DNA of 64,000 bases. Origin: an uncultured Pelagibacteraceae bacterium (GTDB lineage Bacteria > Pseudomonadota > Alphaproteobacteria > Pelagibacterales > Pelagibacteraceae). Made by a program: the position numbers and the translations under genes. The notes below the pieces were generated by a model. That model made no database searches. It had not been told where the DNA came from and saw only the letters and a program-made list of their open reading frames with translations. Positions 1 through 64,000 of the stretch are shown here, one piece after another (positions within the stretch are counted from its first letter, which is position 1; the number at the start of each line of letters is the position of its first letter). Location: contig CACMYF010000001.1 of NCBI GenBank assembly GCA_902617805.1, positions 1 through 64,000 on the forward strand, read 5' to 3'.

Positions 1-655
1 AAAATTTAATATTATTTATAAATTATTTATCGATAAAACTTCGTATTTGCTTAAATCAATTGGTGTTAATATAAATACTGTTCCTGTTTTAGATCTTCGA
101 GTTAAAGGTGCTAGTAACATTATTGGTGACAGATCATTTTCCAAAAATAAAAAAAATATTTCTAAAATTGGAGATATTTGTATTGATTATTTTCATGAAA
201 ATTCTATTGGAACTGTGATGAAACACATACCAGGGCATGGATTAGCTAAGGTAGATAGTCATAAATTTACTCCTACAGTTACCAAAAACTTAAATTATTT
301 GTATAAAAATGATTTTTTTCCATTCAAAAAAAAAAAAAGTTATTTTGCTATGACAGCACATGTAATATATCGAAGCATTGATAAGTTAAATACAGCTACA
401 CACTCTAAAAAAATTATAAATTTAATTAGAAGTAAAATTGGTTTTAAAAACATTTTAATTTCAGATGATTTATCAATGAAAAGTTTAAAAGATGATTTAA
501 AAATTAATACGATTAAAACGTTTAGTGCAGGTTGTAATCTTGCTCTCCATTGTAATGGCAAATTGTCTGAAATGAAGGTAGTTGGCGACAATTCACCAAA
601 GGTTAGTAATTTTATAATAAAAAAAACATCGCTATTTTATAAAATTTTAAGTTAA
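1..655 (+). CDS. nagZ: Beta-N-acetylhexosaminidase NagZ (5' end cut by window)
   Basis: Glycoside hydrolase family 3 enzyme that removes N-acetylglucosamine from imported muropeptides in cytoplasmic cell-wall recycling. The reading frame is open to the first base, so the start lies outside the window. Seen: 'PVLDL', 'IGDRSFS', the signature 'KHIPGHG' (about bases 221-241) followed by a DSH triplet that carries the catalytic Asp-His dyad of bacterial NagZ, and 'ISDDLSM' with the expected nucleophile Asp. A run of 13 A (326-338) encodes KKKK in the middle. Followed 9 bases later by scpA, probably in one transcript. Identification is firm; only the N-terminus is unknown. Confidence 0.9.
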   Translation, partial: KFNIIYKLFIDKTSYLLKSIGVNINTVPVLDLRVKGASNIIGDRSFSKNKKNISKIGDICIDYFHENSIGTVMKHIPGHGLAKVDSHKFTPTVTKNLNYLYKNDFFPFKKKKSYFAMTAHVIYRSIDKLNTATHSKKIINLIRSKIGFKNILISDDLSMKSLKDDLKINTIKTFSAGCNLALHCNGKLSEMKVVGDNSPKVSNFIIKKTSLFYKILS

Positions 656-664
656 TATCTGAGC

Positions 665-1408
665 ATGTCTATTTCTGATTCTGCATTATTTAATGTTGAT
701 ATAAATAATTATAATGGCCCTCTAGATGTCCTTTTAGATTTAGCCAAAGCTCAAAAAGTAGATCTTGAAGAGATATCAATTACAAAATTAGCAGATCAGT
801 TTCACGATTATATTACAAAAGAAAAAGATTTAAATTTAGAAATTGCGTCAGAATATTTATTAATGGCAACTTGGTTAGCTTATTTAAAATCTAAATTATT
901 ACTTCCAGGAACACCTGAAGAAGAATTTAAAGTTCAAGAAGTTGCTGAAAAATTAAAATTACAACTTAAAAAACTAGAATTGATAAGATTGCTTTCTGAA
1001 CAAATGTTGAAAAGAAAAAGATTAGGAAGAGAAATTCGATCAAGAGGAATGAAGGGAAATATAAGATCTATTTACAGCACAGAATATAATTTAAGTTTAT
1101 TTGAACTTCTTAAATCATACTCAACAATTATTATGACTAAAGACTTTCAAAAAATGAATATTCCCAAATTACCTGTATTTACTGCTGAAGATGGAATTAA
1201 AACTATAAGAGAGTTTTTTGGTAAATTAATCGAGTGGAAAAAATTAGATGATTTAATTCCTAAAAATTTTAAAGACGGCTCAAAATATAAACGTACTGGT
1301 AAAGCAGGAATATTTGCAGGTTCCTTAGAGTTAGTTAAAGAAGGGAATTTAACTATGAAACAAGATAAATTATTTGATGATATTTATGTGAAGGAAAATA
1401 ATGATTAA
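665..1408 (+). CDS. scpA: Segregation and condensation protein A (ScpA kleisin)
   Basis: Kleisin subunit that bridges the SMC dimer heads in the bacterial condensin complex and acts on chromosome segregation. The 247-residue protein opens with the family pattern 'YNGPLDVLLDLAKAQKVDLEEISI' type segment (about residues 16-40), then a Lys/Glu-rich helical centre and a C-terminal winged-helix region, as expected. It overlaps scpB by 8 bases, the usual scpA-scpB pair. Length and motif fit well. Confidence 0.93.
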   Translation: MSISDSALFNVDINNYNGPLDVLLDLAKAQKVDLEEISITKLADQFHDYITKEKDLNLEIASEYLLMATWLAYLKSKLLLPGTPEEEFKVQEVAEKLKLQLKKLELIRLLSEQMLKRKRLGREIRSRGMKGNIRSIYSTEYNLSLFELLKSYSTIIMTKDFQKMNIPKLPVFTAEDGIKTIREFFGKLIEWKKLDDLIPKNFKDGSKYKRTGKAGIFAGSLELVKEGNLTMKQDKLFDDIYVKENND

Positions 1409-2102
1409 AAAAGAAAAAATTTCAAAAGACAATATTGTAAAATTTCCTTCTAAGTTAACTGATTTAGAAAAAGAAATTGAAGCAGTTATTTTTGCTGCTG
1501 CTGAACCATTAGATGTTGATACAATTGAAAGTAAAGTTACTAAAAAAGGTAGCGTATCTAAATCATTAGAAAAGTTGCAACAAGAATACTCTAAACGTGG
1601 AATTAATCTAGTTTGCATAAAAGAAAAGTGGTCCTTTAGAACTTCTCCTAACTTGTCAAACATCATGTCACAAGAAAGAACGGTTGAAAAAAAACTTTCT
1701 AGAGCTGCTGTTGAGACTTTAGCTATAATTGTTTATCATCAACCTGTTACCAGAGCTGAGATAGAAGAAATAAGAGGTGTTGCATTCGGAACAAATACTC
1801 TTGAAATATTGATGGAGCTAAACTGGGTGAAACCAGGTGGCCGTAAAGATGTACCGGGTAGACCAATTCAATATGTCACAACCGATGAATTTTTAAGTCA
1901 CTTTAATCTCCAAAAATTATCAGATTTGCCTACAATTGATGAATTAGGTGCAGCTGGTTTAATTGATAGTTCAAGTATTGATAGTGCAATTTTTGGAACA
2001 GGTAAATTCTATAAAGAAAAACAAGAAGAAAAAAAAGAGGATATTTATTCTAATATTGACGAGATGTTAAATAGTACTCTTGATACAGAAGAGAAAGATT
2101 AA
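1401..2102 (+). CDS. scpB: Segregation and condensation protein B (ScpB)
   Basis: Partner of ScpA in the SMC-ScpAB condensin. 233 residues with two winged-helix units; the diagnostic segment 'LSRAAVETLAIIVYHQPVTR' and 'IEEIRGV' (residues about 100-127) is intact, and 'GRKDVPGRPIQYVTT' follows. The acidic C-terminal tail (KQEEKKEDI onward) is a low-complexity extension. Starts inside the end of scpA, which suggests translational coupling. Confidence 0.93.
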   Translation: MIKKEKISKDNIVKFPSKLTDLEKEIEAVIFAAAEPLDVDTIESKVTKKGSVSKSLEKLQQEYSKRGINLVCIKEKWSFRTSPNLSNIMSQERTVEKKLSRAAVETLAIIVYHQPVTRAEIEEIRGVAFGTNTLEILMELNWVKPGGRKDVPGRPIQYVTTDEFLSHFNLQKLSDLPTIDELGAAGLIDSSSIDSAIFGTGKFYKEKQEEKKEDIYSNIDEMLNSTLDTEEKD

Positions 2103-2149
2103 TAAAAAAGTAACTTTTAAATTAATCATAAAAAGGTTATAAGTTTTTC

Positions 2150-2350
2150 ATGAGCATAGGAATTTGGCAAATAGCAATCGTAGTTATATTAGTAGTCTTA
2201 TTATTTGGACGAGGTAAAATCTCTAGTCTGATGGGTGATGTAGCTAAGGGAATTAAAAGTTTCAAAAAAGGAATGGCGTCAGATGTAACTGACGATACAG
2301 AGCCAAAAAATATATCCGACGAAAATAAAGACTCAGAAAACAAAGATTAA
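2150..2350 (+). CDS. tatA: Twin-arginine translocase subunit TatA
   Basis: Pore-forming subunit of the Tat pathway, which exports folded proteins across the inner membrane. 66 residues: one N-terminal membrane helix ('[12 protein letters not shown]'), the FGRGK hinge, an amphipathic helix ('[16 protein letters not shown]') and an acidic disordered tail, which is the standard TatA plan. First of a contiguous tatA-tatB-tatC set, 5 bases before tatB. A 47-base gap separates it from scpB. Confidence 0.93.
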
Positions 2351-2355
2351 ATCAC

Positions 2356-2574
2356 ATGCCTACTATTGGTTGGTTTGAGATATTAATTGTTGTTGGTATT
2401 GCAATTGTTGTACTTGGTCCAAAAGATTTTCCAATCATGTTAAAGAAAGCTGGTTCTTGGATAGGAACTGCTAAAAGATATGTAAGCAACATTCAAAATG
2501 AAGTTTCCAATTTAGAAATTGATGAAGAAAAAATTGATAAAGAAATAAAAAAAGAAATTAAAAAAGATGAGTAA
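2356..2574 (+). CDS. tatB: Twin-arginine translocase subunit TatB
   Basis: Receptor-complex subunit that binds TatC and the signal peptide. 72 residues, shorter than enterobacterial TatB because the C-terminal tail is cut back. One N-terminal membrane helix ('ILIVVGIAIVVLGP', with the conserved Glu before it and Gly-Pro after it), then an amphipathic helix. The 'GPKDFPIMLKKAGSW' segment is the alphaproteobacterial TatB pattern and separates it from TatA. Its last 8 bases overlap tatC. Confidence 0.92.
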   Translation: MPTIGWFEILIVVGIAIVVLGPKDFPIMLKKAGSWIGTAKRYVSNIQNEVSNLEIDEEKIDKEIKKEIKKDE

Positions 2575-3337
2575 TGAAGAAAATGAAGGTGGATTTGTTA
2601 GCCATCTAACAGAACTTAGAAAAAGATTAATACATAGCTTTATATTCCTAATAATCTTTTTTGTAATTTGTTATATATTTGCAGAACATATCTATGGTTT
2701 TTTAGTTGATCCATTTGCTCAAGTCGTTAAAGATGATGGATCTGATAGAAGGCTTATTTTTACCGCCTTACAGGAAACTTTTTTAACTTATATTAAGGTA
2801 TCTTTTTTCACAGCTTTTTTCGTGACCTGTCCATTTATTTTAATGCAAATATGGAAATTTATTGCTCCAGGTTTATATAAACATGAAAAGGTTGCGATAC
2901 TCCCATACCTTATCTTAACACCCATCCTTTTCTTTTTGGGAGGTATGCTTGTTTACTATTTGATAATGCCTCTAGCTATTAAATTCTTTTTATCATTTGA
3001 GAGCACAGGTATGTCTACAAGTTTACCGATTCAATTAGAAGCCAAAGTAAATGAATACTTGTCACTTGTTATGAAGTTAATTTTTGCATTTGGAATAAGT
3101 TTTCAACTACCTATAGTCTTAAGTTTGTTAGCAAGAATAGGCGTTGTTGACAGTCAATTTTTAAAAGAAAGAAGAAAGTATGTAGTAATAATTATATTTG
3201 CTGCAGCTGCATTACTTACACCTCCAGATCCAATTACTCAAATAGGTTTAGCTATTCCTTTATTAATTTTATATGAATTATCAATATTTTCAGTAAAATT
3301 TATAGAAAACAAAAATTTAGAAAAGACTGATGCATAA
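2567..3337 (+). CDS. tatC: Twin-arginine translocase subunit TatC
   Basis: Polytopic core of the Tat translocase that recognises the twin-arginine signal. 256 residues with six predicted membrane spans. The N-terminal 'HLTELRKRLIHS' motif, 'PFILMQIWKFIAPGLYKHEK' and 'LTPPDPITQ' are all family hallmarks. One candidate substrate lies in this window: the M48 protease at 16435-17262 with an RRKFL signal. Its 3' end overlaps serS by 8 bases. Confidence 0.95.
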   Translation: MSNEENEGGFVSHLTELRKRLIHSFIFLIIFFVICYIFAEHIYGFLVDPFAQVVKDDGSDRRLIFTALQETFLTYIKVSFFTAFFVTCPFILMQIWKFIAPGLYKHEKVAILPYLILTPILFFLGGMLVYYLIMPLAIKFFLSFESTGMSTSLPIQLEAKVNEYLSLVMKLIFAFGISFQLPIVLSLLARIGVVDSQFLKERRKYVVIIIFAAAALLTPPDPITQIGLAIPLLILYELSIFSVKFIENKNLEKTDA

Positions 3338-4589
3338 TTTAAAAGAAATTAGAAAAGATTTTTCAAAATTTGAAAAAGATCTTGAAAAACGTTCAGTTAA
3401 AATTGATTTTAATAATTTAAAAAAGCTTGATGAGTTAAATAGAGATTTAATTCAAAAAAAAGAAAATTTAGAAAAAGAAAAAAAAGATATTTCAAAATCT
3501 AAAGATGAAAGTTTATTTAAAAAATCTAAAGAAATATCCACGGAATTAGAAAAGATTACCGAGCAGCAAAAAAATACTAAAATTGAATTAGACAATATTT
3601 TATCAAGTATACCAAACATACCTCATCAAGATGTTCCAATTGGAAAAGATGAAAATGATAATGTGGAAGTTTTAAAAGCTGGAAAAGTTCCTGAATTTGA
3701 TTTTAAACCTAAATCTCATTATGAACTTGGTGAAAATTTAGGCATGCTTGATTTTGATCTTGCAACAAAAACCACTGGATCAAGATTTGTTTTTGTTAAA
3801 AAAGAGTTAGCATTGCTAGAACGAGCTTTATCTAACTTTATGCTAGATACTCATATTGTTCAAAATGGTTATCATGAGATTTCACCTCCATTGATAGCTT
3901 CTGATAATACTATGTATGGAACAGGACAATTACCAAAATTTGAAAATGATCAATTTGAAATAAAATTTGATGAAGGATCTGATAGGAAATTTTTAATTCC
4001 AACTGCTGAAGTAATTTTAACAAACATTGTTAAAGATAAAATTGTAGATCAAAAAGATTTACCAATGAGATTTGTTGCCTCAACACCTTGTTTTAGAAAA
4101 GAAGCTGGTAGTTATGGTAAAGATACCAAAGGAATGATTAGGCAACATCAATTTTATAAAGTTGAGATGGTCAGTATTGTAGAAAAAGAAAATTGTTTAG
4201 ATGAATTAGAGCGAATGACAAACTGTGCAACAGATATTCTCGATAAGTTAGAATTACCACATAGAAAAGTAATTTTATGTTCAGGTGATATGGGTTTCAG
4301 TGCTGAAAAAACCTATGATATTGAAGTGTGGTTACCATCGGAAAACAAGTATCGTGAAATTTCATCATGCTCTTCTTGTTCAACATTTCAAGCACAAAGA
4401 ATGAAATCAAGATATAAAAATAAAAATAAGGAAACAGTATTTGTTGGAACATTAAATGGAAGTGGTTTAGCAGTGGGCAGAACATTAATTGCTGTACTAG
4501 AAAACTATCAACAAAAAGATGGTTCGATTGTTGTTCCTAAGATACTGCGACCGTATATGAATAATTTAGAATTGATTTCAGCTAAATAA
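3330..4589 (+). CDS. serS: Seryl-tRNA synthetase
   Basis: Class II aminoacyl-tRNA synthetase that charges tRNA-Ser (and tRNA-Sec where present). 419 residues: a Lys/Glu-rich N-terminal coiled-coil arm (about residues 1-100) that grips the long variable arm of tRNA-Ser, then the catalytic domain with motif 2 'FRKEAGSYGKDTKG' and motif 3 'GSGLAVGRTLIAVLENYQ'. A cognate tRNA-Ser(UGA) is at 20330-20419. Starts within the end of tatC. Confidence 0.95.
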   Translation: MHNLKEIRKDFSKFEKDLEKRSVKIDFNNLKKLDELNRDLIQKKENLEKEKKDISKSKDESLFKKSKEISTELEKITEQQKNTKIELDNILSSIPNIPHQDVPIGKDENDNVEVLKAGKVPEFDFKPKSHYELGENLGMLDFDLATKTTGSRFVFVKKELALLERALSNFMLDTHIVQNGYHEISPPLIASDNTMYGTGQLPKFENDQFEIKFDEGSDRKFLIPTAEVILTNIVKDKIVDQKDLPMRFVASTPCFRKEAGSYGKDTKGMIRQHQFYKVEMVSIVEKENCLDELERMTNCATDILDKLELPHRKVILCSGDMGFSAEKTYDIEVWLPSENKYREISSCSSCSTFQAQRMKSRYKNKNKETVFVGTLNGSGLAVGRTLIAVLENYQQKDGSIVVPKILRPYMNNLELISAK

Positions 4590-4644
4590 AGTTGTTTTAA
4601 TTACATAGATAGTATAAGTATTCACATAATTTATAAGGAGATTT

Positions 4645-4938
4645 ATGGAAGGCTCAGGAATAGGACAATTTATACCGTTAATTTTAATTTTTGTTATTTT
4701 TTATTTTTTCTTAATCAGACCACAGCAAAAAAAAGTTAAAGAGCATAAAGCAATGGTTGAAAGTCTTAAGAGAGGTGACAAGGTTGTTACATCTGGTGGA
4801 ATTACAGGTACAGTAGAGAGACTTATAGATAATGATAAAGTTGAAGTAGAAATTGCAGAAAATGTAAAGGTTGAGATAGTTAAATCAACTGGTATTCAAA
4901 GTCTTGTTAATACAAATACTCAAGAAGTTAAAAAATAA
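4645..4938 (+). CDS. yajC: Preprotein translocase accessory subunit YajC
   Basis: Small inner-membrane partner of SecDF. 97 residues with one membrane helix ('LILIFVIFYFFLIRPQQKK', the RPQ motif being characteristic) and a soluble domain with 'RGDKVVTSGGITGTV'. It has one of the few strong Shine-Dalgarno sequences here, AAGGAG at 4635-4640, five bases before the ATG. The 55-base gap upstream contains TATAAG- and CATAAT-like elements and is the likely promoter of yajC-secD-secF. Confidence 0.94.
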   Translation: MEGSGIGQFIPLILIFVIFYFFLIRPQQKKVKEHKAMVESLKRGDKVVTSGGITGTVERLIDNDKVEVEIAENVKVEIVKSTGIQSLVNTNTQEVKK

Positions 4939-4951
4939 TATTTTTAGTTAA

Positions 4952-6505
4952 GTGCTTTATTTCTCTAAGTTAAGAATTTTATTTATAACTCTTTTTTCAG
5001 TTTTATTTATTTTAATTGCTTTATCAAATCTTTTTAAATTCGATGATAATTTTTTTGATAAAAAAATTAATCTAGGATTAGACCTTCAGGGTGGATCATA
5101 TCTATTACTTGAAATTGATAATGAACCTGTAATTGAACAAAAGCTACAAAATTTAACAACAACTATAAGAAATTACTTCAAAGAAAAAAATATAAAGATC
5201 AACAATATAAAGATAAAAAACCAGAATATTTTTTTTAATGTAATAGAAAATGATAAGCAATCTATCTTAGATGTTTTTCAGGATGAAAATAGTGATCTTA
5301 ATCCTTATTACCCAAGATTTAAATCACATCAGTTAGAAATTGAAGATACAGGGTTAAATTTAAAAGTTAATTTTTCAAGACAGGGTTTAATTAAACTTAA
5401 AAATTCTTCTCAAGATCAAGCTATAGAAATAGTTAGAAGAAGGGTAGATGAAGTTGGAACTAATGAACCCAATATACTTAAAAGAGGAAATAATAGAATT
5501 TTAGTAGAGCTACCTGGATTAGATGATCCAATGAGAATAAAATCTTTACTTGGTAAAACTGCCAACCTTACTTTTAGATTTGTAACGAATGATGAAAATG
5601 ATCGTTTTGGTGTTGAAAAGTTAAAATTTGAAAATGGTATAGAAGAAGCCACAGTTAGTAAAAGAATTATAATAAGTGGTGAAAATTTACTTGATGCTCA
5701 ACCAAAAATGGATACTCAAGCTAACCAAACAATTGTTTCATTTACTTTAGATAGAGTAGGTGCAAAAAGGTTTGGTAAGGCAACCTCAACTGGTATTGGA
5801 AAACAATTAGCAATTGTTTTAGATGGTAAAATTATTAGCGCACCTGTAGTTAGAGATACGATTGCCAGTGGATCTGGTCAGATAAGTGGCGGCTTTACTT
5901 TTCAAACAGCAACGGATCTAGCTTTATTATTAAGATCAGGAGCGTTACCAGCACCATTAGAAATAATTGAAGAAAGAACGGTTGGACCAGATCTTGGACA
6001 AGACTCAATCAATGCAGGAATGATTGCTTTGGCGATAGGTTTTATGTTGGTGATAGTTTTTATGTTCATAAAATATAAAATTTTTGGATTAATTACCAAT
6101 GTAACATTGATAGTTAATTTGTTTATTCTTTTAGGTGTTTTAACTTTATTTGAAGCAACTCTAACATTGCCTGGTATTGCAGGAATTATTCTAACCGTAG
6201 GTATGGCAGTTGATGCAAATGTTTTAATTTTTGAGAGGATTAAAGAAGAACTAAAAGACGAGACTAATAATATTTTGGCTTTTGATGGCGGTTATACTAA
6301 ATCGAGAACAGCAATTTTAGATGCTAATATTACCACATTATTAGCAGCAATTATTTTGTTTTTCATGGGTTCAGGTCCAGTTAAAGGTTTTGCTGTAACT
6401 TTAGGAGTTGGGATATTTACAACACTATTTTCAGTCTATTTCATAGCAAGATTGTTCACTAGTATTTATGTTTCAAGAAATAAAGATAAGGAAAAATTAA
6501 TCTAA
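4952..6505 (+). CDS. secD: Protein translocase subunit SecD
   Basis: RND-fold subunit that uses the proton gradient to help pull proteins through SecYEG. 517 residues: one N-terminal helix, 'LGLDLQGGSYLLLEID' (D1 motif), a large periplasmic P1 domain ending near 'SGSGQISGGFTFQTATDLALLLRSGALPAP', then five C-terminal membrane spans with 'AVDANVLIFERIKEE'. The chosen GTG start is 13 bases after yajC; no good ATG lies between it and the first membrane segment. Overlaps secF by one base. Confidence 0.95.
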   Translation: MLYFSKLRILFITLFSVLFILIALSNLFKFDDNFFDKKINLGLDLQGGSYLLLEIDNEPVIEQKLQNLTTTIRNYFKEKNIKINNIKIKNQNIFFNVIENDKQSILDVFQDENSDLNPYYPRFKSHQLEIEDTGLNLKVNFSRQGLIKLKNSSQDQAIEIVRRRVDEVGTNEPNILKRGNNRILVELPGLDDPMRIKSLLGKTANLTFRFVTNDENDRFGVEKLKFENGIEEATVSKRIIISGENLLDAQPKMDTQANQTIVSFTLDRVGAKRFGKATSTGIGKQLAIVLDGKIISAPVVRDTIASGSGQISGGFTFQTATDLALLLRSGALPAPLEIIEERTVGPDLGQDSINAGMIALAIGFMLVIVFMFIKYKIFGLITNVTLIVNLFILLGVLTLFEATLTLPGIAGIILTVGMAVDANVLIFERIKEELKDETNNILAFDGGYTKSRTAILDANITTLLAAIILFFMGSGPVKGFAVTLGVGIFTTLFSVYFIARLFTSIYVSRNKDKEKLI

Positions 6506-7398
6506 TGATCGCTTTTAATAAATATTATAATCATTTTAATTTACTTTCATCAGTTTTAATTGTTGTTTCATTATTACTGTTAATATTTAAAGGGCTTAAT
6601 TTTGGTATAGACTTTAAAGGTGGTACATTAATTGAATTAAGAGCCTCAGACTCAAAAATAAATGTTAGTTCATTAAGAGATAGATTTAATCAAATGGATT
6701 TAGGAGATGTTTCAGTCAAAAAATTTGGAAATGATACTGATTTTTTAGTAAAATTTGAAAATAAAGACAATAAAAAGAACATCATTGAAGAAATTAAAGC
6801 TAATTTGGATAAATCTTTTGGTAACAATTATGATTTTAGAAGGGTAGAGAATGTTGGGCCAAAGGTAAGTGCTGAATTACTAAAATCAGGAGTTATAGCA
6901 ATATCTTTATCTTTAGCATTAATGTTAATTTATATTTGGATAAGATTTGAATGGCAATTTAGTTTGGGTGCAATTTTAGCTTTGTTTCATGATGTTATTG
7001 TAACTCTTGGAGTTTTTTCACTATTTAGTTTAGAAATAAACTTATCAATAATTGCAGCTGTGTTAACAATAGTTGGATATTCAATGAATGATACTGTTGT
7101 TATTTTTGACCGTGTGCGGGAAAATTTAAGAAAATATTCAGATATAAAAATTTTTGAATTAACAAACATTTCAATCAATGAAACGTTATCAAGAACTATT
7201 ATAACATCTGCAACTACTTTACTTGCTTTATTAGCAATTTATTTTTTTGGTGGAGAAATATTAAAAGGATTTTCATTAGCAATGATACTCGGTGTTGTTT
7301 TTGGTACTTATTCCTCTATTTATATAGCCAACACTGTTCTAGTTAGACTCAAAGTTTCTCAAAAAACAGTTCTTAGAGAAGAAAACGATAAAAAATAA
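6505..7398 (+). CDS. secF: Protein translocase subunit SecF
   Basis: Partner of SecD. 297 residues with 'NFGIDFKGGTLIELR' near the N-terminus, a short periplasmic domain and five more membrane spans carrying 'VGYSMNDTVVIFDRVREN'. The yajC-secD-secF order is the classic one. Ends one base before a convergent gene, so the two transcripts must end inside each other or share a terminator not visible here. Confidence 0.95.
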   Translation: MIAFNKYYNHFNLLSSVLIVVSLLLLIFKGLNFGIDFKGGTLIELRASDSKINVSSLRDRFNQMDLGDVSVKKFGNDTDFLVKFENKDNKKNIIEEIKANLDKSFGNNYDFRRVENVGPKVSAELLKSGVIAISLSLALMLIYIWIRFEWQFSLGAILALFHDVIVTLGVFSLFSLEINLSIIAAVLTIVGYSMNDTVVIFDRVRENLRKYSDIKIFELTNISINETLSRTIITSATTLLALLAIYFFGGEILKGFSLAMILGVVFGTYSSIYIANTVLVRLKVSQKTVLREENDKK

Positions 7399-7399
7399 A

Positions 7400-8002
7400 T
7401 TAATATATATTTTGTGCAGCGACCATTGAAAGTAGCATAGGTAAAGATAACAAAGTATTTGTTCTTGAGAATAGCATTGCAGTTTTAGCCGACTTAGCTT
7501 TTGTATCTGGGTCGCTCTCAACTATACCCAAAGCTCTTTTTTGATTTGGCCAAATTACAAACCATACATTAAATGCCATTATAATTCCTAGCCACATGCC
7601 AATCCCGATTGCAGTATGTTTTGGTACACCTGAACCAACACTTAAAGTCATTGCATCGTGAAGATATCCATTAAGAAGAGCAAGAATTAAACCTGAAAGT
7701 ACAGTTAATGCAGCAGCCCATCTGAAGTAAAATAATGCAGCCGGTGCTATTACTTTACCAATGGCTGGTTTTTGTTCATCTGGAATTTTTCCCATATTTG
7801 GAATTTGAACAAAATTGAAATACCAAAGTAATCCAATCCACATAATTGCAACAATTACATGTATGTATCTAAATAACCAGCTCCAGAATAACGTATCAAA
7901 AGCAATTCCATCGTTTAAATAAAATAATCCTAAAAATAAAACAATTGCTAGTGCAAGTGAAGCGTGGACTGTTTTTGATAATGATGACAATAAATTACTC
8001 AT
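7400..8002 (-). CDS. PuuD-like (urate oxidase N-terminal family) membrane protein
   Basis: 200 residues with five to six hydrophobic segments. Motifs such as 'HVIVAIMWIGLLWYFNFVQIPNMGKIP' and 'NVWFVIWPNQKRALG' match the membrane domain known from PuuD-type urate hydroxylases (Urate_ox_N family), where conserved His residues are thought to bind haem. The protein stops after the membrane domain: there is no C-terminal cytochrome c domain and no CxxCH motif. The role as a urate oxidase is therefore doubtful; a haem-dependent membrane oxidoreductase is an inference from family only. No purine genes lie nearby. Separated from uvrA by 50 bases. Confidence 0.7.
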   Translation of the reverse strand: MSNLLSSLSKTVHASLALAIVLFLGLFYLNDGIAFDTLFWSWLFRYIHVIVAIMWIGLLWYFNFVQIPNMGKIPDEQKPAIGKVIAPAALFYFRWAAALTVLSGLILALLNGYLHDAMTLSVGSGVPKHTAIGIGMWLGIIMAFNVWFVIWPNQKRALGIVESDPDTKAKSAKTAMLFSRTNTLLSLPMLLSMVAAQNIY

Positions 8003-8052
8003 GATTCTTAATAACTATACACTAATTTCTGAATATTTTTAAGTTGTTAAAT

Positions 8053-10905
8053 TTAAGCTAAAAGAGGTTTCAAAAATTGACCAGTATAACTCCCCTTAAC
8101 TTTGCATACTTCTTCTGGTTTTCCTTCGGCGACAATATTACCACCTTTTACACCGCCTTCAGGACCCATATCCACAATGTAGTCGGCTGTTTTAATTACA
8201 TCTAGATTATGTTCAATAACAACTACTGTATTCCCAAGTTTTACAAATGTATGAAGTATCTCTAAAAGTTTTTTAATATCATGTTGATGCAAACCTGTAG
8301 TTGGTTCATCTAAAATGTACATCGTTTTTCCAGTTGATCTTTTTGAAAGTTCTTTTGCAAGTTTAATTCGTTGAGCTTCACCACCTGATAGTGTAGTTGC
8401 TTGCTGGCCGATTTTAATATAACCCAATCCAACTTTTTTAAGAGTTAACAATTTTGTTTTTATATTAGAAATATTTTCGAAATACTCACATCCTTCATCA
8501 ACTGACATGTCCAAAACATCTGCAATACTCTTACCTTTAAATTTTATTTCCAAAGTTTCTCTATTGTACCTTGTTCCTTTACACTCATCACATTGTATAT
8601 ACACATCAGGTAAAAAATGCATTTCATATGTAATTACACCATCACCCTCACAAGCTTCACATCTACCTCCTTTAACATTGAAAGAAAACCTTCCTGGTTT
8701 ATATCCTCTTGTTTTTGACTCTGGTAGACTCGTAAACCAATCTCTAATAGGCCCAAAGGCTCCAGTATATGTTGCTGGATTTGATCTTGGAGTTCTACCA
8801 ATAGGAGACTGGTCAATATCAATTATTTTATCAATTAATTCTACCCCCTTATAACCTTTAAATGATTTAGGGGTTTTTCTTGCTTTATTATTTAATGTTA
8901 AGTTTAAAGCATGAAACAATGTTTGTAATATTAAAGTAGATTTTCCACTTCCAGAAACACCAGTAACACAGGTAAATGTTCCAGTTGGAATTTTAAGATT
9001 TACATTATTTAAATTATTTCCACTTGCACCATTTATTTCTACAAATCTTCCATTTTTAGCTAAACGTCGAGTTTTAGGAATTTCAATTGTTTTTTTATTT
9101 GCAAGATATTGACCTGTAATACTATTTTTATCTTTTTTAATTTCATCATATGATCCTTGGGCTGTTATCTCACCACCATTACTACCGGCTTCCGGACCTA
9201 GATCAATGATATGATCTGCATTTTCCATTGTCTCTGTATCATGCTCAACAACAATAACTGTATTCCCAAGATCACGTAATCTTTTTAATGCGTTAATGAG
9301 CTTTACATTGTCTTTTTGGTGTAATCCAATTGAGGGTTCATCCAAAACATATAATACACCTGTCAAACCTGATCCAATCTGTGAAGCCAATCTTATTCTT
9401 TGAGCTTCACCACCTGATAAAGTTCCAGATTCTCTGGATAATGTTAAATAATCTAAACCAACATTTAAAAGAAAATTTAATCTTTCGTTAATTTCCTTAA
9501 GAACATGTTCGGCAATTTTAAATTGTCTTTTATCAAGATTATTTTCTAAATTTTTAAACCATTCTGCTGCATCTAAAATAGATTTTTTTGTTACCTCGCT
9601 AATATTTAGATCATTTATTTTTACACATAAAGCTTCCTCTTTTAATCTGTCACCATTGCATGCTTCGCAGGCAGTGTTAGATTGATATTCAGCTATTGCT
9701 TCTCTTTTCCATTCGCTATCAGATTCTAGAAATCTTCGTTCAAGATTATTAATTACACCTTCAAAGGATTTTTTGTAAGAATATTTTTCGTATCCATCAT
9801 CATAATTAAATTTAATTTCATCTTCATCTGAACCATAAAGAATAATATCTTTAATTTTTTTGGGTAATTTTTTCCATTTTTCATCTAAAGAAAAACCATA
9901 ATGTTTTGCTAAAGATGCTAAAGTTTGAGCATAATATAATGTAGTTGATTTTGACCAAGGTTCAATTGCTCCATCTGCTAAACTTTTTCTTTCATCAGGA
10001 ATAACTAAATTTGGATCAACATTTAATTTCATTCCAATTCCCTCACATTCTTCACAAGCTCCATATGGGCTGTTAAATGAAAAAAGTCTTGGCTCAATTT
10101 CCTCAATTGTAAAACCACTCTCAGGGCAAGCGAATTTAGTAGAGTAAATTAATTTTTCAATTTTTCTGAATTTTTGAGGAAGTGTTTCATCTTCATATTC
10201 TACAAAAACTAAACCGTTAGCTAAATTTACAGCTGTTTCAATACTTTCGGCCAATCTGTTTCCAAGTTTAGAATTTAAAACTATTCTATCGACCAAGATT
10301 GAAATATCATGTTTAAGTTTTTTATCTAGATTAGGTGATTTTTCTATATCATATAGAACATTATCAATTTTAATTTTTCTAAATCCTCTTCTCTTGTAGC
10401 TTGAAATATCTTTTTTATATTCACCCTTACGACCTCTCACCACTGGGGCGTAAATATATATTGTTGATTTTTTTGGTAATTTTTTAACTAAATCTACTAT
10501 CTGTGTAATTGTTTGAGAGGTTATTGGTTTACCTGTAAATGGTGAGTAGGGGATACCTGCTCTAGCGTATAATACCCTCATGTAATCATAAATTTCAGTT
10601 ACCGTTGCAACAGTAGACCTTGGATTTTTTGAAGTATTTTTTTGCTCTATTGCAATAGCTGGACTTAATCCTTCTATTAGATCAACATTTGGTTTTTTCA
10701 TTTTATCTAAAAATTGACGTGCATAGGCAGATAAACTCTCTACATATCTTCTTTGACCCTCTGCGTAGATTGTATCAAAAGCTAAAGATGATTTTCCTGA
10801 CCCTGATAGACCCGTTATGACCACAAATTTGTCTTTTGGAATCTCTACAGTAACATTCTTTAAATTATGTTCTTTAGCGCCCTTAATAACTATCTTTTTC
10901 ATCAT
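8053..10905 (-). CDS. uvrA: Excinuclease ABC subunit A
   Basis: ATPase that recognises bulky DNA damage and loads UvrB. 950 residues with two ABC modules: Walker A '[14 protein letters not shown]' near residue 30 and '[10 protein letters not shown]' near 640, two LSGGEAQR signatures and two 'DEPS/TTGLH' Walker B regions. The first zinc module reads CPES...CEEC, so its second Cys is Ser, a form also met in other alphaproteobacteria; the central (CEAC) and C-terminal (CEAC...CDEC) modules are intact. Starts with ATG-ATG at 10905, divergent from ssb with an 88-base shared control region. Confidence 0.96.
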
Positions 10906-10944
10906 AATTTTAGTTGCTTTGAGTTAATAAAATTAATATTCAGA

Positions 10945-10963
10945 AGAATTGTGATATAATTCT
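10945..10963. promoter_or_regulatory. ssb extended -10 with overlapping dyad, uvrA-ssb intergenic
   Basis: A perfect TATAAT (10955-10960) preceded by TG one base away forms an extended -10 for ssb, about 34 bases before its ATG; no good -35 is visible. A dyad AGAATT-N7-AATTCT (10945-10963) overlaps it exactly. No LexA-type box (GTTC-N7-GTTC or CTGT-N8-ACAG) occurs in the divergent region. The dyad could be an operator or could be chance in A+T-rich DNA. Confidence 0.5.
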
Positions 10964-10993
10964 AATTAACTAAATTAACAAATATTAAATATT

Positions 10994-11443
10994 ATGGCTG
11001 GAAGTTTAAATAAAGTATTATTAATTGGTCGTTTGGGCGCAGATCCTGAAATTAAGCAAATGGTAAATGGCAAAAGTGTAGCTCGATTAAGCCTTGCAAC
11101 AAGTCAGTCTTGGAAAGATAAAAACACAGGTGAAAGAAAAGAAAAAACTGAATGGCACCGTATAGTTGTATTTAACGAAGGTTTAGTAAATGTTGTTCAA
11201 CAATACTTAAAAAAAGGAGCTCAAGTTTATGTTGAGGGACAACTTACAACAAGAAAATGGAAAGATGAACAATCGGGACAAGACAAATACTCAACTGAAA
11301 TAGTTATACAAGGATATAATTCTTCACTTACGATGTTGGGCGGAGGAAATTCTGGTGGTGGAATTCAAAATGACACAACTCAACAAAATAACATTGAGGA
11401 TTCTTCACAAGTGTCAGATATGGATGATGAAATTCCATTTTAA
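10994..11443 (+). CDS. ssb: Single-stranded DNA-binding protein
   Basis: Tetrameric OB-fold protein that coats single-stranded DNA in replication, recombination and repair. 149 residues: OB domain with '[16 protein letters not shown]', '[12 protein letters not shown]' and '[12 protein letters not shown]', a Gly/Gln/Asn-rich linker, and the acidic protein-interaction tip ending in 'DMDDEIPF' (the DDxIPF rule). Five bases before gyrA, so probably co-transcribed with it. Confidence 0.96.
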
Positions 11444-11448
11444 TTTCT

Positions 11449-14028
11449 ATGAAAAATACCGAAGAGTTTAAAGATAAAAATATAAAATTAATCTCAATGC
11501 ATGATGAGATGAGCTCATCATATCTTTCTTATGCAATGAGCGTAATTGTAAGTCGTGCTCTTCCCGATGTTAGAGATGGATTAAAACCAGTTCATAGAAG
11601 AATTTTATATGCAATGTACAAAGGCGGATATGATTGGTCTAAACAATTTAGAAAATCTGCAAGAATAGTTGGAGATGTTATTGGTAAATATCACCCACAT
11701 GGTGATCAATCAGTTTATGATGCTTTAGTGAGAATGGTGCAAGATTTCTCTATGAGTTTACCGTTAATTCAAGGTCAAGGAAATTTTGGTTCTATTGATG
11801 GTGATCCAGCTGCAGCAATGAGATATACCGAAACTCGCTTGTCAAAGGTTTCTCAATATTTAATTGATGATATCGAAAAAAATACAATTACTTTCAAAAG
11901 CAATTATGATGAAACTGAGAAAGAACCTAGTGTTTTACCAGCACAGTTTCCAAATTTATTAGTAAATGGAGCTGGCGGCATCGCTGTTGGTATGGCAACA
12001 AGTATACCTCCACATAATTTAGGTGAAATTATAGATGGCACTTTAGCCTTAATAGATAATAAGGATATTAAAATTAAAGAATTAATGAAACATATACCTG
12101 GTCCAGATTTTCCAACTGGTGGTGTAATTATAGGCAAAGATATAATAAAACAAGGCTATAACAATGGAAGAGGGTCCTTTAAGATTAGAGGTGAAATTAA
12201 TATTGAACAACAAAAAAATGGACGTGAAAGACTGGTAATAACTTCTATACCTTATCAAGTTAATAAATCTGTATTAAACGAAAGGATTGCTCAATTAGTA
12301 AGAGAAAAAAAGATTGAAGGAATAAGAGATATTAGAGATGAATCTAACAGAGAAGGTATTAGGGTAGCAATAGATTTAAGAAACGGTATAGAACCAGAAA
12401 CTATAAAGAGACAATTATATAAAAATACTCAAATAGAGAGTTCATTTGGTTTTAATACTTTAGCTATTGTAGAGGGAAAACCTCAAACTTGCACACTAAA
12501 AGATTTTTTATCTAATTTTTTAACTTTTAGAGAAGATGTAGTAATTAAGAAAACTAAATTTGATCTTCAAAAAGCAGAGGAACGTGCCCATATACTTATA
12601 GGATTATCTGTTTCAGTTGAAAATTTAGATAAAATAATAAAAATTATTCGATCATCTAAAACACCTGATGATGCTAAAATATCAATTCTAAAAACTAAAT
12701 GGAAAATAAATAAATCTCAAAAATTAATTTCTTTAGTAGAGGGAAAAAAAGGTAAAAACCTTTATTCTTTATCAGAACCACAAGTTATAGCTATTTTAGA
12801 ATTAAGACTTCAAAAATTAACTGCATTAGGAATAAATGAAATCGAAGTTGAAATTAAAAAATTAGCTGAACTAATAACTAAATATAAAAAGATTATTTCA
12901 TCAAAAAAAGAACTTTTAAAAGTAATCAGTGAAGAGTTAAAAAATATTAAAGAGAAATTTGCTATACCAAGAAGAACTAAAATTATTGATGCTGTTTTAA
13001 ATTATGATATTGAGGAAACTATCCAAAAACAATCGGTAATAATTACAGTTACATTGCAAGGATACATAAAAAGAGGTTCTTTGGATGGAGTAAAAAAACA
13101 AAAAAGAGGTGGAAAGGGAAAATCAGGCATAACAACTAGAGATCAAGACTCAGTTGTTCAAACATTGTCAGTAAATACTCATACGTCAGTTCTCTTCTTC
13201 TCAACTGAGGGTTTAGTATACAAGATCAAAGCATGGAAAATCCCAGAGGGGTCATCTTCATCAAAAGGAAAATCTTTATTTAATATTTTACCTTTGAAGA
13301 GTCATCAAGCAATAAGCTCAATTATGCCAATGCCTGAAGATGAAACAGACTTAAAAAATTATCAAATTATTTTTGCTACAGCGCAAGGAAAGGTACGAAA
13401 AAATAGTTTAGAAGATTTTTCATCAATTAATGCATCTGGAAAAATTGCAATGAAATTGGATAACAATGATAAAATTGTAGGTGTTAAAATTTGTAAAGAT
13501 GATCAAGATATAATTTTAAGCACAAAATTTGGAAAATGCATTAGATTCGAAGCCAAGAAACTTAGAGTTTTTAAAGGTAGATCTTCTAAAGGAATTAAAG
13601 GTATAGTGTTAGTACCTAATGATCAAATAGTATCTTTGTCAGTTATTGATAATGATAAAATTAATAAAAATGGAAAAAAATCAAAAGACGAAAAAACTGA
13701 ATTAAAAGCTAAAGAGAAATTTGTTTTATCAATAAGTGAGAATGGTTATGGTAAAAAGACTTCTCATATAGATTACAGAGTTACTAACAGAGGTGGAAAA
13801 GGTATTATAGGAATTGTAAATTCACCAAGAAATGGAAATATTACTTCATCCTTTCCTGTTTTTGAGGGTGATGAAATTTTAATCTCTACTAACAAAGGTA
13901 GGGTTATAAGAGTTGCTGTTAAAGAAATTAGAACAGCAGGCCGAAATACTCAAGGAGTTAGAATAATTAAGTTATCAGGAGAAGAAAAAGTTGTTTCAGC
14001 AATTAAAATTGATGATAATTTAATTTAA
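11449..14028 (+). CDS. gyrA: DNA gyrase subunit A
   Basis: Breakage-reunion subunit of gyrase. 859 residues: 5Y-CAP/tower region with catalytic Tyr126 in 'AAAMRYTE', coiled coil near '[13 protein letters not shown]', and a six-bladed C-terminal wrapping domain that includes a GyrA-box-like 'KQKRGGKG' (residues about 547-554). The position matching E. coli Ser83 is Gln87 ('[10 protein letters not shown]'); the Asp matching Asp87 is kept. The stop codon shares one base with the coaD start. Confidence 0.96.
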
Positions 14029-14522
14029 TGAGTAAAATTGCAATTTATCCTGGAACATTTGATCCAATTACATTTGGACATATAGATGTAATAAAAAAAT
14101 CATTAAAATTGTTTGATAAAATAGTTGTAGGTGTTTCAGATGAAAGTAACAAAAATTATTTATTTAGTTCTGAGGAAAGAATAGAAATAGTCAATAAAGC
14201 CTTGTTCAAAGATCTAAAATTAAATAGAAAAAAAATAAAAGTAGTATCATTTGGCTCTTTAACCACTGATTTATGTAAAAAATATAAATCAAACATTATT
14301 CTAAGAGGATTAAGAGCTGTATCTGATTTTGAATATGAATTTCAGTTAGCTGGTATGAATAGAAAATTGAACCAAAACATAGAAACAATTTTTTTAATGT
14401 CTGATGTAGAAAATCAAATAATCTCATCAAGATTTGTTAAGGAGATAGTTAAATTAAAAGGTAATATAAAAAAATTTACTACAAAAAGTACAATTAAATC
14501 TTTAAAAGAGAAATATGAATAA
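14028..14522 (+). CDS. coaD: Phosphopantetheine adenylyltransferase
   Basis: Penultimate step of coenzyme A synthesis: 4'-phosphopantetheine plus ATP gives dephospho-CoA. 164 residues with the nucleotidyltransferase signature 'YPGTFDPITFGHIDVI' at the N-terminus, 'ILRGLRAVSDFEYEFQLAGMNR' and 'SSRFVKEIVKLKG'. All are standard. Lies in the tightly packed ssb-gyrA-coaD-cyclophilin-tgt block and overlaps the next gene by 8 bases. Confidence 0.95.
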   Translation: MSKIAIYPGTFDPITFGHIDVIKKSLKLFDKIVVGVSDESNKNYLFSSEERIEIVNKALFKDLKLNRKKIKVVSFGSLTTDLCKKYKSNIILRGLRAVSDFEYEFQLAGMNRKLNQNIETIFLMSDVENQIISSRFVKEIVKLKGNIKKFTTKSTIKSLKEKYE

Positions 14523-15075
14523 AATTTTTATTAAAATACTTGTTTTATTTTTTTTAATTACCAATCAATCAATCGCTGAGGAGAATATAATGATATTAAA
14601 ATTAAAAGATGGTGACGTTAAAATTGAACTGTTTGAGGATGTTGCGCCAAATCATGTTAAAAGAATTAAGGAATTAGCAAATAGCGGTAAATACGATAAC
14701 GTTGTTTTTCATAGAGTTATTGATGGATTTATGGCTCAAACAGGTGATGTAAAATTTGGAAATTCAGAATCTAAAGATTTTGATCTTAGAAGAGCTGGAA
14801 TGGGTGGATCAGATTTTCCAGATTTAGAGCAAGAATTCAATAGTCTACCACATGATAGAGGAACTTTATCAATGGCAAGAGCTCAAGATCCAAACAGTGC
14901 AAATAGTCAATTTTTTATTTGTTTTCAGCCAGCTCCTTTTTTAGATCGACAGTATACTGTTTTTGGAAAAGTGATCGAAGGAATGGAATTTGTTGATAAA
15001 ATAAAAAGAGGTGATCAAAACAATAACGGTGCTGTAACTGATCCAGATAAGATAATTAGTTTCAAATCCCAATAA
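14515..15075 (+). CDS. Secreted peptidyl-prolyl cis-trans isomerase (cyclophilin)
   Basis: Cyclophilin-type prolyl isomerase, likely periplasmic: residues 1-21 form a signal peptide ('IFIKILVLFFLITNQSIAEE'). The fold is clear from 'VVFHRVIDGFMAQTGD', 'GTLSMARAQDPNSANSQFFICF' and 'FLDRQYTVFGKVIEG', which contain the catalytic Arg, the Gln-Phe pair and substrate-pocket residues. 186 residues. PpiA/PpiB naming cannot be decided from sequence alone. Confidence 0.92.
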   Translation: MNKIFIKILVLFFLITNQSIAEENIMILKLKDGDVKIELFEDVAPNHVKRIKELANSGKYDNVVFHRVIDGFMAQTGDVKFGNSESKDFDLRRAGMGGSDFPDLEQEFNSLPHDRGTLSMARAQDPNSANSQFFICFQPAPFLDRQYTVFGKVIEGMEFVDKIKRGDQNNNGAVTDPDKIISFKSQ

Positions 15076-15082
15076 ATTTTTA

Positions 15083-16195
15083 ATGGCATTAAAAAAATTT
15101 GCCTTTAACGTTTTAAAAAAAGATAAATTTGCTAGGTGTGGTTTAATCGAGACATATCGTGGAAATGTACAAACCCCAGCTTTTATGCCTGTAGGAACTC
15201 AGGCAACTGTTAAAGCTTGCACAATAGATGATATTAAAAAAACAGGTTCTGAAATAATACTTTCAAATACTTATCATTTAATGATACGCCCTGGTGTTGA
15301 AAGGATTGAATCTGCTGGTGGCCTTCACAATTTTATGAATTGTGATTTACCTATTTTGACTGACTCTGGTGGTTTTCAAGTAATGTCTCTTTCAAAATTA
15401 AATAAAATTGATAGAGAGAAGGGCGCTATATTTAACTCTCATGTTGATGGTAAAAAATTTTGTTTAAGTCCAGAGGAGAGTATAAGAATACAGCTAGGTT
15501 TAAATTCAGATATTGTAATGATTATGGATGAATGTCCAAAAAAAACTGATGATTATGATGTTATTCAAAAATCCATGGATCTTTCACTTTATTGGGCTGA
15601 AAGATCTAAAGTAGCTTTTGGTAGTAATCCTCATAAGGCTTTATTTGGAATTGTTCAAGGAGGTCTATTTAAAGATTTAAGACTTAAATCACTTGAAGAA
15701 TTAATTAAAATTGGTTTTGATGGTTATGCTATTGGAGGATTAGCAGTAGGTGAGACACAAAATGAAATGTTTAATGTTTTAGATGACATCAAAGAATATT
15801 TACCTATAGAGAAACCTCACTATTTAATGGGTGTTGGAACACCATCAGATATTTTAGGTGCAGTCAAAAGAGGTATAGATATGTTTGATTGTGTATTACC
15901 TACCAGATCTGGAAGGACAGGTTTAGCGTTTACATGGAATGGAAGGGTAAATATTAAAAATAATAAGTATCAAAATGATAACACTCCACTTGATCCTAAT
16001 TGTGAAAATCTTAACTTAAACAAATATTCAAAAAATTATCTAAATCATTTGTTTAATACTAATGAAATCTTAGCTTCAATGCTTTTGACTCTTCATAATA
16101 TTAATTTTTATCAAGAATTAATGTCGCAAATTAGAAAAAATATTAATTCTGGTACATTTGATGATTTTCATAACAAATACATAGATAAGTTGTAG
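15083..16195 (+). CDS. tgt: Queuine tRNA-guanine transglycosylase
   Basis: Exchanges guanine 34 of GUN anticodons for preQ1. 370 residues with 'DSGGFQVMSL' (general-base Asp94), 'GIVQGGLF', 'GGLAVGE' and the nucleophile Asp269 in 'FDCVLPTRSGR'. The C-terminal zinc site is damaged: the family ligands CxCxxC...H appear as C307, N309, L312 and H338, so two of three cysteines are gone. The rest is well conserved and probably functional. Last gene of its block; 154 bases follow before tRNA-Lys. Confidence 0.93.
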   Translation: MALKKFAFNVLKKDKFARCGLIETYRGNVQTPAFMPVGTQATVKACTIDDIKKTGSEIILSNTYHLMIRPGVERIESAGGLHNFMNCDLPILTDSGGFQVMSLSKLNKIDREKGAIFNSHVDGKKFCLSPEESIRIQLGLNSDIVMIMDECPKKTDDYDVIQKSMDLSLYWAERSKVAFGSNPHKALFGIVQGGLFKDLRLKSLEELIKIGFDGYAIGGLAVGETQNEMFNVLDDIKEYLPIEKPHYLMGVGTPSDILGAVKRGIDMFDCVLPTRSGRTGLAFTWNGRVNIKNNKYQNDNTPLDPNCENLNLNKYSKNYLNHLFNTNEILASMLLTLHNINFYQELMSQIRKNINSGTFDDFHNKYIDKL

Positions 16196-16285
16196 TTAGA
16201 GTAACTGTGCTATTTTGTATATATAATCATGTCAGATTCCTTAATTTAACAACCTTAATTAATCAAAACTTTTATATACAACGAA

Positions 16286-16313
16286 TTGAAAAATAAAAAT
16301 TTATCTGTATACA
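16286..16313 (+). promoter_or_regulatory. Promoter of tRNA-Lys
   Basis: TTGAAA (16286-16291) and TATACA (16308-16313) are 16 bases apart with TG just before the -10. The same TTGAAA-N16-CTG-TATNAN layout recurs before tRNA-Pro. The implied start near 16320 leaves a leader of about 30 bases. Confidence 0.55.
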
Positions 16314-16319
16314 CACAAT

Positions 16320-16340
16320 ATTCATTTAAAAAAAATGAAT
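16320..16340 (+). other. Hairpin in tRNA-Lys 5' leader
   Basis: ATTCATTT and AAATGAAT form a perfect 8-bp stem closed by a five-A loop. It sits between the promoter and the mature tRNA end (16350), so the precursor tRNA would carry it. It may guide 5' processing or protect the precursor; A+T-only pairing keeps stability low. Confidence 0.45.
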
Positions 16341-16349
16341 CAATTTTGT

Positions 16350-16422
<73 letters not shown>

Positions 16423-16425
<3 letters not shown>

Positions 16426-16455
16426 TCAATTGAATTAGCTAATTTCAATTGGTGG
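16423..16455. terminator. 12-bp stem-loop joining tRNA-Lys 3' end and M48 gene end
   Basis: The arm 16423-16434, which begins with the tRNA CCA, pairs with 16444-16455 (11 Watson-Crick pairs plus one G-T) around a 9-base loop. It covers the stop codon and last codons of the M48 gene. No T-run follows on either strand, so it is not a classical intrinsic terminator; it may mark both 3' ends. Confidence 0.4.
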
Positions 16456-17262
16456 ATAATCTAATATTACTCCATCCATCTTTTCATTGAGATCTTTAAT
16501 TCTATTATCTGATGATGGATGTGTGCTCATAAATTCAGGTGGCTCTTTACCTTTATTAAGTTCTTTCATTCTTTCCCAAATTTTTACTGTTTCTCTGATA
16601 TCATAACCTGACAATGATGAAAAAATCATACCTAAATAATCAGCTTCACTCTCCTGTTTTCTATTAAAAGGATTTAATAATCCTAGTTGTGTAATCAATC
16701 CAACTGTATTTATTCCAGTTGTTCTATTTACTTGAGATAGTTTTCCTCCACTAAAAATATCTATTAATTGTGTTCCAGTATTTACCAATGTAGCTCTACT
16801 TGCTCTTTCAACCGAGTGTTTTGCTACAGCATGAGCAATTTCGTGACCCATCACCGCAGCTAATCCATCAGTATTTTTTGTTGCTTCAAGAATACCAGTG
16901 TATACAGCTATTTTACCTCCTGGCATACACCATGCATTTCTAACTTTTTTACGATCAATTAGAATATATTCCCAATCAAAGTTAATTGTTGGATCTTCAA
17001 TTCCTGCTCTATAAAAATACTCAGAAATTGAGTTTTCCATTCTTTTTCCAATTTCTTTAATTTCATTAAGAGTTTTTGTGTCATCACTCATTTTTTCTTT
17101 TTCTTTTATTTTTTCATAAATCTGAGCAGCTTGAGCATTTAATTTAGCTTCTGAGACAATTTTTAATTGTTTTCTTTCGGTAATTGGTGCTGAAGTACAG
17201 GATGATAATAATAAACTCCCACATCCACAGCCCATGTAAGATAAGAATTTTCTTCTATTCAT
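16435..17262 (-). CDS. M48 family metallopeptidase, Tat-type lipoprotein signal
   Basis: Zinc-dependent peptidase of the M48 (BepA/LoiP-like) family. 275 residues with the catalytic 'HEIAH' at 140-144 and the third ligand in 'ESEADYLG' (about 207). The N-terminus has 'NRRKFL', a twin-arginine motif, followed by a short hydrophobic stretch and a lipobox ending in LSSC (Cys22), so a Tat-exported lipoprotein is likely. Relatives degrade misfolded outer-membrane proteins; that role is inferred. Convergent with tRNA-Lys, divergent from the DUF502 gene. Confidence 0.88.
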   Translation of the reverse strand: MNRRKFLSYMGCGCGSLLLSSCTSAPITERKQLKIVSEAKLNAQAAQIYEKIKEKEKMSDDTKTLNEIKEIGKRMENSISEYFYRAGIEDPTINFDWEYILIDRKKVRNAWCMPGGKIAVYTGILEATKNTDGLAAVMGHEIAHAVAKHSVERASRATLVNTGTQLIDIFSGGKLSQVNRTTGINTVGLITQLGLLNPFNRKQESEADYLGMIFSSLSGYDIRETVKIWERMKELNKGKEPPEFMSTHPSSDNRIKDLNEKMDGVILDYPPIEIS

Positions 17263-17292
17263 AATTAAAAAATTTGATAATACTAGATTAGC

Positions 17293-17370
17293 ATGAATCT
17301 TAATAATAAAATATTAATAGTATTATTTATTATTACAATATTATTTGTTATTTACGCAAGTTACAGTTAA
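17293..17370 (+). CDS. Possible 25-residue single-span membrane microprotein
   Basis: ATG at 17293 opens a 25-codon frame whose product is almost entirely one hydrophobic helix (residues about 6-21) after a polar MNLNNK start, ending in YASYS. It stops four bases before the ATG of the DUF502 gene. A GATAAT element at 17276-17281 would give a leader of only a few bases, and no ribosome site is visible. It could be a real small membrane protein, a leader peptide coupling translation of DUF502, or chance in A+T-rich DNA. Confidence 0.35.
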   Translation: MNLNNKILIVLFIITILFVIYASYS

Positions 17371-17374
17371 TTTT

Positions 17375-17992
17375 ATGGCCAAAAAAAGTAGCAGAAAATC
17401 TTTATCTTTAACTCTTAGAAATTATTTCATTACAGGTGTTGTTGTTTTAATACCGATAGGTTTTACTTTATATTTAACTAAAATTTTAATTGGAATATCT
17501 TCAAACTTAATTCCAAAAAATATTAATCCAAATAGTTATTTACCTTTCAATATCCCTGGCGTTGAAATTGTAATTTCAATTTTACTTATTACTATTGTTG
17601 GTGGCCTGTCTTTATCATTTTTTGGAAGAAGAATTCTAAAATTAATTGATGATTTATTTAAAAGAATTCCTTTTTTAAGAACTGTTTATTCAGCAATTGT
17701 TCAAATGACTGAAACTTTTTCAAAAAAGGATGATGGTAAAAAGAGCGTTGTTTTAATTGAATATCCTAGAAAAGGGGTTTGGGCCGTCGGATTTGCAACA
17801 AAAGAAAATAAAGGAGAGATGGCAGAAAAAACAGGAAAAAATTTAATTAATGTTTTTGTTCCAACAACACCTAATCCAACCAGTGGTTTTTTATTAATGT
17901 TCCCAGTTGAGGATGTTATATATTTAAATATGTCTTTCGAAGAGGCTTCTAAATTTATAGTATCAGCAGGCACTTCAACTAAAAAATCTTAG
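17375..17992 (+). CDS. DUF502 family inner-membrane protein
   Basis: Conserved membrane protein of unknown function. Two N-terminal membrane spans ('YFITGVVVLIPIGFTLYLT' and 'VEIVISILLITIVGGLSLSF'), then 'RIPFLRTVYSAIVQM' and a soluble domain with 'VFVPTTPNPTSGFLLMFP', all typical of DUF502. The ATG at 17375 (MAKKSSRK) is preferred over an in-frame TTG at 17345, which would add ten residues and overlap the upstream microprotein frame. Its last four bases overlap the end of recG. Confidence 0.85.
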   Translation: MAKKSSRKSLSLTLRNYFITGVVVLIPIGFTLYLTKILIGISSNLIPKNINPNSYLPFNIPGVEIVISILLITIVGGLSLSFFGRRILKLIDDLFKRIPFLRTVYSAIVQMTETFSKKDDGKKSVVLIEYPRKGVWAVGFATKENKGEMAEKTGKNLINVFVPTTPNPTSGFLLMFPVEDVIYLNMSFEEASKFIVSAGTSTKKS

Positions 17993-20040
17993 GCAATATC
18001 ATTAATTATATCAGCTCTATCGTACAATTTTATCAAAGGTTTGAATTTACTTATATCTTCATTTGATTTTTCTATTCTTCTCATTTCCTTTTCAGCTAAT
18101 AAGAAAAGATCATTATTCTGAATTGGATCTGCTAACTTAAAATTTTTTACACCACTTTGTTTAAATCCCAAAATATCCCCAAACCCTCTTAATTTCATAT
18201 CCTCTTCAGATATTAAGAAACCATCATTAGTATCTTTTAAAATTTTCATTCTTTTTTTTGCGTTTTCGCTTAGATTTGATTTAAACATTAATATGCATGT
18301 AGATTCTTTATCTCCACGACCAACTCTACCTCTTAATTGATGAAGTTGAGATAAACCAAATTTGTTAGCATTTTCAATTATAATAGTATTTGCATTTGGA
18401 AAATCTATCCCGACCTCAATAATCGTTGTAGAAACCAAAATCTTAAATTTATTATTTAAAAAATTGTTTAGTATTTCATTTTTTTCATCTACATCAGTTT
18501 TTCCATGAAGCAAACATACTTGATTTGGAAACTTGCTTTTTAAATATTCATACTTTTTTACAGCAGATGAGTGATCCAACTTTTTAGATTCTTCAATTAA
18601 TGGACAAACCCAAAAAATTTGATTTCCTGAGTTAATTTCTTTTCTTATAAATTTTAAAACATCTTCAATTTTAAACTCTAATTTACTATATGTTTTAATT
18701 GGTTTTCTATTTTTAGGTTTTTCTCTAATTATTGAAATATCCATATCACCATAAATTGTCATTGTTAGAGTTCTAGGTATAGGTGTTGCTGTCATTAATA
18801 ATACATCACAATTTGATCCACCTTTGTCCGACAATTTTTTTCTTTGATTTACTCCAAACTTATGTTGTTCATCTATAATTATTAATCCTAATTTTTTGAA
18901 AATTACTTTTTTTTGAAAAATAGCGTGTGTACCAAAAATAATATCAATTTTATTATTTTCCAATCTTTGAAGCATTTCTTTTTTTACCTTGTATTCTGAT
19001 TTTCCAGAAGTAAGAGCTATATTTATATTTCTAGGAAATAATTTTTTGGCTAGATTAAAATGTTGTCTTGCTAGAATTTCCGTAGGAGCCATAAAAGCAA
19101 CCTGGAAACCAGAATTTATAGTATTAATTGCTGCTAAAAGAGACACTATTGTTTTTCCGCTACCAACGTCACCTTGTAAAAGTCTAAACATTTTATTTGG
19201 TGAACTTAAGTCTTTGTTTATTTCGTTAAGTGATTTTTGTTGATCACCAGTAAGAGAAAAATCTAATTTATCAATTAAAGAATTTTGTTTATTTACATTA
19301 ATTATTTTATTTTTTTTCTTAATTCTTTTTATTTTTTTTCTTATTTCTGAATTAACTAGAAATGTTGAAAATATTTCATCAAAAGCAAGTCTTTGATAAA
19401 AATTTGATTTATAATTTCCAATATTTTCAGGTTTGTGCAGCTCTTTAATTGAACTATTCCAACTTATATTTTTAAATTTAGATAAAATACTTTTAGAGTG
19501 CCATTCACTAAAAACTGGTAAATTATTGATTATTTGATTTAAGATTTTATTATATATTTTTTCAGAAATACCTTCAGTTAATGAGTATTTATTATGAGTT
19601 TGCTTGATTAAAGAAGAATCCTCAGAAACATATTTTGGATTTGCAATTTGGTATTTATTCCTAAAATGACCTATTTTACCACTAACAGTAATTTCTTTTC
19701 CCAATGGAAGTATTTTTTTTATGTATCCTTCATAACTATTAAAAAAAATAAAATCTATTTCACCAGTTTCATCACTACATAAAACTCTGTTTGGTAATTT
19801 CCTTATTCTTGGGAAGTTATACTTTTGTGGAATTATAGTTACTGTTTGTATTTCACCAATTTTCAAATCTTTTATTTTTGATGACAAGCTTCTATCTGTA
19901 TAAGATTTTGGAAGTTTCCATAGTAAATCAAATAAATTATTAATATTTTTCTTCTTTAATAAATTTTTTGTTTTAGTACCTACACCTTTTAAAGAACTTA
20001 AATCTGACAATAAATATTCATAATTTGTTTTATTATTCAT
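17989..20040 (-). CDS. recG: ATP-dependent DNA helicase RecG
   Basis: Superfamily 2 helicase that remodels stalled forks and branched DNA. 683 residues: N-terminal wedge/OB domain (about 30-180), Walker A 'LLQGDVGSGKTIVS', Walker B 'IIIDEQHKFGVNQR' (DEQH box), motif III 'LLMTATPIPRTLTMT' and the helicase C domain with 'QLRGRVGRGDKES'. Complete. Start codons of recG and sdhE are only 25 bases apart and divergent, so their promoters must overlap. Confidence 0.95.
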   Translation of the reverse strand: MNNKTNYEYLLSDLSSLKGVGTKTKNLLKKKNINNLFDLLWKLPKSYTDRSLSSKIKDLKIGEIQTVTIIPQKYNFPRIRKLPNRVLCSDETGEIDFIFFNSYEGYIKKILPLGKEITVSGKIGHFRNKYQIANPKYVSEDSSLIKQTHNKYSLTEGISEKIYNKILNQIINNLPVFSEWHSKSILSKFKNISWNSSIKELHKPENIGNYKSNFYQRLAFDEIFSTFLVNSEIRKKIKRIKKKNKIINVNKQNSLIDKLDFSLTGDQQKSLNEINKDLSSPNKMFRLLQGDVGSGKTIVSLLAAINTINSGFQVAFMAPTEILARQHFNLAKKLFPRNINIALTSGKSEYKVKKEMLQRLENNKIDIIFGTHAIFQKKVIFKKLGLIIIDEQHKFGVNQRKKLSDKGGSNCDVLLMTATPIPRTLTMTIYGDMDISIIREKPKNRKPIKTYSKLEFKIEDVLKFIRKEINSGNQIFWVCPLIEESKKLDHSSAVKKYEYLKSKFPNQVCLLHGKTDVDEKNEILNNFLNNKFKILVSTTIIEVGIDFPNANTIIIENANKFGLSQLHQLRGRVGRGDKESTCILMFKSNLSENAKKRMKILKDTNDGFLISEEDMKLRGFGDILGFKQSGVKNFKLADPIQNNDLFLLAEKEMRRIEKSNEDISKFKPLIKLYDRADIINDIA

Positions 20041-20065
20041 TAATTACTAATATATTCTAATTATT

Positions 20066-20329
20066 ATGATCAACATAGATGAATTAAAAAAAAAAATTAT
20101 TTACCGATCTAATTATAGAGGCACAAAAGAAATGGATAATCTTTTAGGTGCATTTACAAAAAAATATATAAATAATTTAAATGAAAATGATCTTCTTGAT
20201 TTAGAAAAACTACTAAATATTGATGACACTAATTTGTATAATTTTTACAATGGTTTTAAAACCGATTTTGAATTTGAAAATAACAATATCAATTTATTAT
20301 ATAAAAATTTTAAATATACACAAAAATGA
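20066..20329 (+). CDS. sdhE: FAD assembly factor SdhE
   Basis: Promotes covalent flavin attachment to succinate dehydrogenase. 87 residues, all-helical, with the conserved RGxxE motif as 'YRGTKEMD' near residues 17-24 and 'LDLEKLLNIDDTNLYNF' after it. Length and motif match the family. In SAR11-type relatives it often lies beside recG. Its stop codon ends exactly where the antisense tRNA-Ser CCA begins. Confidence 0.9.
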   Translation: MINIDELKKKIIYRSNYRGTKEMDNLLGAFTKKYINNLNENDLLDLEKLLNIDDTNLYNFYNGFKTDFEFENNNINLLYKNFKYTQK

Positions 20330-20419
20330 TGGCGGAGAGACTGGGATTCGAACCCAGGAAAGAGTTGCCCCTTTGCCGGTTTTCAAGACCGGTGCTTTCA
20401 ACCGCTCAGCCATCTCTCC
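20330..20419 (-). tRNA. tRNA-Ser(UGA)
   Basis: 90 bases on the minus strand with encoded CCA. Acceptor GGAGAGA/TCTCTCC, anticodon stem CCGGT/ACCGG around CTTGAAA (anticodon TGA), a long variable arm as required for serine, and T arm CTGGG/CCCAG with TTCGAAT. The 3' end abuts the sdhE stop codon without a gap. Confidence 0.96.
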
Positions 20420-20476
20420 GTGAGCAAGGTTTTATAATTATAATTATTTAATTCAACCATAAAATAGTCTAATAAA

Positions 20477-20491
20477 CTTGTTAATTACAAG
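20477..20491. repeat. Small inverted repeat before the RarD-like gene
   Basis: CTTGT-TAATT-ACAAG is a perfect 5-bp dyad 14 bases before the ATG of the transporter and upstream of the divergent tRNA-Ser. It may be a leader hairpin or an operator; short enough to be chance. Confidence 0.3.
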
Positions 20492-20505
20492 CATCATTGT
20501 TTCCT

Positions 20506-21384
20506 ATGAATAAAGAATTTAATAAAGGTTTATTACTTGCTGGGTTTGGATCTTTTTGGTGGGGGTTTTTTGGTGTAATTTATTTTAAATATATTGCTTA
20601 TATTGGCCATATTGAATTAGTAATTCATAGATGTTTATGGACAGCATTTACTTTAATTCTGACTACTTTTTTTTTCTCTAAATGGAATGTTTTTTTTAAA
20701 ATTGTAAAAAATAAATCAAATTTATTTTATCTATTTATCTCAGGTTTTTTGATTTTTATAAATTGGGGTGTATGGATATATGCTATAGCAACAAATAGAA
20801 TTATAGATGCAAGTTTTGGATATTTTATTATGCCCATTTTAAGTGTAATGCTCGGTTATCTTTTTTTTAAAGAGAAACTAAATAAAAAAAGAGCCTTTTC
20901 AATCTTGTTGGTTATTCTATCTATACTTTTTTTAATAATTGTAAGTATTAAATCATTGCCATGGGTCGGTTTAATTGTTGCTTTAAGTTGGGGGTTTTAC
21001 AATTTAGTTAGAAAAAAAATTAATGTTGATACTGATGTAGGCCTTCTTATAGAGAGTTTATTTATATTACCATTTGCACTGTTAGCTTTTTATTTGATAG
21101 CAAGCAAAGGTTATAATGATTTTCAATTATCTGATCCTTTTATGATGCTATTTATTTATCTTGCTGGACCTATGACCATTATACCATTATTCTTATATGT
21201 TAGGGGGGTTGAACTCTGTGGTTTAGGACCGACAGGCATGATATTTTATATAACTCCTACTTTTCAGTTTTTATTGGGTTATTTTTATTACAACGAGCCT
21301 TTTTCAATAACAAAATTAGTTAGTTTTATTTTTATTTGGATTGCTGTAATTATATATTTGAAGGATTTGCATGAAACTAATTAA
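20506..21384 (+). CDS. rarD: RarD-type EamA/DMT transporter
   Basis: Drug/metabolite-transporter superfamily permease of the RarD branch, substrate unknown. About 292 residues and ten hydrophobic spans. The N-terminal pattern 'GLLLAGFGSFWWGFFGVIYFKYIAYI' and 'ELVIHRCLWTAF' is RarD-like, and the second EamA repeat carries 'GLGPTGMIFYITPTFQFLLGYFYYNEPF'. The ATG at 20506 is preferred to an in-frame TTG at 20497. The last 14 bases overlap the next gene. Confidence 0.85.
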   Translation: MNKEFNKGLLLAGFGSFWWGFFGVIYFKYIAYIGHIELVIHRCLWTAFTLILTTFFFSKWNVFFKIVKNKSNLFYLFISGFLIFINWGVWIYAIATNRIIDASFGYFIMPILSVMLGYLFFKEKLNKKRAFSILLVILSILFLIIVSIKSLPWVGLIVALSWGFYNLVRKKINVDTDVGLLIESLFILPFALLAFYLIASKGYNDFQLSDPFMMLFIYLAGPMTIIPLFLYVRGVELCGLGPTGMIFYITPTFQFLLGYFYYNEPFSITKLVSFIFIWIAVIIYLKDLHETN

Positions 21385-22372
21385 TTTTTTTTTATTTTTT
21401 ATTTTTATTTATATTAATTTTTCATTTGCCGATATGAATAATGAATTTGAAAAATGGAAATTTAATTTTAAAAAAATAGCTTTAGAAAACAATATTTCAG
21501 AAAAAACATTTGATATAGTTATGTCTGATACTAAATTTTTATCAGATGTAATAAAATATGATAGGTATCAACCTGAATTTTATGAAGATACTAAAACTTA
21601 TATTTCAAAAAGAACATCTTCAAAAAAAGTCTCGTTAGGAAAAAAATTCTATGAAAAAAATTCAACGTTAATCAATAACGTTGAGAACGAATTTAATATA
21701 GAGAGAGAACTACTATTAGCTCTAATGGGAATAGAAACTAATTTTGGTACTTATGTTGGTAAAATGGATATTTTATCCTCTTTGGCGACTTTAAGTTTTG
21801 ATAAAAGAAGATCAGAATTTTTTACAAATGAATTATTAATTCTTTTGAGATTAATTGAAAATGAACAAATAGATTATAAAACCTTATATGGATCTTGGGC
21901 AGGTGCTTTTGGTTTTTTTCAATTTATGCCGTCAACAATGAAAAATTATGCAATTGACCATGATGGCAACGGATATATAGATTTAAAAAATAATAATGAT
22001 GCTTATGCTTCAGCATCAAATTATTTAAATCAAATAGGTTGGAAAAGCGAAAGTCCTTGCTTTTATAGAATTGATTTATCAGAGGATATACCAAGTAAAT
22101 ATTTGAATATTTCAGCTAAAAAACTTCATGATAAAAAAAAATTAAAATATTTTAGAAGATTTATTAAAAATAATGATCAAATAGACAACAGGTATAACTC
22201 TTTAAAAGTAGCCATTATAACTCCCGATAAAGATATCATACCTGATGCCGAAACTTTAAATCCAGCTTATATCGTGTTTGATAACTATGAGATAATATTA
22301 AAATGGAATAGATCATTGCGATTTGCTTTGGCCGTTTGTACATTAAAAGATAAATTTAAAAATGAACTCTAA
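21371..22372 (+). CDS. Lytic murein transglycosylase (MltB/SLT_2 family)
   Basis: Cleaves the MurNAc-GlcNAc bond of peptidoglycan. 333 residues with a signal peptide (1-20). 'LLALMGIETNFGTYVGKMDILSSLATLSFDKRR' holds the catalytic Glu near residue 117, and 'GSWAGAFGFFQFMPSTMKNYAIDHDGNGYIDL' is the MltB-type active-site region. No lipobox Cys, so probably soluble periplasmic. First of three envelope genes in overlapping order (transglycosylase, RlpA/SPOR, carboxypeptidase). Confidence 0.92.
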   Translation: MKLINFFLFFIFIYINFSFADMNNEFEKWKFNFKKIALENNISEKTFDIVMSDTKFLSDVIKYDRYQPEFYEDTKTYISKRTSSKKVSLGKKFYEKNSTLINNVENEFNIERELLLALMGIETNFGTYVGKMDILSSLATLSFDKRRSEFFTNELLILLRLIENEQIDYKTLYGSWAGAFGFFQFMPSTMKNYAIDHDGNGYIDLKNNNDAYASASNYLNQIGWKSESPCFYRIDLSEDIPSKYLNISAKKLHDKKKLKYFRRFIKNNDQIDNRYNSLKVAIITPDKDIIPDAETLNPAYIVFDNYEIILKWNRSLRFALAVCTLKDKFKNEL

Positions 22373-23123
22373 AAAACTTATATTAATTCTTTCTATATTT
22401 TTTTTATGTGCGTGTAATCAATTTGATAAAAAAGATAAAAACTTAGTCTATATTAGTGATCAAAAGTATAGTAATACTGGATTTGCTTTAATTTATGATG
22501 ATCAATTAAAAAAAGGAAAAAAAATATCTAAAAAAATTGATAATAGATCTCTTTTAATTTTTCATAATAAAATTAAAAAAAATTCATTTGTTAAAATTAC
22601 CAATCCTGTTAATGATAAGTCAATTATAGCAGAAGTAATCTCTAATAACGTTAAATTCTCATCTTTTTACAACTCTGTAATTACGCAACGAATTGCTGAG
22701 GAGTTATCACTTGATCCTAAAGAGCCTTATATTGATCTTGTTTTAATCTCAAAAAATTCAACATTTGTAGCTAAAAAAGCAAAGACTTTTGATGAAGAGA
22801 AAAGTGTAGCAGAAAAAGCTCCTGTTGACGGAATTACGATAGATAATCTTGGTAAAGAAAAAGATAAAGAAGTCAAAATAAAAAAAAATAAATTTTTATA
22901 TTCAATAAAGATTGCAGATTTTTATTACAAAGATTCCGCGGAAAATATGGTTGATAGAATAAAAGATGAGACAAATATAAAAAAATCTGTAATTAAGAAA
23001 TTATCTAAAACTAAATATAGGGTATTATTGGGTCCATTTAATGATATAAAAAAACTGGAAAAATCATTTAATGAAATAAAAGTATTAAATTTTGAAAATA
23101 TAGAGATATTAAAAGATGTTTAG
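22362..23123 (+). CDS. RlpA-like lipoprotein with C-terminal SPOR domain
   Basis: 253 residues. N-terminal lipoprotein signal ending in 'FFLCAC' (lipid-anchored Cys near 18). Residues about 70-130 resemble the double-psi barrel of RlpA ('SFVKITNPVNDKSIIAEVISNN'), and the last 75 residues form a SPOR domain that binds denuded septal glycan ('KFLYSIKIADFYYKDSAENM...YRVLLGPFND'). Where RlpA has the conserved NDRGPF, this protein has SNNVKF, so lytic activity is doubtful. A septal targeting role is the likelier one. Confidence 0.75.
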   Translation: MNSKKLILILSIFFLCACNQFDKKDKNLVYISDQKYSNTGFALIYDDQLKKGKKISKKIDNRSLLIFHNKIKKNSFVKITNPVNDKSIIAEVISNNVKFSSFYNSVITQRIAEELSLDPKEPYIDLVLISKNSTFVAKKAKTFDEEKSVAEKAPVDGITIDNLGKEKDKEVKIKKNKFLYSIKIADFYYKDSAENMVDRIKDETNIKKSVIKKLSKTKYRVLLGPFNDIKKLEKSFNEIKVLNFENIEILKDV

Positions 23124-24267
23124 AATATTATTAATTATAATTTTTTTTAGTTTTTCATTAGTAAATGTTTCAGAAGCAAATTTTGATGTAAAAGCAAGAA
23201 CTGCAATATTGCAAGATTATCATTCTGGAGAAATTCTCTATGAAAAAGATCCAGATATTTCAATTTATCCAGCTTCTATGACAAAAATAATGACAGCAAT
23301 TATTGCTTTTGATTTAATAAAATCAGGCGATCTTAATTTGGATGAAAAATTTATAATATCAGAGAGAGCTTGGAGATTATCTACATCTGGATATTCATCG
23401 ATGTTTATAATGGTAGGTGATCAAGTCTCTGTAGAAAATTTATTAAGAGGTATTATCGTTGCTTCAGGTAATGATGCATGTATTGCATTAGCCGAAGGTA
23501 TAGCAGGTACTGAAGAAGAATTTGCAATTTTAATGACTGCTAAAGCAAAAGAATTAGGGATGGATAATACAAATTTTTCAAATTCATCAGGAATAAATGA
23601 CCCCGACAATTACTCAACTGTTAGAGATATTTTAAAAATGTCTAGATATTTAATTAAAGAACATCCTGAATTTTATAAAATGTTTGCTGAAAAAGAATTT
23701 ACGTGGGATAGAACAGGGGGCGATCCAATAACACAAGGAAATAGAAATCCATTGCTTTATAAAAATCTTGGAGCAGATGGAATAAAAACTGGTTATTTAG
23801 CTGTTGAAAAATATTCTTTAGCATCATCAATAGATAGAAATGGCAGAAGATTGATTGCTGTAGGAAGTGGTTTTAATTCAAAAAATTCTAGATCTAAAGA
23901 GAGCACAAAATTACTTACATTTGGTCTTACCAACTATGATCTTGTAGAAATAGCTAAAGCCAATAAACCATTACACAAAATTAATGTTTGGTTAGGAAAA
24001 GAGAATAGTGTGGAAGCATATACAAAGGAAGATATTTATAAAACAATCAAAAAAGCGAAAAAAAAACTTTTAAAAGTTGTTGTAAAGTATGATGGACCAG
24101 TCGAAGCACCAATTGAAAAAGATCAAAAAATAGCCACTCTAAGAGTTGTTTATGATCAAGAACTCATTGGTGAATATGATTTACTTTCATCGAAAGAAAT
24201 TAAAAAAGTTAATTTTTTTACAAGATTAATAAAATCAATAAATTATTTAATTTGGGGTGATGTCTAA
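23116..24267 (+). CDS. D-alanyl-D-alanine carboxypeptidase (PBP5/6 type)
   Basis: Low-molecular-weight penicillin-binding protein that trims the terminal D-Ala of peptidoglycan stems. 383 residues with a signal peptide, the SxxK motif 'SMTK' at 54-57, 'SGN' near 117 and 'KTG' near 226, then the beta-rich C-terminal PBP5 domain. The end ('FFTRLIKSINYLIWGDV') is an amphipathic membrane anchor. Overlaps both neighbours. Confidence 0.94.
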   Translation: MFRILLIIIFFSFSLVNVSEANFDVKARTAILQDYHSGEILYEKDPDISIYPASMTKIMTAIIAFDLIKSGDLNLDEKFIISERAWRLSTSGYSSMFIMVGDQVSVENLLRGIIVASGNDACIALAEGIAGTEEEFAILMTAKAKELGMDNTNFSNSSGINDPDNYSTVRDILKMSRYLIKEHPEFYKMFAEKEFTWDRTGGDPITQGNRNPLLYKNLGADGIKTGYLAVEKYSLASSIDRNGRRLIAVGSGFNSKNSRSKESTKLLTFGLTNYDLVEIAKANKPLHKINVWLGKENSVEAYTKEDIYKTIKKAKKKLLKVVVKYDGPVEAPIEKDQKIATLRVVYDQELIGEYDLLSSKEIKKVNFFTRLIKSINYLIWGDV

Positions 24268-24874
24268 AAAACCCATCATTGTTTTTGAGGGTATAGAGGG
24301 TAGTGGCAAAAGTCATCATATAAATAAAGTATCTAAATATTTAGATAAAAAGAAAATTAATTATATAAAGATAAGAGAACCAGGCGGAAGTCTTAATTCT
24401 GAAAAAATAAGGAGATTAATTTTAAATAAAAAATCTAATTTTAATATATATACTGATTTACTTTTATATTTAGCAGCGCGTAGTGAAAATATAAATCTCA
24501 TAGAAAAATCGTATAAAAAAAAAATTATTTTGATTGATAGGTTTACAGACTCAACTATTGCATATCAACATCATGGTATGGGTGTTGATTTAAACATTAT
24601 AAATATCATAAATAAATTTCTATTAAAAAACATTAAAGTCAATTTTACTTTCCTCAATGTTGTAAATAAAAAAAATCTATTTCAAAGATTAAAAAGTAGA
24701 AAATCTCTCAATCGATATGATCAGTTTGATATGAATTTTTATAATAAAGTTCAAAAAGGTTTTTTGAATTTAGCTAAATCGAATAAAAAATCATACAAAA
24801 TAATTGATTCTAATTTAGATATAAAAATAAATGAAGATTTAATAATAAAACAAATTAAAAAATTAATTAAATGA
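24260..24874 (+). CDS. tmk: Thymidylate kinase
   Basis: Phosphorylates dTMP to dTDP. About 204 residues with P-loop 'FEGIEGSGKS', 'REPGGS', 'DRFTDSTIAYQHHGMG' (the DRx motif and TMP-binding Tyr-Gln) and a LID segment near 'RKSLNRYDQFD'. GTG at 24257 directly precedes the ATG at 24260; either could serve. Starts inside the carboxypeptidase gene and its stop overlaps holB by four bases. Confidence 0.92.
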   Translation: MSKKPIIVFEGIEGSGKSHHINKVSKYLDKKKINYIKIREPGGSLNSEKIRRLILNKKSNFNIYTDLLLYLAARSENINLIEKSYKKKIILIDRFTDSTIAYQHHGMGVDLNIINIINKFLLKNIKVNFTFLNVVNKKNLFQRLKSRKSLNRYDQFDMNFYNKVQKGFLNLAKSNKKSYKIIDSNLDIKINEDLIIKQIKKLIK

Positions 24875-25800
24875 ATTTAAATCCTATAACTCAAATAAAT
24901 TTATTTGAGCACAAAGAAATTTTTAATCAATTATATAAATTATCTAAAAACGATACTTTGCCTAATAAAATTCTTTTATCTGGTGAAAAAGGTATTGGAA
25001 AATCAACATTAGCATATCATTTAATTAATCTTGTATTATCAGAAAATGAAGAACATCCATATGACTTTGAAAATAATAAAATTAATCCAGATAATAAGTC
25101 ATACAAACTTATACTAAATAAATCTAATCCAAATTTTTACTTAATTGATGTCTTAGAGGAGAAAAAAAATATTGATATAAATCAAATTAGAGAATTGATA
25201 ATAAATCTAAATAAATCCTCATTTAATAATAAAAAGAGATTTGTTTTAATTGATAATATTGAATTATTAAACTTAAATTCTATTAATGCTTTGTTAAAAA
25301 TTTTAGAGGAGCCTAATGAAAATATAAATTTTATTTTAATAAATAATAATAAAAGAGTGCTACCAACTCTTAAATCTAGATGTTTAAATTTTAAAGTTTT
25401 TTTAACAAAAGATCAGTCCATTAGAATTGTTAAACAATTATTTAACGATGACATAAATACTATTATCAATAATAAGTTATTTGATTATTATGCAACCCCT
25501 GGAAAATTATTTAAATTAATTAAGTTATCTGAAGAATATGACTTAGATCTTGCTAATTTTGATTTAAACACAACTCTAACAACCATAATTAAAGATAAAA
25601 TTTATAAAAAAGATAAATCAATTATTGAAATCATTTATTCTTTTATTGAACTTTATTTTAGAAACAATATATCTATTGAAAATATTAGTTTATTAAAGTC
25701 ATACCATTATTTTTTAGAAAAAATTAACAATACTAGAACTTATAATTTAGATGAGGAAACATTGTTTATGGAATTTGAGGATAAAATACTAAATGGATAA
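24871..25800 (+). CDS. holB: DNA polymerase III delta' subunit
   Basis: Clamp-loader subunit. 309 residues with Walker A 'GEKGIGKSTLAY' (about 38-49), 'VLIDNIELLNLNSINALLKILEEP' (Walker B region) and the sensor/SRC motif 'LKSRCLNFKV'. The Cys4 zinc module of E. coli HolB is absent, as in many alphaproteobacteria. tmk-holB-metG-tatD is a frequent bacterial order and supports the call. The C-terminal third is poorly conserved. Confidence 0.88.
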   Translation: MNLNPITQINLFEHKEIFNQLYKLSKNDTLPNKILLSGEKGIGKSTLAYHLINLVLSENEEHPYDFENNKINPDNKSYKLILNKSNPNFYLIDVLEEKKNIDINQIRELIINLNKSSFNNKKRFVLIDNIELLNLNSINALLKILEEPNENINFILINNNKRVLPTLKSRCLNFKVFLTKDQSIRIVKQLFNDDINTIINNKLFDYYATPGKLFKLIKLSEEYDLDLANFDLNTTLTTIIKDKIYKKDKSIIEIIYSFIELYFRNNISIENISLLKSYHYFLEKINNTRTYNLDEETLFMEFEDKILNG

Positions 25801-27334
25801 AACTTATTATATTACTACGCCTATATACTACCCATCAGCTGAGCCTCATATGGGTCATGCTTATTCAAGCATTATCGCTGATTTTTTTGCTAGATTTAAA
25901 AAAATTGATGATTATCAGGTTCATTTTCTTACTGGTACAGACGAACATGGATTAAAAATTCAAAGATCAGCGGAAAAAGCTGGGAAGGAGCCTCTAGTAT
26001 TTTGTGATCAAATTAGTCAAACCTTTAGAGACCTTTCGGATACTTTGAATTTATCTAATACTGATTTTATAAGAACTACAGAAGCTAGACATAAAAAAAC
26101 AGTTCAACATCTTTGGAATGAACTTGAAAAAAATGATGATATATACTTATCAAACTATTCTGGATGGTATTCAGTATCTGATGAAGCCTTTTATAACGAA
26201 GATGAAATTGAGGAATTAGAAGGAAAAAAAATTGCTATATCATCAAAATCTCCTGTTGAATGGATTGAAGAGGAATCTTATTTTTTTAGACTTTCAAAGT
26301 GGGAAAAACCGTTATTAGAATATTATGAAGCTAATCCAGATTTTATAGCTCCACAATCTAGGAAAAATGAAGTTATTAGTTTTGTAAAAAGTGGTCTTAA
26401 AGATCTTTCTGTTAGTAGAAAAAGTTTTTCATGGGGCATACCTGTTCCAAATAATAAAAACCACGTGATATATGTTTGGCTCGATGCTTTAACAAATTAT
26501 CTGAGTGCATTAAACTATCCTGATACAAAAGATGATTTATTTAAAAAATTTTGGCCAGCCTCAATACATTTAATTGGCAAAGATATACTTAGATTCCATG
26601 CTGTTTATTGGCCTGCCTTTTTATTAGCAGCAAAAATTGATTTACCAAAAAGAGTTTATGGTCATGGATGGATATTATCAGGAGAAGAAAAAATGTCTAA
26701 ATCTAAAGGAAATATTCTTGATCCACTTGAAATAATTAAAGAGTATGGTCTAGATCCTTTAAGATACTACTTAATTAAAGAAGTTTCTTTTGGGAATGAT
26801 GGAAATATATCTCAAGAAAGGCTAGAAGATTGTATTAATAGTGATCTAGCTAACAATTATGGAAATTTATGTCAGCGTGTAACAGCTTTTGCAATAAAAA
26901 ATTGTAATGGAAAAATTCCATTAGAAGTTAAATTTCGTGATGAAGATTTATTAATACTAAATAAGTATAAAGATAATTTAGATAATATTAGGTCGCAAAT
27001 TGACAATCAAAATATTAATTTTTACATTGATTATATTGTAAATTCACTTTTTAAAGCTAACAAATATTTTAATGATCAAGAACCATGGAACAAGAAAGAC
27101 GATATAATAAGATTAAATACTATTGTTTACACTACTTTAGAAATTGTAAGAAAAATAAGTTTTTTACTATATCCAATTATACCTGAATCTTCTTTAAAGG
27201 CATTAAAGATTTTTAACATTGAAGAAAAAAATATAAAATTAGATTCAGTTTCTAATAATGAGTATTTAACAAAAGGTAATAATATTAATAAAATAGATAT
27301 ACTTTTTAAAAAAATAGAGAAAAACAATGATTGA
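25793..27334 (+). CDS. metG: Methionyl-tRNA synthetase
   Basis: Class I synthetase charging tRNA-Met. 513 residues: HIGH-like 'EPHMGHAY' at the N-terminus, the connective peptide, 'KMSKSKGN' near residue 302 and a helical anticodon-binding domain. The knuckle region has no Cys ligands, so this is the zinc-free form. No C-terminal tRNA-binding (EMAP) extension. Overlaps holB and the following nuclease gene by eight bases each. Confidence 0.95.
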   Translation: MDKTYYITTPIYYPSAEPHMGHAYSSIIADFFARFKKIDDYQVHFLTGTDEHGLKIQRSAEKAGKEPLVFCDQISQTFRDLSDTLNLSNTDFIRTTEARHKKTVQHLWNELEKNDDIYLSNYSGWYSVSDEAFYNEDEIEELEGKKIAISSKSPVEWIEEESYFFRLSKWEKPLLEYYEANPDFIAPQSRKNEVISFVKSGLKDLSVSRKSFSWGIPVPNNKNHVIYVWLDALTNYLSALNYPDTKDDLFKKFWPASIHLIGKDILRFHAVYWPAFLLAAKIDLPKRVYGHGWILSGEEKMSKSKGNILDPLEIIKEYGLDPLRYYLIKEVSFGNDGNISQERLEDCINSDLANNYGNLCQRVTAFAIKNCNGKIPLEVKFRDEDLLILNKYKDNLDNIRSQIDNQNINFYIDYIVNSLFKANKYFNDQEPWNKKDDIIRLNTIVYTTLEIVRKISFLLYPIIPESSLKALKIFNIEEKNIKLDSVSNNEYLTKGNNINKIDILFKKIEKNND

Positions 27335-28088
27335 TTCACACTGCCATCTAGATCATGAACCATTATTAAGTGATTTAGCTAATGTAATACAAAGATCAAA
27401 AGAAGTTGGTATAGAAAAATTATTAACTATCTCAACTTCGTTTGAAAGTTTTTCCAGAGTAAAAGATTTAATTAATAAAGATGAGATGATCTATGGTACT
27501 ATTGGCATTCATCCTCATGAAAGCTCTACAGATATTATCACTTCAAAGCAGATTATTGAAAGTCTCAATGAAAACTCAAAAATTATTGGAATTGGAGAAA
27601 CTGGGTTAGATTTTTATTATAATAATAGTGAAAAAGACAAGCAGATAGCAAGTTTTAAAGAACATATAGATGCATCAATAAAAACCAATATTCCATTAAT
27701 TGTTCATTCACGAAATGCAGAAAAAGAAACTTTTGAGATTTTAAATGAACATAAAAATGAAAACCTTAAAATTTTGATGCATTGTTTTACTGGGTCTAAA
27801 GAATTCTCAGAAAAACTAATGACTTTAAATTCATTCTTTTCAGCAAGCGGTATCATTACTTTTAAAAACTCATTGGATTTACAAGATACGTTCAAATCTA
27901 TTCCAATGGATAATATCTTAATTGAGACTGATAGTCCTTTTTTAGCACCCGTTCCTAAAAGAGGAAAAAAAAATGAACCATCATTCATTGATTTTACTGC
28001 TGCAAAATTAGCTGAAATTAAAAATATATCAAAAGAAGATCTTATAAAAAAAACTACAGATAACTTTAATAAACTATTTTTTAATTGA
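27327..28088 (+). CDS. TatD family metal-dependent DNase
   Basis: TIM-barrel hydrolase of the TatD/YcfH family, with 3'-5' DNase activity in characterised members. 253 residues: 'IDSHCHLDH' (metal ligands), 'GIGETGLDFYY', 'PLIVHSRNAEKETFEIL', 'MHCFTGS' and 'IETDSPFLAPVPKRGKKNEP'. All ligands are present. The place after holB-metG is the common ycfH position. Five bases before the MBL-fold gene. Confidence 0.92.
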   Translation: MIDSHCHLDHEPLLSDLANVIQRSKEVGIEKLLTISTSFESFSRVKDLINKDEMIYGTIGIHPHESSTDIITSKQIIESLNENSKIIGIGETGLDFYYNNSEKDKQIASFKEHIDASIKTNIPLIVHSRNAEKETFEILNEHKNENLKILMHCFTGSKEFSEKLMTLNSFFSASGIITFKNSLDLQDTFKSIPMDNILIETDSPFLAPVPKRGKKNEPSFIDFTAAKLAEIKNISKEDLIKKTTDNFNKLFFN

Positions 28089-28093
28089 AATAA

Positions 28094-28864
28094 ATGAAAT
28101 TTATTATTTTAGGCTGTGGTAGTTCGATGGGTGTACCAAGACCAGATGGTTTCTTTGGAAATTGTGATCCTAATAATAAAAAAAATTACAGAACAAGATG
28201 TTCAGCTTTAATAAAAACCACAGATGAAAATATTCTTATAGACACATCTCCTGACCTACGACAACAACTTTTAAAACATAAAATAAAAAAAATTAATAAA
28301 GTATTATATTCTCATATGCATGGTGATCAGACACATGGGATAAATGATTTGAGATCTTTTTATATAAACAACAGAAAACAGCTTGATGTTTATGCTGATA
28401 AATATACTTCTAAATATCTAAATTCTACATTTTCTTATATATTTAAAAGCTATTCGAAAGAATATCCCGCAACACTAAAACTTAATAAACTGCCAAAAAA
28501 AATGTTTACAAAAAATAATAATAAAAAAATTTGTATTCAATCAATTATGGTTGAACATGGTAAAGTAAAATCAAATTGTTTTATAATTAATAAAAAATTA
28601 GCTTATATAAGTGATGTAAGCAAAATTTATAACAAAGATCATAAATATTTTAGAAATCTTCGATATTTAATTATTGATTGCTTATGGTACAATTATCATC
28701 CATCACATTTTAATTTAGAAACTTCACTTGCTGTAATTAAAAAATTCAAACCCAAAAAAGCTATTCTTACTAACTTATCACCAGTATTAGATTATAAAGT
28801 GCTTAAAAAAATGATACCTCAAAATGTTATTCCAGCACATGACGGATTGACAATAAACTTATAA
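28094..28864 (+). CDS. Metallo-beta-lactamase-fold protein, PhnP-like
   Basis: 256 residues of the PhnP-like branch of MBL-fold phosphodiesterases: 'GCGSSMGVPRP' at the N-terminus, 'ILIDTSPDLRQQLL' and the fold motif near residue 74. That motif reads H74-M-H76-G-D78-Q79, so the last His of HxHxDH is Gln, and the C-terminal segment 'AILTNLSPVLDY' has no His where relatives usually carry one. A single-metal or altered activity is likely. Follows the TatD gene as in many proteobacteria; ends overlap a convergent gene by six bases. Confidence 0.8.
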   Translation: MKFIILGCGSSMGVPRPDGFFGNCDPNNKKNYRTRCSALIKTTDENILIDTSPDLRQQLLKHKIKKINKVLYSHMHGDQTHGINDLRSFYINNRKQLDVYADKYTSKYLNSTFSYIFKSYSKEYPATLKLNKLPKKMFTKNNNKKICIQSIMVEHGKVKSNCFIINKKLAYISDVSKIYNKDHKYFRNLRYLIIDCLWYNYHPSHFNLETSLAVIKKFKPKKAILTNLSPVLDYKVLKKMIPQNVIPAHDGLTINL

Positions 28865-29401
28865 GCTATTTTCTATAGCTTTAATTATTTTTTTTGAAGT
28901 TGGTTTTGTAAATGATGCGAATGTATCTTGAATTTTACCTTCTTTGTTAATTAAAATTTTATGAAAATTCCACTTAGGTTCTGCCGACTTACCGTGATTT
29001 TGTTTTGCCCATTTAAAAAGTTCATGAGCATCTTTGCCTTTAACCTCAGTTAATGCCGTAAGAGGAAAGTTAATATTAAAATTTACTTCACAAAATTCTT
29101 TAATATCAGCATTATTATTTTTTTCTTGATTAAACGAATTAGATGGAACACCAAGAACAATTAAACCTTTTTCTTTATATAAATCCCACAATTCTTGCAA
29201 TTCATCATATTGTTTAGTAAATCCACAATAACTTGCTGTATTTACAAGTAAAATAACTTTATTTTTGTAATCTTTAAAATTAATTGTCCCACCAGTTATA
29301 CTCTCTATACTAAAATCATAAATTTTTTTTTCATAGTTCGCATTTGCTGAAGTTTTAAAAAAAAACATAATTATAGAAAATAAAAATATTACTTTTCTCA
29401 T
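28859..29401 (-). CDS. Glutathione peroxidase family protein, exported
   Basis: Thiol peroxidase of the GPx family. 180 residues with an N-terminal signal peptide (about 1-22). The catalytic Cys is in 'NTASYCGFTKQYDELQELW', and the tetrad partners Gln ('KQYDEL... '), Trp/Asn ('KWNFHKILI') are present. Cys replaces selenocysteine, as in most bacteria. Its start overlaps the nhaA stop by four bases, so it is coupled to nhaA. Confidence 0.9.
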   Translation of the reverse strand: MRKVIFLFSIIMFFFKTSANANYEKKIYDFSIESITGGTINFKDYKNKVILLVNTASYCGFTKQYDELQELWDLYKEKGLIVLGVPSNSFNQEKNNNADIKEFCEVNFNINFPLTALTEVKGKDAHELFKWAKQNHGKSAEPKWNFHKILINKEGKIQDTFASFTKPTSKKIIKAIENSL

Positions 29402-30579
29402 TTATTAGGTTTATTTGGAGTAAGTAATATTAAAAAATAACCAAATAAAGTTGATAACAATGATCCAGTTAATACACCTATTTTTACACCATCCATATAT
29501 TGCATGTTTTCTACAAAAGCTAAATTTCCAACAAATAAACTCATTGTAAAACCAATACCAGTTAGAACCCCTACACCATAAAAATTATACCAACTTGTAT
29601 CGTTTGGCATTTGAGCTACTTTCAATTTTATAGAAACATAAGAGAATACAAAAACACCTAGTTGTTTACCAAGGAATAGTCCTAATACGATCCCAAGCGG
29701 AACCTTATCAAGTAATGAAGAAAACGATAAACCTTCAAGAGATACTCCAGCATTAGCAAATGCAAATAAAGGCATTATTCCGAAAGCAACATATGGACTA
29801 ATTGCATGTTCAATTTTGATTAATAAAGAAAAATCTTTTTCTTTTTTTCTATGTGGAATTGTCATAGCTAACAAGACACCAGCAATAGTAGCGTGTATTC
29901 CTGAGTTATGTGTAAAATCCCAGAGGAATAGTCCTACAACTAAATAAGGTAGAAACTTTTTAATATTAAATTTGTTAATTAATAACAAAATAATAAAAGC
30001 TAATAACATTAAAGTTAAATACTTAATACTCAAATCTCCAGAATAGAATAAGGCGATAATTACTATTGCTCCTAAATCATCAATTATAGCTAATGCAGTT
30101 AAAAATACTTTTAATGACAAAGGAACTCTTTTGCCTAATAAAGATAAAACTCCTAGAGAAAAAGCGATATCTGTTGCTGAAGGAATTGCCCATCCATTTA
30201 ATGTTTCACTATCACCTAAATTTATAAAAACATAAAACAACGCAGGAACTAACATTCCTCCTACAGCAGCAATTATGGGTAATAAAGCTTGTTTAATATT
30301 AGACAGTTCACCTTGTAAAAATTCTCTTTTAATTTCTAAAGTAACAAAGAAAAAGAAAATTGCCATTAAGGCATCATTTATCCAATGCAATACTGATAAT
30401 TTTAATCCAAAATTATTAATACCTATAAATAAATACTTATTCAGAGTAGCAAAATATAAATCTGCTAGCCCAGAATTACTTATAAATAACGCAATTATTG
30501 CAGCAAACAATAATACAAGTCCACTTGCAGCTTCTAATTTAAAAAACCATCTAAAAGGCTTAGATATATAATTAATCAT
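29398..30579 (-). CDS. nhaA: Na+/H+ antiporter NhaA
   Basis: Electrogenic antiporter for sodium and pH balance, meaningful for a marine cell. 393 residues, about twelve membrane spans. The family signatures 'WAIPSATDIAFSLGVLSLLGKRVP' and 'ALAIIDDLGAIVIIALFYS' (the Asp-Asp pair needed for ion binding) are complete. Lies six bases after the zinc-ribbon protein gene and is probably transcribed with it. Confidence 0.95.
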   Translation of the reverse strand: MINYISKPFRWFFKLEAASGLVLLFAAIIALFISNSGLADLYFATLNKYLFIGINNFGLKLSVLHWINDALMAIFFFFVTLEIKREFLQGELSNIKQALLPIIAAVGGMLVPALFYVFINLGDSETLNGWAIPSATDIAFSLGVLSLLGKRVPLSLKVFLTALAIIDDLGAIVIIALFYSGDLSIKYLTLMLLAFIILLLINKFNIKKFLPYLVVGLFLWDFTHNSGIHATIAGVLLAMTIPHRKKEKDFSLLIKIEHAISPYVAFGIMPLFAFANAGVSLEGLSFSSLLDKVPLGIVLGLFLGKQLGVFVFSYVSIKLKVAQMPNDTSWYNFYGVGVLTGIGFTMSLFVGNLAFVENMQYMDGVKIGVLTGSLLSTLFGYFLILLTPNKPNK

Positions 30580-30585
30580 AAAAAA

Positions 30586-31083
30586 TTAAATTAGGTCTAT
30601 AATAAATAGTTTTATATCTTGCAATGTTTCAAAAAGGTTAAATAGTATAATTTCTAATCCTGGAAAAACATTAATTAGTGGAGTTTTTAGAGTATCTAGC
30701 AAGATAATTAATGCTACAAAAGATATAATAAAAACTATTAAATAAGAAAAAAACTTACTTCCCTTATTTTCTATTTTTTTAAGTGTGGTTGTATTTTTTT
30801 GTTTTTCTGAATTTTTTTCTTTTTTTTTATTATTTATTTCAGTTTTAATTATTTCTTCTGGTTGTTGTTTCTCTTCTATTTTATCCTCTTTATTTTCAAT
30901 TTTTGATTCAATGTCTTGACTGATAATTTCCTGTTTTAACTCTAGTACCTCATTATTTTTTTCTTGGATATTATAAAACCAAATATGATTACATGATCCA
31001 CATTGCAAATCTCTACCTTCATTTGGTATTAAAGAATTATCAATTTTGAATTGCTTGTTACAATTTGGACAAGTAATTATCAT
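30586..31083 (-). CDS. MJ0042-type zinc-ribbon membrane protein
   Basis: 165 residues. The N-terminus is a zinc ribbon of the MJ0042 family (CPNC at 4-7, CGSC near 28-31) as found in many alphaproteobacterial proteins of unknown function. It is followed by a long charged Glu/Lys-rich linker, one hydrophobic span ('SYLIVFIISFVALIILLDTL') and a short tail. Function unknown. It heads a minus-strand unit with nhaA and the peroxidase, divergent from tRNA-Pro. Confidence 0.8.
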   Translation of the reverse strand: MIITCPNCNKQFKIDNSLIPNEGRDLQCGSCNHIWFYNIQEKNNEVLELKQEIISQDIESKIENKEDKIEEKQQPEEIIKTEINNKKKEKNSEKQKNTTTLKKIENKGSKFFSYLIVFIISFVALIILLDTLKTPLINVFPGLEIILFNLFETLQDIKLFIIDLI

Positions 31084-31140
31084 GCTTCGTTATATACCAG
31101 ATTTTATTCAAATTTCTTTTAATTTTGGTATCTTTATACA

Positions 31141-31168
31141 TTGAAATTATCAATAACTGCTGTATTAG
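31141..31168 (+). promoter_or_regulatory. Promoter of tRNA-Pro
   Basis: TTGAAA (31141-31146) and TATTAG (31163-31168) with a 16-base spacer and TG next to the -10, nine bases before the tRNA. Layout matches the tRNA-Lys promoter. Confidence 0.55.
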
Positions 31169-31177
31169 TACTCGGAT

Positions 31178-31254
<77 letters not shown>

Positions 31255-31260
31255 TCATTT

Positions 31261-31542
31261 ATGAAAAAAGCTATTATTTACATTCCAAATAAAAATCCAA
31301 TGCAATCGGGATTAGCAAAAAATGATAAATGGATTTTAGAATTTAAAACCAAAGATCCAACAAAAAATCCTTTGATGGGTTGGGAAAGTTCATCAGACAC
31401 ATATACTGAATTAAAGTTAGAATTTTCATCTAAAGAATTAGCTATAAATTATGCAAAAAAGAAAAAAATTGATTTTGAATTAATTGAACCCAGAAAAAGA
31501 AAAACTGTAAAAAAATCTTACGCGGATAATTTTTTGAAATAA
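31261..31542 (+). CDS. NDUFS4-like complex I accessory protein
   Basis: 93 residues matching the NDUFS4/18-kDa subunit family (ETC complex I subunit) found in alphaproteobacteria and mitochondria: 'IYIPNKNPMQSGLAKNDKWILEF', 'DPLMGWESSSDTYTELKLEFSSKELAINYAKK' type pattern. It likely stabilises the NADH-dehydrogenase module of respiratory complex I. The ATG lies six bases after tRNA-Pro, leaving no room for an independent promoter or a ribosome site outside the tRNA. Confidence 0.87.
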   Translation: MKKAIIYIPNKNPMQSGLAKNDKWILEFKTKDPTKNPLMGWESSSDTYTELKLEFSSKELAINYAKKKKIDFELIEPRKRKTVKKSYADNFLK

Positions 31543-31545
31543 TTA

Positions 31546-32538
31546 ATGTTTAGATTTTTCACACAAAAAAATTGGTATCTTTGGTCATGGATTGGTTCAG
31601 CTATAATTTTATCATCTCTATGGATTCAAGTTAAGATAGATGTTAAAATTAATGAATGGTTTGGTGAATTTTATGACATGATTCAAAAAGCTCTTGGATC
31701 TCCAAACTCAATAACTATAGAAGAGTATTGGGCAAGTTTATTGTCATTCATAACTTTGGCTGCTATGTATGTTGGCGTAGCTGTCATAGTAAGTTTTTTT
31801 ACTTCACATTATTTATTTAGATGGAGAACAGCTATGGTTGAGTGGTATCATAGTGTTTATGATAAAGCTCGTAAAATTGAAGGTGCAGCGCAAAGAGTTC
31901 AAGAGGACACTATTAAGTTTTCTAGAATAATGGAGTCTCTAGGTACCAGCCTAATTGAAGCTTTAATGATACTTGTTGAGTTTATGCCTATCTTATTTGG
32001 GTTAAGTATAGGGATACCAATATTCTTTTTTGGTGATTGGGATTATGGTTTAATAGTTGGTGCTTTAATTTGGTCAGTTGGAGGGACAATATTTTTAATT
32101 TTACTTGGTTTAATTTTGAGATTAGTAGGTGTTGAATACGATCTACAGAAAAAAGAAGCAGCCTACAGGAAAATACTTGTAATTGCAGAAGATGATGGAA
32201 CTATAAGACCAAAAACCATAGAAGAATTATTTGATGGTGTAAGAAGTATACATTTTTTAAGTTATATTAGATATTTATATTTTAATATTGGAAGAATAGC
32301 CTATTTACAAGCTAATGTTTTATCAGCATATATTTTTTTAGCACCTGCTATAGTCGCTGGTGCAGTAACTCTTGGAGTTATGCAACAAATAATAAGAGCA
32401 TTTGGTAGGGTAGAAGGGTCAATGCAATATATTTTGAAAGCTTGGCCAACTATTATAGAACTTGCCAGTGTATATAAACGTTTAAGAGAATTTGAGTCTA
32501 AAATAAATCAAGAAGATTTAATTGATGAAAAAGTTTAA
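31546..32538 (+). CDS. SbmA/BacA-like transporter
   Basis: 330 residues with six to seven membrane spans and no nucleotide-binding domain. 'RWRTAMVEWYHSVYDKARKIEGAAQRVQEDTIKF' is the SbmA/BacA pattern, as is the C-terminal 'YKRLREFESKI'. Characterised relatives import peptides, and in some bacteria cobalamin or thiazole compounds, using the proton gradient. The substrate here is unknown. Three bases after the NDUFS4-like gene and one-base overlap with glpX. Confidence 0.85.
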   Translation: MFRFFTQKNWYLWSWIGSAIILSSLWIQVKIDVKINEWFGEFYDMIQKALGSPNSITIEEYWASLLSFITLAAMYVGVAVIVSFFTSHYLFRWRTAMVEWYHSVYDKARKIEGAAQRVQEDTIKFSRIMESLGTSLIEALMILVEFMPILFGLSIGIPIFFFGDWDYGLIVGALIWSVGGTIFLILLGLILRLVGVEYDLQKKEAAYRKILVIAEDDGTIRPKTIEELFDGVRSIHFLSYIRYLYFNIGRIAYLQANVLSAYIFLAPAIVAGAVTLGVMQQIIRAFGRVEGSMQYILKAWPTIIELASVYKRLREFESKINQEDLIDEKV

Positions 32539-33482
32539 TGGCAATTGATAAAAAATTTATTGATCAATTTATAAATGTTACTTCAAAAGCAGCTTTAGCA
32601 TCATCATATTTAGTAGGAAAAAAAGACAAAATTGCTGCAGACAAAGCTGCTGTAGATTCCATGAGAAGTGAATTAAATAAAATTAATATTCAAGGTGAGA
32701 TAGTAATAGGCGAAGGTGAACTAGATGAGGCTCCTATGCTGTACATCGGGGAAATATTAGGAAATAATAGCAATGGTCCAAAATTCGATATAGCTGTTGA
32801 TCCTTTAGAAGGTACTAATTTTGCAGCTAACAACTTACCTGGTGCATTATCTGTAATTGCTATTGCTGAAAAAAATAATTTATTTAAAGCTCCAGAAACT
32901 TATATGGAAAAAATCTCTACCAGAGTTAATGAAAAAAAAGTTATTGATTTAGATTTTACAGTAAAGCAAAATATTTCGAACCTAAGCGATTATTTAAATA
33001 AGAATCCAGAAAATTTAACTGCGTGTATTCTGGATAGACCAAGACATAAAGAAATTATAGATGAGTTAAAGAAATTAAAAGTTAATTTAAAATTAATTAC
33101 TGATGGTGATGTTTCAGGAGCCTTGCTAGTTACCGAAGAAAAATATCATGTTGATATTTTTTTAGGCACTGGGGGTGGTCCAGAAGGTGTTCTTGCTGCA
33201 GCTGCTTTGGACGCATTTAATTGTAACTTTCAAGGTAGGTTTTTATTTAAAACAGAAAAAGATAAAGCAAGAGCAAAAAAAATGGGTATAAATGATCTAA
33301 CAAAAAAATATGAATTAAATGAAATTGTCTCAGGTGATTCAATTTTTTGTGCGACAGGAATTACTTCTAGCGATTTGGTAGCGGGTATTGAAATACAAGG
33401 TAAGGATTTCGTTTCAGAGACTTTAGTGACTCATAAATCATCAGGTCTAAAAAAGGTAATAAAACTAAAACAAAATTTGTAA
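32538..33482 (+). CDS. glpX: Class II fructose-1,6-bisphosphatase
   Basis: Gluconeogenic phosphatase that makes fructose-6-phosphate. 314 residues with 'GEIVIGEGELDEAPMLYIGE', 'DIAVDPLEGTNFAANNLPGALSVIA' (metal-binding Asp-Pro-Leu-Glu-Gly-Thr), 'LITDGDVSGAL' and 'FLGTGGGPEGVLAAAAL'. All GlpX motifs are present. In a cell living on small organic acids this enzyme is the committed step to hexoses. Confidence 0.94.
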   Translation: MAIDKKFIDQFINVTSKAALASSYLVGKKDKIAADKAAVDSMRSELNKINIQGEIVIGEGELDEAPMLYIGEILGNNSNGPKFDIAVDPLEGTNFAANNLPGALSVIAIAEKNNLFKAPETYMEKISTRVNEKKVIDLDFTVKQNISNLSDYLNKNPENLTACILDRPRHKEIIDELKKLKVNLKLITDGDVSGALLVTEEKYHVDIFLGTGGGPEGVLAAAALDAFNCNFQGRFLFKTEKDKARAKKMGINDLTKKYELNEIVSGDSIFCATGITSSDLVAGIEIQGKDFVSETLVTHKSSGLKKVIKLKQNL

Positions 33483-33529
33483 TGATATGCTTGATTAATT
33501 GTTTTTTTTACAATAAAAAGCAGCAAATT

Positions 33530-33604
33530 GGTCCCTTCGTCTATCGGTTAGGACACGTGGTTTTCATCCTCGAAAGAGGGGTTCGATTCCCCTAGGGACC
33601 GCCA
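33530..33604 (+). tRNA. tRNA-Glu(UUC)
   Basis: 75 bases with encoded CCA. Acceptor GGTCCCT/AGGGACC, D arm GTCT/GGAC, T arm AGGGG/CCCCT with TTCGATT, anticodon loop TTTTCAT (anticodon TTC). The anticodon stem CGTGG/CCTCG has a T29-T41 mismatch (33558 and 33570) where a T-A pair is usual. The 3' half also contains CCTC-GAAA-GAGG, a possible competing hairpin. It marks the left edge of the accessory region. Confidence 0.93.
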
Positions 33605-33622
33605 TAATATATATTATTTTTT

Positions 33623-33886
33623 ATGGTTTATTACGTATATTTAATCAATACTTTAAAAGGATATCGTAGCAAATCATATGTTGGTTATACTAATAATTTA
33701 GATAATAGATTAATAAAACATAATTCAAATTTAGGTGCCAAATCAACTAGGGGTTATAAATGGGAACTTGTTTATAAAAAAAAATTCTATTCAAAATCAA
33801 AAGCACTTTCATTTGAATATAAGTTAAAAAACGATAGAAAAGAGAGATTAAGACTTATATATGATTTTAAAAAAAAAAAATCTTAA
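33623..33886 (+). CDS. GIY-YIG nuclease domain protein (UPF0213-like)
   Basis: 87-residue single-domain GIY-YIG protein: 'YYVYLINTLKGYRSKSYVGYTNNLDNRLIKHN' carries the Tyr-Val-Tyr and Tyr-Val-Gly elements and the catalytic Arg, and the C-terminal half has the Glu ('ALSFEYKLKNDRKERLRLI'). Small relatives are common in proteobacteria and have no settled role. Starts 19 bases after tRNA-Glu and ends inside a 12-A tract shared with the next gene. Frame differs from that gene by one base. Confidence 0.85.
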   Translation: MVYYVYLINTLKGYRSKSYVGYTNNLDNRLIKHNSNLGAKSTRGYKWELVYKKKFYSKSKALSFEYKLKNDRKERLRLIYDFKKKKS

Positions 33887-35981
33887 GATAGCCACTATAT
33901 TACCATACAAAGAGAACTATACATTTGATAAGGCATCAGCGGCATCACTGTGGGTTTCTGAGTTTTATAAAAAATCAAAATATAAAAAAACAAATATTAT
34001 TTATGGCCATACTAAGTCTAAAGATTATTTAACTAATAATTATAAAAATATAAATTTAAAAAATTTAAAATCAAAATTAAAAAGTACAACAAATGAATAT
34101 GCTGAAAAGTTAAATAGAGAACTAATATTTAATAATTTTGACCTTGTGGAAATTCATAATAGGCCACAGCTATTATTTAAATTAATAAATAAAGTTCAAT
34201 CTAAGTTTATTTTTTATTTTCATAATGATCCGATATCAATGAAAGGATCAAAAACAGTTCAAGAAAGACTCAAAATATTAGAAATAGTTGAAAAAATAAT
34301 ATTTGTTAGTGAATGGGTTAGAGATAGATTTTTTTTAGATATAGATAAAAAACTAAAAACCAAAACCGAAATTGTTTATCCAAGTGTAAATAAACAAAAA
34401 AAAATAAAGAAGAATAAAAATATAATATTTGTAGGTAGATTAAATTATTCTAAAGGTTATGATATTTTTAAAGAAGCTATAATAAAAATACTGAACGACT
34501 ATCCAGCATGGAATGCTTATTCATTAGGTGATGAAGATAGAAGAAATATTTATATTAATCATTCAAGACACGTAGAACTTGGATTTGTTAATCATAAAAA
34601 AACCTTAAATATTTTAAATCGATCAGAAATAGCTATTGTTCCATCAAGATGGGAAGAACCATTTGGAAGAACATCTTTAGAAGCAACATCCAGAGGATGT
34701 GCAACAATTATTAGTAATAGGGGGGGATTAAAAGAAACAACTGATAGCGCTATTATTTTAAAAAGTCTTAATTCTAACGAACTTTACTTAGAAATAAAAA
34801 AATTAATAACAGATAGAAAAAAAAGAAAAAAATTACAATCATTAGGTAGAAAGAACATTAAACATCTGATTAGTGAAAATACTAAGCTAATTGATCAAAT
34901 ACGAGAAAGTTGTGTTCCTTTTTTTAATGTAAACCTAATTAAAAAAAAATTAAAAATAATAAATTTATATAATCAAGGTCAGAAACTTAATCACAGATTA
35001 TACAATATTTCTTTAGGTAAAAAATTCACAAATGGTTTTGTAAGAAATGGTCATGATGTTTTAGAAATTAGTGATAGAGATTATCTAAGAAATAACAAGT
35101 CATTTAGTTTAATTCCTAATAGAAGTAATTTTCAAAAATTTTTAATTGATACTTTTAAAAATTACAATCCTGATGTTATTTTTTTTGGACATACAAAAAA
35201 TATTGAATTAGACACATTAAGTGAATTTAAATCATTAAATAAAAATCTTATTTTATCTCAATGGAATGAGGATCCAATAATGCCAAGTCTTAATTACTCA
35301 AAAAAAAATATTTCAAATATTCTGCAGTATTCTGAATTTGTAGATCATAATTTTATTACTACTGATCCATCAGTGCTTAATGATAAAATTGACAAAAAAA
35401 ATTTTAATTTTTTCTTTGTTCCTGTTGATAATAATATTGAAAGTTTCGATGTTTTTAAAATGAAACCTAAAAACGATTTATTTTACGCGATGAGTCATGG
35501 AGTTAATAGGGCAACTCTTAAGGAGGGTGTCGAAGATGAAAGAATTAATTTTTTAGATAATTTAGTCAAAAAAATTCCTAATATAAAATACGATTTTTAC
35601 GGTTTTTCAAATAAACAACCTATTTGGGGTAATGAATTCAACAACGCATTAATTAATTCAAAAATGGGTCTTAACTTAAGTAGGGGAAAACCAACCAAAT
35701 ACTATTCAAGTAATAGAATTGCCTCAATAATGGGAAATGGTTTACTTACCTTTATTGATGAAAAGGTTCAAATGAAAGACTTTTTTAATAAAAATGAAAT
35801 TATTTTTTATAATAATATAAATGATTTAGCTGATAAAATTAAATTTTATTCAAGTAAGGATAAAATTAGAATTAAAATTGCAAGAAATGGTAAGAAAAAA
35901 TATTTTAAGCTTTTTAATGAAACTAAAGTTTCTAAGTATTTTGTAGATATATCTCTAGGTAATAAAGCGACTTTACTCTAG
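33861..35981 (+). CDS. Two-module glycosyltransferase (GT4 + CgeB-like)
   Basis: 706 residues, about twice the size of one glycosyltransferase. Residues 1-350 form a GT-B enzyme of family GT4, with 'IIFVGRLNYSKGYDIF' and the E-x7-E type element 'EPFGRTSLEA' near 265. Residues 360-706 resemble CgeB/DUF3880-like transferases ('NGHDVLEISDRDY', 'IFFGHTKNIELDTL', 'INSKMGLNLSRGKPTKYYSSNRIASIMGNGLLTFID'). It probably builds a surface glycan in the cytoplasm. Starts within the GIY-YIG gene across a 12-A run; the ATG at 33861 gives MILKKKNLKIATILPY. Confidence 0.82.
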   Translation: MILKKKNLKIATILPYKENYTFDKASAASLWVSEFYKKSKYKKTNIIYGHTKSKDYLTNNYKNINLKNLKSKLKSTTNEYAEKLNRELIFNNFDLVEIHNRPQLLFKLINKVQSKFIFYFHNDPISMKGSKTVQERLKILEIVEKIIFVSEWVRDRFFLDIDKKLKTKTEIVYPSVNKQKKIKKNKNIIFVGRLNYSKGYDIFKEAIIKILNDYPAWNAYSLGDEDRRNIYINHSRHVELGFVNHKKTLNILNRSEIAIVPSRWEEPFGRTSLEATSRGCATIISNRGGLKETTDSAIILKSLNSNELYLEIKKLITDRKKRKKLQSLGRKNIKHLISENTKLIDQIRESCVPFFNVNLIKKKLKIINLYNQGQKLNHRLYNISLGKKFTNGFVRNGHDVLEISDRDYLRNNKSFSLIPNRSNFQKFLIDTFKNYNPDVIFFGHTKNIELDTLSEFKSLNKNLILSQWNEDPIMPSLNYSKKNISNILQYSEFVDHNFITTDPSVLNDKIDKKNFNFFFVPVDNNIESFDVFKMKPKNDLFYAMSHGVNRATLKEGVEDERINFLDNLVKKIPNIKYDFYGFSNKQPIWGNEFNNALINSKMGLNLSRGKPTKYYSSNRIASIMGNGLLTFIDEKVQMKDFFNKNEIIFYNNINDLADKIKFYSSKDKIRIKIARNGKKKYFKLFNETKVSKYFVDISLGNKATLL
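33869..33880 (+). repeat. 12-A homopolymer in the GIY-YIG/glycosyltransferase overlap
   Basis: Twelve consecutive A bases encode KKKK at the end of the GIY-YIG protein and KKK at the start of the glycosyltransferase. Gain of two A or loss of one would join the two frames. Confidence 0.9.
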
Positions 35982-35984
35982 TTC

Positions 35985-36689
35985 ATGACAAAATTTTTTA
36001 AAAATTTATATCGTTTAATATTAATTGGATCACCGTTATTTATGATTGTAAATTACATAAGAAACTTTTTACCTAATTACAAAACTAAGAAAAAATCAAA
36101 AAAAATAGAACATTTCATTTATGATAAATTTGAAAGTGTAAATTATAATGAAAAATGGTTTTGTAATAATCTTAATTATTTGACAAATAATTTTAAAAAT
36201 ACAAAAAATATTAAAGACGTGCTTGAAATCGGTTCTTATGAAGGAAGAAGCGCAATTTTTTTTTTAAAAAATTTTAATTATTGCAATATAACTTGTGTTG
36301 ATACTTGGTCTGGAAGTGATGAACATAATATTGTTGATTTTAATTTAATAGAAAAGAATTTTGATTTAAATACTGAATTTTATCAATCAAATAATCATTT
36401 AACTAAGCATAAAATGACATCCAATGAATTTTTTAAACAAAATAATAAATATTTTGATTTAATTTATATTGATGGTGATCATTCCTCTGATCAGGTTAAA
36501 ATTGATTTAATTAATTCCTGGAATTCATTAAAAAATGGTGGTTTCTTAGTTTTAGATGATTATTTGTGGTGGTATTATAAAGATCTTAAAAAAAATCCCT
36601 CAACTTCAATAAATAATTTCATTAAGAAAAATATTTCTAATATCTCTAAATTAACTGTTTGGCATCAAGTTATTATTCAAAAAAATTAA
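35985..36689 (+). CDS. Class I SAM-dependent methyltransferase
   Basis: 234 residues with a hydrophobic N-terminal stretch (about 9-25), then a Rossmann methyltransferase: motif I 'DVLEIGSYEGRSAIFFL', 'ITCVDTWSGSDEH' and 'YFDLIYIDGDHSSDQVKIDLINSW...GGFLVLDDYLWWY', the pattern of the Methyltransf_24 family often found in glycan clusters. The acceptor is unknown; a sugar or glycan terminus is the natural guess from its neighbour. Three bases after the glycosyltransferase and abutting the convergent recombinase. Confidence 0.82.
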   Translation: MTKFFKNLYRLILIGSPLFMIVNYIRNFLPNYKTKKKSKKIEHFIYDKFESVNYNEKWFCNNLNYLTNNFKNTKNIKDVLEIGSYEGRSAIFFLKNFNYCNITCVDTWSGSDEHNIVDFNLIEKNFDLNTEFYQSNNHLTKHKMTSNEFFKQNNKYFDLIYIDGDHSSDQVKIDLINSWNSLKNGGFLVLDDYLWWYYKDLKKNPSTSINNFIKKNISNISKLTVWHQVIIQKN

Positions 36690-37643
36690 TTATAATTCTA
36701 CTTTATTCAATGCATTATTTTTAAATATATTTGCTTCTTTAATGTATCTTCTTACCATTTGAGTTGTTTTATGACCTGTCATAGCCATTATGCTTCTTTC
36801 ATCTGCTCCAGATTCAGCAGCTACTGTTGCAAAACCTGACCTTAAACTATGACCAGCAAAATTTTTATTTTCGATTCCAGCTAAGTTCAAATAATCTTTT
36901 ATTAATAAAACCACAGATTGATCAGTTAATCTTTTATTTCTTAATGATAGACCTCTAGAAAAGCCTCTAAAAATAGGTCCAGACTTAATTTTGGAAATTT
37001 TTAACCATTTTTTTAAATTTGTGACTGGACAGTAAATTTCATTATTGAAGTAGGGTATTCCTTTAGTCATTCCTTCACCAAATTGGTCAGTCTTTGATCT
37101 TTTAATGTTAATTTTAAGCCCTTCAGGAACAAATTCTAAATCCTCATTATCAATTGAAATGAGCTCAGTTCTTCTAAAGCCACCTCCAAAGCCAATTAAT
37201 ATTAATGATTTGTCTCTTAATCTTCTAATTTCTTCAGTTCTTTGTTCATTTATTGTATCAATAATTAATTTTAAATGATTGATTAATAATGGTTTTTTAC
37301 CTTTCTGAATACTTCCTTTGACTCTTCTTATTCCCATTAGATTTTCAACTATGATTGGATGTTTGGTATCAAGATAATATCCTTTCAGTTTGTGTACCAT
37401 GCTTATAGAAACCAATCTTCTTCTTAAAGTACTTATTTTTGAGTTTTTAGATAAATAGGTTAGGTATAAGGAAACTGTTTTTGGTTCAGTTGGTAATGAA
37501 TTTAATCCATGCTTAGCACAAAAAGCACCAAAGTCTTTAAAATCAGACTTATAAGCTCTTAAAGTATTATTTGCCTTAGAGTTTTTGAGGTTATTTAATG
37601 TTGCCTCATGTAGAGATTTTAGATCTGTAGTTAACTCACTCAT
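36690..37643 (-). CDS. Tyrosine recombinase / integrase
   Basis: 317 residues with an N-terminal core-binding domain (about 10-110: 'NTLRAYKSDFKDFGAFCAKHGL') and a complete catalytic domain: Arg157 in 'GGFRRTEL', Lys184, His265 and Arg268 in 'HSLRSGF', His291 in 'TGHKTT', and nucleophile Tyr300 in 'VRRYIKEA'. So it should be active. It is not XerC/XerD-like in gene context and has no phage genes beside it. Its start codon is three bases from a 35-bp palindrome that overlaps a strong predicted promoter. Confidence 0.92.
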   Translation of the reverse strand: MSELTTDLKSLHEATLNNLKNSKANNTLRAYKSDFKDFGAFCAKHGLNSLPTEPKTVSLYLTYLSKNSKISTLRRRLVSISMVHKLKGYYLDTKHPIIVENLMGIRRVKGSIQKGKKPLLINHLKLIIDTINEQRTEEIRRLRDKSLILIGFGGGFRRTELISIDNEDLEFVPEGLKINIKRSKTDQFGEGMTKGIPYFNNEIYCPVTNLKKWLKISKIKSGPIFRGFSRGLSLRNKRLTDQSVVLLIKDYLNLAGIENKNFAGHSLRSGFATVAAESGADERSIMAMTGHKTTQMVRRYIKEANIFKNNALNKVEL

Positions 37644-37646
37644 ATG

Positions 37647-37681
37647 ATTACTATCGATAACAATTAATTATCGTTAGTAAT
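37647..37681. repeat. 35-bp palindrome at the recombinase start
   Basis: Left arm ATTACTATCGATAA (37647-37660), 7-base spacer (37661-37667), right arm TTATCGTTAGTAAT (37668-37681). The arms match as inverted repeats at 13 of 14 positions. The size and plan resemble crossover sites of tyrosine recombinases (two recombinase-binding arms around a 6-8 base spacer). It also overlaps the predicted -10 and start site of the recombinase gene, so it could equally be an operator, or an RNA hairpin covering the ribosome site. Confidence 0.8.
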
Positions 37682-37705
37682 ATATCAAGTGTTTTATAAT
37701 GTCAA
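37677..37705 (-). promoter_or_regulatory. Promoter of the tyrosine recombinase gene
   Basis: On the minus strand a consensus TTGACA (37700-37705), a 17-base spacer and TATTAC (37677-37682). The -10 lies inside the outer part of the palindrome, so a protein bound there would block transcription. Confidence 0.6.
37695..37700 (+). promoter_or_regulatory. -10 element of the divergent small membrane protein gene
   Basis: A perfect TATAAT on the plus strand, touching the recombinase -35. No convincing -35 is present. The implied start near 37707 gives a 55-base leader that holds the direct repeats. Confidence 0.4.
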
Positions 37706-37722
37706 ATAAAATAATTTTATAA

Positions 37723-37756
37723 ATTGTAAGGACAATTAATGACATTGTGAGGACAA
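37723..37756 (+). repeat. Direct repeat ATTGTRAGGACAA, two copies 21 bp apart
   Basis: Copies at 37723-37735 and 37744-37756 agree in 12 of 13 bases and are spaced by 21 bp, two helical turns. Each is itself a TTGT-N4-ACAA dyad and contains an AGGA ribosome-site core. The first copy precedes an ATG at 37739 with a three-codon frame (M-T-L-stop); the second serves the gene at 37762. Confidence 0.7.
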
Positions 37757-37761
37757 GAAGA

Positions 37762-37950
37762 ATGAAATATTATTTAAAAATGGGCATAGATGGAGTAATT
37801 GAACCTATATATTTCTTAATAACATCTTTTGGTTTTGCAATATTAAGCTTTATTAATTATAGAAAATCTGGAAAAACACTGGAAACTATTTATCTTTCAA
37901 TTTTAACTGTTTTCTTCATAGTCTGCTTCATTATTTTAAATTTTTATTGA
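37762..37950 (+). CDS. Small two-span membrane protein, unknown
   Basis: 62 residues from ATG 37762 (a GTG at 37747 would add five residues but destroys ribosome-site spacing). Two hydrophobic helices ('PIYFLITSFGFAILSFI' and 'IYLSILTVFFIVCFIIL') joined by a basic loop 'NYRKSGKTLE'. No family recognised. AGGA lies nine bases before the ATG. Its stop TGA shares a base with the ATG of the alkyltransferase gene, so the two are coupled. Placed in the accessory region opposite the recombinase. Confidence 0.6.
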   Translation: MKYYLKMGIDGVIEPIYFLITSFGFAILSFINYRKSGKTLETIYLSILTVFFIVCFIILNFY

Positions 37951-38219
37951 TGAAAGGTACTAAATTTCAATTAAAAGTCTGGAATTACCTTAAAACTATA
38001 CCAAAAGGCACTGTTAAAACCTATAAACAGGTAGCAATAGCTATAAAAAGACCTAAATCAGCGCGTGCTGTAGCTAATGCATGTGGAAAAAACCCATATG
38101 CCCCCAAAATACCATGTCATAGAGTAATTCGGTCCGATGGAGGCCTTGGTGGGTACTCAGGCAGAGGTGGAATTAAGACAAAACTGCGTTTATTAAGATC
38201 TGAAAAAGTTGATATTTAG
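37950..38219 (+). CDS. Methylated-DNA-cysteine methyltransferase, short form
   Basis: 89 residues corresponding to only the C-terminal DNA-binding and active-site domain of Ogt/MGMT proteins: 'FQLKVWNYLKTIPKGTVKTYKQVA', 'ARAVANACGKNPYAPKIPCHRVIRSDGGLGGYSGR'. The acceptor Cys is in PCHRV, so it is a true alkyltransferase type and not an ATL protein (which has Trp there). The N-terminal domain is missing, as in many short bacterial forms. It would repair O6-alkylguanine. Starts at ATG 37950; TTG at 37947 is the alternative. Confidence 0.88.
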   Translation: MKGTKFQLKVWNYLKTIPKGTVKTYKQVAIAIKRPKSARAVANACGKNPYAPKIPCHRVIRSDGGLGGYSGRGGIKTKLRLLRSEKVDI

Positions 38220-38733
38220 TGGCTTTTTTGGACTATTTTATCGTCAAAAAGACAAGTAAAATCAATGTTTTTTCAATATTTAAGCGTATTTTATCATGAA
38301 TAGTGTTATACACCCTTCAGTTGCACTATATATCGAGATATAACAAAATAAAGCACCTCTATGGCCGTTTAAAACATATATTCTATAACTGCATTGCTCT
38401 ACTTTTCAATGATACCAAAGCTAAATTTAGTTTCAATTTTTATAGAATTTTTAAAAATTTTTGTTCCCCTACCCACTTATAAAAATAATAATTTTTAATT
38501 TTGTGATTAATTAGCTAATAAAACCATTGGTATTAAACACTTTTAAGTATTATTGTTTATTTTCTTTATTAATATTGCTATTTGTGACTTTATTTATTTA
38601 AGATAATAGTATTTTTTTTGATAATTTTTATTAATTTATCTATATATTAAGTATTAAAAAATATAATAATTACAGTATTTTAATAGTATATATTAATGTA
38701 TTATATTATATATTAGTAACTATTTATTTACTA
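38220..38733. other. 514-bp A+T-rich region without a gene
   Basis: No frame longer than about 15 codons with a start, no tRNA-like fold and no riboswitch pattern was found. The first 180 bases are of mixed composition; the rest is nearly all A and T with runs of TATA/TTAT. It contains TTCCCCTA (38464-38471), also present in the tRNA-Glu T arm, and a TAGTAA-N8-TTACTA hairpin (38714-38733) touching the end of the next gene. In a genome with gaps of mostly 0-60 bases this is a clear outlier, probably a scar or the right edge of the accessory region. Confidence 0.6.
38714..38733. repeat. Hairpin at the end of the EamA transporter gene
   Basis: TAGTAA and TTACTA pair around an 8-base loop directly after the minus-strand stop codon at 38734-38736. 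No T-run follows on the minus strand, so a role as terminator is only possible, not shown. Confidence 0.3.
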
Positions 38734-39585
38734 TTAATTAGAACGAGTAAGCAAATATTCTCTTCTAGAAATATATAGACCACTGAGAACAATGATAAAT
38801 AAACCTAAATAAGTCCAGTTATCTGGCAATTCATGAAAGAAATAATAACTAATTAGTATATTGGTAATTATCTCTGTATAGCCCAAAGGAGCTAATTTAG
38901 AAGCATCAGCGTATTTTAGTGATAATATGAGAAAAAGATGCGCTACAGAGGCTATAAGGCCGATTAAAGCCATTAAAATCCACTGATTTGACGTAGGATT
39001 AACCCAAACAGAGGGCATAAATAGACTAATTATAATGGTTCCTATTAAACCCGATAGTAAAAGGGTTAAAAGAGGATTGTCAGACGTGCTGAGCTTTCTC
39101 GTGATAATAAGATAAAACCCATAGCAAATTCCATTACCTAAAGCAGCCATGGTTGCTAAATTAAGTTCTATAAAGCCAGGTCTGATTACAATTAAAGTTC
39201 CAATAAATCCTAATGATACAGCAGTCCACCTCTTCACCCCTACTTTCTCATTTAAAAAAAATGGAGATAAGGCTGTAACACAAATTGGAGCAACAAAAGC
39301 CAAGGTTAAAGCTTTAGGAAGTGAAATTTCCGATATTGCATAAAAGAATAAATAAGTAGAAAAAACAAAAATTAATCCTCTAATTAATTGAAGGGCTGGT
39401 TTTTTCGTCCAAACTAATGAATGCCTATAAAAGATAAGCATTAGGGATAATGTAAAGACTACAGTAAAAAAATATCTTGCCCACGTTATCTGCAAAACAT
39501 CCATAGATGAGCTTAAATATTTAGCAAAAGCATCCATTACAGGAACAATCATCCAAGCGGATGCATTTAAAATTATAGCCTTCAT
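38734..39585 (-). CDS. EamA/DMT family transporter
   Basis: 283 residues, ten hydrophobic spans in two EamA repeats ('SWMIVPVMDAFAKYLSSSMDVLQITWARYFFTVVF' and the second with 'YGFYLIITRKLSTSDNPLLTLLLSGLIGT'). Members export or import amino acids and other small metabolites; the substrate cannot be read from sequence. It is 16 bases after the AEC permease gene and likely in the same transcript. Confidence 0.85.
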   Translation of the reverse strand: MKAIILNASAWMIVPVMDAFAKYLSSSMDVLQITWARYFFTVVFTLSLMLIFYRHSLVWTKKPALQLIRGLIFVFSTYLFFYAISEISLPKALTLAFVAPICVTALSPFFLNEKVGVKRWTAVSLGFIGTLIVIRPGFIELNLATMAALGNGICYGFYLIITRKLSTSDNPLLTLLLSGLIGTIIISLFMPSVWVNPTSNQWILMALIGLIASVAHLFLILSLKYADASKLAPLGYTEIITNILISYYFFHELPDNWTYLGLFIIVLSGLYISRREYLLTRSN

Positions 39586-39601
39586 AAAAGAAGGATATCT
39601 C

Positions 39602-40501
39602 TTAATAGAAGTATTTTAAAGCAAAGAATAATGTAATCGGAATTGTGAATAAGGACATGATTGTAGATACTACAATTGTGCTAGATATATTATCTACAAT
39701 TTCTTTAGGAGAATACATGTGCGCAATCAAATAACACAAAATTGCACTAGGCATGCAAGACTGAATTAACAGAACACCAGCTGGTATACCTGATAAATTA
39801 AAAAATTTTATAACAGCAAATCCTATAATAGGACCTAATATTACTCTTCCAAAAGAAGTTATTAATGCATCTTTAAAAGAAAATACTTTCATTTGCGTAA
39901 GAGCAACACCTAACGACATAAGGATCATTACAATCATTCCATAAGCTAAAAGCATTACAGTATTTAATACAAATTGAGGAAATGGAATTTCAAAATACAA
40001 AAAGAGTACTGTTATTAAAATTGCGTAAAATGATGGACTTTTTAATATTGTTTTAAAATCAAAGGCTCTTTTTGCTAAAAAAATATTTAAAGTAAAGTGG
40101 AGTAAAACAATAAGAGATGAAATTGCAGCGGCTATACCCATTCCTAATTCACCATAGGCAAATAAACAAATCGGAATACCCATATTTCCAGTATTCGGTA
40201 AGATAAAAGTTGGTAATTCACGAATATAATCTTTCTTCATAAGAATAAGAAAAATTAAACCTACAATCCCAAATAATGTTAATAAGATAATTGCGTAACC
40301 AAAATATTCACTAAATAACTCAAAAGTCACTCCACCTGCAGTAATAGCAAAAATAACTAGAGCTGGAGTTCCAAAATTACCAGCGTATGTAGTTATAAAT
40401 GATGTATCAAAATCAGGATTTTTTTTACCTAAATGATATCCAAGACCTACTATTAGGAATACCGGAAATAAAACTTCAAAAAGTTTTAAGTAAATTTCCA
40501 T
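39602..40501 (-). CDS. AEC family permease
   Basis: Auxin-efflux-carrier-type transporter, 299 residues, about ten spans. N-terminal 'FPVFLIVGLGYHLGK' and 'TFILPNTGNMGIPICLFAYGELGM' are family patterns (the Asn-x-Gly-Asn-x-Gly-x-Pro element). Bacterial relatives move malonate, malate or other anions; no assignment is possible here. One-base overlap with hom suggests co-transcription. Confidence 0.83.
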   Translation of the reverse strand: MEIYLKLFEVLFPVFLIVGLGYHLGKKNPDFDTSFITTYAGNFGTPALVIFAITAGGVTFELFSEYFGYAIILLTLFGIVGLIFLILMKKDYIRELPTFILPNTGNMGIPICLFAYGELGMGIAAAISSLIVLLHFTLNIFLAKRAFDFKTILKSPSFYAILITVLFLYFEIPFPQFVLNTVMLLAYGMIVMILMSLGVALTQMKVFSFKDALITSFGRVILGPIIGFAVIKFFNLSGIPAGVLLIQSCMPSAILCYLIAHMYSPKEIVDNISSTIVVSTIMSLFTIPITLFFALKYFY

Positions 40502-41793
40502 TAACCAAGCAATCTAATTAATGTTGGTGTTTTTAAAATATTTTTATTTTTTTTGAAAATAGACAAGCAATTATGAATATTAGTTTCAGTTGTTTTATGA
40601 GTTATAATAACTATTGTTGCTTTATTGTTTTTCTTATCAGGTGTCTGGATTAGCCTTTTAACTGAAATTTTGTATTTAGCTAAACGATTGGTTATTTCGG
40701 ATAATACACCAGGCTTATCTTTTACTTCAAATCTTAAATATAATGAATTTACATAATTATTTACATTATATGGCTTTAAAGATTTAAGCTTAGAAACACT
40801 AACACCAAAAGGTTTTTTTATATTTCCACGCAAAATTGATAATAAATCAGAAAGTAATGATGAAGAAGTAGGACCTGGACCAGCTCCCTCCCCTTGCAAT
40901 ACACTTTCCCCAACAGGTTTACCTTGCAGAATCACTGCATTCATTACACCGTTAACATTACCAATATAAGATTTTTTACTAACCAAACATGGATGAACGG
41001 TTTCAAAAAGATGATTATTCTTTAATTCAGAAATTCCCAGCAGCTTTATTCTTAAATCTAATTGATTTGCAATTTTAATATCTTTTAATTCAATTTTTTC
41101 TATTCCTTCCATTAAACATTTATGTTTTGAAATTTTACTGTTAAAGGCTAAAGCAGACAAAATTCTAACTTTTGCAAATGCGTCAAAACCATTTAAGTCT
41201 AATTTAGGATTACCAGGTTCAGCATAACCAAGTATCTGTGCTTTTTTTAAAACATCAGCAAAATTTTCATTTGAATTCTCCATTTCAGATAAAATATAAT
41301 TTGAGGTACCATTCAGAATTCCATAAACTTTTGATATTTTATTTGTTGCTAATCCTTCTTTAATAGATCTTAATATTGGGATACCTCCAGCAACTGATGC
41401 TTCAAATTCCAAATTAACCTTATTTTTTTCTGCAAGTTTTGCTAACTCATTACCGTGTTTTGATATTAAAGCTTTATTAGGTGTAATAACATGGATTTTA
41501 TTTTTTAAAGCAGTTTCTACAACCTTTTTAGAAATTCCATCCGATAAACCTATAGCCTCAAACAATATATCAATGTTATTTTTTTTAAAAATTTCTAAAG
41601 GATTTTTGTAAAATATTTTTTTATTAACTTTAAATTTTCGTTTTTTATTAATACTTCTTGCAGATACAGCAACTACATTTATTTTTTTACTTGTTTTAAG
41701 CTCAATATCTTTCTTTTTTGTATTTAGTTCGTTTAGCAAATAATTGCCTACCTGACCAAGTCCTACTACTGCAATATTAATTAATTTACTCAT
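40501..41793 (-). CDS. hom: Homoserine dehydrogenase
   Basis: NAD(P)H reduction of aspartate semialdehyde to homoserine, the branch toward methionine and threonine. 430 residues: Rossmann start 'NIAVVGLGQVGNYLL', 'ITPNKALISKHG', catalytic region 'GGIPILRSIKEGL...GILNGTSNYILSEME' and 'EPGNPKLDLNGFDAFAK', then a C-terminal ACT domain ('LRFEVKDKPGVLSEITNRLAKYKISV') for feedback control, probably by threonine. It feeds MetY, encoded about 2.4 kb away. Confidence 0.94.
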   Translation of the reverse strand: MSKLINIAVVGLGQVGNYLLNELNTKKKDIELKTSKKINVVAVSARSINKKRKFKVNKKIFYKNPLEIFKKNNIDILFEAIGLSDGISKKVVETALKNKIHVITPNKALISKHGNELAKLAEKNKVNLEFEASVAGGIPILRSIKEGLATNKISKVYGILNGTSNYILSEMENSNENFADVLKKAQILGYAEPGNPKLDLNGFDAFAKVRILSALAFNSKISKHKCLMEGIEKIELKDIKIANQLDLRIKLLGISELKNNHLFETVHPCLVSKKSYIGNVNGVMNAVILQGKPVGESVLQGEGAGPGPTSSSLLSDLLSILRGNIKKPFGVSVSKLKSLKPYNVNNYVNSLYLRFEVKDKPGVLSEITNRLAKYKISVKRLIQTPDKKNNKATIVIITHKTTETNIHNCLSIFKKNKNILKTPTLIRLLG

Positions 41794-42017
41794 TTGCTTA
41801 TATCTGGATATTTACTTTTTTTTGTATAGTCATCTATATAAATCTCATATTCCTCTAATGTCATTGACGTTATATCATCTGCCTTTTTTAATATTTCATT
41901 TAATTTTTTTTGATTATTTTTATTTTCAATAGAATTTTCTGTCCAATATTGAGAATCTTTGTTTAAAGAACAATTGGCTAATATTAATGAAAAAAAAATT
42001 ATTATAAATATTCTCAT
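41790..42017 (-). CDS. Small lipoprotein of unknown function
   Basis: 75 residues with a lipoprotein signal (hydrophobic 'IFIIIFFSLILANC', acylated Cys near 16) and a polar, helical, Lys/Glu-rich remainder. No family recognised. It overlaps argC and hom by four bases on each side (ATGA junctions), so it is translated as part of that unit. Confidence 0.7.
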   Translation of the reverse strand: MRIFIIIFFSLILANCSLNKDSQYWTENSIENKNNQKKLNEILKKADDITSMTLEEYEIYIDDYTKKSKYPDISK

Positions 42018-43036
42018 TTTAATCCAGTCTTTTCAGGAAAATTAAATTTATTATTTAAATTTTGTACAGCTTGACCTGCCCCACCTTTAATTAAATTATC
42101 AATAGCAGATAGAATGATTATTTTATTACTATATTTAGATTTACACACTGAAATATAACAATTGTTAGTATTTATTACGTCATTGGTGCTTAACAATTTG
42201 CCAGACTTTAATATTTTCACAAAACTTTCATTTTTATAAAAACTAATCAATGTTTTTAATACTTTTGTTTGTGAAATATTATTTTCTAAATCAACATATA
42301 TAGTACTTAGAATGCCTCTAAACATTGGTGATAAGTGAGGAGTAAAACTAAATTGAAATTTTTTCTTAGTAAATTTTCTTAACATTTGATCTATTTCAGA
42401 ATTGTGACGATGAAAACCGACTCCATAAGCACTTAAAGATTCATATAGATTTTTATCTTTATACTTTTTGTGAACTCCTCTACCAGCGCCTGAATATCCA
42501 GATTTTGAATCAATTATTATATTATTTAATTTAATTAAATTTTTCTTAAATAAAGGAAATAAAGGAAGCAATATTGATGTTGGATAACATCCTGGGCATG
42601 AAATAATATTATATTTTTTAATCTCTTTTCTATTAATTTCAGGAAGCAAATAAATACTTTTTTTTATCAAATTAGTTGCTCGATGTTTTTGTTTATACCA
42701 CTTTAAATAATCAGAAGCTTTTTCTAATCTAAAATCTGCAGCAAGATCTATTAGAGTATGATTTTTGCTTAAATGTTTAGATATATCCTGTGCTTCCCCA
42801 TTTGGAAGTGCTGTAAAAATAACATGAACGTCTTTTAATAATTTTTTATTAAATTTTAAAATTTTTGGTAATTTATATTTAGATAAAGATTTATCGTAGA
42901 ATTTGACGTGTTTACCCACAGAAGAGTTTCCACAAAGGTATTTAATATTAATATATTTGTGTTTAACTAATAATTTAATTAATTGAACACCAATATATCC
43001 AGTTGATCCAGCAACTAATGCGTTAAGCTTAGGCAT
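42014..43036 (-). CDS. argC: N-acetyl-gamma-glutamyl-phosphate reductase
   Basis: Third step of arginine synthesis. 340 residues: Rossmann 'ALVAGSTGYIGVQLIKLL', 'FTALPNGEAQDIS', catalytic Cys in 'IISCPGCYPTSILLPL' and 'DSKSGYSGAGRG' with 'HRHNSEI' after it. This is the long (type 1) ArgC. Starts 33 bases after rpsI; rplM-rpsI-argC is a frequent alphaproteobacterial order. Confidence 0.94.
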   Translation of the reverse strand: MPKLNALVAGSTGYIGVQLIKLLVKHKYINIKYLCGNSSVGKHVKFYDKSLSKYKLPKILKFNKKLLKDVHVIFTALPNGEAQDISKHLSKNHTLIDLAADFRLEKASDYLKWYKQKHRATNLIKKSIYLLPEINRKEIKKYNIISCPGCYPTSILLPLFPLFKKNLIKLNNIIIDSKSGYSGAGRGVHKKYKDKNLYESLSAYGVGFHRHNSEIDQMLRKFTKKKFQFSFTPHLSPMFRGILSTIYVDLENNISQTKVLKTLISFYKNESFVKILKSGKLLSTNDVINTNNCYISVCKSKYSNKIIILSAIDNLIKGGAGQAVQNLNNKFNFPEKTGLK

Positions 43037-43069
43037 TTTTTATTATAACAGTTAAAAATTAAAAAAAAA

Positions 43070-43507
43070 TTATCTTTTAGAGAATTGGAAGCTTCTTCTA
43101 GCTTTTCTTCTACCAGGTTTTTTTCTTTCAACTGCCCTTGAGTCTCTGGTAGTAAGTTTCTCTGTTTTTAAGGTGGCTTTTAGATTTTCATCAAATAACA
43201 CTAAAGCTTTTGAAATACCGTGAACCATTGCCCCTGCTTGGCCTGTAGGTCCTCCTCCTTTTACACTGCATCTTACATCATAATCAGTAGCCTGATTAAT
43301 AATCTCAAAAGGTCTTGTAATTTGCATTTTATGAGTTTCGTCAGCAAAGTAATCACTAAATAATTTACCATTTACATAAATTTTGCCAGAACCCTTTTTT
43401 AACCAAACTTTTGCTATTGATGTTTTTCTTCTACCAGTAGCGTATTTACTATCTTTAAAATCTAATTTTAATTTTGGAGATTTTGATGCTGATTGAGTAT
43501 TTTCCAT
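43070..43507 (-). CDS. rpsI: 30S ribosomal protein S9
   Basis: 145 residues. 'YATGRRKTSIAKVWLKKGSGKIYVNG' and the basic C-terminal tail 'RDSRAVERKKPGRRKARRSFQFSKR', which reaches the P-site tRNA, identify S9. The N-terminus has a short Ser/Lys extension (MENTQSASKSPKLKLDF). One base after rplM. Confidence 0.96.
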   Translation of the reverse strand: MENTQSASKSPKLKLDFKDSKYATGRRKTSIAKVWLKKGSGKIYVNGKLFSDYFADETHKMQITRPFEIINQATDYDVRCSVKGGGPTGQAGAMVHGISKALVLFDENLKATLKTEKLTTRDSRAVERKKPGRRKARRSFQFSKR

Positions 43508-43508
43508 C

Positions 43509-43967
43509 TTAGTTTCTAGCTATATTTTTACTGTTTAATTTATCTAACTCTATTACAATCGGATTTTGTGCTGAATGCGGGTGTTCATTTCCTGCATAAA
43601 TTTTTAATTTTGTTAGTTGTTTTCTCCCCAATACTCCACCAGGTAACATTCTTTTAACTGCCATTTTTAAAGTTTCTCCAGGTTTTTTTTCATGTAGTTT
43701 CTCAGGTGTTGTAACTTTAATTCCACCTGGATGACCAGTGTGTCTGTAATATTTTTTATCTTGAAATTTTTTTCCAGTAAATTTTGCTTGTTCAATATTT
43801 TTAACAACAACAAAGTCACCATCATCCATATGAGGTGTGTATGTAGTTTTGTTCTTGCCTCTTATGATATTGGAAACAACAGTTGCTAATCTTCCAACTA
43901 CTGCATTCTTCGCGTCTATTTCATACCAAGATGAATTTAATTGGTCTTTTTTAGTGAATTTTGTCAT
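43509..43967 (-). CDS. rplM: 50S ribosomal protein L13
   Basis: 152 residues with 'WYEIDAKNAVVGRLATVVSNIIRGKNKTTYTPHMDDGDFVVV' and 'PGETLKMAVKRMLPGGVLGRKQLTKLKIY', both diagnostic. First gene of the rplM-rpsI-argC-lipoprotein-hom unit. No Shine-Dalgarno is visible before the ATG, and the predicted promoter leaves a leader of only about four bases. Confidence 0.96.
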   Translation of the reverse strand: MTKFTKKDQLNSSWYEIDAKNAVVGRLATVVSNIIRGKNKTTYTPHMDDGDFVVVKNIEQAKFTGKKFQDKKYYRHTGHPGGIKVTTPEKLHEKKPGETLKMAVKRMLPGGVLGRKQLTKLKIYAGNEHPHSAQNPIVIELDKLNSKNIARN

Positions 43968-43977
43968 TGTGCGAGGA

Positions 43978-44005
43978 TTAATACTATTAATAATTACAAA
44001 GTCAA
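43978..44005 (-). promoter_or_regulatory. Promoter of rplM-rpsI
   Basis: Minus-strand TTGACT (44000-44005), 16-base spacer, TATTAA (43978-43983). The implied start is about four bases before the rplM ATG (43967), so the mRNA would be nearly leaderless. Confidence 0.45.
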
Positions 44006-44012
44006 TTTTATA

Positions 44013-44041
44013 TTTAGCTTGAATTATGTAGCTTATATGCT
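44013..44041 (+). promoter_or_regulatory. Possible promoter of the metY riboswitch leader
   Basis: TTTAGC (44013-44018) and TATGCT (44036-44041) with 17 bases between. The -35 is poor, but the implied start near 44048 falls just before the first aptamer. Confidence 0.3.
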
Positions 44042-44050
44042 AGAAATTAC

Positions 44051-44096
44051 TTGCCGATTTGATCCTATTGCGGGCTTATAACTGCTAAAAAGGAAA
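44051..44096 (+). ncRNA. SAM-II riboswitch
   Basis: S-adenosylmethionine-binding RNA of the SAM-II (metA) class. The conserved core GATTTGATCCTATTGC (44057-44071 region) is followed by a short P1 partner GGGC and the 3' strand ACTGCTAAAAAGGA (44081-44094), which closes the H-type pseudoknot (TCCT with AGGA). The P1 stem looks short. As the first of two aptamers it is not at the ribosome site and so may act at transcription level or through the downstream aptamer. Confidence 0.82.
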
Positions 44097-44118
44097 TTTC
44101 ATAAAATTAATAAAATCG

Positions 44119-44175
44119 GTAGGCATTTGAACTGTATTGTGCGCCTAACATAATGTTGAAGCACTAAAAAAGGAG
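44119..44175 (+). ncRNA. SAM-V riboswitch
   Basis: SAM-V is a variant of SAM-II described from marine bacteria. Seen: GGCATTTGAACTGTATTGTGC (21 bases in two blocks, 44122-44141), GCGCC closing P1, and the 3' strand GAAGCACTAAAAAAGGAG (44158-44175). TGTGC pairs with GCAC(T)A to make the pseudoknot. The AGGAG at 44171-44175, four bases before the metY ATG, is the ribosome site, so ligand binding would shut off translation. Confidence 0.85.
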
Positions 44176-44179
44176 TAAA

Positions 44180-45508
44180 ATGACTAAAAAAAGAAATAAC
44201 CCTGAAACTATAGCTATCCACGGTGGTGACTATAGAAGTGACCCAGCAACGAACGCCGTAGCTGTTCCAATTTATAGGACAACATCATACCAATTTAACA
44301 ACACAGAGCACGCTGCTAACCTTTTTGCTCTAAAAGAATTTGGTAACATCTATACTCGTATAATGAACCCAACAAATGATGTGTTGGAAAAAAGAGTAGC
44401 TGCACTTGAGGGAGGACTTGCATGTTTAACTGTTTCTTCAGGACAAACTGCCTCAACTTTTGCTGTACTAAATGTTGCTCAAGCAGGAGACAATATAGTT
44501 AGTTCAACTGACCTTTATGGTGGAACGGTATCTTTATTCACACATACACTTAGTAAGCTTGGTATAGAGATAAGATATGCAGATCCAAGTAATCCTGAAA
44601 ATTTTGAAAAGTTAATAGATGATAAAACTAGAGCTTTTTATGGTGAAACTCTACCAAATCCATATTTAAGAGTTTTTCCAATTAAGGAAGTTTCTGATAT
44701 TGGAAGGAAATATAATATACCATTAATAATAGATAACACTGCATCACCTGTGATTTGTAAACCAATAGAACATGGAGCTGCTGTGGTAATACATTCACTC
44801 ACAAAATATATAGGTGGTCATGGGACAGCTGTAGCGGGTAGTATAGTTGATAGTGGTAACTTTGATTGGACCGCAGATCCAAAGAGACAACCATTATTTA
44901 ACGAACCGGATGCAAGTTATGGTGGTGTTATTTGGGGAAAAGCTGTACCAGAATTAACCGGCGCTAATGTTCCCTTTGCTGTTAGAGCAAGAGTTTGTTT
45001 ATTGAGAGACTTAGGATCAGCTCTGGCACCAGATAATGCTTTTGCTATAATTCAAGGACTTGAAACGGTTGCTTTAAGAATGAGACAACATTGCGCTAAC
45101 GCTGAATATGTAGTTGATTTTCTTAAAAAACATAAAGAAGTTACAAAAGTTATTTATTCTACAGAACACGATAAACCTATTGCCGATAGAGCAAAAAAAT
45201 ACCTTAAAGGTGGAAATGGACCAATGATTGGTATTGAGCTTAAAGGTGGGATTGAAGCTGGTAAAAAATTTATCGAGTCTTTAAAAATGTTCTATCACGT
45301 AGCTAATATTGGTGATGCTAGAAGTTTAGCAATTCATCCAGCAAGTACAACTCATAGTCAATTAAATGAGAAAGAACTAGCTGCATCAGGTGTTACACAA
45401 AGTTATGTAAGACTTTGTATCGGTATTGAACACATCGATGATATTATTGAGGATCTTGATCAAGCATTGAATAAATCTTCAAAAGGTAATTTAAAAGCTG
45501 TAAGCTAA
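44180..45508 (+). CDS. metY: O-acetylhomoserine aminocarboxypropyltransferase (sulfhydrylase)
   Basis: PLP enzyme that makes homocysteine (or methionine from methanethiol) from O-acetylhomoserine. 442 residues of the long MetY branch: 'NPETIAIHGGDYRSDPATNAVAVPIYRTTSYQF', 'IYTRIMNPTNDVLEKRVAALEGG', PLP-Lys in 'VIHSLTKYIGGHG'. The tandem SAM riboswitch leader ties its output to S-adenosylmethionine. In sulfate-reduction-deficient SAR11 cells such an enzyme would work on reduced sulfur from DMSP or methanethiol; that is inference from the group's known physiology. Confidence 0.94.
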   Translation: MTKKRNNPETIAIHGGDYRSDPATNAVAVPIYRTTSYQFNNTEHAANLFALKEFGNIYTRIMNPTNDVLEKRVAALEGGLACLTVSSGQTASTFAVLNVAQAGDNIVSSTDLYGGTVSLFTHTLSKLGIEIRYADPSNPENFEKLIDDKTRAFYGETLPNPYLRVFPIKEVSDIGRKYNIPLIIDNTASPVICKPIEHGAAVVIHSLTKYIGGHGTAVAGSIVDSGNFDWTADPKRQPLFNEPDASYGGVIWGKAVPELTGANVPFAVRARVCLLRDLGSALAPDNAFAIIQGLETVALRMRQHCANAEYVVDFLKKHKEVTKVIYSTEHDKPIADRAKKYLKGGNGPMIGIELKGGIEAGKKFIESLKMFYHVANIGDARSLAIHPASTTHSQLNEKELAASGVTQSYVRLCIGIEHIDDIIEDLDQALNKSSKGNLKAVS

Positions 45509-45536
45509 ATTGAGTTTTAATGTCTACAAATAGGAA

Positions 45537-46562
45537 CTAATAATTAGGCTCTTTATATTTTACAATATAAAGAAAATACAATGTTGAAAGTATTATTAAA
45601 ATAGAATTTATCTGGTGTAGAGATGCATAAATCATTTTTACTCCAGATAAAATTGTAAGAACTCCCAAAATAATTTGAACCAATAAAGAAATTCCAATAA
45701 CGAAAATTGGCATTCTTAAATTTATATTTCCATTTTTTAAAACAAAATAAAGCATGTAAAAATATATTATGACAATTAAATATGCTAAATTTCTATGAAT
45801 AAATTGAACAAGTGATTGATCATCAAATACTGTAAGATTAAACAAATCATTGATTACACTGTCATCTGGGAAATATGATGAGCCCATTAAAGGCCAAGTA
45901 TTATAAATTTTTCCTGCATCCATCCCAGACACAAATGCTCCAATTATTAGTTGTAAAAATAATAATAAAAGAAAAAATTTAATTGGGTTTAATTGAATAT
46001 TAATATGATTAATTTTTATATCAGTTAGATTTAAATATTTCCAAAAAACTATAGACAAAATGATAAAAGCAGTAACTAAGTGAAGCGATAATCTATAATG
46101 ACTAACATCAATCCTATCAATTAATCCACTTGATACCATGTACCATCCAATAAATCCTTGAAAACATACTAAGAAAAAAATAATTGAATATTCTTTTAAA
46201 ATCCAAAAACCATTTTTAATTGTAAAATAGATCATTGGAAAAAGAACAGTTAGACCAATTAATCTTCCCAATTGACGATGCACCCATTCCCACCAAAAAA
46301 TAATTTTAAATTCATTTAAAGTCATATTAAAATTTTGCTCTTTAAATTCAGGTATTGTTTTATAGAGATCAAAATATTCTATCCATTTATTATTTGTTAA
46401 AGGGGGTAATGAGCCAATAAAAAGTTCCCAACTAGTAATAGATAGTCCAGAGTCTGTTAATCTAGTTAAACCCCCTACTAAAATAATAAGCACTATCATC
46501 ACTAATAAGGTGATCATCCATATTTTTAATTGAGAATTTAAAGAATAATTCTGACTATACAT
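45537..46562 (-). CDS. ctaA: Heme A synthase
   Basis: COX15-type oxygenase that turns heme O into heme A for aa3 cytochrome oxidase. 341 residues, eight membrane spans. 'LVGGLTRLTDSGLSITSWELFIGSLPPL', 'EFKIIFWWEWVHRQLGRLIGL' and 'VQFIHRNLAYLIV', with His ligands in the EWxHR and QFIHR elements, are all present. Convergent with metY, divergent from the chorismate mutase gene. Confidence 0.93.
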   Translation of the reverse strand: MYSQNYSLNSQLKIWMITLLVMIVLIILVGGLTRLTDSGLSITSWELFIGSLPPLTNNKWIEYFDLYKTIPEFKEQNFNMTLNEFKIIFWWEWVHRQLGRLIGLTVLFPMIYFTIKNGFWILKEYSIIFFLVCFQGFIGWYMVSSGLIDRIDVSHYRLSLHLVTAFIILSIVFWKYLNLTDIKINHINIQLNPIKFFLLLLFLQLIIGAFVSGMDAGKIYNTWPLMGSSYFPDDSVINDLFNLTVFDDQSLVQFIHRNLAYLIVIIYFYMLYFVLKNGNINLRMPIFVIGISLLVQIILGVLTILSGVKMIYASLHQINSILIILSTLYFLYIVKYKEPNY

Positions 46563-46605
46563 GATTAAATAAATATAATAATTATTAATTAAACCAATAA
46601 ATTAA

Positions 46606-46896
46606 ATGTCGCCTAAAAACAAAAAAAAATTAGAAATAATAAGATCTAAATTGGATAAGTTAGATAATAAGTTATTATCTTTAATTAAATATAGAACAAA
46701 TCTTGTAAAAGAAGTTTTAAAGCTTAAAGAATTTAAAAAAGAAATAGTAGATAAAAAGCGTATCAATTTTATACTTAAAAAAATTCACTCAAAATCTAAA
46801 AAATTAAAGATTGATCCTAAAATTACTAATCGTATATGGAAAAATATGATTTTGTCTTATATCGATTACGAAAAGAGAAACTTTAAAAAAAAATAA
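46606..46896 (+). CDS. Chorismate mutase (AroQ type)
   Basis: Converts chorismate to prephenate for Phe/Tyr synthesis. 96 residues, all-helical AroQ fold: 'IRSKLDKLDNKLLSLIKYRTNLVKEVLKLKEF' has the usual first-helix pattern (Arg, Asp, Leu-Leu repeats) followed by 'KRINFILKKI' and a third helix. Very Lys-rich, as expected at this A+T content. Ends directly against rpmG on the other strand. Confidence 0.85.
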   Translation: MSPKNKKKLEIIRSKLDKLDNKLLSLIKYRTNLVKEVLKLKEFKKEIVDKKRINFILKKIHSKSKKLKIDPKITNRIWKNMILSYIDYEKRNFKKK

Positions 46897-47088
46897 TTAC
46901 TTACTGTGGGGTGGAAGCTTTTTTTCCACAAACATTTCGTGTTTTCTAGTATCCGGATTGTATTTCTTTGCTGAAAGTTTAACTTTGGCCTTCTCGCCTC
47001 CAGCAGGTTTTTTTACATAATAGAAGTAAGGGCTATCAGGTTTAGCCTCTGGAACCATTCTTACCTTAACGTGCGTTTTTTTTGCCAT
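46897..47088 (-). CDS. rpmG: 50S ribosomal protein L33
   Basis: 63 residues. 'AKKTHVKVRMVPEAKPDSPYFYYVKK' and 'KLSAKKYNPDTRKHEMFVEKKL' follow the L33 pattern; a Gly-Gly insertion and a 'PPHSK' tail make it a little longer than the 55-residue norm. No Cys, so the zinc-free form. Starts 23 bases inside the end of the MerR-type gene. Confidence 0.85.
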   Translation of the reverse strand: MAKKTHVKVRMVPEAKPDSPYFYYVKKPAGGEKAKVKLSAKKYNPDTRKHEMFVEKKLPPHSK

Positions 47089-47449
47089 TTTTTAATTCTT
47101 TTAATTTATTAGAAATTTTTAATAACTTATTTCTTAAATTTTCAGTTCTTATAGATTTATCTGCAATTTCGTCAAGCTTTAAAGAATCTTCATTATTTAA
47201 TATTTTTTTTACACCCTTTATTGTCATACCTTGATCTTTAAGTAAAAATTTAACTTTTTTAAGAAGATTTATTGTTTTCTCATCATAATATCTTCTATTA
47301 GAATTTAATATCATTGGTTTAATTTGTTTAAATTGAGTTTCCCAAAATCTAATGACGTGTGTTGGTAAAGCTCCTTTATCATTTGATTTAAGATTTAATA
47401 TTCTAGCTACTTCACCAATAGTTTTGTAAGCGCTATTTGATTTATCCAT
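47066..47449 (-). CDS. MerR family transcriptional regulator
   Basis: 127 residues: N-terminal MerR winged helix ('YKTIGEVARILNLKSNDKGALPTHVIRFWETQFKQIKPMILNSNRRYYDEKTINLLKKV') and a short helical tail without metal-binding Cys. This is the regulator that sits after ihfA in alphaproteobacteria; targets unknown. Overlaps ihfA by eight bases and rpmG by 23. Confidence 0.88.
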   Translation of the reverse strand: MDKSNSAYKTIGEVARILNLKSNDKGALPTHVIRFWETQFKQIKPMILNSNRRYYDEKTINLLKKVKFLLKDQGMTIKGVKKILNNEDSLKLDEIADKSIRTENLRNKLLKISNKLKELKNGKKNAR

Positions 47450-47741
47450 TATCCTTTAAATTAACAAATTCTTTAAATTCCTTTGATGGCTTAAACAATA
47501 CAACGTCTCTGCTTGAAATTACTTTTGTTTCTTTAGTTTTTGGGTTTCTACCAATCCTAGACTTTTTTTGTCTTATAGAAAAAGTTCCAAATTTAGATAA
47601 TTTTAATTTTTTTTCGTTCTTGATGTTAGTAACTATAGTTGATAAAAAATCCTCAATTAAATTTTCTGATATTTGTTTTGAAAAACCAAGCTGCATATAA
47701 ACCAAATTAACTAAGTCTTTTTTAGTTAAATTAATTCTCAT
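47442..47741 (-). CDS. ihfA: Integration host factor subunit alpha
   Basis: DNA-bending protein of the HU/IHF family. 99 residues: helical dimer part, 'KLKLSKFGTFSIRQKKSRIGRNPKTKE' with the DNA-intercalating Asn-Pro arm, and 'FKPSKEFKEFVN'. The place between plsX and the merR gene supports IhfA rather than HU. IHF is also a common partner of tyrosine recombinases such as the one at 36690. One base after plsX. Confidence 0.9.
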   Translation of the reverse strand: MRINLTKKDLVNLVYMQLGFSKQISENLIEDFLSTIVTNIKNEKKLKLSKFGTFSIRQKKSRIGRNPKTKETKVISSRDVVLFKPSKEFKEFVNLKDNG

Positions 47742-47742
47742 A

Positions 47743-48744
47743 TTAAATATTTTGCTTAATCTTTTCTATCAAATTGCCTTTTACAATTCTATGACAAACA
47801 TCTAGAGAGTTTGAAAAGCCAATATAGTCAGTTCCACCATGACTTTTAACAACTGGAGAGTCTAAACCAATAAAAATTGCTCCATTATATAGTCTTGGAT
47901 CTAGCCTTTTCTTAAATTTTGTTAAGTTTGATATATTTAATAAAGATGAAATTTTACCTATTAATGTACCTGTCATCGCATTTTTTAATTCGCTTGTTAT
48001 AAAATTCGCAGTACCCTCTGCAGTTTTTAATGCAACATTTCCTGTAAAACCGTCTGAAACTATTACATTAACCTCTCCATCCATAAGATGATTTCCCTCA
48101 ATGTAACCAGCAAAGTTATAATTATCTGATTTTTTTTCATTTAATAATTGGTAAGTTTCTTTTATTGTCTCATTTCCTTTTAATTCTTCTGAACCGATAT
48201 TTAATAATGCTACATTTGGTTTATCATTTGGATAAAGCGAGGTGTATAAAGAAGCACCCATTATAGAAAAGTCTGATAAATTTTTTGAACTACACTCAAT
48301 ATTTGCACCCAAATCTAGTACAACACTCATTCCTTTTTTGTTTGGCCATAAAGCAGACAAAGCAGGTTTGTCTATATTTTCAATCATTTTTAAATTTAAT
48401 TTTGAAACAACCAATAATGCGCCTGTATTACCAGCCGATATTACTATATCTGCTTTCTTATCCTTAACACTTTGAATGGCAAGCCACATACTTGTATCTT
48501 TACCTCTTTTAGCTCCTTCTAGAGGACTATCTGTGCTTTCAATTTTTTTTTCTGTGTGGATAATTTCAAAAAATTCTTTAGAAATTTTTCCGTCGATTAT
48601 GTGATCTATCTTGTTTTTATCACCAAAAATTTTAAAAAAATTTCTTTTGTTTTTTGAATGATTTAAAATAATACCATCTATTATTTTCTTTGGTGATCCG
48701 TCACCACCCATTGCATCAACTGCAATTTTTATCAATTCTGACAT
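47743..48744 (-). CDS. plsX: Phosphate acyltransferase PlsX
   Basis: Makes acyl-phosphate from acyl-ACP at the start of phospholipid synthesis. 333 residues: 'IAVDAMGGDGSPKKIIDGI', 'ADIVISAGNTGALLV', 'VALLNIGSEELKGNE' and 'VIVSDGFTGNVALKTAEG'. The fabH gene that follows plsX in most alphaproteobacteria is absent; ihfA comes directly after. Twenty bases after rpmF. Confidence 0.94.
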   Translation of the reverse strand: MSELIKIAVDAMGGDGSPKKIIDGIILNHSKNKRNFFKIFGDKNKIDHIIDGKISKEFFEIIHTEKKIESTDSPLEGAKRGKDTSMWLAIQSVKDKKADIVISAGNTGALLVVSKLNLKMIENIDKPALSALWPNKKGMSVVLDLGANIECSSKNLSDFSIMGASLYTSLYPNDKPNVALLNIGSEELKGNETIKETYQLLNEKKSDNYNFAGYIEGNHLMDGEVNVIVSDGFTGNVALKTAEGTANFITSELKNAMTGTLIGKISSLLNISNLTKFKKRLDPRLYNGAIFIGLDSPVVKSHGGTDYIGFSNSLDVCHRIVKGNLIEKIKQNI

Positions 48745-48763
48745 TTTAATAGATTATAATATA

Positions 48764-48946
48764 CTATTCTTTTGGGTCTAAAACTTGTCTTCCCTTATAC
48801 ATACCTGTTTTAAGGTCTAGATGATGAGAAAGTCTATATTCACCTGATTTCTTATCTTCAACTATATTTTTAGTTGAAAATTTCATTGTTTGAGCTCTTC
48901 TCATTCCAGTTCTGGAAGGGGTTTGTTTACGTTTTGGTACAGCCAT
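48764..48946 (-). CDS. rpmF: 50S ribosomal protein L32
   Basis: 60 residues. '[19 protein letters not shown]' is the L32 start, followed by '[23 protein letters not shown]'. No Cys, the usual proteobacterial form. Two bases after the bc1 chaperone gene; the DUF177 (YceD) gene normally found here is missing. Confidence 0.93.
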
Positions 48947-48948
48947 AA

Positions 48949-49416
48949 TTATGGGTTACTTACACTTTTTAAATAAGAATTCAAAGTTTTTTTTGATAAA
49001 TTTAAGTTAAATTCATCAAAATAATCAAGCAAATCATCAATATTGTGAAAATCACTCAAAAAAATTGAAAATTTTTTAGTTTTTTCTGACCTTGAAAGAG
49101 TGTCCCAAAAATGAATTTCTGAAATCATTGAATGAAATAAATTTATATAATTTTTCATTTTTTTATTTATAGATTGATCGCCATATCCAATTTCTCTAAT
49201 GCTTAATTCTAGCTGTCGAAAGTTAAAGTCATAAATTTCTTGTAAAATTTTCTTATTATCATCATTTTTAAAGTTTTTTAAAAAAAAAGAAAAATGTAAT
49301 AAAAACAATGTTAAACGATCAGAAAAAGTGTCATCTCTATTAAGATTCTTATATAAATCTTTATTTCTAGTGTAATTTATTAAATTGTTATAAATATAAA
49401 GATAATTTTCAGCCAT
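48949..49416 (-). CDS. Ubiquinol-cytochrome c chaperone (CBP3-like)
   Basis: 155 residues of the CBP3/ubiquinol-cytochrome c chaperone family, which helps assemble cytochrome bc1. '[41 protein letters not shown]' and '[31 protein letters not shown]' match the usual pattern of Arg-Glu-x-Gly-x-Gly-Asp. Its position between bamE (divergent) and rpmF is the standard alphaproteobacterial one and strengthens the call. It starts one base inside the divergent bamE start. Confidence 0.85.
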
Positions 49417-49900
49417 GTTTAAAATATTATATATAATTTTAATTTCTTTTATAGTTACAAATTGTTCATTAAATCCTGTGGTAAAACATCATGGGGTGCC
49501 TTACTTGGAAAAAAAACAAGCAAAATTGATAGTTAACAAAACTAATATAAATGATATTAAAAAAATTTTAGGTAACCCTTCAACTACGAGTAAATTTGAT
49601 AATGATGTTTGGATTTACATTGAAAGAAAACAAACTCAATCTAAATTAAGTAATTTGGGTAGAATGAAAATATTTAAAAATGATGTTTTGGTTTTAGAAA
49701 TAGATAGTTATGGTATTTTAAAAAAAAAAGAATTTTATAACAAAGATGACATGAAAAATATTAAAGTTGTTGAAGCGACAACTCAATCAGGATTTAGAAA
49801 AAACTCATTTATATATGATTTTATGTCTAGTATGAGACAGAAAATTAATGACCCTCTTGGACAGAGGGCCAAAAAACGTAGACAAATTACCCAGCAATAA
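49415..49900 (+). CDS. bamE: Outer-membrane assembly lipoprotein BamE
   Basis: SmpA/OmlA lipoprotein of the BAM complex. 161 residues: lipoprotein signal ending near Cys17 ('[10 protein letters not shown]'), SmpA domain '[35 protein letters not shown]' and '[15 protein letters not shown]', then a basic C-terminal extension. The last 14 bases overlap the end of hppA, and a GC-rich hairpin lies inside the coding end. Confidence 0.9.
49852..49868 (-). terminator. Hairpin downstream of hppA, inside bamE
   Basis: CCCTCT-N5-AGAGGG is a perfect 6-bp GC-rich stem, 18 bases beyond the hppA stop on the minus strand, followed by TCATTAATTTT. Strong for such an A+T-rich genome. It may form the hppA mRNA 3' end while coding for bamE residues on the other strand. 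Confidence 0.45.
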
Positions 49901-51992
49901 CTGCTAAAAGTAATAAAGCAACTATATTAGTAATTTTAATCATTGGGTTCACAGCAGGACCTGCGGTATCTTTGTAAGGATCACCAACTGTATCGCCTGT
50001 TACAGCTGCTTTATGTGCCTCAGATCCTTTTCCACCATGATTGCCGTCCTCAATATATTTTTTTGCATTATCCCAAGCTCCACCACCAGCTGTCATTGAA
50101 ACTGCAACAAATAATCCTGTTATTATAACTCCTAATAACATTGCACCCACTGCAGCTAATGCAGCAACTTGCCCTCCTATTGATAGAATTATAAAATATA
50201 AAACCACAGGTGATAGTACTGGTAACAATGAAGGAATAATCATTTCCTTAATCGCAGCTACAGTAAGTAAATCTACTAATTTTGCATAATCAGGTTTTTG
50301 TTTTCTTTTCATAATACCTGGGAATCTTTTAAACTGTCTTCTTACTTCAACTACAACTGCGCCACCTGCTCTTCCAACAGCTTGCATACCCATTGAACCA
50401 AAAAGATAAGGTAACATGCCGCCAATTAATAAACCAACGACAACATAAGGGTTAGATAAATCAAAAGTAACCACAATTCCTTCTAATGCAGATCCTGCTT
50501 CTTTTGAAAAATGCTTGATGTCCTCTGTGTAAGCAGCGAATAAAACTAAAGCTCCTAAACCAGCAGACCCAATTGCATAACCTTTTGTAACAGCTTTAGT
50601 TGTGTTTCCTACTGCATCTAAAGCGTCTGTAGTTTTTCTAACTTTTTTATCAAGATTAGACATTTCTGCTATACCACCAGCATTATCAGTAACTGGTCCG
50701 TATGCATCTAGTGCAACAACCATTCCTGCTAAGGCAAGCATAGTAGTTACTGCAATAGCAATACCAAAAAGTCCAGCAATAGAATTTGTAATAAGAATTC
50801 CAGCAACAATTATTAATGCTGGTATTGCAGTTGCTTCCATAGATACAGCTAGCCCTTGAATAACATTAGTGCCATGACCAGTTGTTGATGATAAAGCAAC
50901 AGATTTAACTGGTCTATAACTTGTTCCTGTATAGTATTCAGTAATCCAAATTAATAATCCAGTAATTACTAAACCTATGACACCACAGTAATATAGATCC
51001 ATTCCATTAAATGTCTTATCATTTATTGTGTACTCATTTGTAAAACCAATTACGTGATCTGTAACAGGCCATAAAATTACTAAAGATGCTACTGCAGAGA
51101 CAACAAATCCTTTGTACAAAGCATTCATTACATTATTACTTTTTCCAAGTTTAACGAAAAATGTTCCAACAATAGATGTTAACAAGCATGCAGCACCAAT
51201 TGATAGAGGGTAAATCATCATATTGAGATCTCCAACAAAGAAAATTGAAGATAAAACCATTGTTGCAACAATTGTAACAGCATATGTTTCAAATAAATCG
51301 GCAGCCATACCAGCACAATCTCCTACGTTGTCACCAACGTTATCTGCTATCACTGCAGGGTTTCTAGGATCGTCCTCTGGAATTCCAGCTTCAACTTTTC
51401 CCACCAAGTCAGCACCTACGTCTGCACCTTTCGTAAAAATTCCTCCACCCAATCTTGCAAAAATAGAAATTAATGATGCACCAAAACCCAATGCAACTAA
51501 AGCATTAACTATTTCTCTTTCTTCAACATTAGATTTCAATAATATATAATAATAAACAGCTATAGCTAATAAAGCTAAACCAGCAACTAACATTCCAGTT
51601 ACAGCACCAGATTTAAAAGCGACAGAAAGACCTTGGGCTAAGCCTTTTCTTGATGCTTCTGCTGTTCTTACGTTTGCTTCAACAGAAACTAACATGCCAA
51701 CATAACCTGCAATACCAGATAAAGCGGCACCTATTAAATAACCTAGACCTACTAGCGGACTAAATGCAATACTTACAATAACTAAAACTACAGCACCAAC
51801 AATAGCAATAGTTTTGTATTGTCTTGCTAAGTATGCTTTGGCACCAATTTGAATTGCAGATGCAATATCTTGCATTTTTGCATTTCCAGCACTTGAATTA
51901 AGAATATTTTTACCAGTTAAAAATCCATAAACGATAGATAATAAACCAGCTCCGATAGTGTATAATAGTATTGTTTCGACTGTTCCGCTCAT
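49887..51992 (-). CDS. hppA: Membrane-bound proton-translocating pyrophosphatase
   Basis: Uses pyrophosphate hydrolysis to pump protons. 701 residues, sixteen spans. '[54 protein letters not shown]' holds the PPi/Mg site, and '[16 protein letters not shown]' has Lys where K+-dependent enzymes have Ala, so this is the K+-independent H+ pump. Important for energy saving in a streamlined marine heterotroph. Convergent with bamE; own promoter upstream. Confidence 0.96.
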
Positions 51993-52032
51993 ATTAACCT
52001 TAAGTTGTTGGTTGTTAAATTTTTAAGCCCGC

Positions 52033-52060
52033 ACAATACAAAAAAAGATAGAAAAGACAA
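52033..52060 (-). promoter_or_regulatory. Promoter of hppA
   Basis: Minus-strand TTGTCT (52055-52060), 16-base spacer, TATTGT (52033-52038), followed by a GC-rich stretch GCGGGC before the likely start. The GC-rich discriminator could make it responsive to ppGpp; that is inference. Confidence 0.45.
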
Positions 52061-52070
52061 CGATTAACTT

Positions 52071-53030
52071 CTAAAACTGATGAATATAACCTTTGGATTT
52101 AGCTTGTATTTGCTTGCCTTTTTTATCGAATATCAATGATCTATCTTTACCAGATACAATTTTACCAATTTTAGTTATTTTAATTCCAGTTGTTTTAGAT
52201 GCCTTTTGAATGATTCTGGCTTTCTTAATATCTGCAGTAAATAATACTTGATAATCATCTCCGTTAGAAATTAGATTAATTTTATTTAATCTTTGTTTTT
52301 TAATCAAATTACTTAATTTTTTTGAAACAGGAATTTTATTTTCAAAAAGGTGAAATGATAAATTTTGCCTATTAATCATTTTAGATAAATCGTCAATTAA
52401 TCCATCAGAAACATCTATAGAGCAATTAGCAAATTTTAATAAATATTTTGTTAAATTTATGGGTAAATCTGGTTTGTAATATTTTTCTATAAAGAATAAT
52501 TTGTCTTTATTCCTAAATTTAGCCTTATTACTTAATACTTTGAGTCCTAGATAACTATCTCCCAAATTTCCAGTAACATAAATATCGTCATTTGATTTAG
52601 CTTTGTTACGATAAATTATTTTATTCGAATATCCTAAAGAAGTAATTGTGAAACTTAGTTTGTTTGAAGAAGTTGTGTCACCACCACATAAATCTATATT
52701 AAATTTATTTTGTTCCGATCTAAGAGATTTTGAGATTTTATATAAATTATTTTTTGTAAATGTTTTTTTGTTACCTGAACCAGAAATAAAATAAAACTTT
52801 GGTGTTACTCCTTTACAAATTAAATCAGAAATTGATGATCTTAATATTTTTTTAATTACTAAATCTGGGGATTTAAAATCATAAAAATGCGTACCAATAT
52901 TGTATGTATCAACAGAAATAACAACACCTTTTTTTTTATCAAAAAAAACATCGTCGTTTAAGTTAAGAGCAGATTTATTTTTTTTAGCTATTTTAAAGAA
53001 ATAATTATTTATTAGATCAAATTCATGCAT
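52071..53030 (-). CDS. thiL: Thiamine-monophosphate kinase
   Basis: Last step to thiamine diphosphate. 319 residues of the PurM-like ATPase fold: 'NLNDDVFFDKKKGVVISVDTYNIGTHF', 'DLICKGVTPKFYFIS', 'NIDLCGGDTTSSNKLSFTITSLG', 'NGDDYQVLFTA'. SAR11 cells cannot make the pyrimidine part themselves but still need ThiL to finish the cofactor. Overlaps nusB by eight bases. Confidence 0.92.
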   Translation of the reverse strand: MHEFDLINNYFFKIAKKNKSALNLNDDVFFDKKKGVVISVDTYNIGTHFYDFKSPDLVIKKILRSSISDLICKGVTPKFYFISGSGNKKTFTKNNLYKISKSLRSEQNKFNIDLCGGDTTSSNKLSFTITSLGYSNKIIYRNKAKSNDDIYVTGNLGDSYLGLKVLSNKAKFRNKDKLFFIEKYYKPDLPINLTKYLLKFANCSIDVSDGLIDDLSKMINRQNLSFHLFENKIPVSKKLSNLIKKQRLNKINLISNGDDYQVLFTADIKKARIIQKASKTTGIKITKIGKIVSGKDRSLIFDKKGKQIQAKSKGYIHQF

Positions 53031-53427
53031 TGTTAGATCTTAATTTTTTTCCAACGTTGTCTAATAAAGCATTAAGATACTTTGTTTGTGAATCTTCAAG
53101 AAAAAAATTAGATGAATTTAAATATTCTTTAATAATTATATTAATAGATAAATTTGGCTTATACATAAATTCATAAGTTGCTGCCTTTAAAATTGTTTGA
53201 AAAACTTTGTCTAATTTTTCAAATACAAATTTATCACCTAATTTATTATTTAATTCATCTAAAATTAGATCGTTTCTTTCTATCGTTCCTAAAACAATAT
53301 CTTTAATAAATTTTTTAAATCTATGTTTTGGAAAATCTAAATCATCATCTTCATTATAAAATTTACCGTATAATTTCTGAATAATTATTACTCTAGGGTT
53401 ATTTTTTGGATTATAATGAGTTCTCAT
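53023..53427 (-). CDS. nusB: Transcription antitermination factor NusB
   Basis: 134-residue helical protein acting with NusE/S10 in rRNA antitermination. The N-terminus ('NPRVIIIQKLYGKFY') and 'ILKAATYEFMYKPNLSINIIIKEYLNSSNFFLEDSQTKYLNALLDNVGKKL' fit NusB, including the conserved Tyr-Leu-Asn-x-Leu-Leu-Asp. The ribH-nusB-thiL order is typical. Confidence 0.9.
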   Translation of the reverse strand: MRTHYNPKNNPRVIIIQKLYGKFYNEDDDLDFPKHRFKKFIKDIVLGTIERNDLILDELNNKLGDKFVFEKLDKVFQTILKAATYEFMYKPNLSINIIIKEYLNSSNFFLEDSQTKYLNALLDNVGKKLRSNNA

Positions 53428-53816
53428 TTTTGAGACAAAACTGAAATCACAGCATCTGCAGCTTCAGCACCTTTTTTTCTTCTTGCTCTTGCTTGAGACA
53501 TATTTAGACAGGTTATTATTCCATTTCCAATAGGTTTTTTACTATCTATAGATAATTTCATTATGGCATCTGTTGAAGCTTGAGAAATAAAATCAAAGTG
53601 TGGAGTTTGACCTTTAATTACACATCCCAAAGCTAAAAAACCATCAAATTTTTTTAAATTTTTGGAGATTGTAACTGGAATTTCAAAAGCACCAGGTACT
53701 TTAATAATTTTTATTATATTTTTTTTTGGAATTATTTTTAAAGCACTGCTTATTAGGCCATCAGCAATATCTTTATAATAATCTGCTACAACAATTAAAT
53801 ATTTTTTTTTCATCAA
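53424..53816 (-). CDS. ribH: 6,7-dimethyl-8-ribityllumazine synthase
   Basis: Joins the ribityl-pyrimidine and butanone phosphate to give lumazine. 130 residues, short for the family because the N-terminal arm is reduced. 'VPGAFEIPVTISKNLKKFDGFLALGCVIKGQTPHFDFISQAS' contains the Pro-Gly-Ala/Glu-Ile-Pro and Gly-x-Thr-x-His active-site elements. Overlaps ribB and nusB by four bases each. Confidence 0.94.
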   Translation of the reverse strand: MMKKKYLIVVADYYKDIADGLISSALKIIPKKNIIKIIKVPGAFEIPVTISKNLKKFDGFLALGCVIKGQTPHFDFISQASTDAIMKLSIDSKKPIGNGIITCLNMSQARARRKKGAEAADAVISVLSQK

Positions 53817-54913
53817 ATTAATTCCTGTTTTGTAATTTTTATACCATAACCATCAAGACCAATAACTTTTTTTGGTGATTTGGTGATTAATATCATGTTT
53901 TTAATTTTTAAGTCTTTAATAATTTGAGCTCCAATACCATAATTTCTTATCAACTTGTCATTCCCTTTTTTATAAAAATTTTTGTTTTTATAATCTTTTA
54001 AGGTCTGAGTTACTGATTTTAGATTTGAGTCTTTAATAAATACTAAAACACAATTTTGATATTTTTTAAAATAATTTAGGGTTTTATTAAATGAATTTGG
54101 TAATGATTGATTTATTAGATAGTTTTGGACCACATTAGATGAAATTACTCTTACTCTTGGAGTAATACCTTTTTTTATTTTACCTTTTATTAATGCAAAA
54201 TGTTCTGAGCCATCTAAAAGATTCTCATAAATTCTAATATTATATTTTTGATTTTTTACATCAATCTTGCTTTGCTTTTTAAGTTTAATAAGTTTTTCTT
54301 TTTTAAGTCTATATGCGATCAGATCTTCTATCTTTCCAATTTTTAACTTATGTTTTTTTGCAAAGTTACTTAAATCCTTACCTTTGGCCATAGTTCCATC
54401 TTCATTCATAATTTCACAAATTACTGCAGAGTTATTCTTTTTTGCTAATTTTGATATATCAACAGAAGCTTCGGTGTGACCTGCTCTAACAAGCACTCCA
54501 CCATCTTTGGCTATAATTGGAAACACGTGACCAGGTGAAACAATCTCATTTTTATTTACATTTTTTTTTGAAGCAATTTTGATTGTTTTCGCTCTATCTT
54601 TAGCAGATATACCTGTTGTTATTCCTTTTTTTGCTTCAATTGAAATTGTAAAAGCTGTTTTATTTCTTGATTGATTTACTGGAGACATTAAAGATAAATT
54701 TAATCTTTTTGCTTGAAGTGAGTCAAGTGCTAAACAAATTAAGCCTCGCCCGTATTTTGCCATGAAGTTAATATTCTTTGCATTTGAGTCTGATGTTGAA
54801 ATAACCAAATCTCCTTCATTTTCTCTTTTTTCATCATCTACTAAAATAAACATGCCTCCTTTTTTGGCTACACTAATAATAGACTCGATAGATGTAAAAT
54901 TATTTTTTTCCAT
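53813..54913 (-). CDS. ribB: 3,4-dihydroxy-2-butanone-4-phosphate synthase with degenerate GTP-cyclohydrolase half (RibBX)
   Basis: 366 residues. Residues 1-205 are a complete DHBP synthase: 'MFILVDDEKRENEGDLVIS' (acidic loop), 'GHVFPIIAKDGGVLVRAGHTEASVD' and 'MNEDGTMAKGKDL'. The rest aligns in place with GTP cyclohydrolase II but lacks its zinc motif C-x-x-G-D...C-D-C and other catalytic residues, so only RibB activity is expected. A separate RibA must be encoded elsewhere. Such hybrids (RibBX) are known in proteobacteria. Confidence 0.9.
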   Translation of the reverse strand: MEKNNFTSIESIISVAKKGGMFILVDDEKRENEGDLVISTSDSNAKNINFMAKYGRGLICLALDSLQAKRLNLSLMSPVNQSRNKTAFTISIEAKKGITTGISAKDRAKTIKIASKKNVNKNEIVSPGHVFPIIAKDGGVLVRAGHTEASVDISKLAKKNNSAVICEIMNEDGTMAKGKDLSNFAKKHKLKIGKIEDLIAYRLKKEKLIKLKKQSKIDVKNQKYNIRIYENLLDGSEHFALIKGKIKKGITPRVRVISSNVVQNYLINQSLPNSFNKTLNYFKKYQNCVLVFIKDSNLKSVTQTLKDYKNKNFYKKGNDKLIRNYGIGAQIIKDLKIKNMILITKSPKKVIGLDGYGIKITKQELI

Positions 54914-55493
54914 TAAAATAATTCCTAACGTATTTAGATAAGATATCTATCTCTATGTTGACTAAACTAGATTTTTTTAAAGTTGATAAATTTGTTTCTT
55001 TGTAAGTGTGAGGGATAATCCAAATTTGGAAACCTTTTTTAGTCACTTTTGAAATTGTAAGAGAAATACCATTCACACAGATTGATGCTTTTTCTATTAA
55101 GTGTTTTCTTTCCTTTTTAGGTAAATCAAAATCAAAAAGAAATGATTTATCTATTTTTTTAATACTTAATACTTTACCAACAGTATCAACATGTCCTTGA
55201 CAAATATGTCCTGAAATTTTTGTCCCATATTTTAAAGGTAACTCTAAATTTATTTTATCTTTTATTTTTAAAAATTTGAATTTTGATCGAATTATCGTTT
55301 CTTTCGAAAGATAAAATTCCATAGTTTTAGATTTATAAGAAATTAAAGTTAGACAAACACCATCACATGCAACAGACAGACCCATGTCTTTATTGGATAC
55401 TTTAATATTGCTTTTTACAAAAATGTTTAGACCTTTAGGTCTTTTAATAATTTTAGTAATAGTACCCTGGTTATAAATTATTCCATTAAACAT
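54900..55493 (-). CDS. ribE: Riboflavin synthase alpha subunit
   Basis: Dismutates two lumazines to riboflavin. 197 residues with two lumazine-binding barrels; the N-terminal 'MFNGIIYNQGTI' and 'DGVCLTLISYKS' are repeated in the second half as 'GHICQGHVDTVGKV' and 'ICVNGISLTISKVTKKGFQIWIIPHT'. Complete. Overlaps ribB by 14 bases and lies five bases after ribD. Confidence 0.93.
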   Translation of the reverse strand: MFNGIIYNQGTITKIIKRPKGLNIFVKSNIKVSNKDMGLSVACDGVCLTLISYKSKTMEFYLSKETIIRSKFKFLKIKDKINLELPLKYGTKISGHICQGHVDTVGKVLSIKKIDKSFLFDFDLPKKERKHLIEKASICVNGISLTISKVTKKGFQIWIIPHTYKETNLSTLKKSSLVNIEIDILSKYVRNYFNGKK

Positions 55494-55498
55494 TTTAT

Positions 55499-56602
55499 CT
55501 AACTATATAGTGTTATTCGGTCTTTTCGTAAATTGAGATTTAGATTAATTTTTGTTTTATATTTTTGATTTAATATGTTTTGACTACTAAATTTCAAATA
55601 TTCGAAGTTTTTAGATAGGTTTTTTGGACTTTTATACAAATAAAATTTATTAAAAATTTTATTCTTAATCAGTGAATTTGTTAATTTATCTCCTCCCTCA
55701 ATTAATAAATTTCTGCATCCATAATTATGTAACTTTTTCAAAATTAATTTAATATCAAATCTGTTATTTCTATCAATTTTAGATTTTATTAGATGAATTC
55801 CTTTTCTTTTAAATTTTGTAATTTTTGATTTGTCAGCTTTATTATAAAAAATTAAAGTATTTTTGTTGTTAGAAGATTTTATTATATAACTGTTTGTTTT
55901 AGAATTTAGCTTGTTATCTAAAATAATTCTCTTTGGAGAAAATTTTTCAAAACCCTTCAAACGACAATTTAATTTTGGATTATCTTTATTTAGTGTTTTA
56001 TGAGTAATCATCAAACTATCATTTTGATATCTCAACATATGTGTAAACTGATCTGAGTAAGAATTTGTGATCTTTTTCTGACTCTTGCTATAAATAATAT
56101 TGTTTTTTGAAATAGCAATTTTACCAGTAACAAAGGGTAATTTTTTCTTTCTATTAAAAAAATAAGGTAAATAAAAGTTTTCAATTTTATTTTTTAATAA
56201 ACCTTTTTTTACAATTATTTTTTTTGACTTTAAAATTTTAAAGCTTTTATTTTTTACTCTTTTATCTATGTCAGTAACTGCATATATAACCTCTGAAATT
56301 TTTGATTTTATTATCGCGTCAGTGCATGGTGGTGTTAATCCATGGTGACAACATGGCTCTAAAGTAACATACATTTTTGAGCCTTCTAATTTTTCAAAAC
56401 TATTTTTAATCGCATTAAATTCAGCGTGCGGTCTTCCATTAAATGAGGTTTGTCCTATGGAAATAATTTTATCATTTTTGACAATAACACAACCTACAGA
56501 AGGATTTGATCCGGTCTGTCCATGACGAGATTTAGCCAAGTCTAGGGCTAATTCCATATAAAATTTATCTTTTGATGAAAATTTATCTTTTTTTGTAGAC
56601 AT
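55499..56602 (-). CDS. ribD: Bifunctional riboflavin deaminase/reductase RibD
   Basis: Second and third steps of riboflavin synthesis. About 367 residues: deaminase half with zinc ligands in '[10 protein letters not shown]' and '[13 protein letters not shown]', reductase half with '[14 protein letters not shown]'. The reductase half is Lys-rich and diverged. ATG at 56602 ([20 protein letters not shown]) is chosen; a frame opening at 56665 would overlap nrdR by 83 bases and adds 21 residues with no family match. Confidence 0.9.
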
Positions 56603-57041
56603 CAAGCTTGTCCACGAATTGTACAAAATCTTTTTCTTCTCTAAAGTTTCTATATACAGAAGCAAATCTTACATATCCAACTGGATCTAAATCTTTTAAA
56701 CCATCCATAACCATAGTTCCAATTGTATTAGTAGATATTTCATTTTGGCCAAGTTCCTCCAAAGATCTTGAAATATTACTAATGAATTTTTCTATTGTTT
56801 CTGTATCAATGGGTCTTTTCTTAAGAGCAATATAAATAGATTTTGATAGTTTATCTCTATCGAATGTAGATTTTCTTCCATTTTTTTTAACTACCATCAA
56901 TTCTCTAAATTGAACTCTTTCAAAAGTTGTAAAACGAGCTCCACAAACGCATAGTCTTCTTCTTCTTATAGCTGTGCCATCTTCGGTTGGTCTAGAGTCG
57001 ACAACGGATGTCTCCCCTTTTTTACATATTGAACAAATCAT
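56583..57041 (-). CDS. nrdR: Ribonucleotide reductase repressor NrdR
   Basis: ATP/dATP-sensing repressor of nrd genes. 152 residues: N-terminal zinc ribbon (CSIC at 3-6, CVCG near 31-34) with '[19 protein letters not shown]' and an ATP-cone domain ('[28 protein letters not shown]'). The glyA-nrdR-ribD order is common in alphaproteobacteria. Three bases after glyA. Confidence 0.95.
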
Positions 57042-57044
57042 TTA

Positions 57045-58352
57045 CTACAAGTTCTTATATATCGGAAATGACGAAGTTAAAGAAATAACTTCATTTTTTA
57101 CTTCGTTTTCTATTTTACTATTATCTGTCGGATTATCAGATAAACCTTTTAGGGTTTTTGTTATTAATTCACCCACTGTTTTAAACTCATTTAAACCAAA
57201 TCCACGTGTTGTAGCTGCTTGAGTTCCTAATCTTATTCCAGATGTTATCATGGGTTTTTCTGTATCAAATGGAATACCATTTTTGTTACATGTAATGTTT
57301 GCTCTAGACAAACTCTCTGCTGCAAGATTGCCTTTTACATTATAAGGTCTCAAATCAACCAGCATTAAATGTGTATCTGTTCCATCTGAATAAATTTTAA
57401 ATCCATTATTTTTTAAAGTTTCTGCCAACATTTTTGCGTTTGCTAAAACAGATTTAATATAATCTTGAAATTCTGGTTGTAGTGCTTCAAGAAAACCAGC
57501 TGCCTTTGCAGCAATAATATGCATTAGCGGTCCTCCCTGATAACCAGGAAAAACGGCTGTGTTAAATTTTTTAGCAAGATCTTCATGATTAGTTAAAATT
57601 ATTCCTCCTCTTGCGCTTCTAAATACTTTGTGAGTTGTTGATGTAACCACATGTGCATAATCACAAGGGTTAGGATATCCTTTACCAGCAACTAATCCTG
57701 AGAAGTGAGCCATATCAACCATTAGATATGCTCCAACTTTATCTGCTATTTCTCTAAATCTTTTAAAGTCAATTACTCTAGAATAAGCACTTCCACCTGC
57801 AATGATTAGTTTAGGTTTGTGTTCTAATGCTAATTTTTCAACATTATCATAATCAATCAATTCAGATTGTTTATCTACATCATAGCCAACTGCATTAAAC
57901 CATTTACCTGACATTGAAATTTTTAATCCATGAGTAATATGACCACCTGAATTTAAACTCATGCCCATGAATGTATCCCCTGGGCTTAACAAAGCTAAAA
58001 ATACTGCTCCATTAGCTTGAGCACCTGAGTGTGGTTGTGCATTTGCAAATTTACAATTAAATAATTTTTTTAATCTCTCGATTGCAAGGTTTTCTGCTAC
58101 ATCAACGTGCTCGCAACCATTATAATACCTTTTACCAGGATAACCTTCGGCATATTTATTTGTTAAAACTGATCCTTGTGCCTCTAATACAGCTTGTGAG
58201 ACTATATTTTCAGACGCAATTAACTCAATATGTTGTTGTTGTCTGATTAATTCATCTTTAATAGCTTTATAAAGCTCAGGATCTTTTACAGATAAACTAT
58301 CCTCAAAAAAACTTTTATAACTATCGTTTAAATAACTTTTTTCGCTCGACAT
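57045..58352 (-). CDS. glyA: Serine hydroxymethyltransferase
   Basis: PLP enzyme exchanging serine and glycine plus one-carbon tetrahydrofolate. 435 residues: '[38 protein letters not shown]', '[29 protein letters not shown]', PLP-Lys in '[17 protein letters not shown]'. The usual RGPRGG reads RSARGG. Central to glycine use, which SAR11 depends on. No glycine riboswitch is seen; it follows rpiB by two bases. Confidence 0.95.
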
Positions 58353-58354
58353 AA

Positions 58355-58780
58355 TTATATTTTCTTAACTCTTCTCAAGTGTCTACCACCATCAAATTTA
58401 GTATTTAAAAAAACACTTACAAATTTCAAAGCATTTTTTTTGGTTATCAACCTTGACCCTAATGTAATGATGTTTGCATCGTTATGCAATCTGGATAATT
58501 TCGTTGATTTTAGATTAAAACATTGTGCTGCGCGAATATTTTTATGCTTATTTGCCGCAATATTCATTCCAGTCCCAGATCCACACACTAAAATACCAAC
58601 ATTGCTCTTATTAAGTTTAACTCTTTTAGCAACTTTATGAGCATAGTCAGGATAATCAACGCTACTATCATCTTTAGGACCAAGATCCTCTATTTTTACT
58701 TTTTTATTTCTCAAATAATCTTTGATTATTTCTTTTAATTTAAATCCAGCGTGATCTGATGAAATAAATATTTTTCTCAA
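58355..58780 (-). CDS. rpiB: Ribose-5-phosphate isomerase B
   Basis: Interconverts ribose-5-P and ribulose-5-P. 141 residues: '[14 protein letters not shown]', '[14 protein letters not shown]', '[24 protein letters not shown]' with the catalytic Cys, and '[10 protein letters not shown]'. Standard RpiB directly before glyA, as in many alphaproteobacteria. Confidence 0.94.
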
Positions 58781-58781
58781 A

Positions 58782-59420
58782 TTAATTAAATTTGTAATCT
58801 AAAACACAAGCAACTAAATGTATTCTATTCTCTTCTCCACCATTAAATGCGTTGTGATACTTAGTATTATTTGTAACCCAAACTGAACCATCAGCAGGCA
58901 TATGTTTTGCAACATTATCAATTACCATTAAACAACCTGGGTTTGTTATAATAGGTATATGTAATCTTGGTTCAGGATCTCTATGCCAACTTAAAGTTGA
59001 TCTTGGTTCCTTTAAAAGAATTCTTACTCTTCCAAGTTTATACTTTGATGATAAAACATCATACACTTCCTTAAAGTATGTGTTTTCATAATCTTTTATA
59101 AATTCTGAATAGGCTGACTCGTCAAGAGTTTCATCTCTCACAACTTCTTTTCCTGATTTATCAGGTTTTGTCCAATATATTCCTCGAGCCTTATTGCCCT
59201 TTATTGAATCAGGATCTCCAGGTATTTGAGTTAGAGATATAGCGCCAAAGTGAGTTACACCTGCATCTTCAAATTTTTTAATTTTAACTATTTGATGATA
59301 AGCTTCTTGCAACTTTTCTATATTAAATTTAATTTCTTGTTTCTGGAAATCGCTAAAGTCTAAAATTCTATCTTCTTTTTTGACATTTAAGTCTATAACT
59401 TTTGAGTTTTCTGTCGCCAT
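58782..59420 (-). CDS. Aspartyl/asparaginyl beta-hydroxylase-fold protein
   Basis: 212 residues of the Asp_Arg_Hydrox cupin-type 2-oxoglutarate oxygenase family. The iron ligands fit 'LSWHRDPEPRLHIPIITNPGCLMVID' (His-x-Asp) and the distal His in 'EENRIHLVACVLDY' with the Arg beside it. 'NTKYHNAFNGG' lies between. Substrate unknown; protein or small-molecule hydroxylation is possible. It heads the rpiB-glyA-nrdR-rib transcript and has a good predicted promoter. Confidence 0.8.
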   Translation of the reverse strand: MATENSKVIDLNVKKEDRILDFSDFQKQEIKFNIEKLQEAYHQIVKIKKFEDAGVTHFGAISLTQIPGDPDSIKGNKARGIYWTKPDKSGKEVVRDETLDESAYSEFIKDYENTYFKEVYDVLSSKYKLGRVRILLKEPRSTLSWHRDPEPRLHIPIITNPGCLMVIDNVAKHMPADGSVWVTNNTKYHNAFNGGEENRIHLVACVLDYKFN

Positions 59421-59445
59421 CCTGATTGCTTTCTACCCTTTTTTT

Positions 59446-59474
59446 TGTATATGTGTATATTACATTTGTCGCAA
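59446..59474 (-). promoter_or_regulatory. Promoter of hydroxylase-rpiB-glyA unit
   Basis: Minus-strand TTGCGA (59469-59474), 17-base spacer, TATACA (59446-59451), about 26 bases before the ATG. It shares the 73-base divergent region with hemB. Confidence 0.45.
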
Positions 59475-59493
59475 TTTAAAAGTAAATTAAAAC

Positions 59494-60483
59494 ATGATTA
59501 TTGGTAAATATCCTAGTCTAAGACTCAGAAGAAGTAGAAGAGAATCTTGGTCAAGAAGATTGATTGAGGAAAATACTTTAAGTCCAAATGACTTTATACT
59601 ACCAATTTTTTTAATTGAAGGATCAAATAAACGGCAAGAGATCTCATCAATGCCAGGTGTTTACAGGTATACAATTAATAGATTGAGCCAAATTGTGGAT
59701 AAAGCAATAAAATTAGGAATACCAATGATAGCTCTTTTCCCAAAGACACAAAACTCAAAAAAAGATGAATTGGGAACAGAATCACTGAATGAAAATAATT
59801 TAGTCTGTAAAGCGATACAAGAAGTCAAAAAAAGATACAAAAACCAAATAGGTATAATGTGTGATGTTGCTTTAGATCCATATACATCACATGGTCATGA
59901 TGGTTTGATCAAATCTAACGCTATATTAAATGACGAAACAATTAAGGTTTTGATCAATCAGTCATTACTACAAGCTGAGATGGGTTGTGATGTACTAGCT
60001 CCTTCAGACATGATGGATGGCAGAATAGGAAAAATAAGAAAAGCTTTAGATAAAAATAAATTCCAAAACGTTCAAATATTATCGTACGCTGCAAAATATG
60101 CTTCAAGCTTTTATGGGCCTTTTAGAGATGCGGTCGGATCTAAAGGTTCGTTAAAAGGAGACAAAAAAACTTATCAGATGGATTATAAAAATTCTGATGA
60201 AGCTTTAAGAGAAGTTGCATTAGATATTAAAGAAGGTGCTGATATGGTAATGGTTAAACCAGGTATGCCCTACTTAGACATAATAAAATCAATAAAAGAA
60301 AAATTTAAATTGCCTGTATTTGCCTATCAAGTATCAGGTGAATACAGCTTAATTGAAACAGCTATAACAAAAAAATTAATTAATAAGGATGCTGTATATG
60401 AAAGCTTAGTTGCTTTTAAGAGAGCTGGTGCCAATGCTATAGTAAGTTATTACGCTGATAGGATTGATAAAATTATAAAATAA
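59494..60483 (+). CDS. hemB: Delta-aminolevulinic acid dehydratase
   Basis: Condenses two aminolevulinates to porphobilinogen in tetrapyrrole synthesis. 329 residues: 'LRRSRRESWSRRLIEENTLSPNDFILPIFL', 'CDVALDPYTSHGHDGLI' (Asp-rich, Mg-type instead of the Cys3 zinc site), Schiff-base lysines in 'YAAKYASSFYGPFRDA' and 'MVMVKPGMPYLDII'. Complete. Abuts the end of recO. Confidence 0.96.
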   Translation: MIIGKYPSLRLRRSRRESWSRRLIEENTLSPNDFILPIFLIEGSNKRQEISSMPGVYRYTINRLSQIVDKAIKLGIPMIALFPKTQNSKKDELGTESLNENNLVCKAIQEVKKRYKNQIGIMCDVALDPYTSHGHDGLIKSNAILNDETIKVLINQSLLQAEMGCDVLAPSDMMDGRIGKIRKALDKNKFQNVQILSYAAKYASSFYGPFRDAVGSKGSLKGDKKTYQMDYKNSDEALREVALDIKEGADMVMVKPGMPYLDIIKSIKEKFKLPVFAYQVSGEYSLIETAITKKLINKDAVYESLVAFKRAGANAIVSYYADRIDKIIK

Positions 60484-61164
60484 TTATTTTAACGTATTTA
60501 AAAATAACAACCTACTATTTGGATAGTTTAAATTATTTGGTCTTAATATGGTTTTGTCCAAATAATCACCTACCAATTTTAAACCGTTCAATAAAGTACC
60601 GAGATCATTAACTTCTATATCTTTTTCAATCAAAAAATTAGGTACATATTTTTTTTCATTTAAAGAGCTAGCATAATATACAGTTTTGTTACCTTCTAAA
60701 TCTTTTTCAACCAAATTTTCAAGCGCCAGGTCATATCCTAATATTTTAAGTAACTCTAATTCCCAAAATATATATTTTTTTAACCAATCTTTTTCTTTTA
60801 AAATTAAAAATAAATTTTGAATTATAAAATAAACTTTATTATTAGATTGAGATTCTGCTGTTAATATTTTGATCAAATTCATAGCAGATGTAATACAGGA
60901 TAACTTTTGTTTGTGATCAAAATATAATGGAGTATAAGCATTTAAAATTTCGATTTTAAAATAACCTATCCTGTTTTCATTTTTAGAATTGTAATTAACA
61001 TGGAGTTTATTGCCAACTTGAAGATAATTTTTAATTTTTTTTGAAGTACCACCAAATATAATTCCGGATATCTTTCCTTTATCTTTTGTAAATAATTCAG
61101 CAATTAATGAATTTTCATTATATCTTGTTTTGCTTATTAAAAATCCTTCATCTGACCAATTCAT
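60484..61164 (-). CDS. recO: DNA repair protein RecO
   Basis: Loads RecA on SSB-coated DNA with RecR. 226 residues: N-terminal OB fold ('DEGFLISKTRYNENSLIAELFTKDKGKISGIIFGGTSKK') and helical domain with 'WELELLKILGYDLALE'. No zinc-finger Cys cluster. Low sequence conservation, but the acpS-lepB-rnc-recO order supports it. Overlaps rnc by four bases. Confidence 0.9.
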   Translation of the reverse strand: MNWSDEGFLISKTRYNENSLIAELFTKDKGKISGIIFGGTSKKIKNYLQVGNKLHVNYNSKNENRIGYFKIEILNAYTPLYFDHKQKLSCITSAMNLIKILTAESQSNNKVYFIIQNLFLILKEKDWLKKYIFWELELLKILGYDLALENLVEKDLEGNKTVYYASSLNEKKYVPNFLIEKDIEVNDLGTLLNGLKLVGDYLDKTILRPNNLNYPNSRLLFLNTLK

Positions 61165-61829
61165 TTTTTATTTTTATTTTTTAAACATTCTATAGCAGCA
61201 TTTTGTTCTGCTTCTTTCTTTGATTTTCCAGTAGCTATGAAATATTTTGTATTGGGCAATTTTACTCCAACTTTGAATATAGGTTTGTGTCTTGGACCTG
61301 TATTTGAAATTAATTTATAGGTAGGTAATTTTTTAAAATTTTTCAAAGTTAGCTCCTGTAACTTTGTTTTCGCATCTATTTCGGTAACTACACTTTTTTC
61401 AATATGATCTTGCCACAAATTTAAAATTGTTTTTTCAACAATTGTAAAACCTTTATCGAGATATATGGCACCAATTAATGCTTCACAGCTATCAGATATA
61501 ATTTTGTCCTCAATTTTAATTTTTTTATTGTTAGGATTAAATGTTTTAACATAACTGGATAAATTGATTTTTTTTGCAATATCCAAACAAGTTTTTTTAT
61601 TTACTAGCGATGCAAATTTTTTATCAAGAATACCCTCTTTTTCCTCAGGATAAATTTCTAAAAGCTTTTTTGCTATCACCAAGCCAAGAACTCTATCACC
61701 CAGGAACTCTATCTTTTCATTATTTTCATTTGGATTAAAGCTTTTATGTGTAAGAGCTTGAATAAGTAGATCTTTGTTTTTAAATCTTACATCAATTTTT
61801 TTTTCTAAACTCTGGTAGTTAATTTTCAT
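61161..61829 (-). CDS. rnc: Ribonuclease III
   Basis: Double-strand RNA endonuclease that processes rRNA. 222 residues: RNase III signature 'NEKIEFLGDRVLGLVIAKKL' with catalytic acids, 'DSCEALIGAIYLDKGF', and a C-terminal dsRNA-binding domain ('DAKTKLQELTLKNFKKLPTYKLI...GKSKKEAEQNAAIECL'). One-base contact with lepB. Confidence 0.95.
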   Translation of the reverse strand: MKINYQSLEKKIDVRFKNKDLLIQALTHKSFNPNENNEKIEFLGDRVLGLVIAKKLLEIYPEEKEGILDKKFASLVNKKTCLDIAKKINLSSYVKTFNPNNKKIKIEDKIISDSCEALIGAIYLDKGFTIVEKTILNLWQDHIEKSVVTEIDAKTKLQELTLKNFKKLPTYKLISNTGPRHKPIFKVGVKLPNTKYFIATGKSKKEAEQNAAIECLKNKNKK

Positions 61830-62566
61830 TAATAAATTTTATTAAATGTTCTATTAAATCTTATTGAGTTATGCCATTTCCAAAATTCTATAAAAGTTCC
61901 TTTTTTTTTATCAGAAGAGAAAAATATAAATTGAGCTTTTCCTACTAAATTATCTTTATGTACATACCCTACGCTTGTTAAATACCTACTATCCTTAGAA
62001 CAATCCCTGTTATCACCTAAAAAGAAATAATGATCTTTTGGCACAGTAAACACATCAGAATTTTGATAGGTATAATCTTTTAAATAAACAGTATGAAATT
62101 TTTTACCATTTGAAAGTTTTTCTTCAAATCTATAAACATCAATACTTTTGTTACCACAGAAAATAGTAGTTTTGTTATTAATTTTAGATTTAAGAATTTC
62201 AGAATTATTTAAATATAAATTAGAGTCTATAAATTGAATTTTATCACCAGGTAAACCAATTAATCTTTTAATGTAATCTGTTCGATTATCTGCTGGTGTT
62301 TTAAATACAATTACATCACCTCTTTCAGGACTACTAAACATAATTCTTTTGTTTAATATTGGAGGACTAAAAGGAAATGAATGTTTACTATATCCATAGG
62401 TATATTTTGTTACAAACAACCTATCACCTACTAATAAAGTAGGTTCCATGGATGATGATGGAATATAAAATGGTTGTACTAAAAGCGATCTAATTATAAC
62501 AGCAATTATTAATGCATAAATTAAAGTTTTTATATTTTCTGAAAAAAAATTTTTATCTAATTTCAT
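61829..62566 (-). CDS. lepB: Signal peptidase I
   Basis: Cleaves signal peptides of exported proteins. 245 residues: one N-terminal span, catalytic Ser in 'YIPSSSMEPTLLVGDRLFVTKYTYGYS', Lys in 'RTDYIKRLIGLPGD' and 'FFLGDNRDCSKDSRYLTSVGYV'. All S26 boxes are present. Overlaps acpS by four bases. Confidence 0.95.
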   Translation of the reverse strand: MKLDKNFFSENIKTLIYALIIAVIIRSLLVQPFYIPSSSMEPTLLVGDRLFVTKYTYGYSKHSFPFSPPILNKRIMFSSPERGDVIVFKTPADNRTDYIKRLIGLPGDKIQFIDSNLYLNNSEILKSKINNKTTIFCGNKSIDVYRFEEKLSNGKKFHTVYLKDYTYQNSDVFTVPKDHYFFLGDNRDCSKDSRYLTSVGYVHKDNLVGKAQFIFFSSDKKKGTFIEFWKWHNSIRFNRTFNKIY

Positions 62567-62949
62567 GGAGTTTGAATAATTGCAAATGCTGTTGAATAAT
62601 TTTTTTCATCCGAAATTGACAAAAAACATTTAAAATTTTTGATTTTAAAGTTCTTTTGTACGATTTTTTTAATTTTTTTATTTTTAACGTAATAAGGCTT
62701 TCCCTTTTTGTCATTAACAACTTCTATATCTTTAAAATTTAAATTCATACGAAAACCTGTGCCAAGAGCTTTAGAAAATGCTTCTTTTGCAGCAAATCTC
62801 TTCGAAAAAAAAGCTACTTTATTGTTTACAGCATTAGATTGTTTCAATTCTTTAATTGAATAAATTCTTTTTTTAAATAAAGGATTTTTAATCGATTTTT
62901 GAATTCTTTTATTTTCAACAATATCAACACCAATACCAAGAATTTTCAT
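62563..62949 (-). CDS. acpS: Holo-[acyl-carrier-protein] synthase
   Basis: Transfers phosphopantetheine from CoA to acyl carrier protein. 128 residues: 'GIGVDIVENKRI' and 'FFSKRFAAKEAFSKALGTGF' are the two signature motifs. It ends the CoA pathway to which coaD at 14028 also belongs. One base after pdxJ. Confidence 0.94.
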   Translation of the reverse strand: MKILGIGVDIVENKRIQKSIKNPLFKKRIYSIKELKQSNAVNNKVAFFSKRFAAKEAFSKALGTGFRMNLNFKDIEVVNDKKGKPYYVKNKKIKKIVQKNFKIKNFKCFLSISDEKNYSTAFAIIQTP

Positions 62950-63669
62950 TTATCTTTTTATAATTTTTTTTAAGTTTTTAATTACTTTTGAAAGTCCGTC
63001 AAATATTGACTCCCCAATTATAAAATGTCCAATGTTATACTCCTCAATATCTATTATTTTTGTTAACATTTTGGTAGTTTTATAGTCTAAACCATGACCA
63101 GCATGAACTTCTATATTTAAACTTGATGCTAATTTTGCACTTTTTTTAATTCTGTTTAATTCACTAGAATAATTTTTTTTTAATTTAACTAGGTTTGCTA
63201 GTTTTCCAGTATGTATTTCAATACAATCAGCATTTAATTTTTTAGCAAGTCTAATGTCATTTGGGGAAGGATTAATGAATAAACTTGTTCTTATCTTTGC
63301 TTTTTTAAATTTTTTAATAATTTTATCTAATTTATTAAGATTGTTTTTTATATTTAAGCCTCCCTCGGTAGTAATTTCTTTTCTATTTTCTGGAACTAAA
63401 CAGATAAAATTTGGTTTTATCTTAAGTGCTTTATTAACAATTTCTTTGTTCATAGAAATTTCAAGGTTTACAGGTACATTGTTTAAACCGCAGATTTTTT
63501 TTGCATCAATATCATTTATATGTCTTCTATCTTCTCTTAAATGTATTGTTACGGAATCGGCTCCATAACTAATAACTTTTTTGGCTGCGTATAGTGGATC
63601 TGGATGTTTCTCTCCACGAGCGTTTCGTAGAGTTGCAATATGATCTATATTTACACCTAACCTTTTCAC
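62950..63669 (-). CDS. pdxJ: Pyridoxine 5'-phosphate synthase
   Basis: Final step of de novo vitamin B6 synthesis. 239 residues, TIM barrel: 'LGVNIDHIATLRNARGEKHPDPL', 'GADSVTIHLREDRRHI', 'CLVPENRKEITTEGGL', 'IEVHAGHGLDY', 'EYNIGHFIIGESIFDGL'. Complete, four-base overlap with pyrE. Confidence 0.95.
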   Translation of the reverse strand: MKRLGVNIDHIATLRNARGEKHPDPLYAAKKVISYGADSVTIHLREDRRHINDIDAKKICGLNNVPVNLEISMNKEIVNKALKIKPNFICLVPENRKEITTEGGLNIKNNLNKLDKIIKKFKKAKIRTSLFINPSPNDIRLAKKLNADCIEIHTGKLANLVKLKKNYSSELNRIKKSAKLASSLNIEVHAGHGLDYKTTKMLTKIIDIEEYNIGHFIIGESIFDGLSKVIKNLKKIIKR

Positions 63670-64000
63670 TTAATAAATCTACTTCCTGGGGTTGTTATTG
63701 GTATAGATTTAAGTTCTGGTGGTAATTTATTTGCTTTATAAGTTGGAACATCAATTTTTAAATGAGATGTTATTCCAGTTTTTATTTTTAAAGATTGTTT
63801 GGTTGATCGATCAATAATAGATGCAAATCCAATTAATTTTGCTTTTGATTTTTTAATCAATTTAACACACTCCAAACTTGATTTTCCTGTAGTGATTACA
63901 TCTTCTATAATTAATACTCTTTTACCTTTTTTAATATTAAAACCTCTTCTGAGAGTAAATTTACCATTTACCCTTTCGCAAAAAATTGTTTCTTTTTTAA
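63666..64000 (-). CDS. pyrE: Orotate phosphoribosyltransferase (5' end cut by window)
   Basis: Fifth step of pyrimidine synthesis. The frame is open to the last base of the window, so the N-terminal half is missing. Visible: 'IFCERVNGKFTLRRGF' and the PRPP-binding motif 'VLIIEDVITTGKSS', then 'CVKLIKKSKAKLIGFASIIDRS' and a C-terminus 'ITTPGSRFIK'. Matches the alphaproteobacterial long PyrE. First gene of the pyrE-pdxJ-acpS-lepB-rnc-recO unit. Confidence 0.93.
   Translation of the reverse strand, partial: KKETIFCERVNGKFTLRRGFNIKKGKRVLIIEDVITTGKSSLECVKLIKKSKAKLIGFASIIDRSTKQSLKIKTGITSHLKIDVPTYKANKLPPELKSIPITTPGSRFIK

Follow-up and report, generated by a model that had tools for sequence, protein, structure and literature searches.

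A conserved leader-linker helix in terminator-less SAM-II-like/SAM-V tandem leaders of SAR11 metY genes

The metY locus and its leader

The window analysed here, a stretch of 64,000 nucleotides from an uncultured Pelagibacteraceae bacterium, carries on its forward strand the methionine gene metY, which encodes O-acetylhomoserine sulfhydrylase and is preceded by a leader that holds a SAM-V riboswitch aptamer and, upstream of it, a SAM-II-like element. Few cells in the ocean are as abundant as those of SAR11 bacteria, whose methionine metY supplies from DMSP sulfur. The metY gene of the window is orthologous to metY in 80 SAR11 genomes, with 91-100% identity, and the gene order at the locus is the rplM-metY order of HTCC1062 (compared with PMC2704228). 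The features of the locus are given below in window coordinates; where leaders are compared, window coordinates 44053-44120 are abbreviated to positions 53-120.

44019..44046, + strand: predicted promoter, with columns conserved in 111 leaders
44019-44024, + strand: predicted -35 element TTGAAT, with a 16-bp spacer to the extended -10 element
44038-44046, + strand: predicted extended -10 element TGcTAGAAA
44053..44094, + strand: SAM-II-like aptamer with a 3-bp P1 (44053-44055/44073-44075) and a P2 pseudoknot, from our own covariance model R1
44053..44060, + strand: 5' strand of the leader-linker helix, GCCGAUUU, identical with the P1 5' strand plus pocket strand of the SAM-II-like aptamer, invariant in 116/116 metY leaders
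44095..44112, + strand: remaining linker, variable in sequence and length, with no terminator
44113..44120, + strand: 3' strand of the leader-linker helix, AAAUCGGU, within the linker and flush with SAM-V P1, from column conservation
44112..44178, + strand: SAM-V riboswitch aptamer (Rfam RF01826, 81.1 bits, cut-off 41)
44180..45508, + strand: metY, the regulated gene, an open reading frame of 442 aa

As judged from the predicted promoter, the metY mRNA probably starts at or near G44053, the first base of the upstream aptamer; the best -10 hexamer ends 6 nt upstream of G44053, with a spacer of 16, in 102 of 130 leaders. A simple consensus promoter scan did not list the promoter at 44019..44046, and no Pelagibacter transcription start site (TSS) map was found in the published literature. 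A start at the first base of the aptamer would explain the short P1 of the SAM-II-like element. The SAM-V aptamer, which the preliminary description had placed just downstream of its second pairing segment and which is confirmed there at 81 bits, has its P1 5' strand at A44121-C44124 and overlaps the ribosome-binding site. No terminator-like site between the aptamers was found in the window at 43960-44200, and inspection of the linker by eye gave no upstream open reading frame. In ligand-free folding, the third strand of SAM-V (AG.CAUUU, 44121-44128) paired with the metY start codon region (AAAUG.CU, 44176-44186).

Relatives were collected through a metY search, which gave 80 loci, and a search for SAM-V in 397 genomes of the order, which found it in 190; further loci were added, the later ones picked by the upstream aptamer pattern and in part from genomes already in set A. 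The distinct leaders were sorted into short tandems upstream of metY (design A, 111 leaders), long tandems with a terminator (design B, 41), short tandems upstream of mmuM (design C, 22), and SAM-V alone (design D, 8). A terminator was found in 42 long-tandem loci and in none of the short-tandem leaders. Some SAR11 metY genes have SAM-V alone with no trace of an upstream aptamer (L171, L176-L179, L181, L168, L192, L193), and several of these carry a short CGAAA..UUUCG-like hairpin directly before SAM-V. One intermediate locus (L166, genus g9) has a short-P1 SAM-II-like aptamer (GCCGATTTG...), then a terminator and then SAM-V, and lacks the linker motif UCGGY (116-120).

The preliminary description called the upstream element a SAM-II core, which was right in kind, although Rfam makes no such call in the window (11.9 bits with RF01726, whose cut-off is 44, and no listing with RF00521). 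Its pocket strands, assigned with SAM-II pocket positions taken from PMC11508383, are GAUUU, UAUUGC, and GCUAAA; among 30 distinct aptamers, GAUUU, AUUGC, and GCUAAA are invariant. P1 and P2 form an H-type pseudoknot of 10 pairs, with 98.7% of cells paired, a covariation score reached by 0/500 shuffles, and both-sided changes in P1 (G-C to A-U) as well as in P2 (U-A to A-U). Covariance model R1, which was built only from short-tandem leaders, without long-tandem sequences, gave the window aptamer 67.7 bits and recovered SAM-II units from many of the long tandems, in some cases also at whole-genome scale, along with SAM-V itself. Further SAM-II-like matches of R1 lie away from SAM-V units (G158:C1:454602-454641, G038:C9:16912-16959). 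The bhmT SAM-II of HTCC1062, identified as SAM-II in PMC11508383, is also under its Rfam cut-off (15.5 versus 36), and RF00521 and RF01726 score the SAM-II units of three long tandems (L112, L116, L132) below their cut-offs; since the HTCC1062 bhmT SAM-II fails, Rfam is insensitive to such elements and SAM-II is under-called in SAR11. The upstream element of the window is a SAM-II-like, short-P1 aptamer outside the Rfam families and a putative SAM binder.

The leader-linker helix in the window and in relatives

The perfect complementarity between CCGATTT (44054-44060) and AAATCGG (44113-44119) that drew attention to this leader is present at these coordinates, and G44053·U44120 adds an eighth pair; 11 pairs, two of them G·U, are possible in this genome (44050-44060/44113-44123) if transcription begins that far upstream. 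The pairing is absent from both aptamer models, as had been proposed. It draws on GCC, the 5' strand of P1, and on GAUUU, a pocket strand, of the SAM-II-like aptamer, so that the earlier expectation that it precludes SAM-II folding holds; the same eight bases cannot serve the helix and SAM-II P1 with its pocket strand at once, and the two structures are therefore mutually exclusive. In a single AT-rich leader a 7-bp match is ordinary, as the longest Watson-Crick complement was at least 7 in 56% of dinucleotide-shuffled 140-nt leaders (P=0.56), and the question thus rests on relatives. Ligand-free folding of the window favoured SAM-II P1 only while the transcript ended near 44078-44084; once 44120 was transcribed, the linker helix had a probability of 0.93-0.99, with P2 kept as a plain hairpin, and made the ensemble more stable by about 8.5 kcal/mol at 20 C, values that overstate the linker helix relative to SAM-II because the folding leaves out pseudoknots and ligand.

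Pairs 53-57/116-120 are formed in 111/111 distinct SAR11 short-tandem metY leaders, with pair 58-115 in 97 and pair 59-114 in 93 of them. Throughout design A the 5' strand is without variation and U116-C117-G118-G119-Y120, the 3' core, varies hardly at all, in contrast to the drifting remainder of the linker. On a 116-tip metY tree, 11/11 independent substitutions in the 3' core preserve pairing: position 120 changed nine times and holds only U or C, opposite an invariant G, position 117 changed twice, from C to U opposite G, and positions 116, 118, and 119 did not change, with 7-37 changes in each of the neighbouring linker columns 104-115. The linker upstream of UCGG underwent 35 length changes on the tree, and the distance from GCUAAA to UCGG ranges from 17 to 27 nt; the spacing from UCGGY to the AGG of SAM-V P1 is fixed in 111/111 leaders, with no base gained or lost. 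Each metY leader among the loci added through the upstream aptamer pattern again had 5/5 core pairs.

Covariation in metY leaders, which the preliminary description had put forward as a check, was not seen in its strict form: no helix pair showed a both-sided change relative to the commonest pair type, because the 5' strand is invariant, and formal covariation is weak; for the same reason, a shuffle control says nothing about the pair count. What was seen were one-sided, pair-preserving changes, together with G·U, G-C, and A-U at pair 53-120, where A-U occurs in two mmuM leaders in which SAM-II P1 is also A-U. A search for altered SAM-II P1 (patterns HCCGATTTGATCC and GYTGATTTGATCCWATTGC, 399 genomes each) gave one new A-CC mmuM leader (L209), and its other HCC matches lay outside any SAM-V leader. 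Independent variation of the two segments in relatives, which had been named as the outcome that would speak against the pairing, was not found. The conservation of the helix suggests that the first and second SAM sensors are wired together.

The strength of the duplex between the 5' strand and the last 24 nt before SAM-V, expressed as z against shuffled linkers, averaged -4.17 in metY leaders (design A), -2.72 in mmuM leaders, -0.04 in terminator tandems (design B), and about 0 in solitary SAM-V leaders (design D), in which the helix is absent (8 distinct leaders). With whole leaders folded as ensembles, the linker captured the 5' strand at 0.84 with real and 0.29 with shuffled linkers in metY leaders (every third leader, 37), and at 0.55 versus 0.18 in mmuM leaders. 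The mmuM pairing is weaker and re-registered through other linker sequences (for example, in L122, UUGC..AUUUGAU pairs with AUCAAAU..GCAA); about 40% of these leaders have no significant complementarity, and most have a mismatch or another register. For the terminator-bearing tandems a leader-linker helix was rejected as absent, and the linker contact there is the antiterminator GCUAAAGCG/CGCUUUAGC.

Proposed mechanism and alternative explanations

We consider it likely that the metY leader holds a SAM-II/SAM-V tandem that has no terminator and whose leader-linker helix is in competition with the upstream aptamer and docks on the downstream one. For its first eight bases, GCCGAUUU, the mRNA would offer two mutually exclusive partners. 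When SAM is bound during transcription, GCC would close SAM-II P1 and GAUUU would line the SAM pocket; when SAM is absent and the linker has been transcribed, GCCGAUUU would instead pair with AAAUCGGU, SAM-II would unfold, with P2 staying as a simple hairpin, and a helix of 5-8 bp would be set flush against SAM-V P1. We infer a co-transcriptional, ligand-gated choice, in which early SAM would keep SAM-II and the linker would otherwise take the strand, and the helix may alter SAM-V by stacking on P1 or through partial invasion of P1 by the upstream UU. The conservation, pair-preserving changes, shared bases, and flush geometry are observed in the leaders themselves, and dominance of the linker helix without ligand is predicted by folding. 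That the abutment is flush and has never shifted suggests that the helix docks or stacks on SAM-V P1; the 5' strand of P1 starts at the RNA terminus in the crystallised SAM-V construct, and the fixed position of the helix beside it points to docking on SAM-V.

The preliminary description had further claimed that the helix excludes the 5' side of SAM-V. A fuller version of this idea, in which the 11-bp helix (44050-44060/44113-44123) blocks the SAM-V P1 5' strand, so that an occupied SAM-II would permit SAM-V to fold and repression would become sharper, appears unlikely to us. The complement does continue as C-U-U/A-G-G in this genome, the two positions preceding G53 show a preference for U (80% and 68%), and pairs 52-121 and 51-122 are possible in 79% and 69% of leaders; however, the tree has 19 and 30 changes in those two columns, only 35% of leaders could form the third pair, and with the predicted TSS few of the extra bases, or none, would be transcribed. 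Extension into P1 is not conserved: the conserved part stops at Y44120, one base before P1 (A44121-C44124), and since the helix lies flush against SAM-V P1 and not over it, the claim that it blocks SAM-V is unsupported. We also regard it as somewhat unlikely that the helix is a P0-like scaffold that organises both aptamers regardless of SAM, with the upstream element a degenerate, non-binding "ghost" aptamer. The high stability of the helix and its exact docking against SAM-V P1 agree with such a role, as do the failure of Rfam to recognise the upstream element and the SAM-insensitivity of the bhmT tandem SAM-II in full-length RNA (PMC11508383), but all SAM-II pocket bases are conserved and both P1 and P2 show both-sided changes, which would be needless in a dead aptamer, and formation of the helix would require breaking P1.

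It is quite improbable, in our estimate, that UCGGY is kept for some other reason (a pause site of RNA polymerase, a part of SAM-V that has not been recognised as such, or a protein or sRNA site) and that its complementarity to the 5' strand is incidental. The SAM-II core fully explains the 5' strand, which leaves no double-sided covariation to prove pairing, and conservation is strongest among metY leaders. Against this, SAM-V units without this upstream aptamer are also without UCGGY, CCGA occurs only once in 109/111 leaders, position 120 alternates between the two bases that can pair with its invariant G, and mmuM leaders mostly pair the same strand through different linker sequences. Chance complementarity in an AT-rich leader fits the single window, given its P value of 0.56, but is refuted by the 111/111 conservation and the contrasts between leader groups among relatives, and we assign it only a minimal probability.

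Within the literature covered, there is no earlier description of a terminator-less, helix-coupled SAM-II/SAM-V tandem. Under sulfur limitation, metY and mmuM mRNA rise 7- and 6-fold (PMC5069961), and published work treats both as translation-only SAM-V genes; a predicted, unannotated upstream SAM sensor that is helix-coupled to SAM-V would be a testable explanation for this rise. If the coupling that we propose is true, a strand would pass between two different aptamers for the same ligand, which would then not act through separate platforms.

Comparison with known riboswitch systems

The upstream metY aptamer shares its pocket strands with the translational SAM-II riboswitch of metX (2QWY; GAUUU, UAUUGC, GCUAAAAAGG). 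Compared with metX SAM-II, P1 of the metY leader is much shorter and no start codon follows the aptamer. A bhmT-type SAM-II/SAM-V tandem of 'Pelagibacter' was reportedly described by Poiata in 2009. This tandem is also covered by Feng 2024 (PMC11508383) and a review (PMC9481103), bhmT is entered as SAM-II/SAM-V in HTCC1062 in PMC2704228, and a 2022 survey stated that the SAM-II of SAM-II/SAM-V tandems always precedes an intrinsic terminator (PMC9481103). Like the metY leader, the bhmT tandem has a SAM-II-family aptamer upstream of SAM-V at a SAR11 methionine gene, with a linker that affects SAM-II. However, the bhmT linker pairs with the SAM-II 3' strand (GCUAAAGCG/CGCUUUAGC), whereas the metY linker pairs with the 5' strand, and the bhmT tandem has a terminator after SAM-II, whereas the metY leader has none and a P1 of 3 bp; the intrinsic terminator between the aptamers that marks the published bi-mechanism tandem is absent from the window. 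In the long tandems (L112, L115, L116, L118, L121, L131-L145, L152), the terminator region contains a complement, CGCUUUAGC, of the SAM-II 3' strand GCUAAAGCG, fitting the reported inactivation of SAM-II by the linker, and one group (L170, L172-L175) has GCUAAAUAG/CUAUUU in place of GCUAAAGCG/CGCUUUAGC (GCG/CGC to UAG/CUA), a compensatory change that supports an antiterminator in long tandems.

Huang and Lilley (2018, PMC6061858) examined the metY-type SAM-V riboswitch by itself, in an RNA of 53 nt; aptamer and gene are the same as the downstream part of the present leader, and the upstream aptamer and linker helix lie outside that RNA. Surveys likewise give metY and mmuM as SAM-V only (PMC2704228, PMC5069961). 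In the tandem glycine riboswitch, whose P0 helix and kink-turn are described in PMC5666159, pairing between the 5' leader and the inter-aptamer linker couples two aptamers for the same ligand; leader-linker pairing was likewise found in 111/111 metY leaders and, more weakly, in mmuM leaders. Glycine P0, however, forms with or without ligand and aids the first aptamer, whereas the metY helix uses the P1 and pocket strand of the first aptamer and competes with it. The combination of two different SAM aptamers on one terminator-free expression platform, joined by a helix between mRNA 5' end and linker, may represent a true allosteric coupling of heterologous aptamers for the same ligand that is widespread and previously undescribed, a reading that we advance tentatively as a real possibility.
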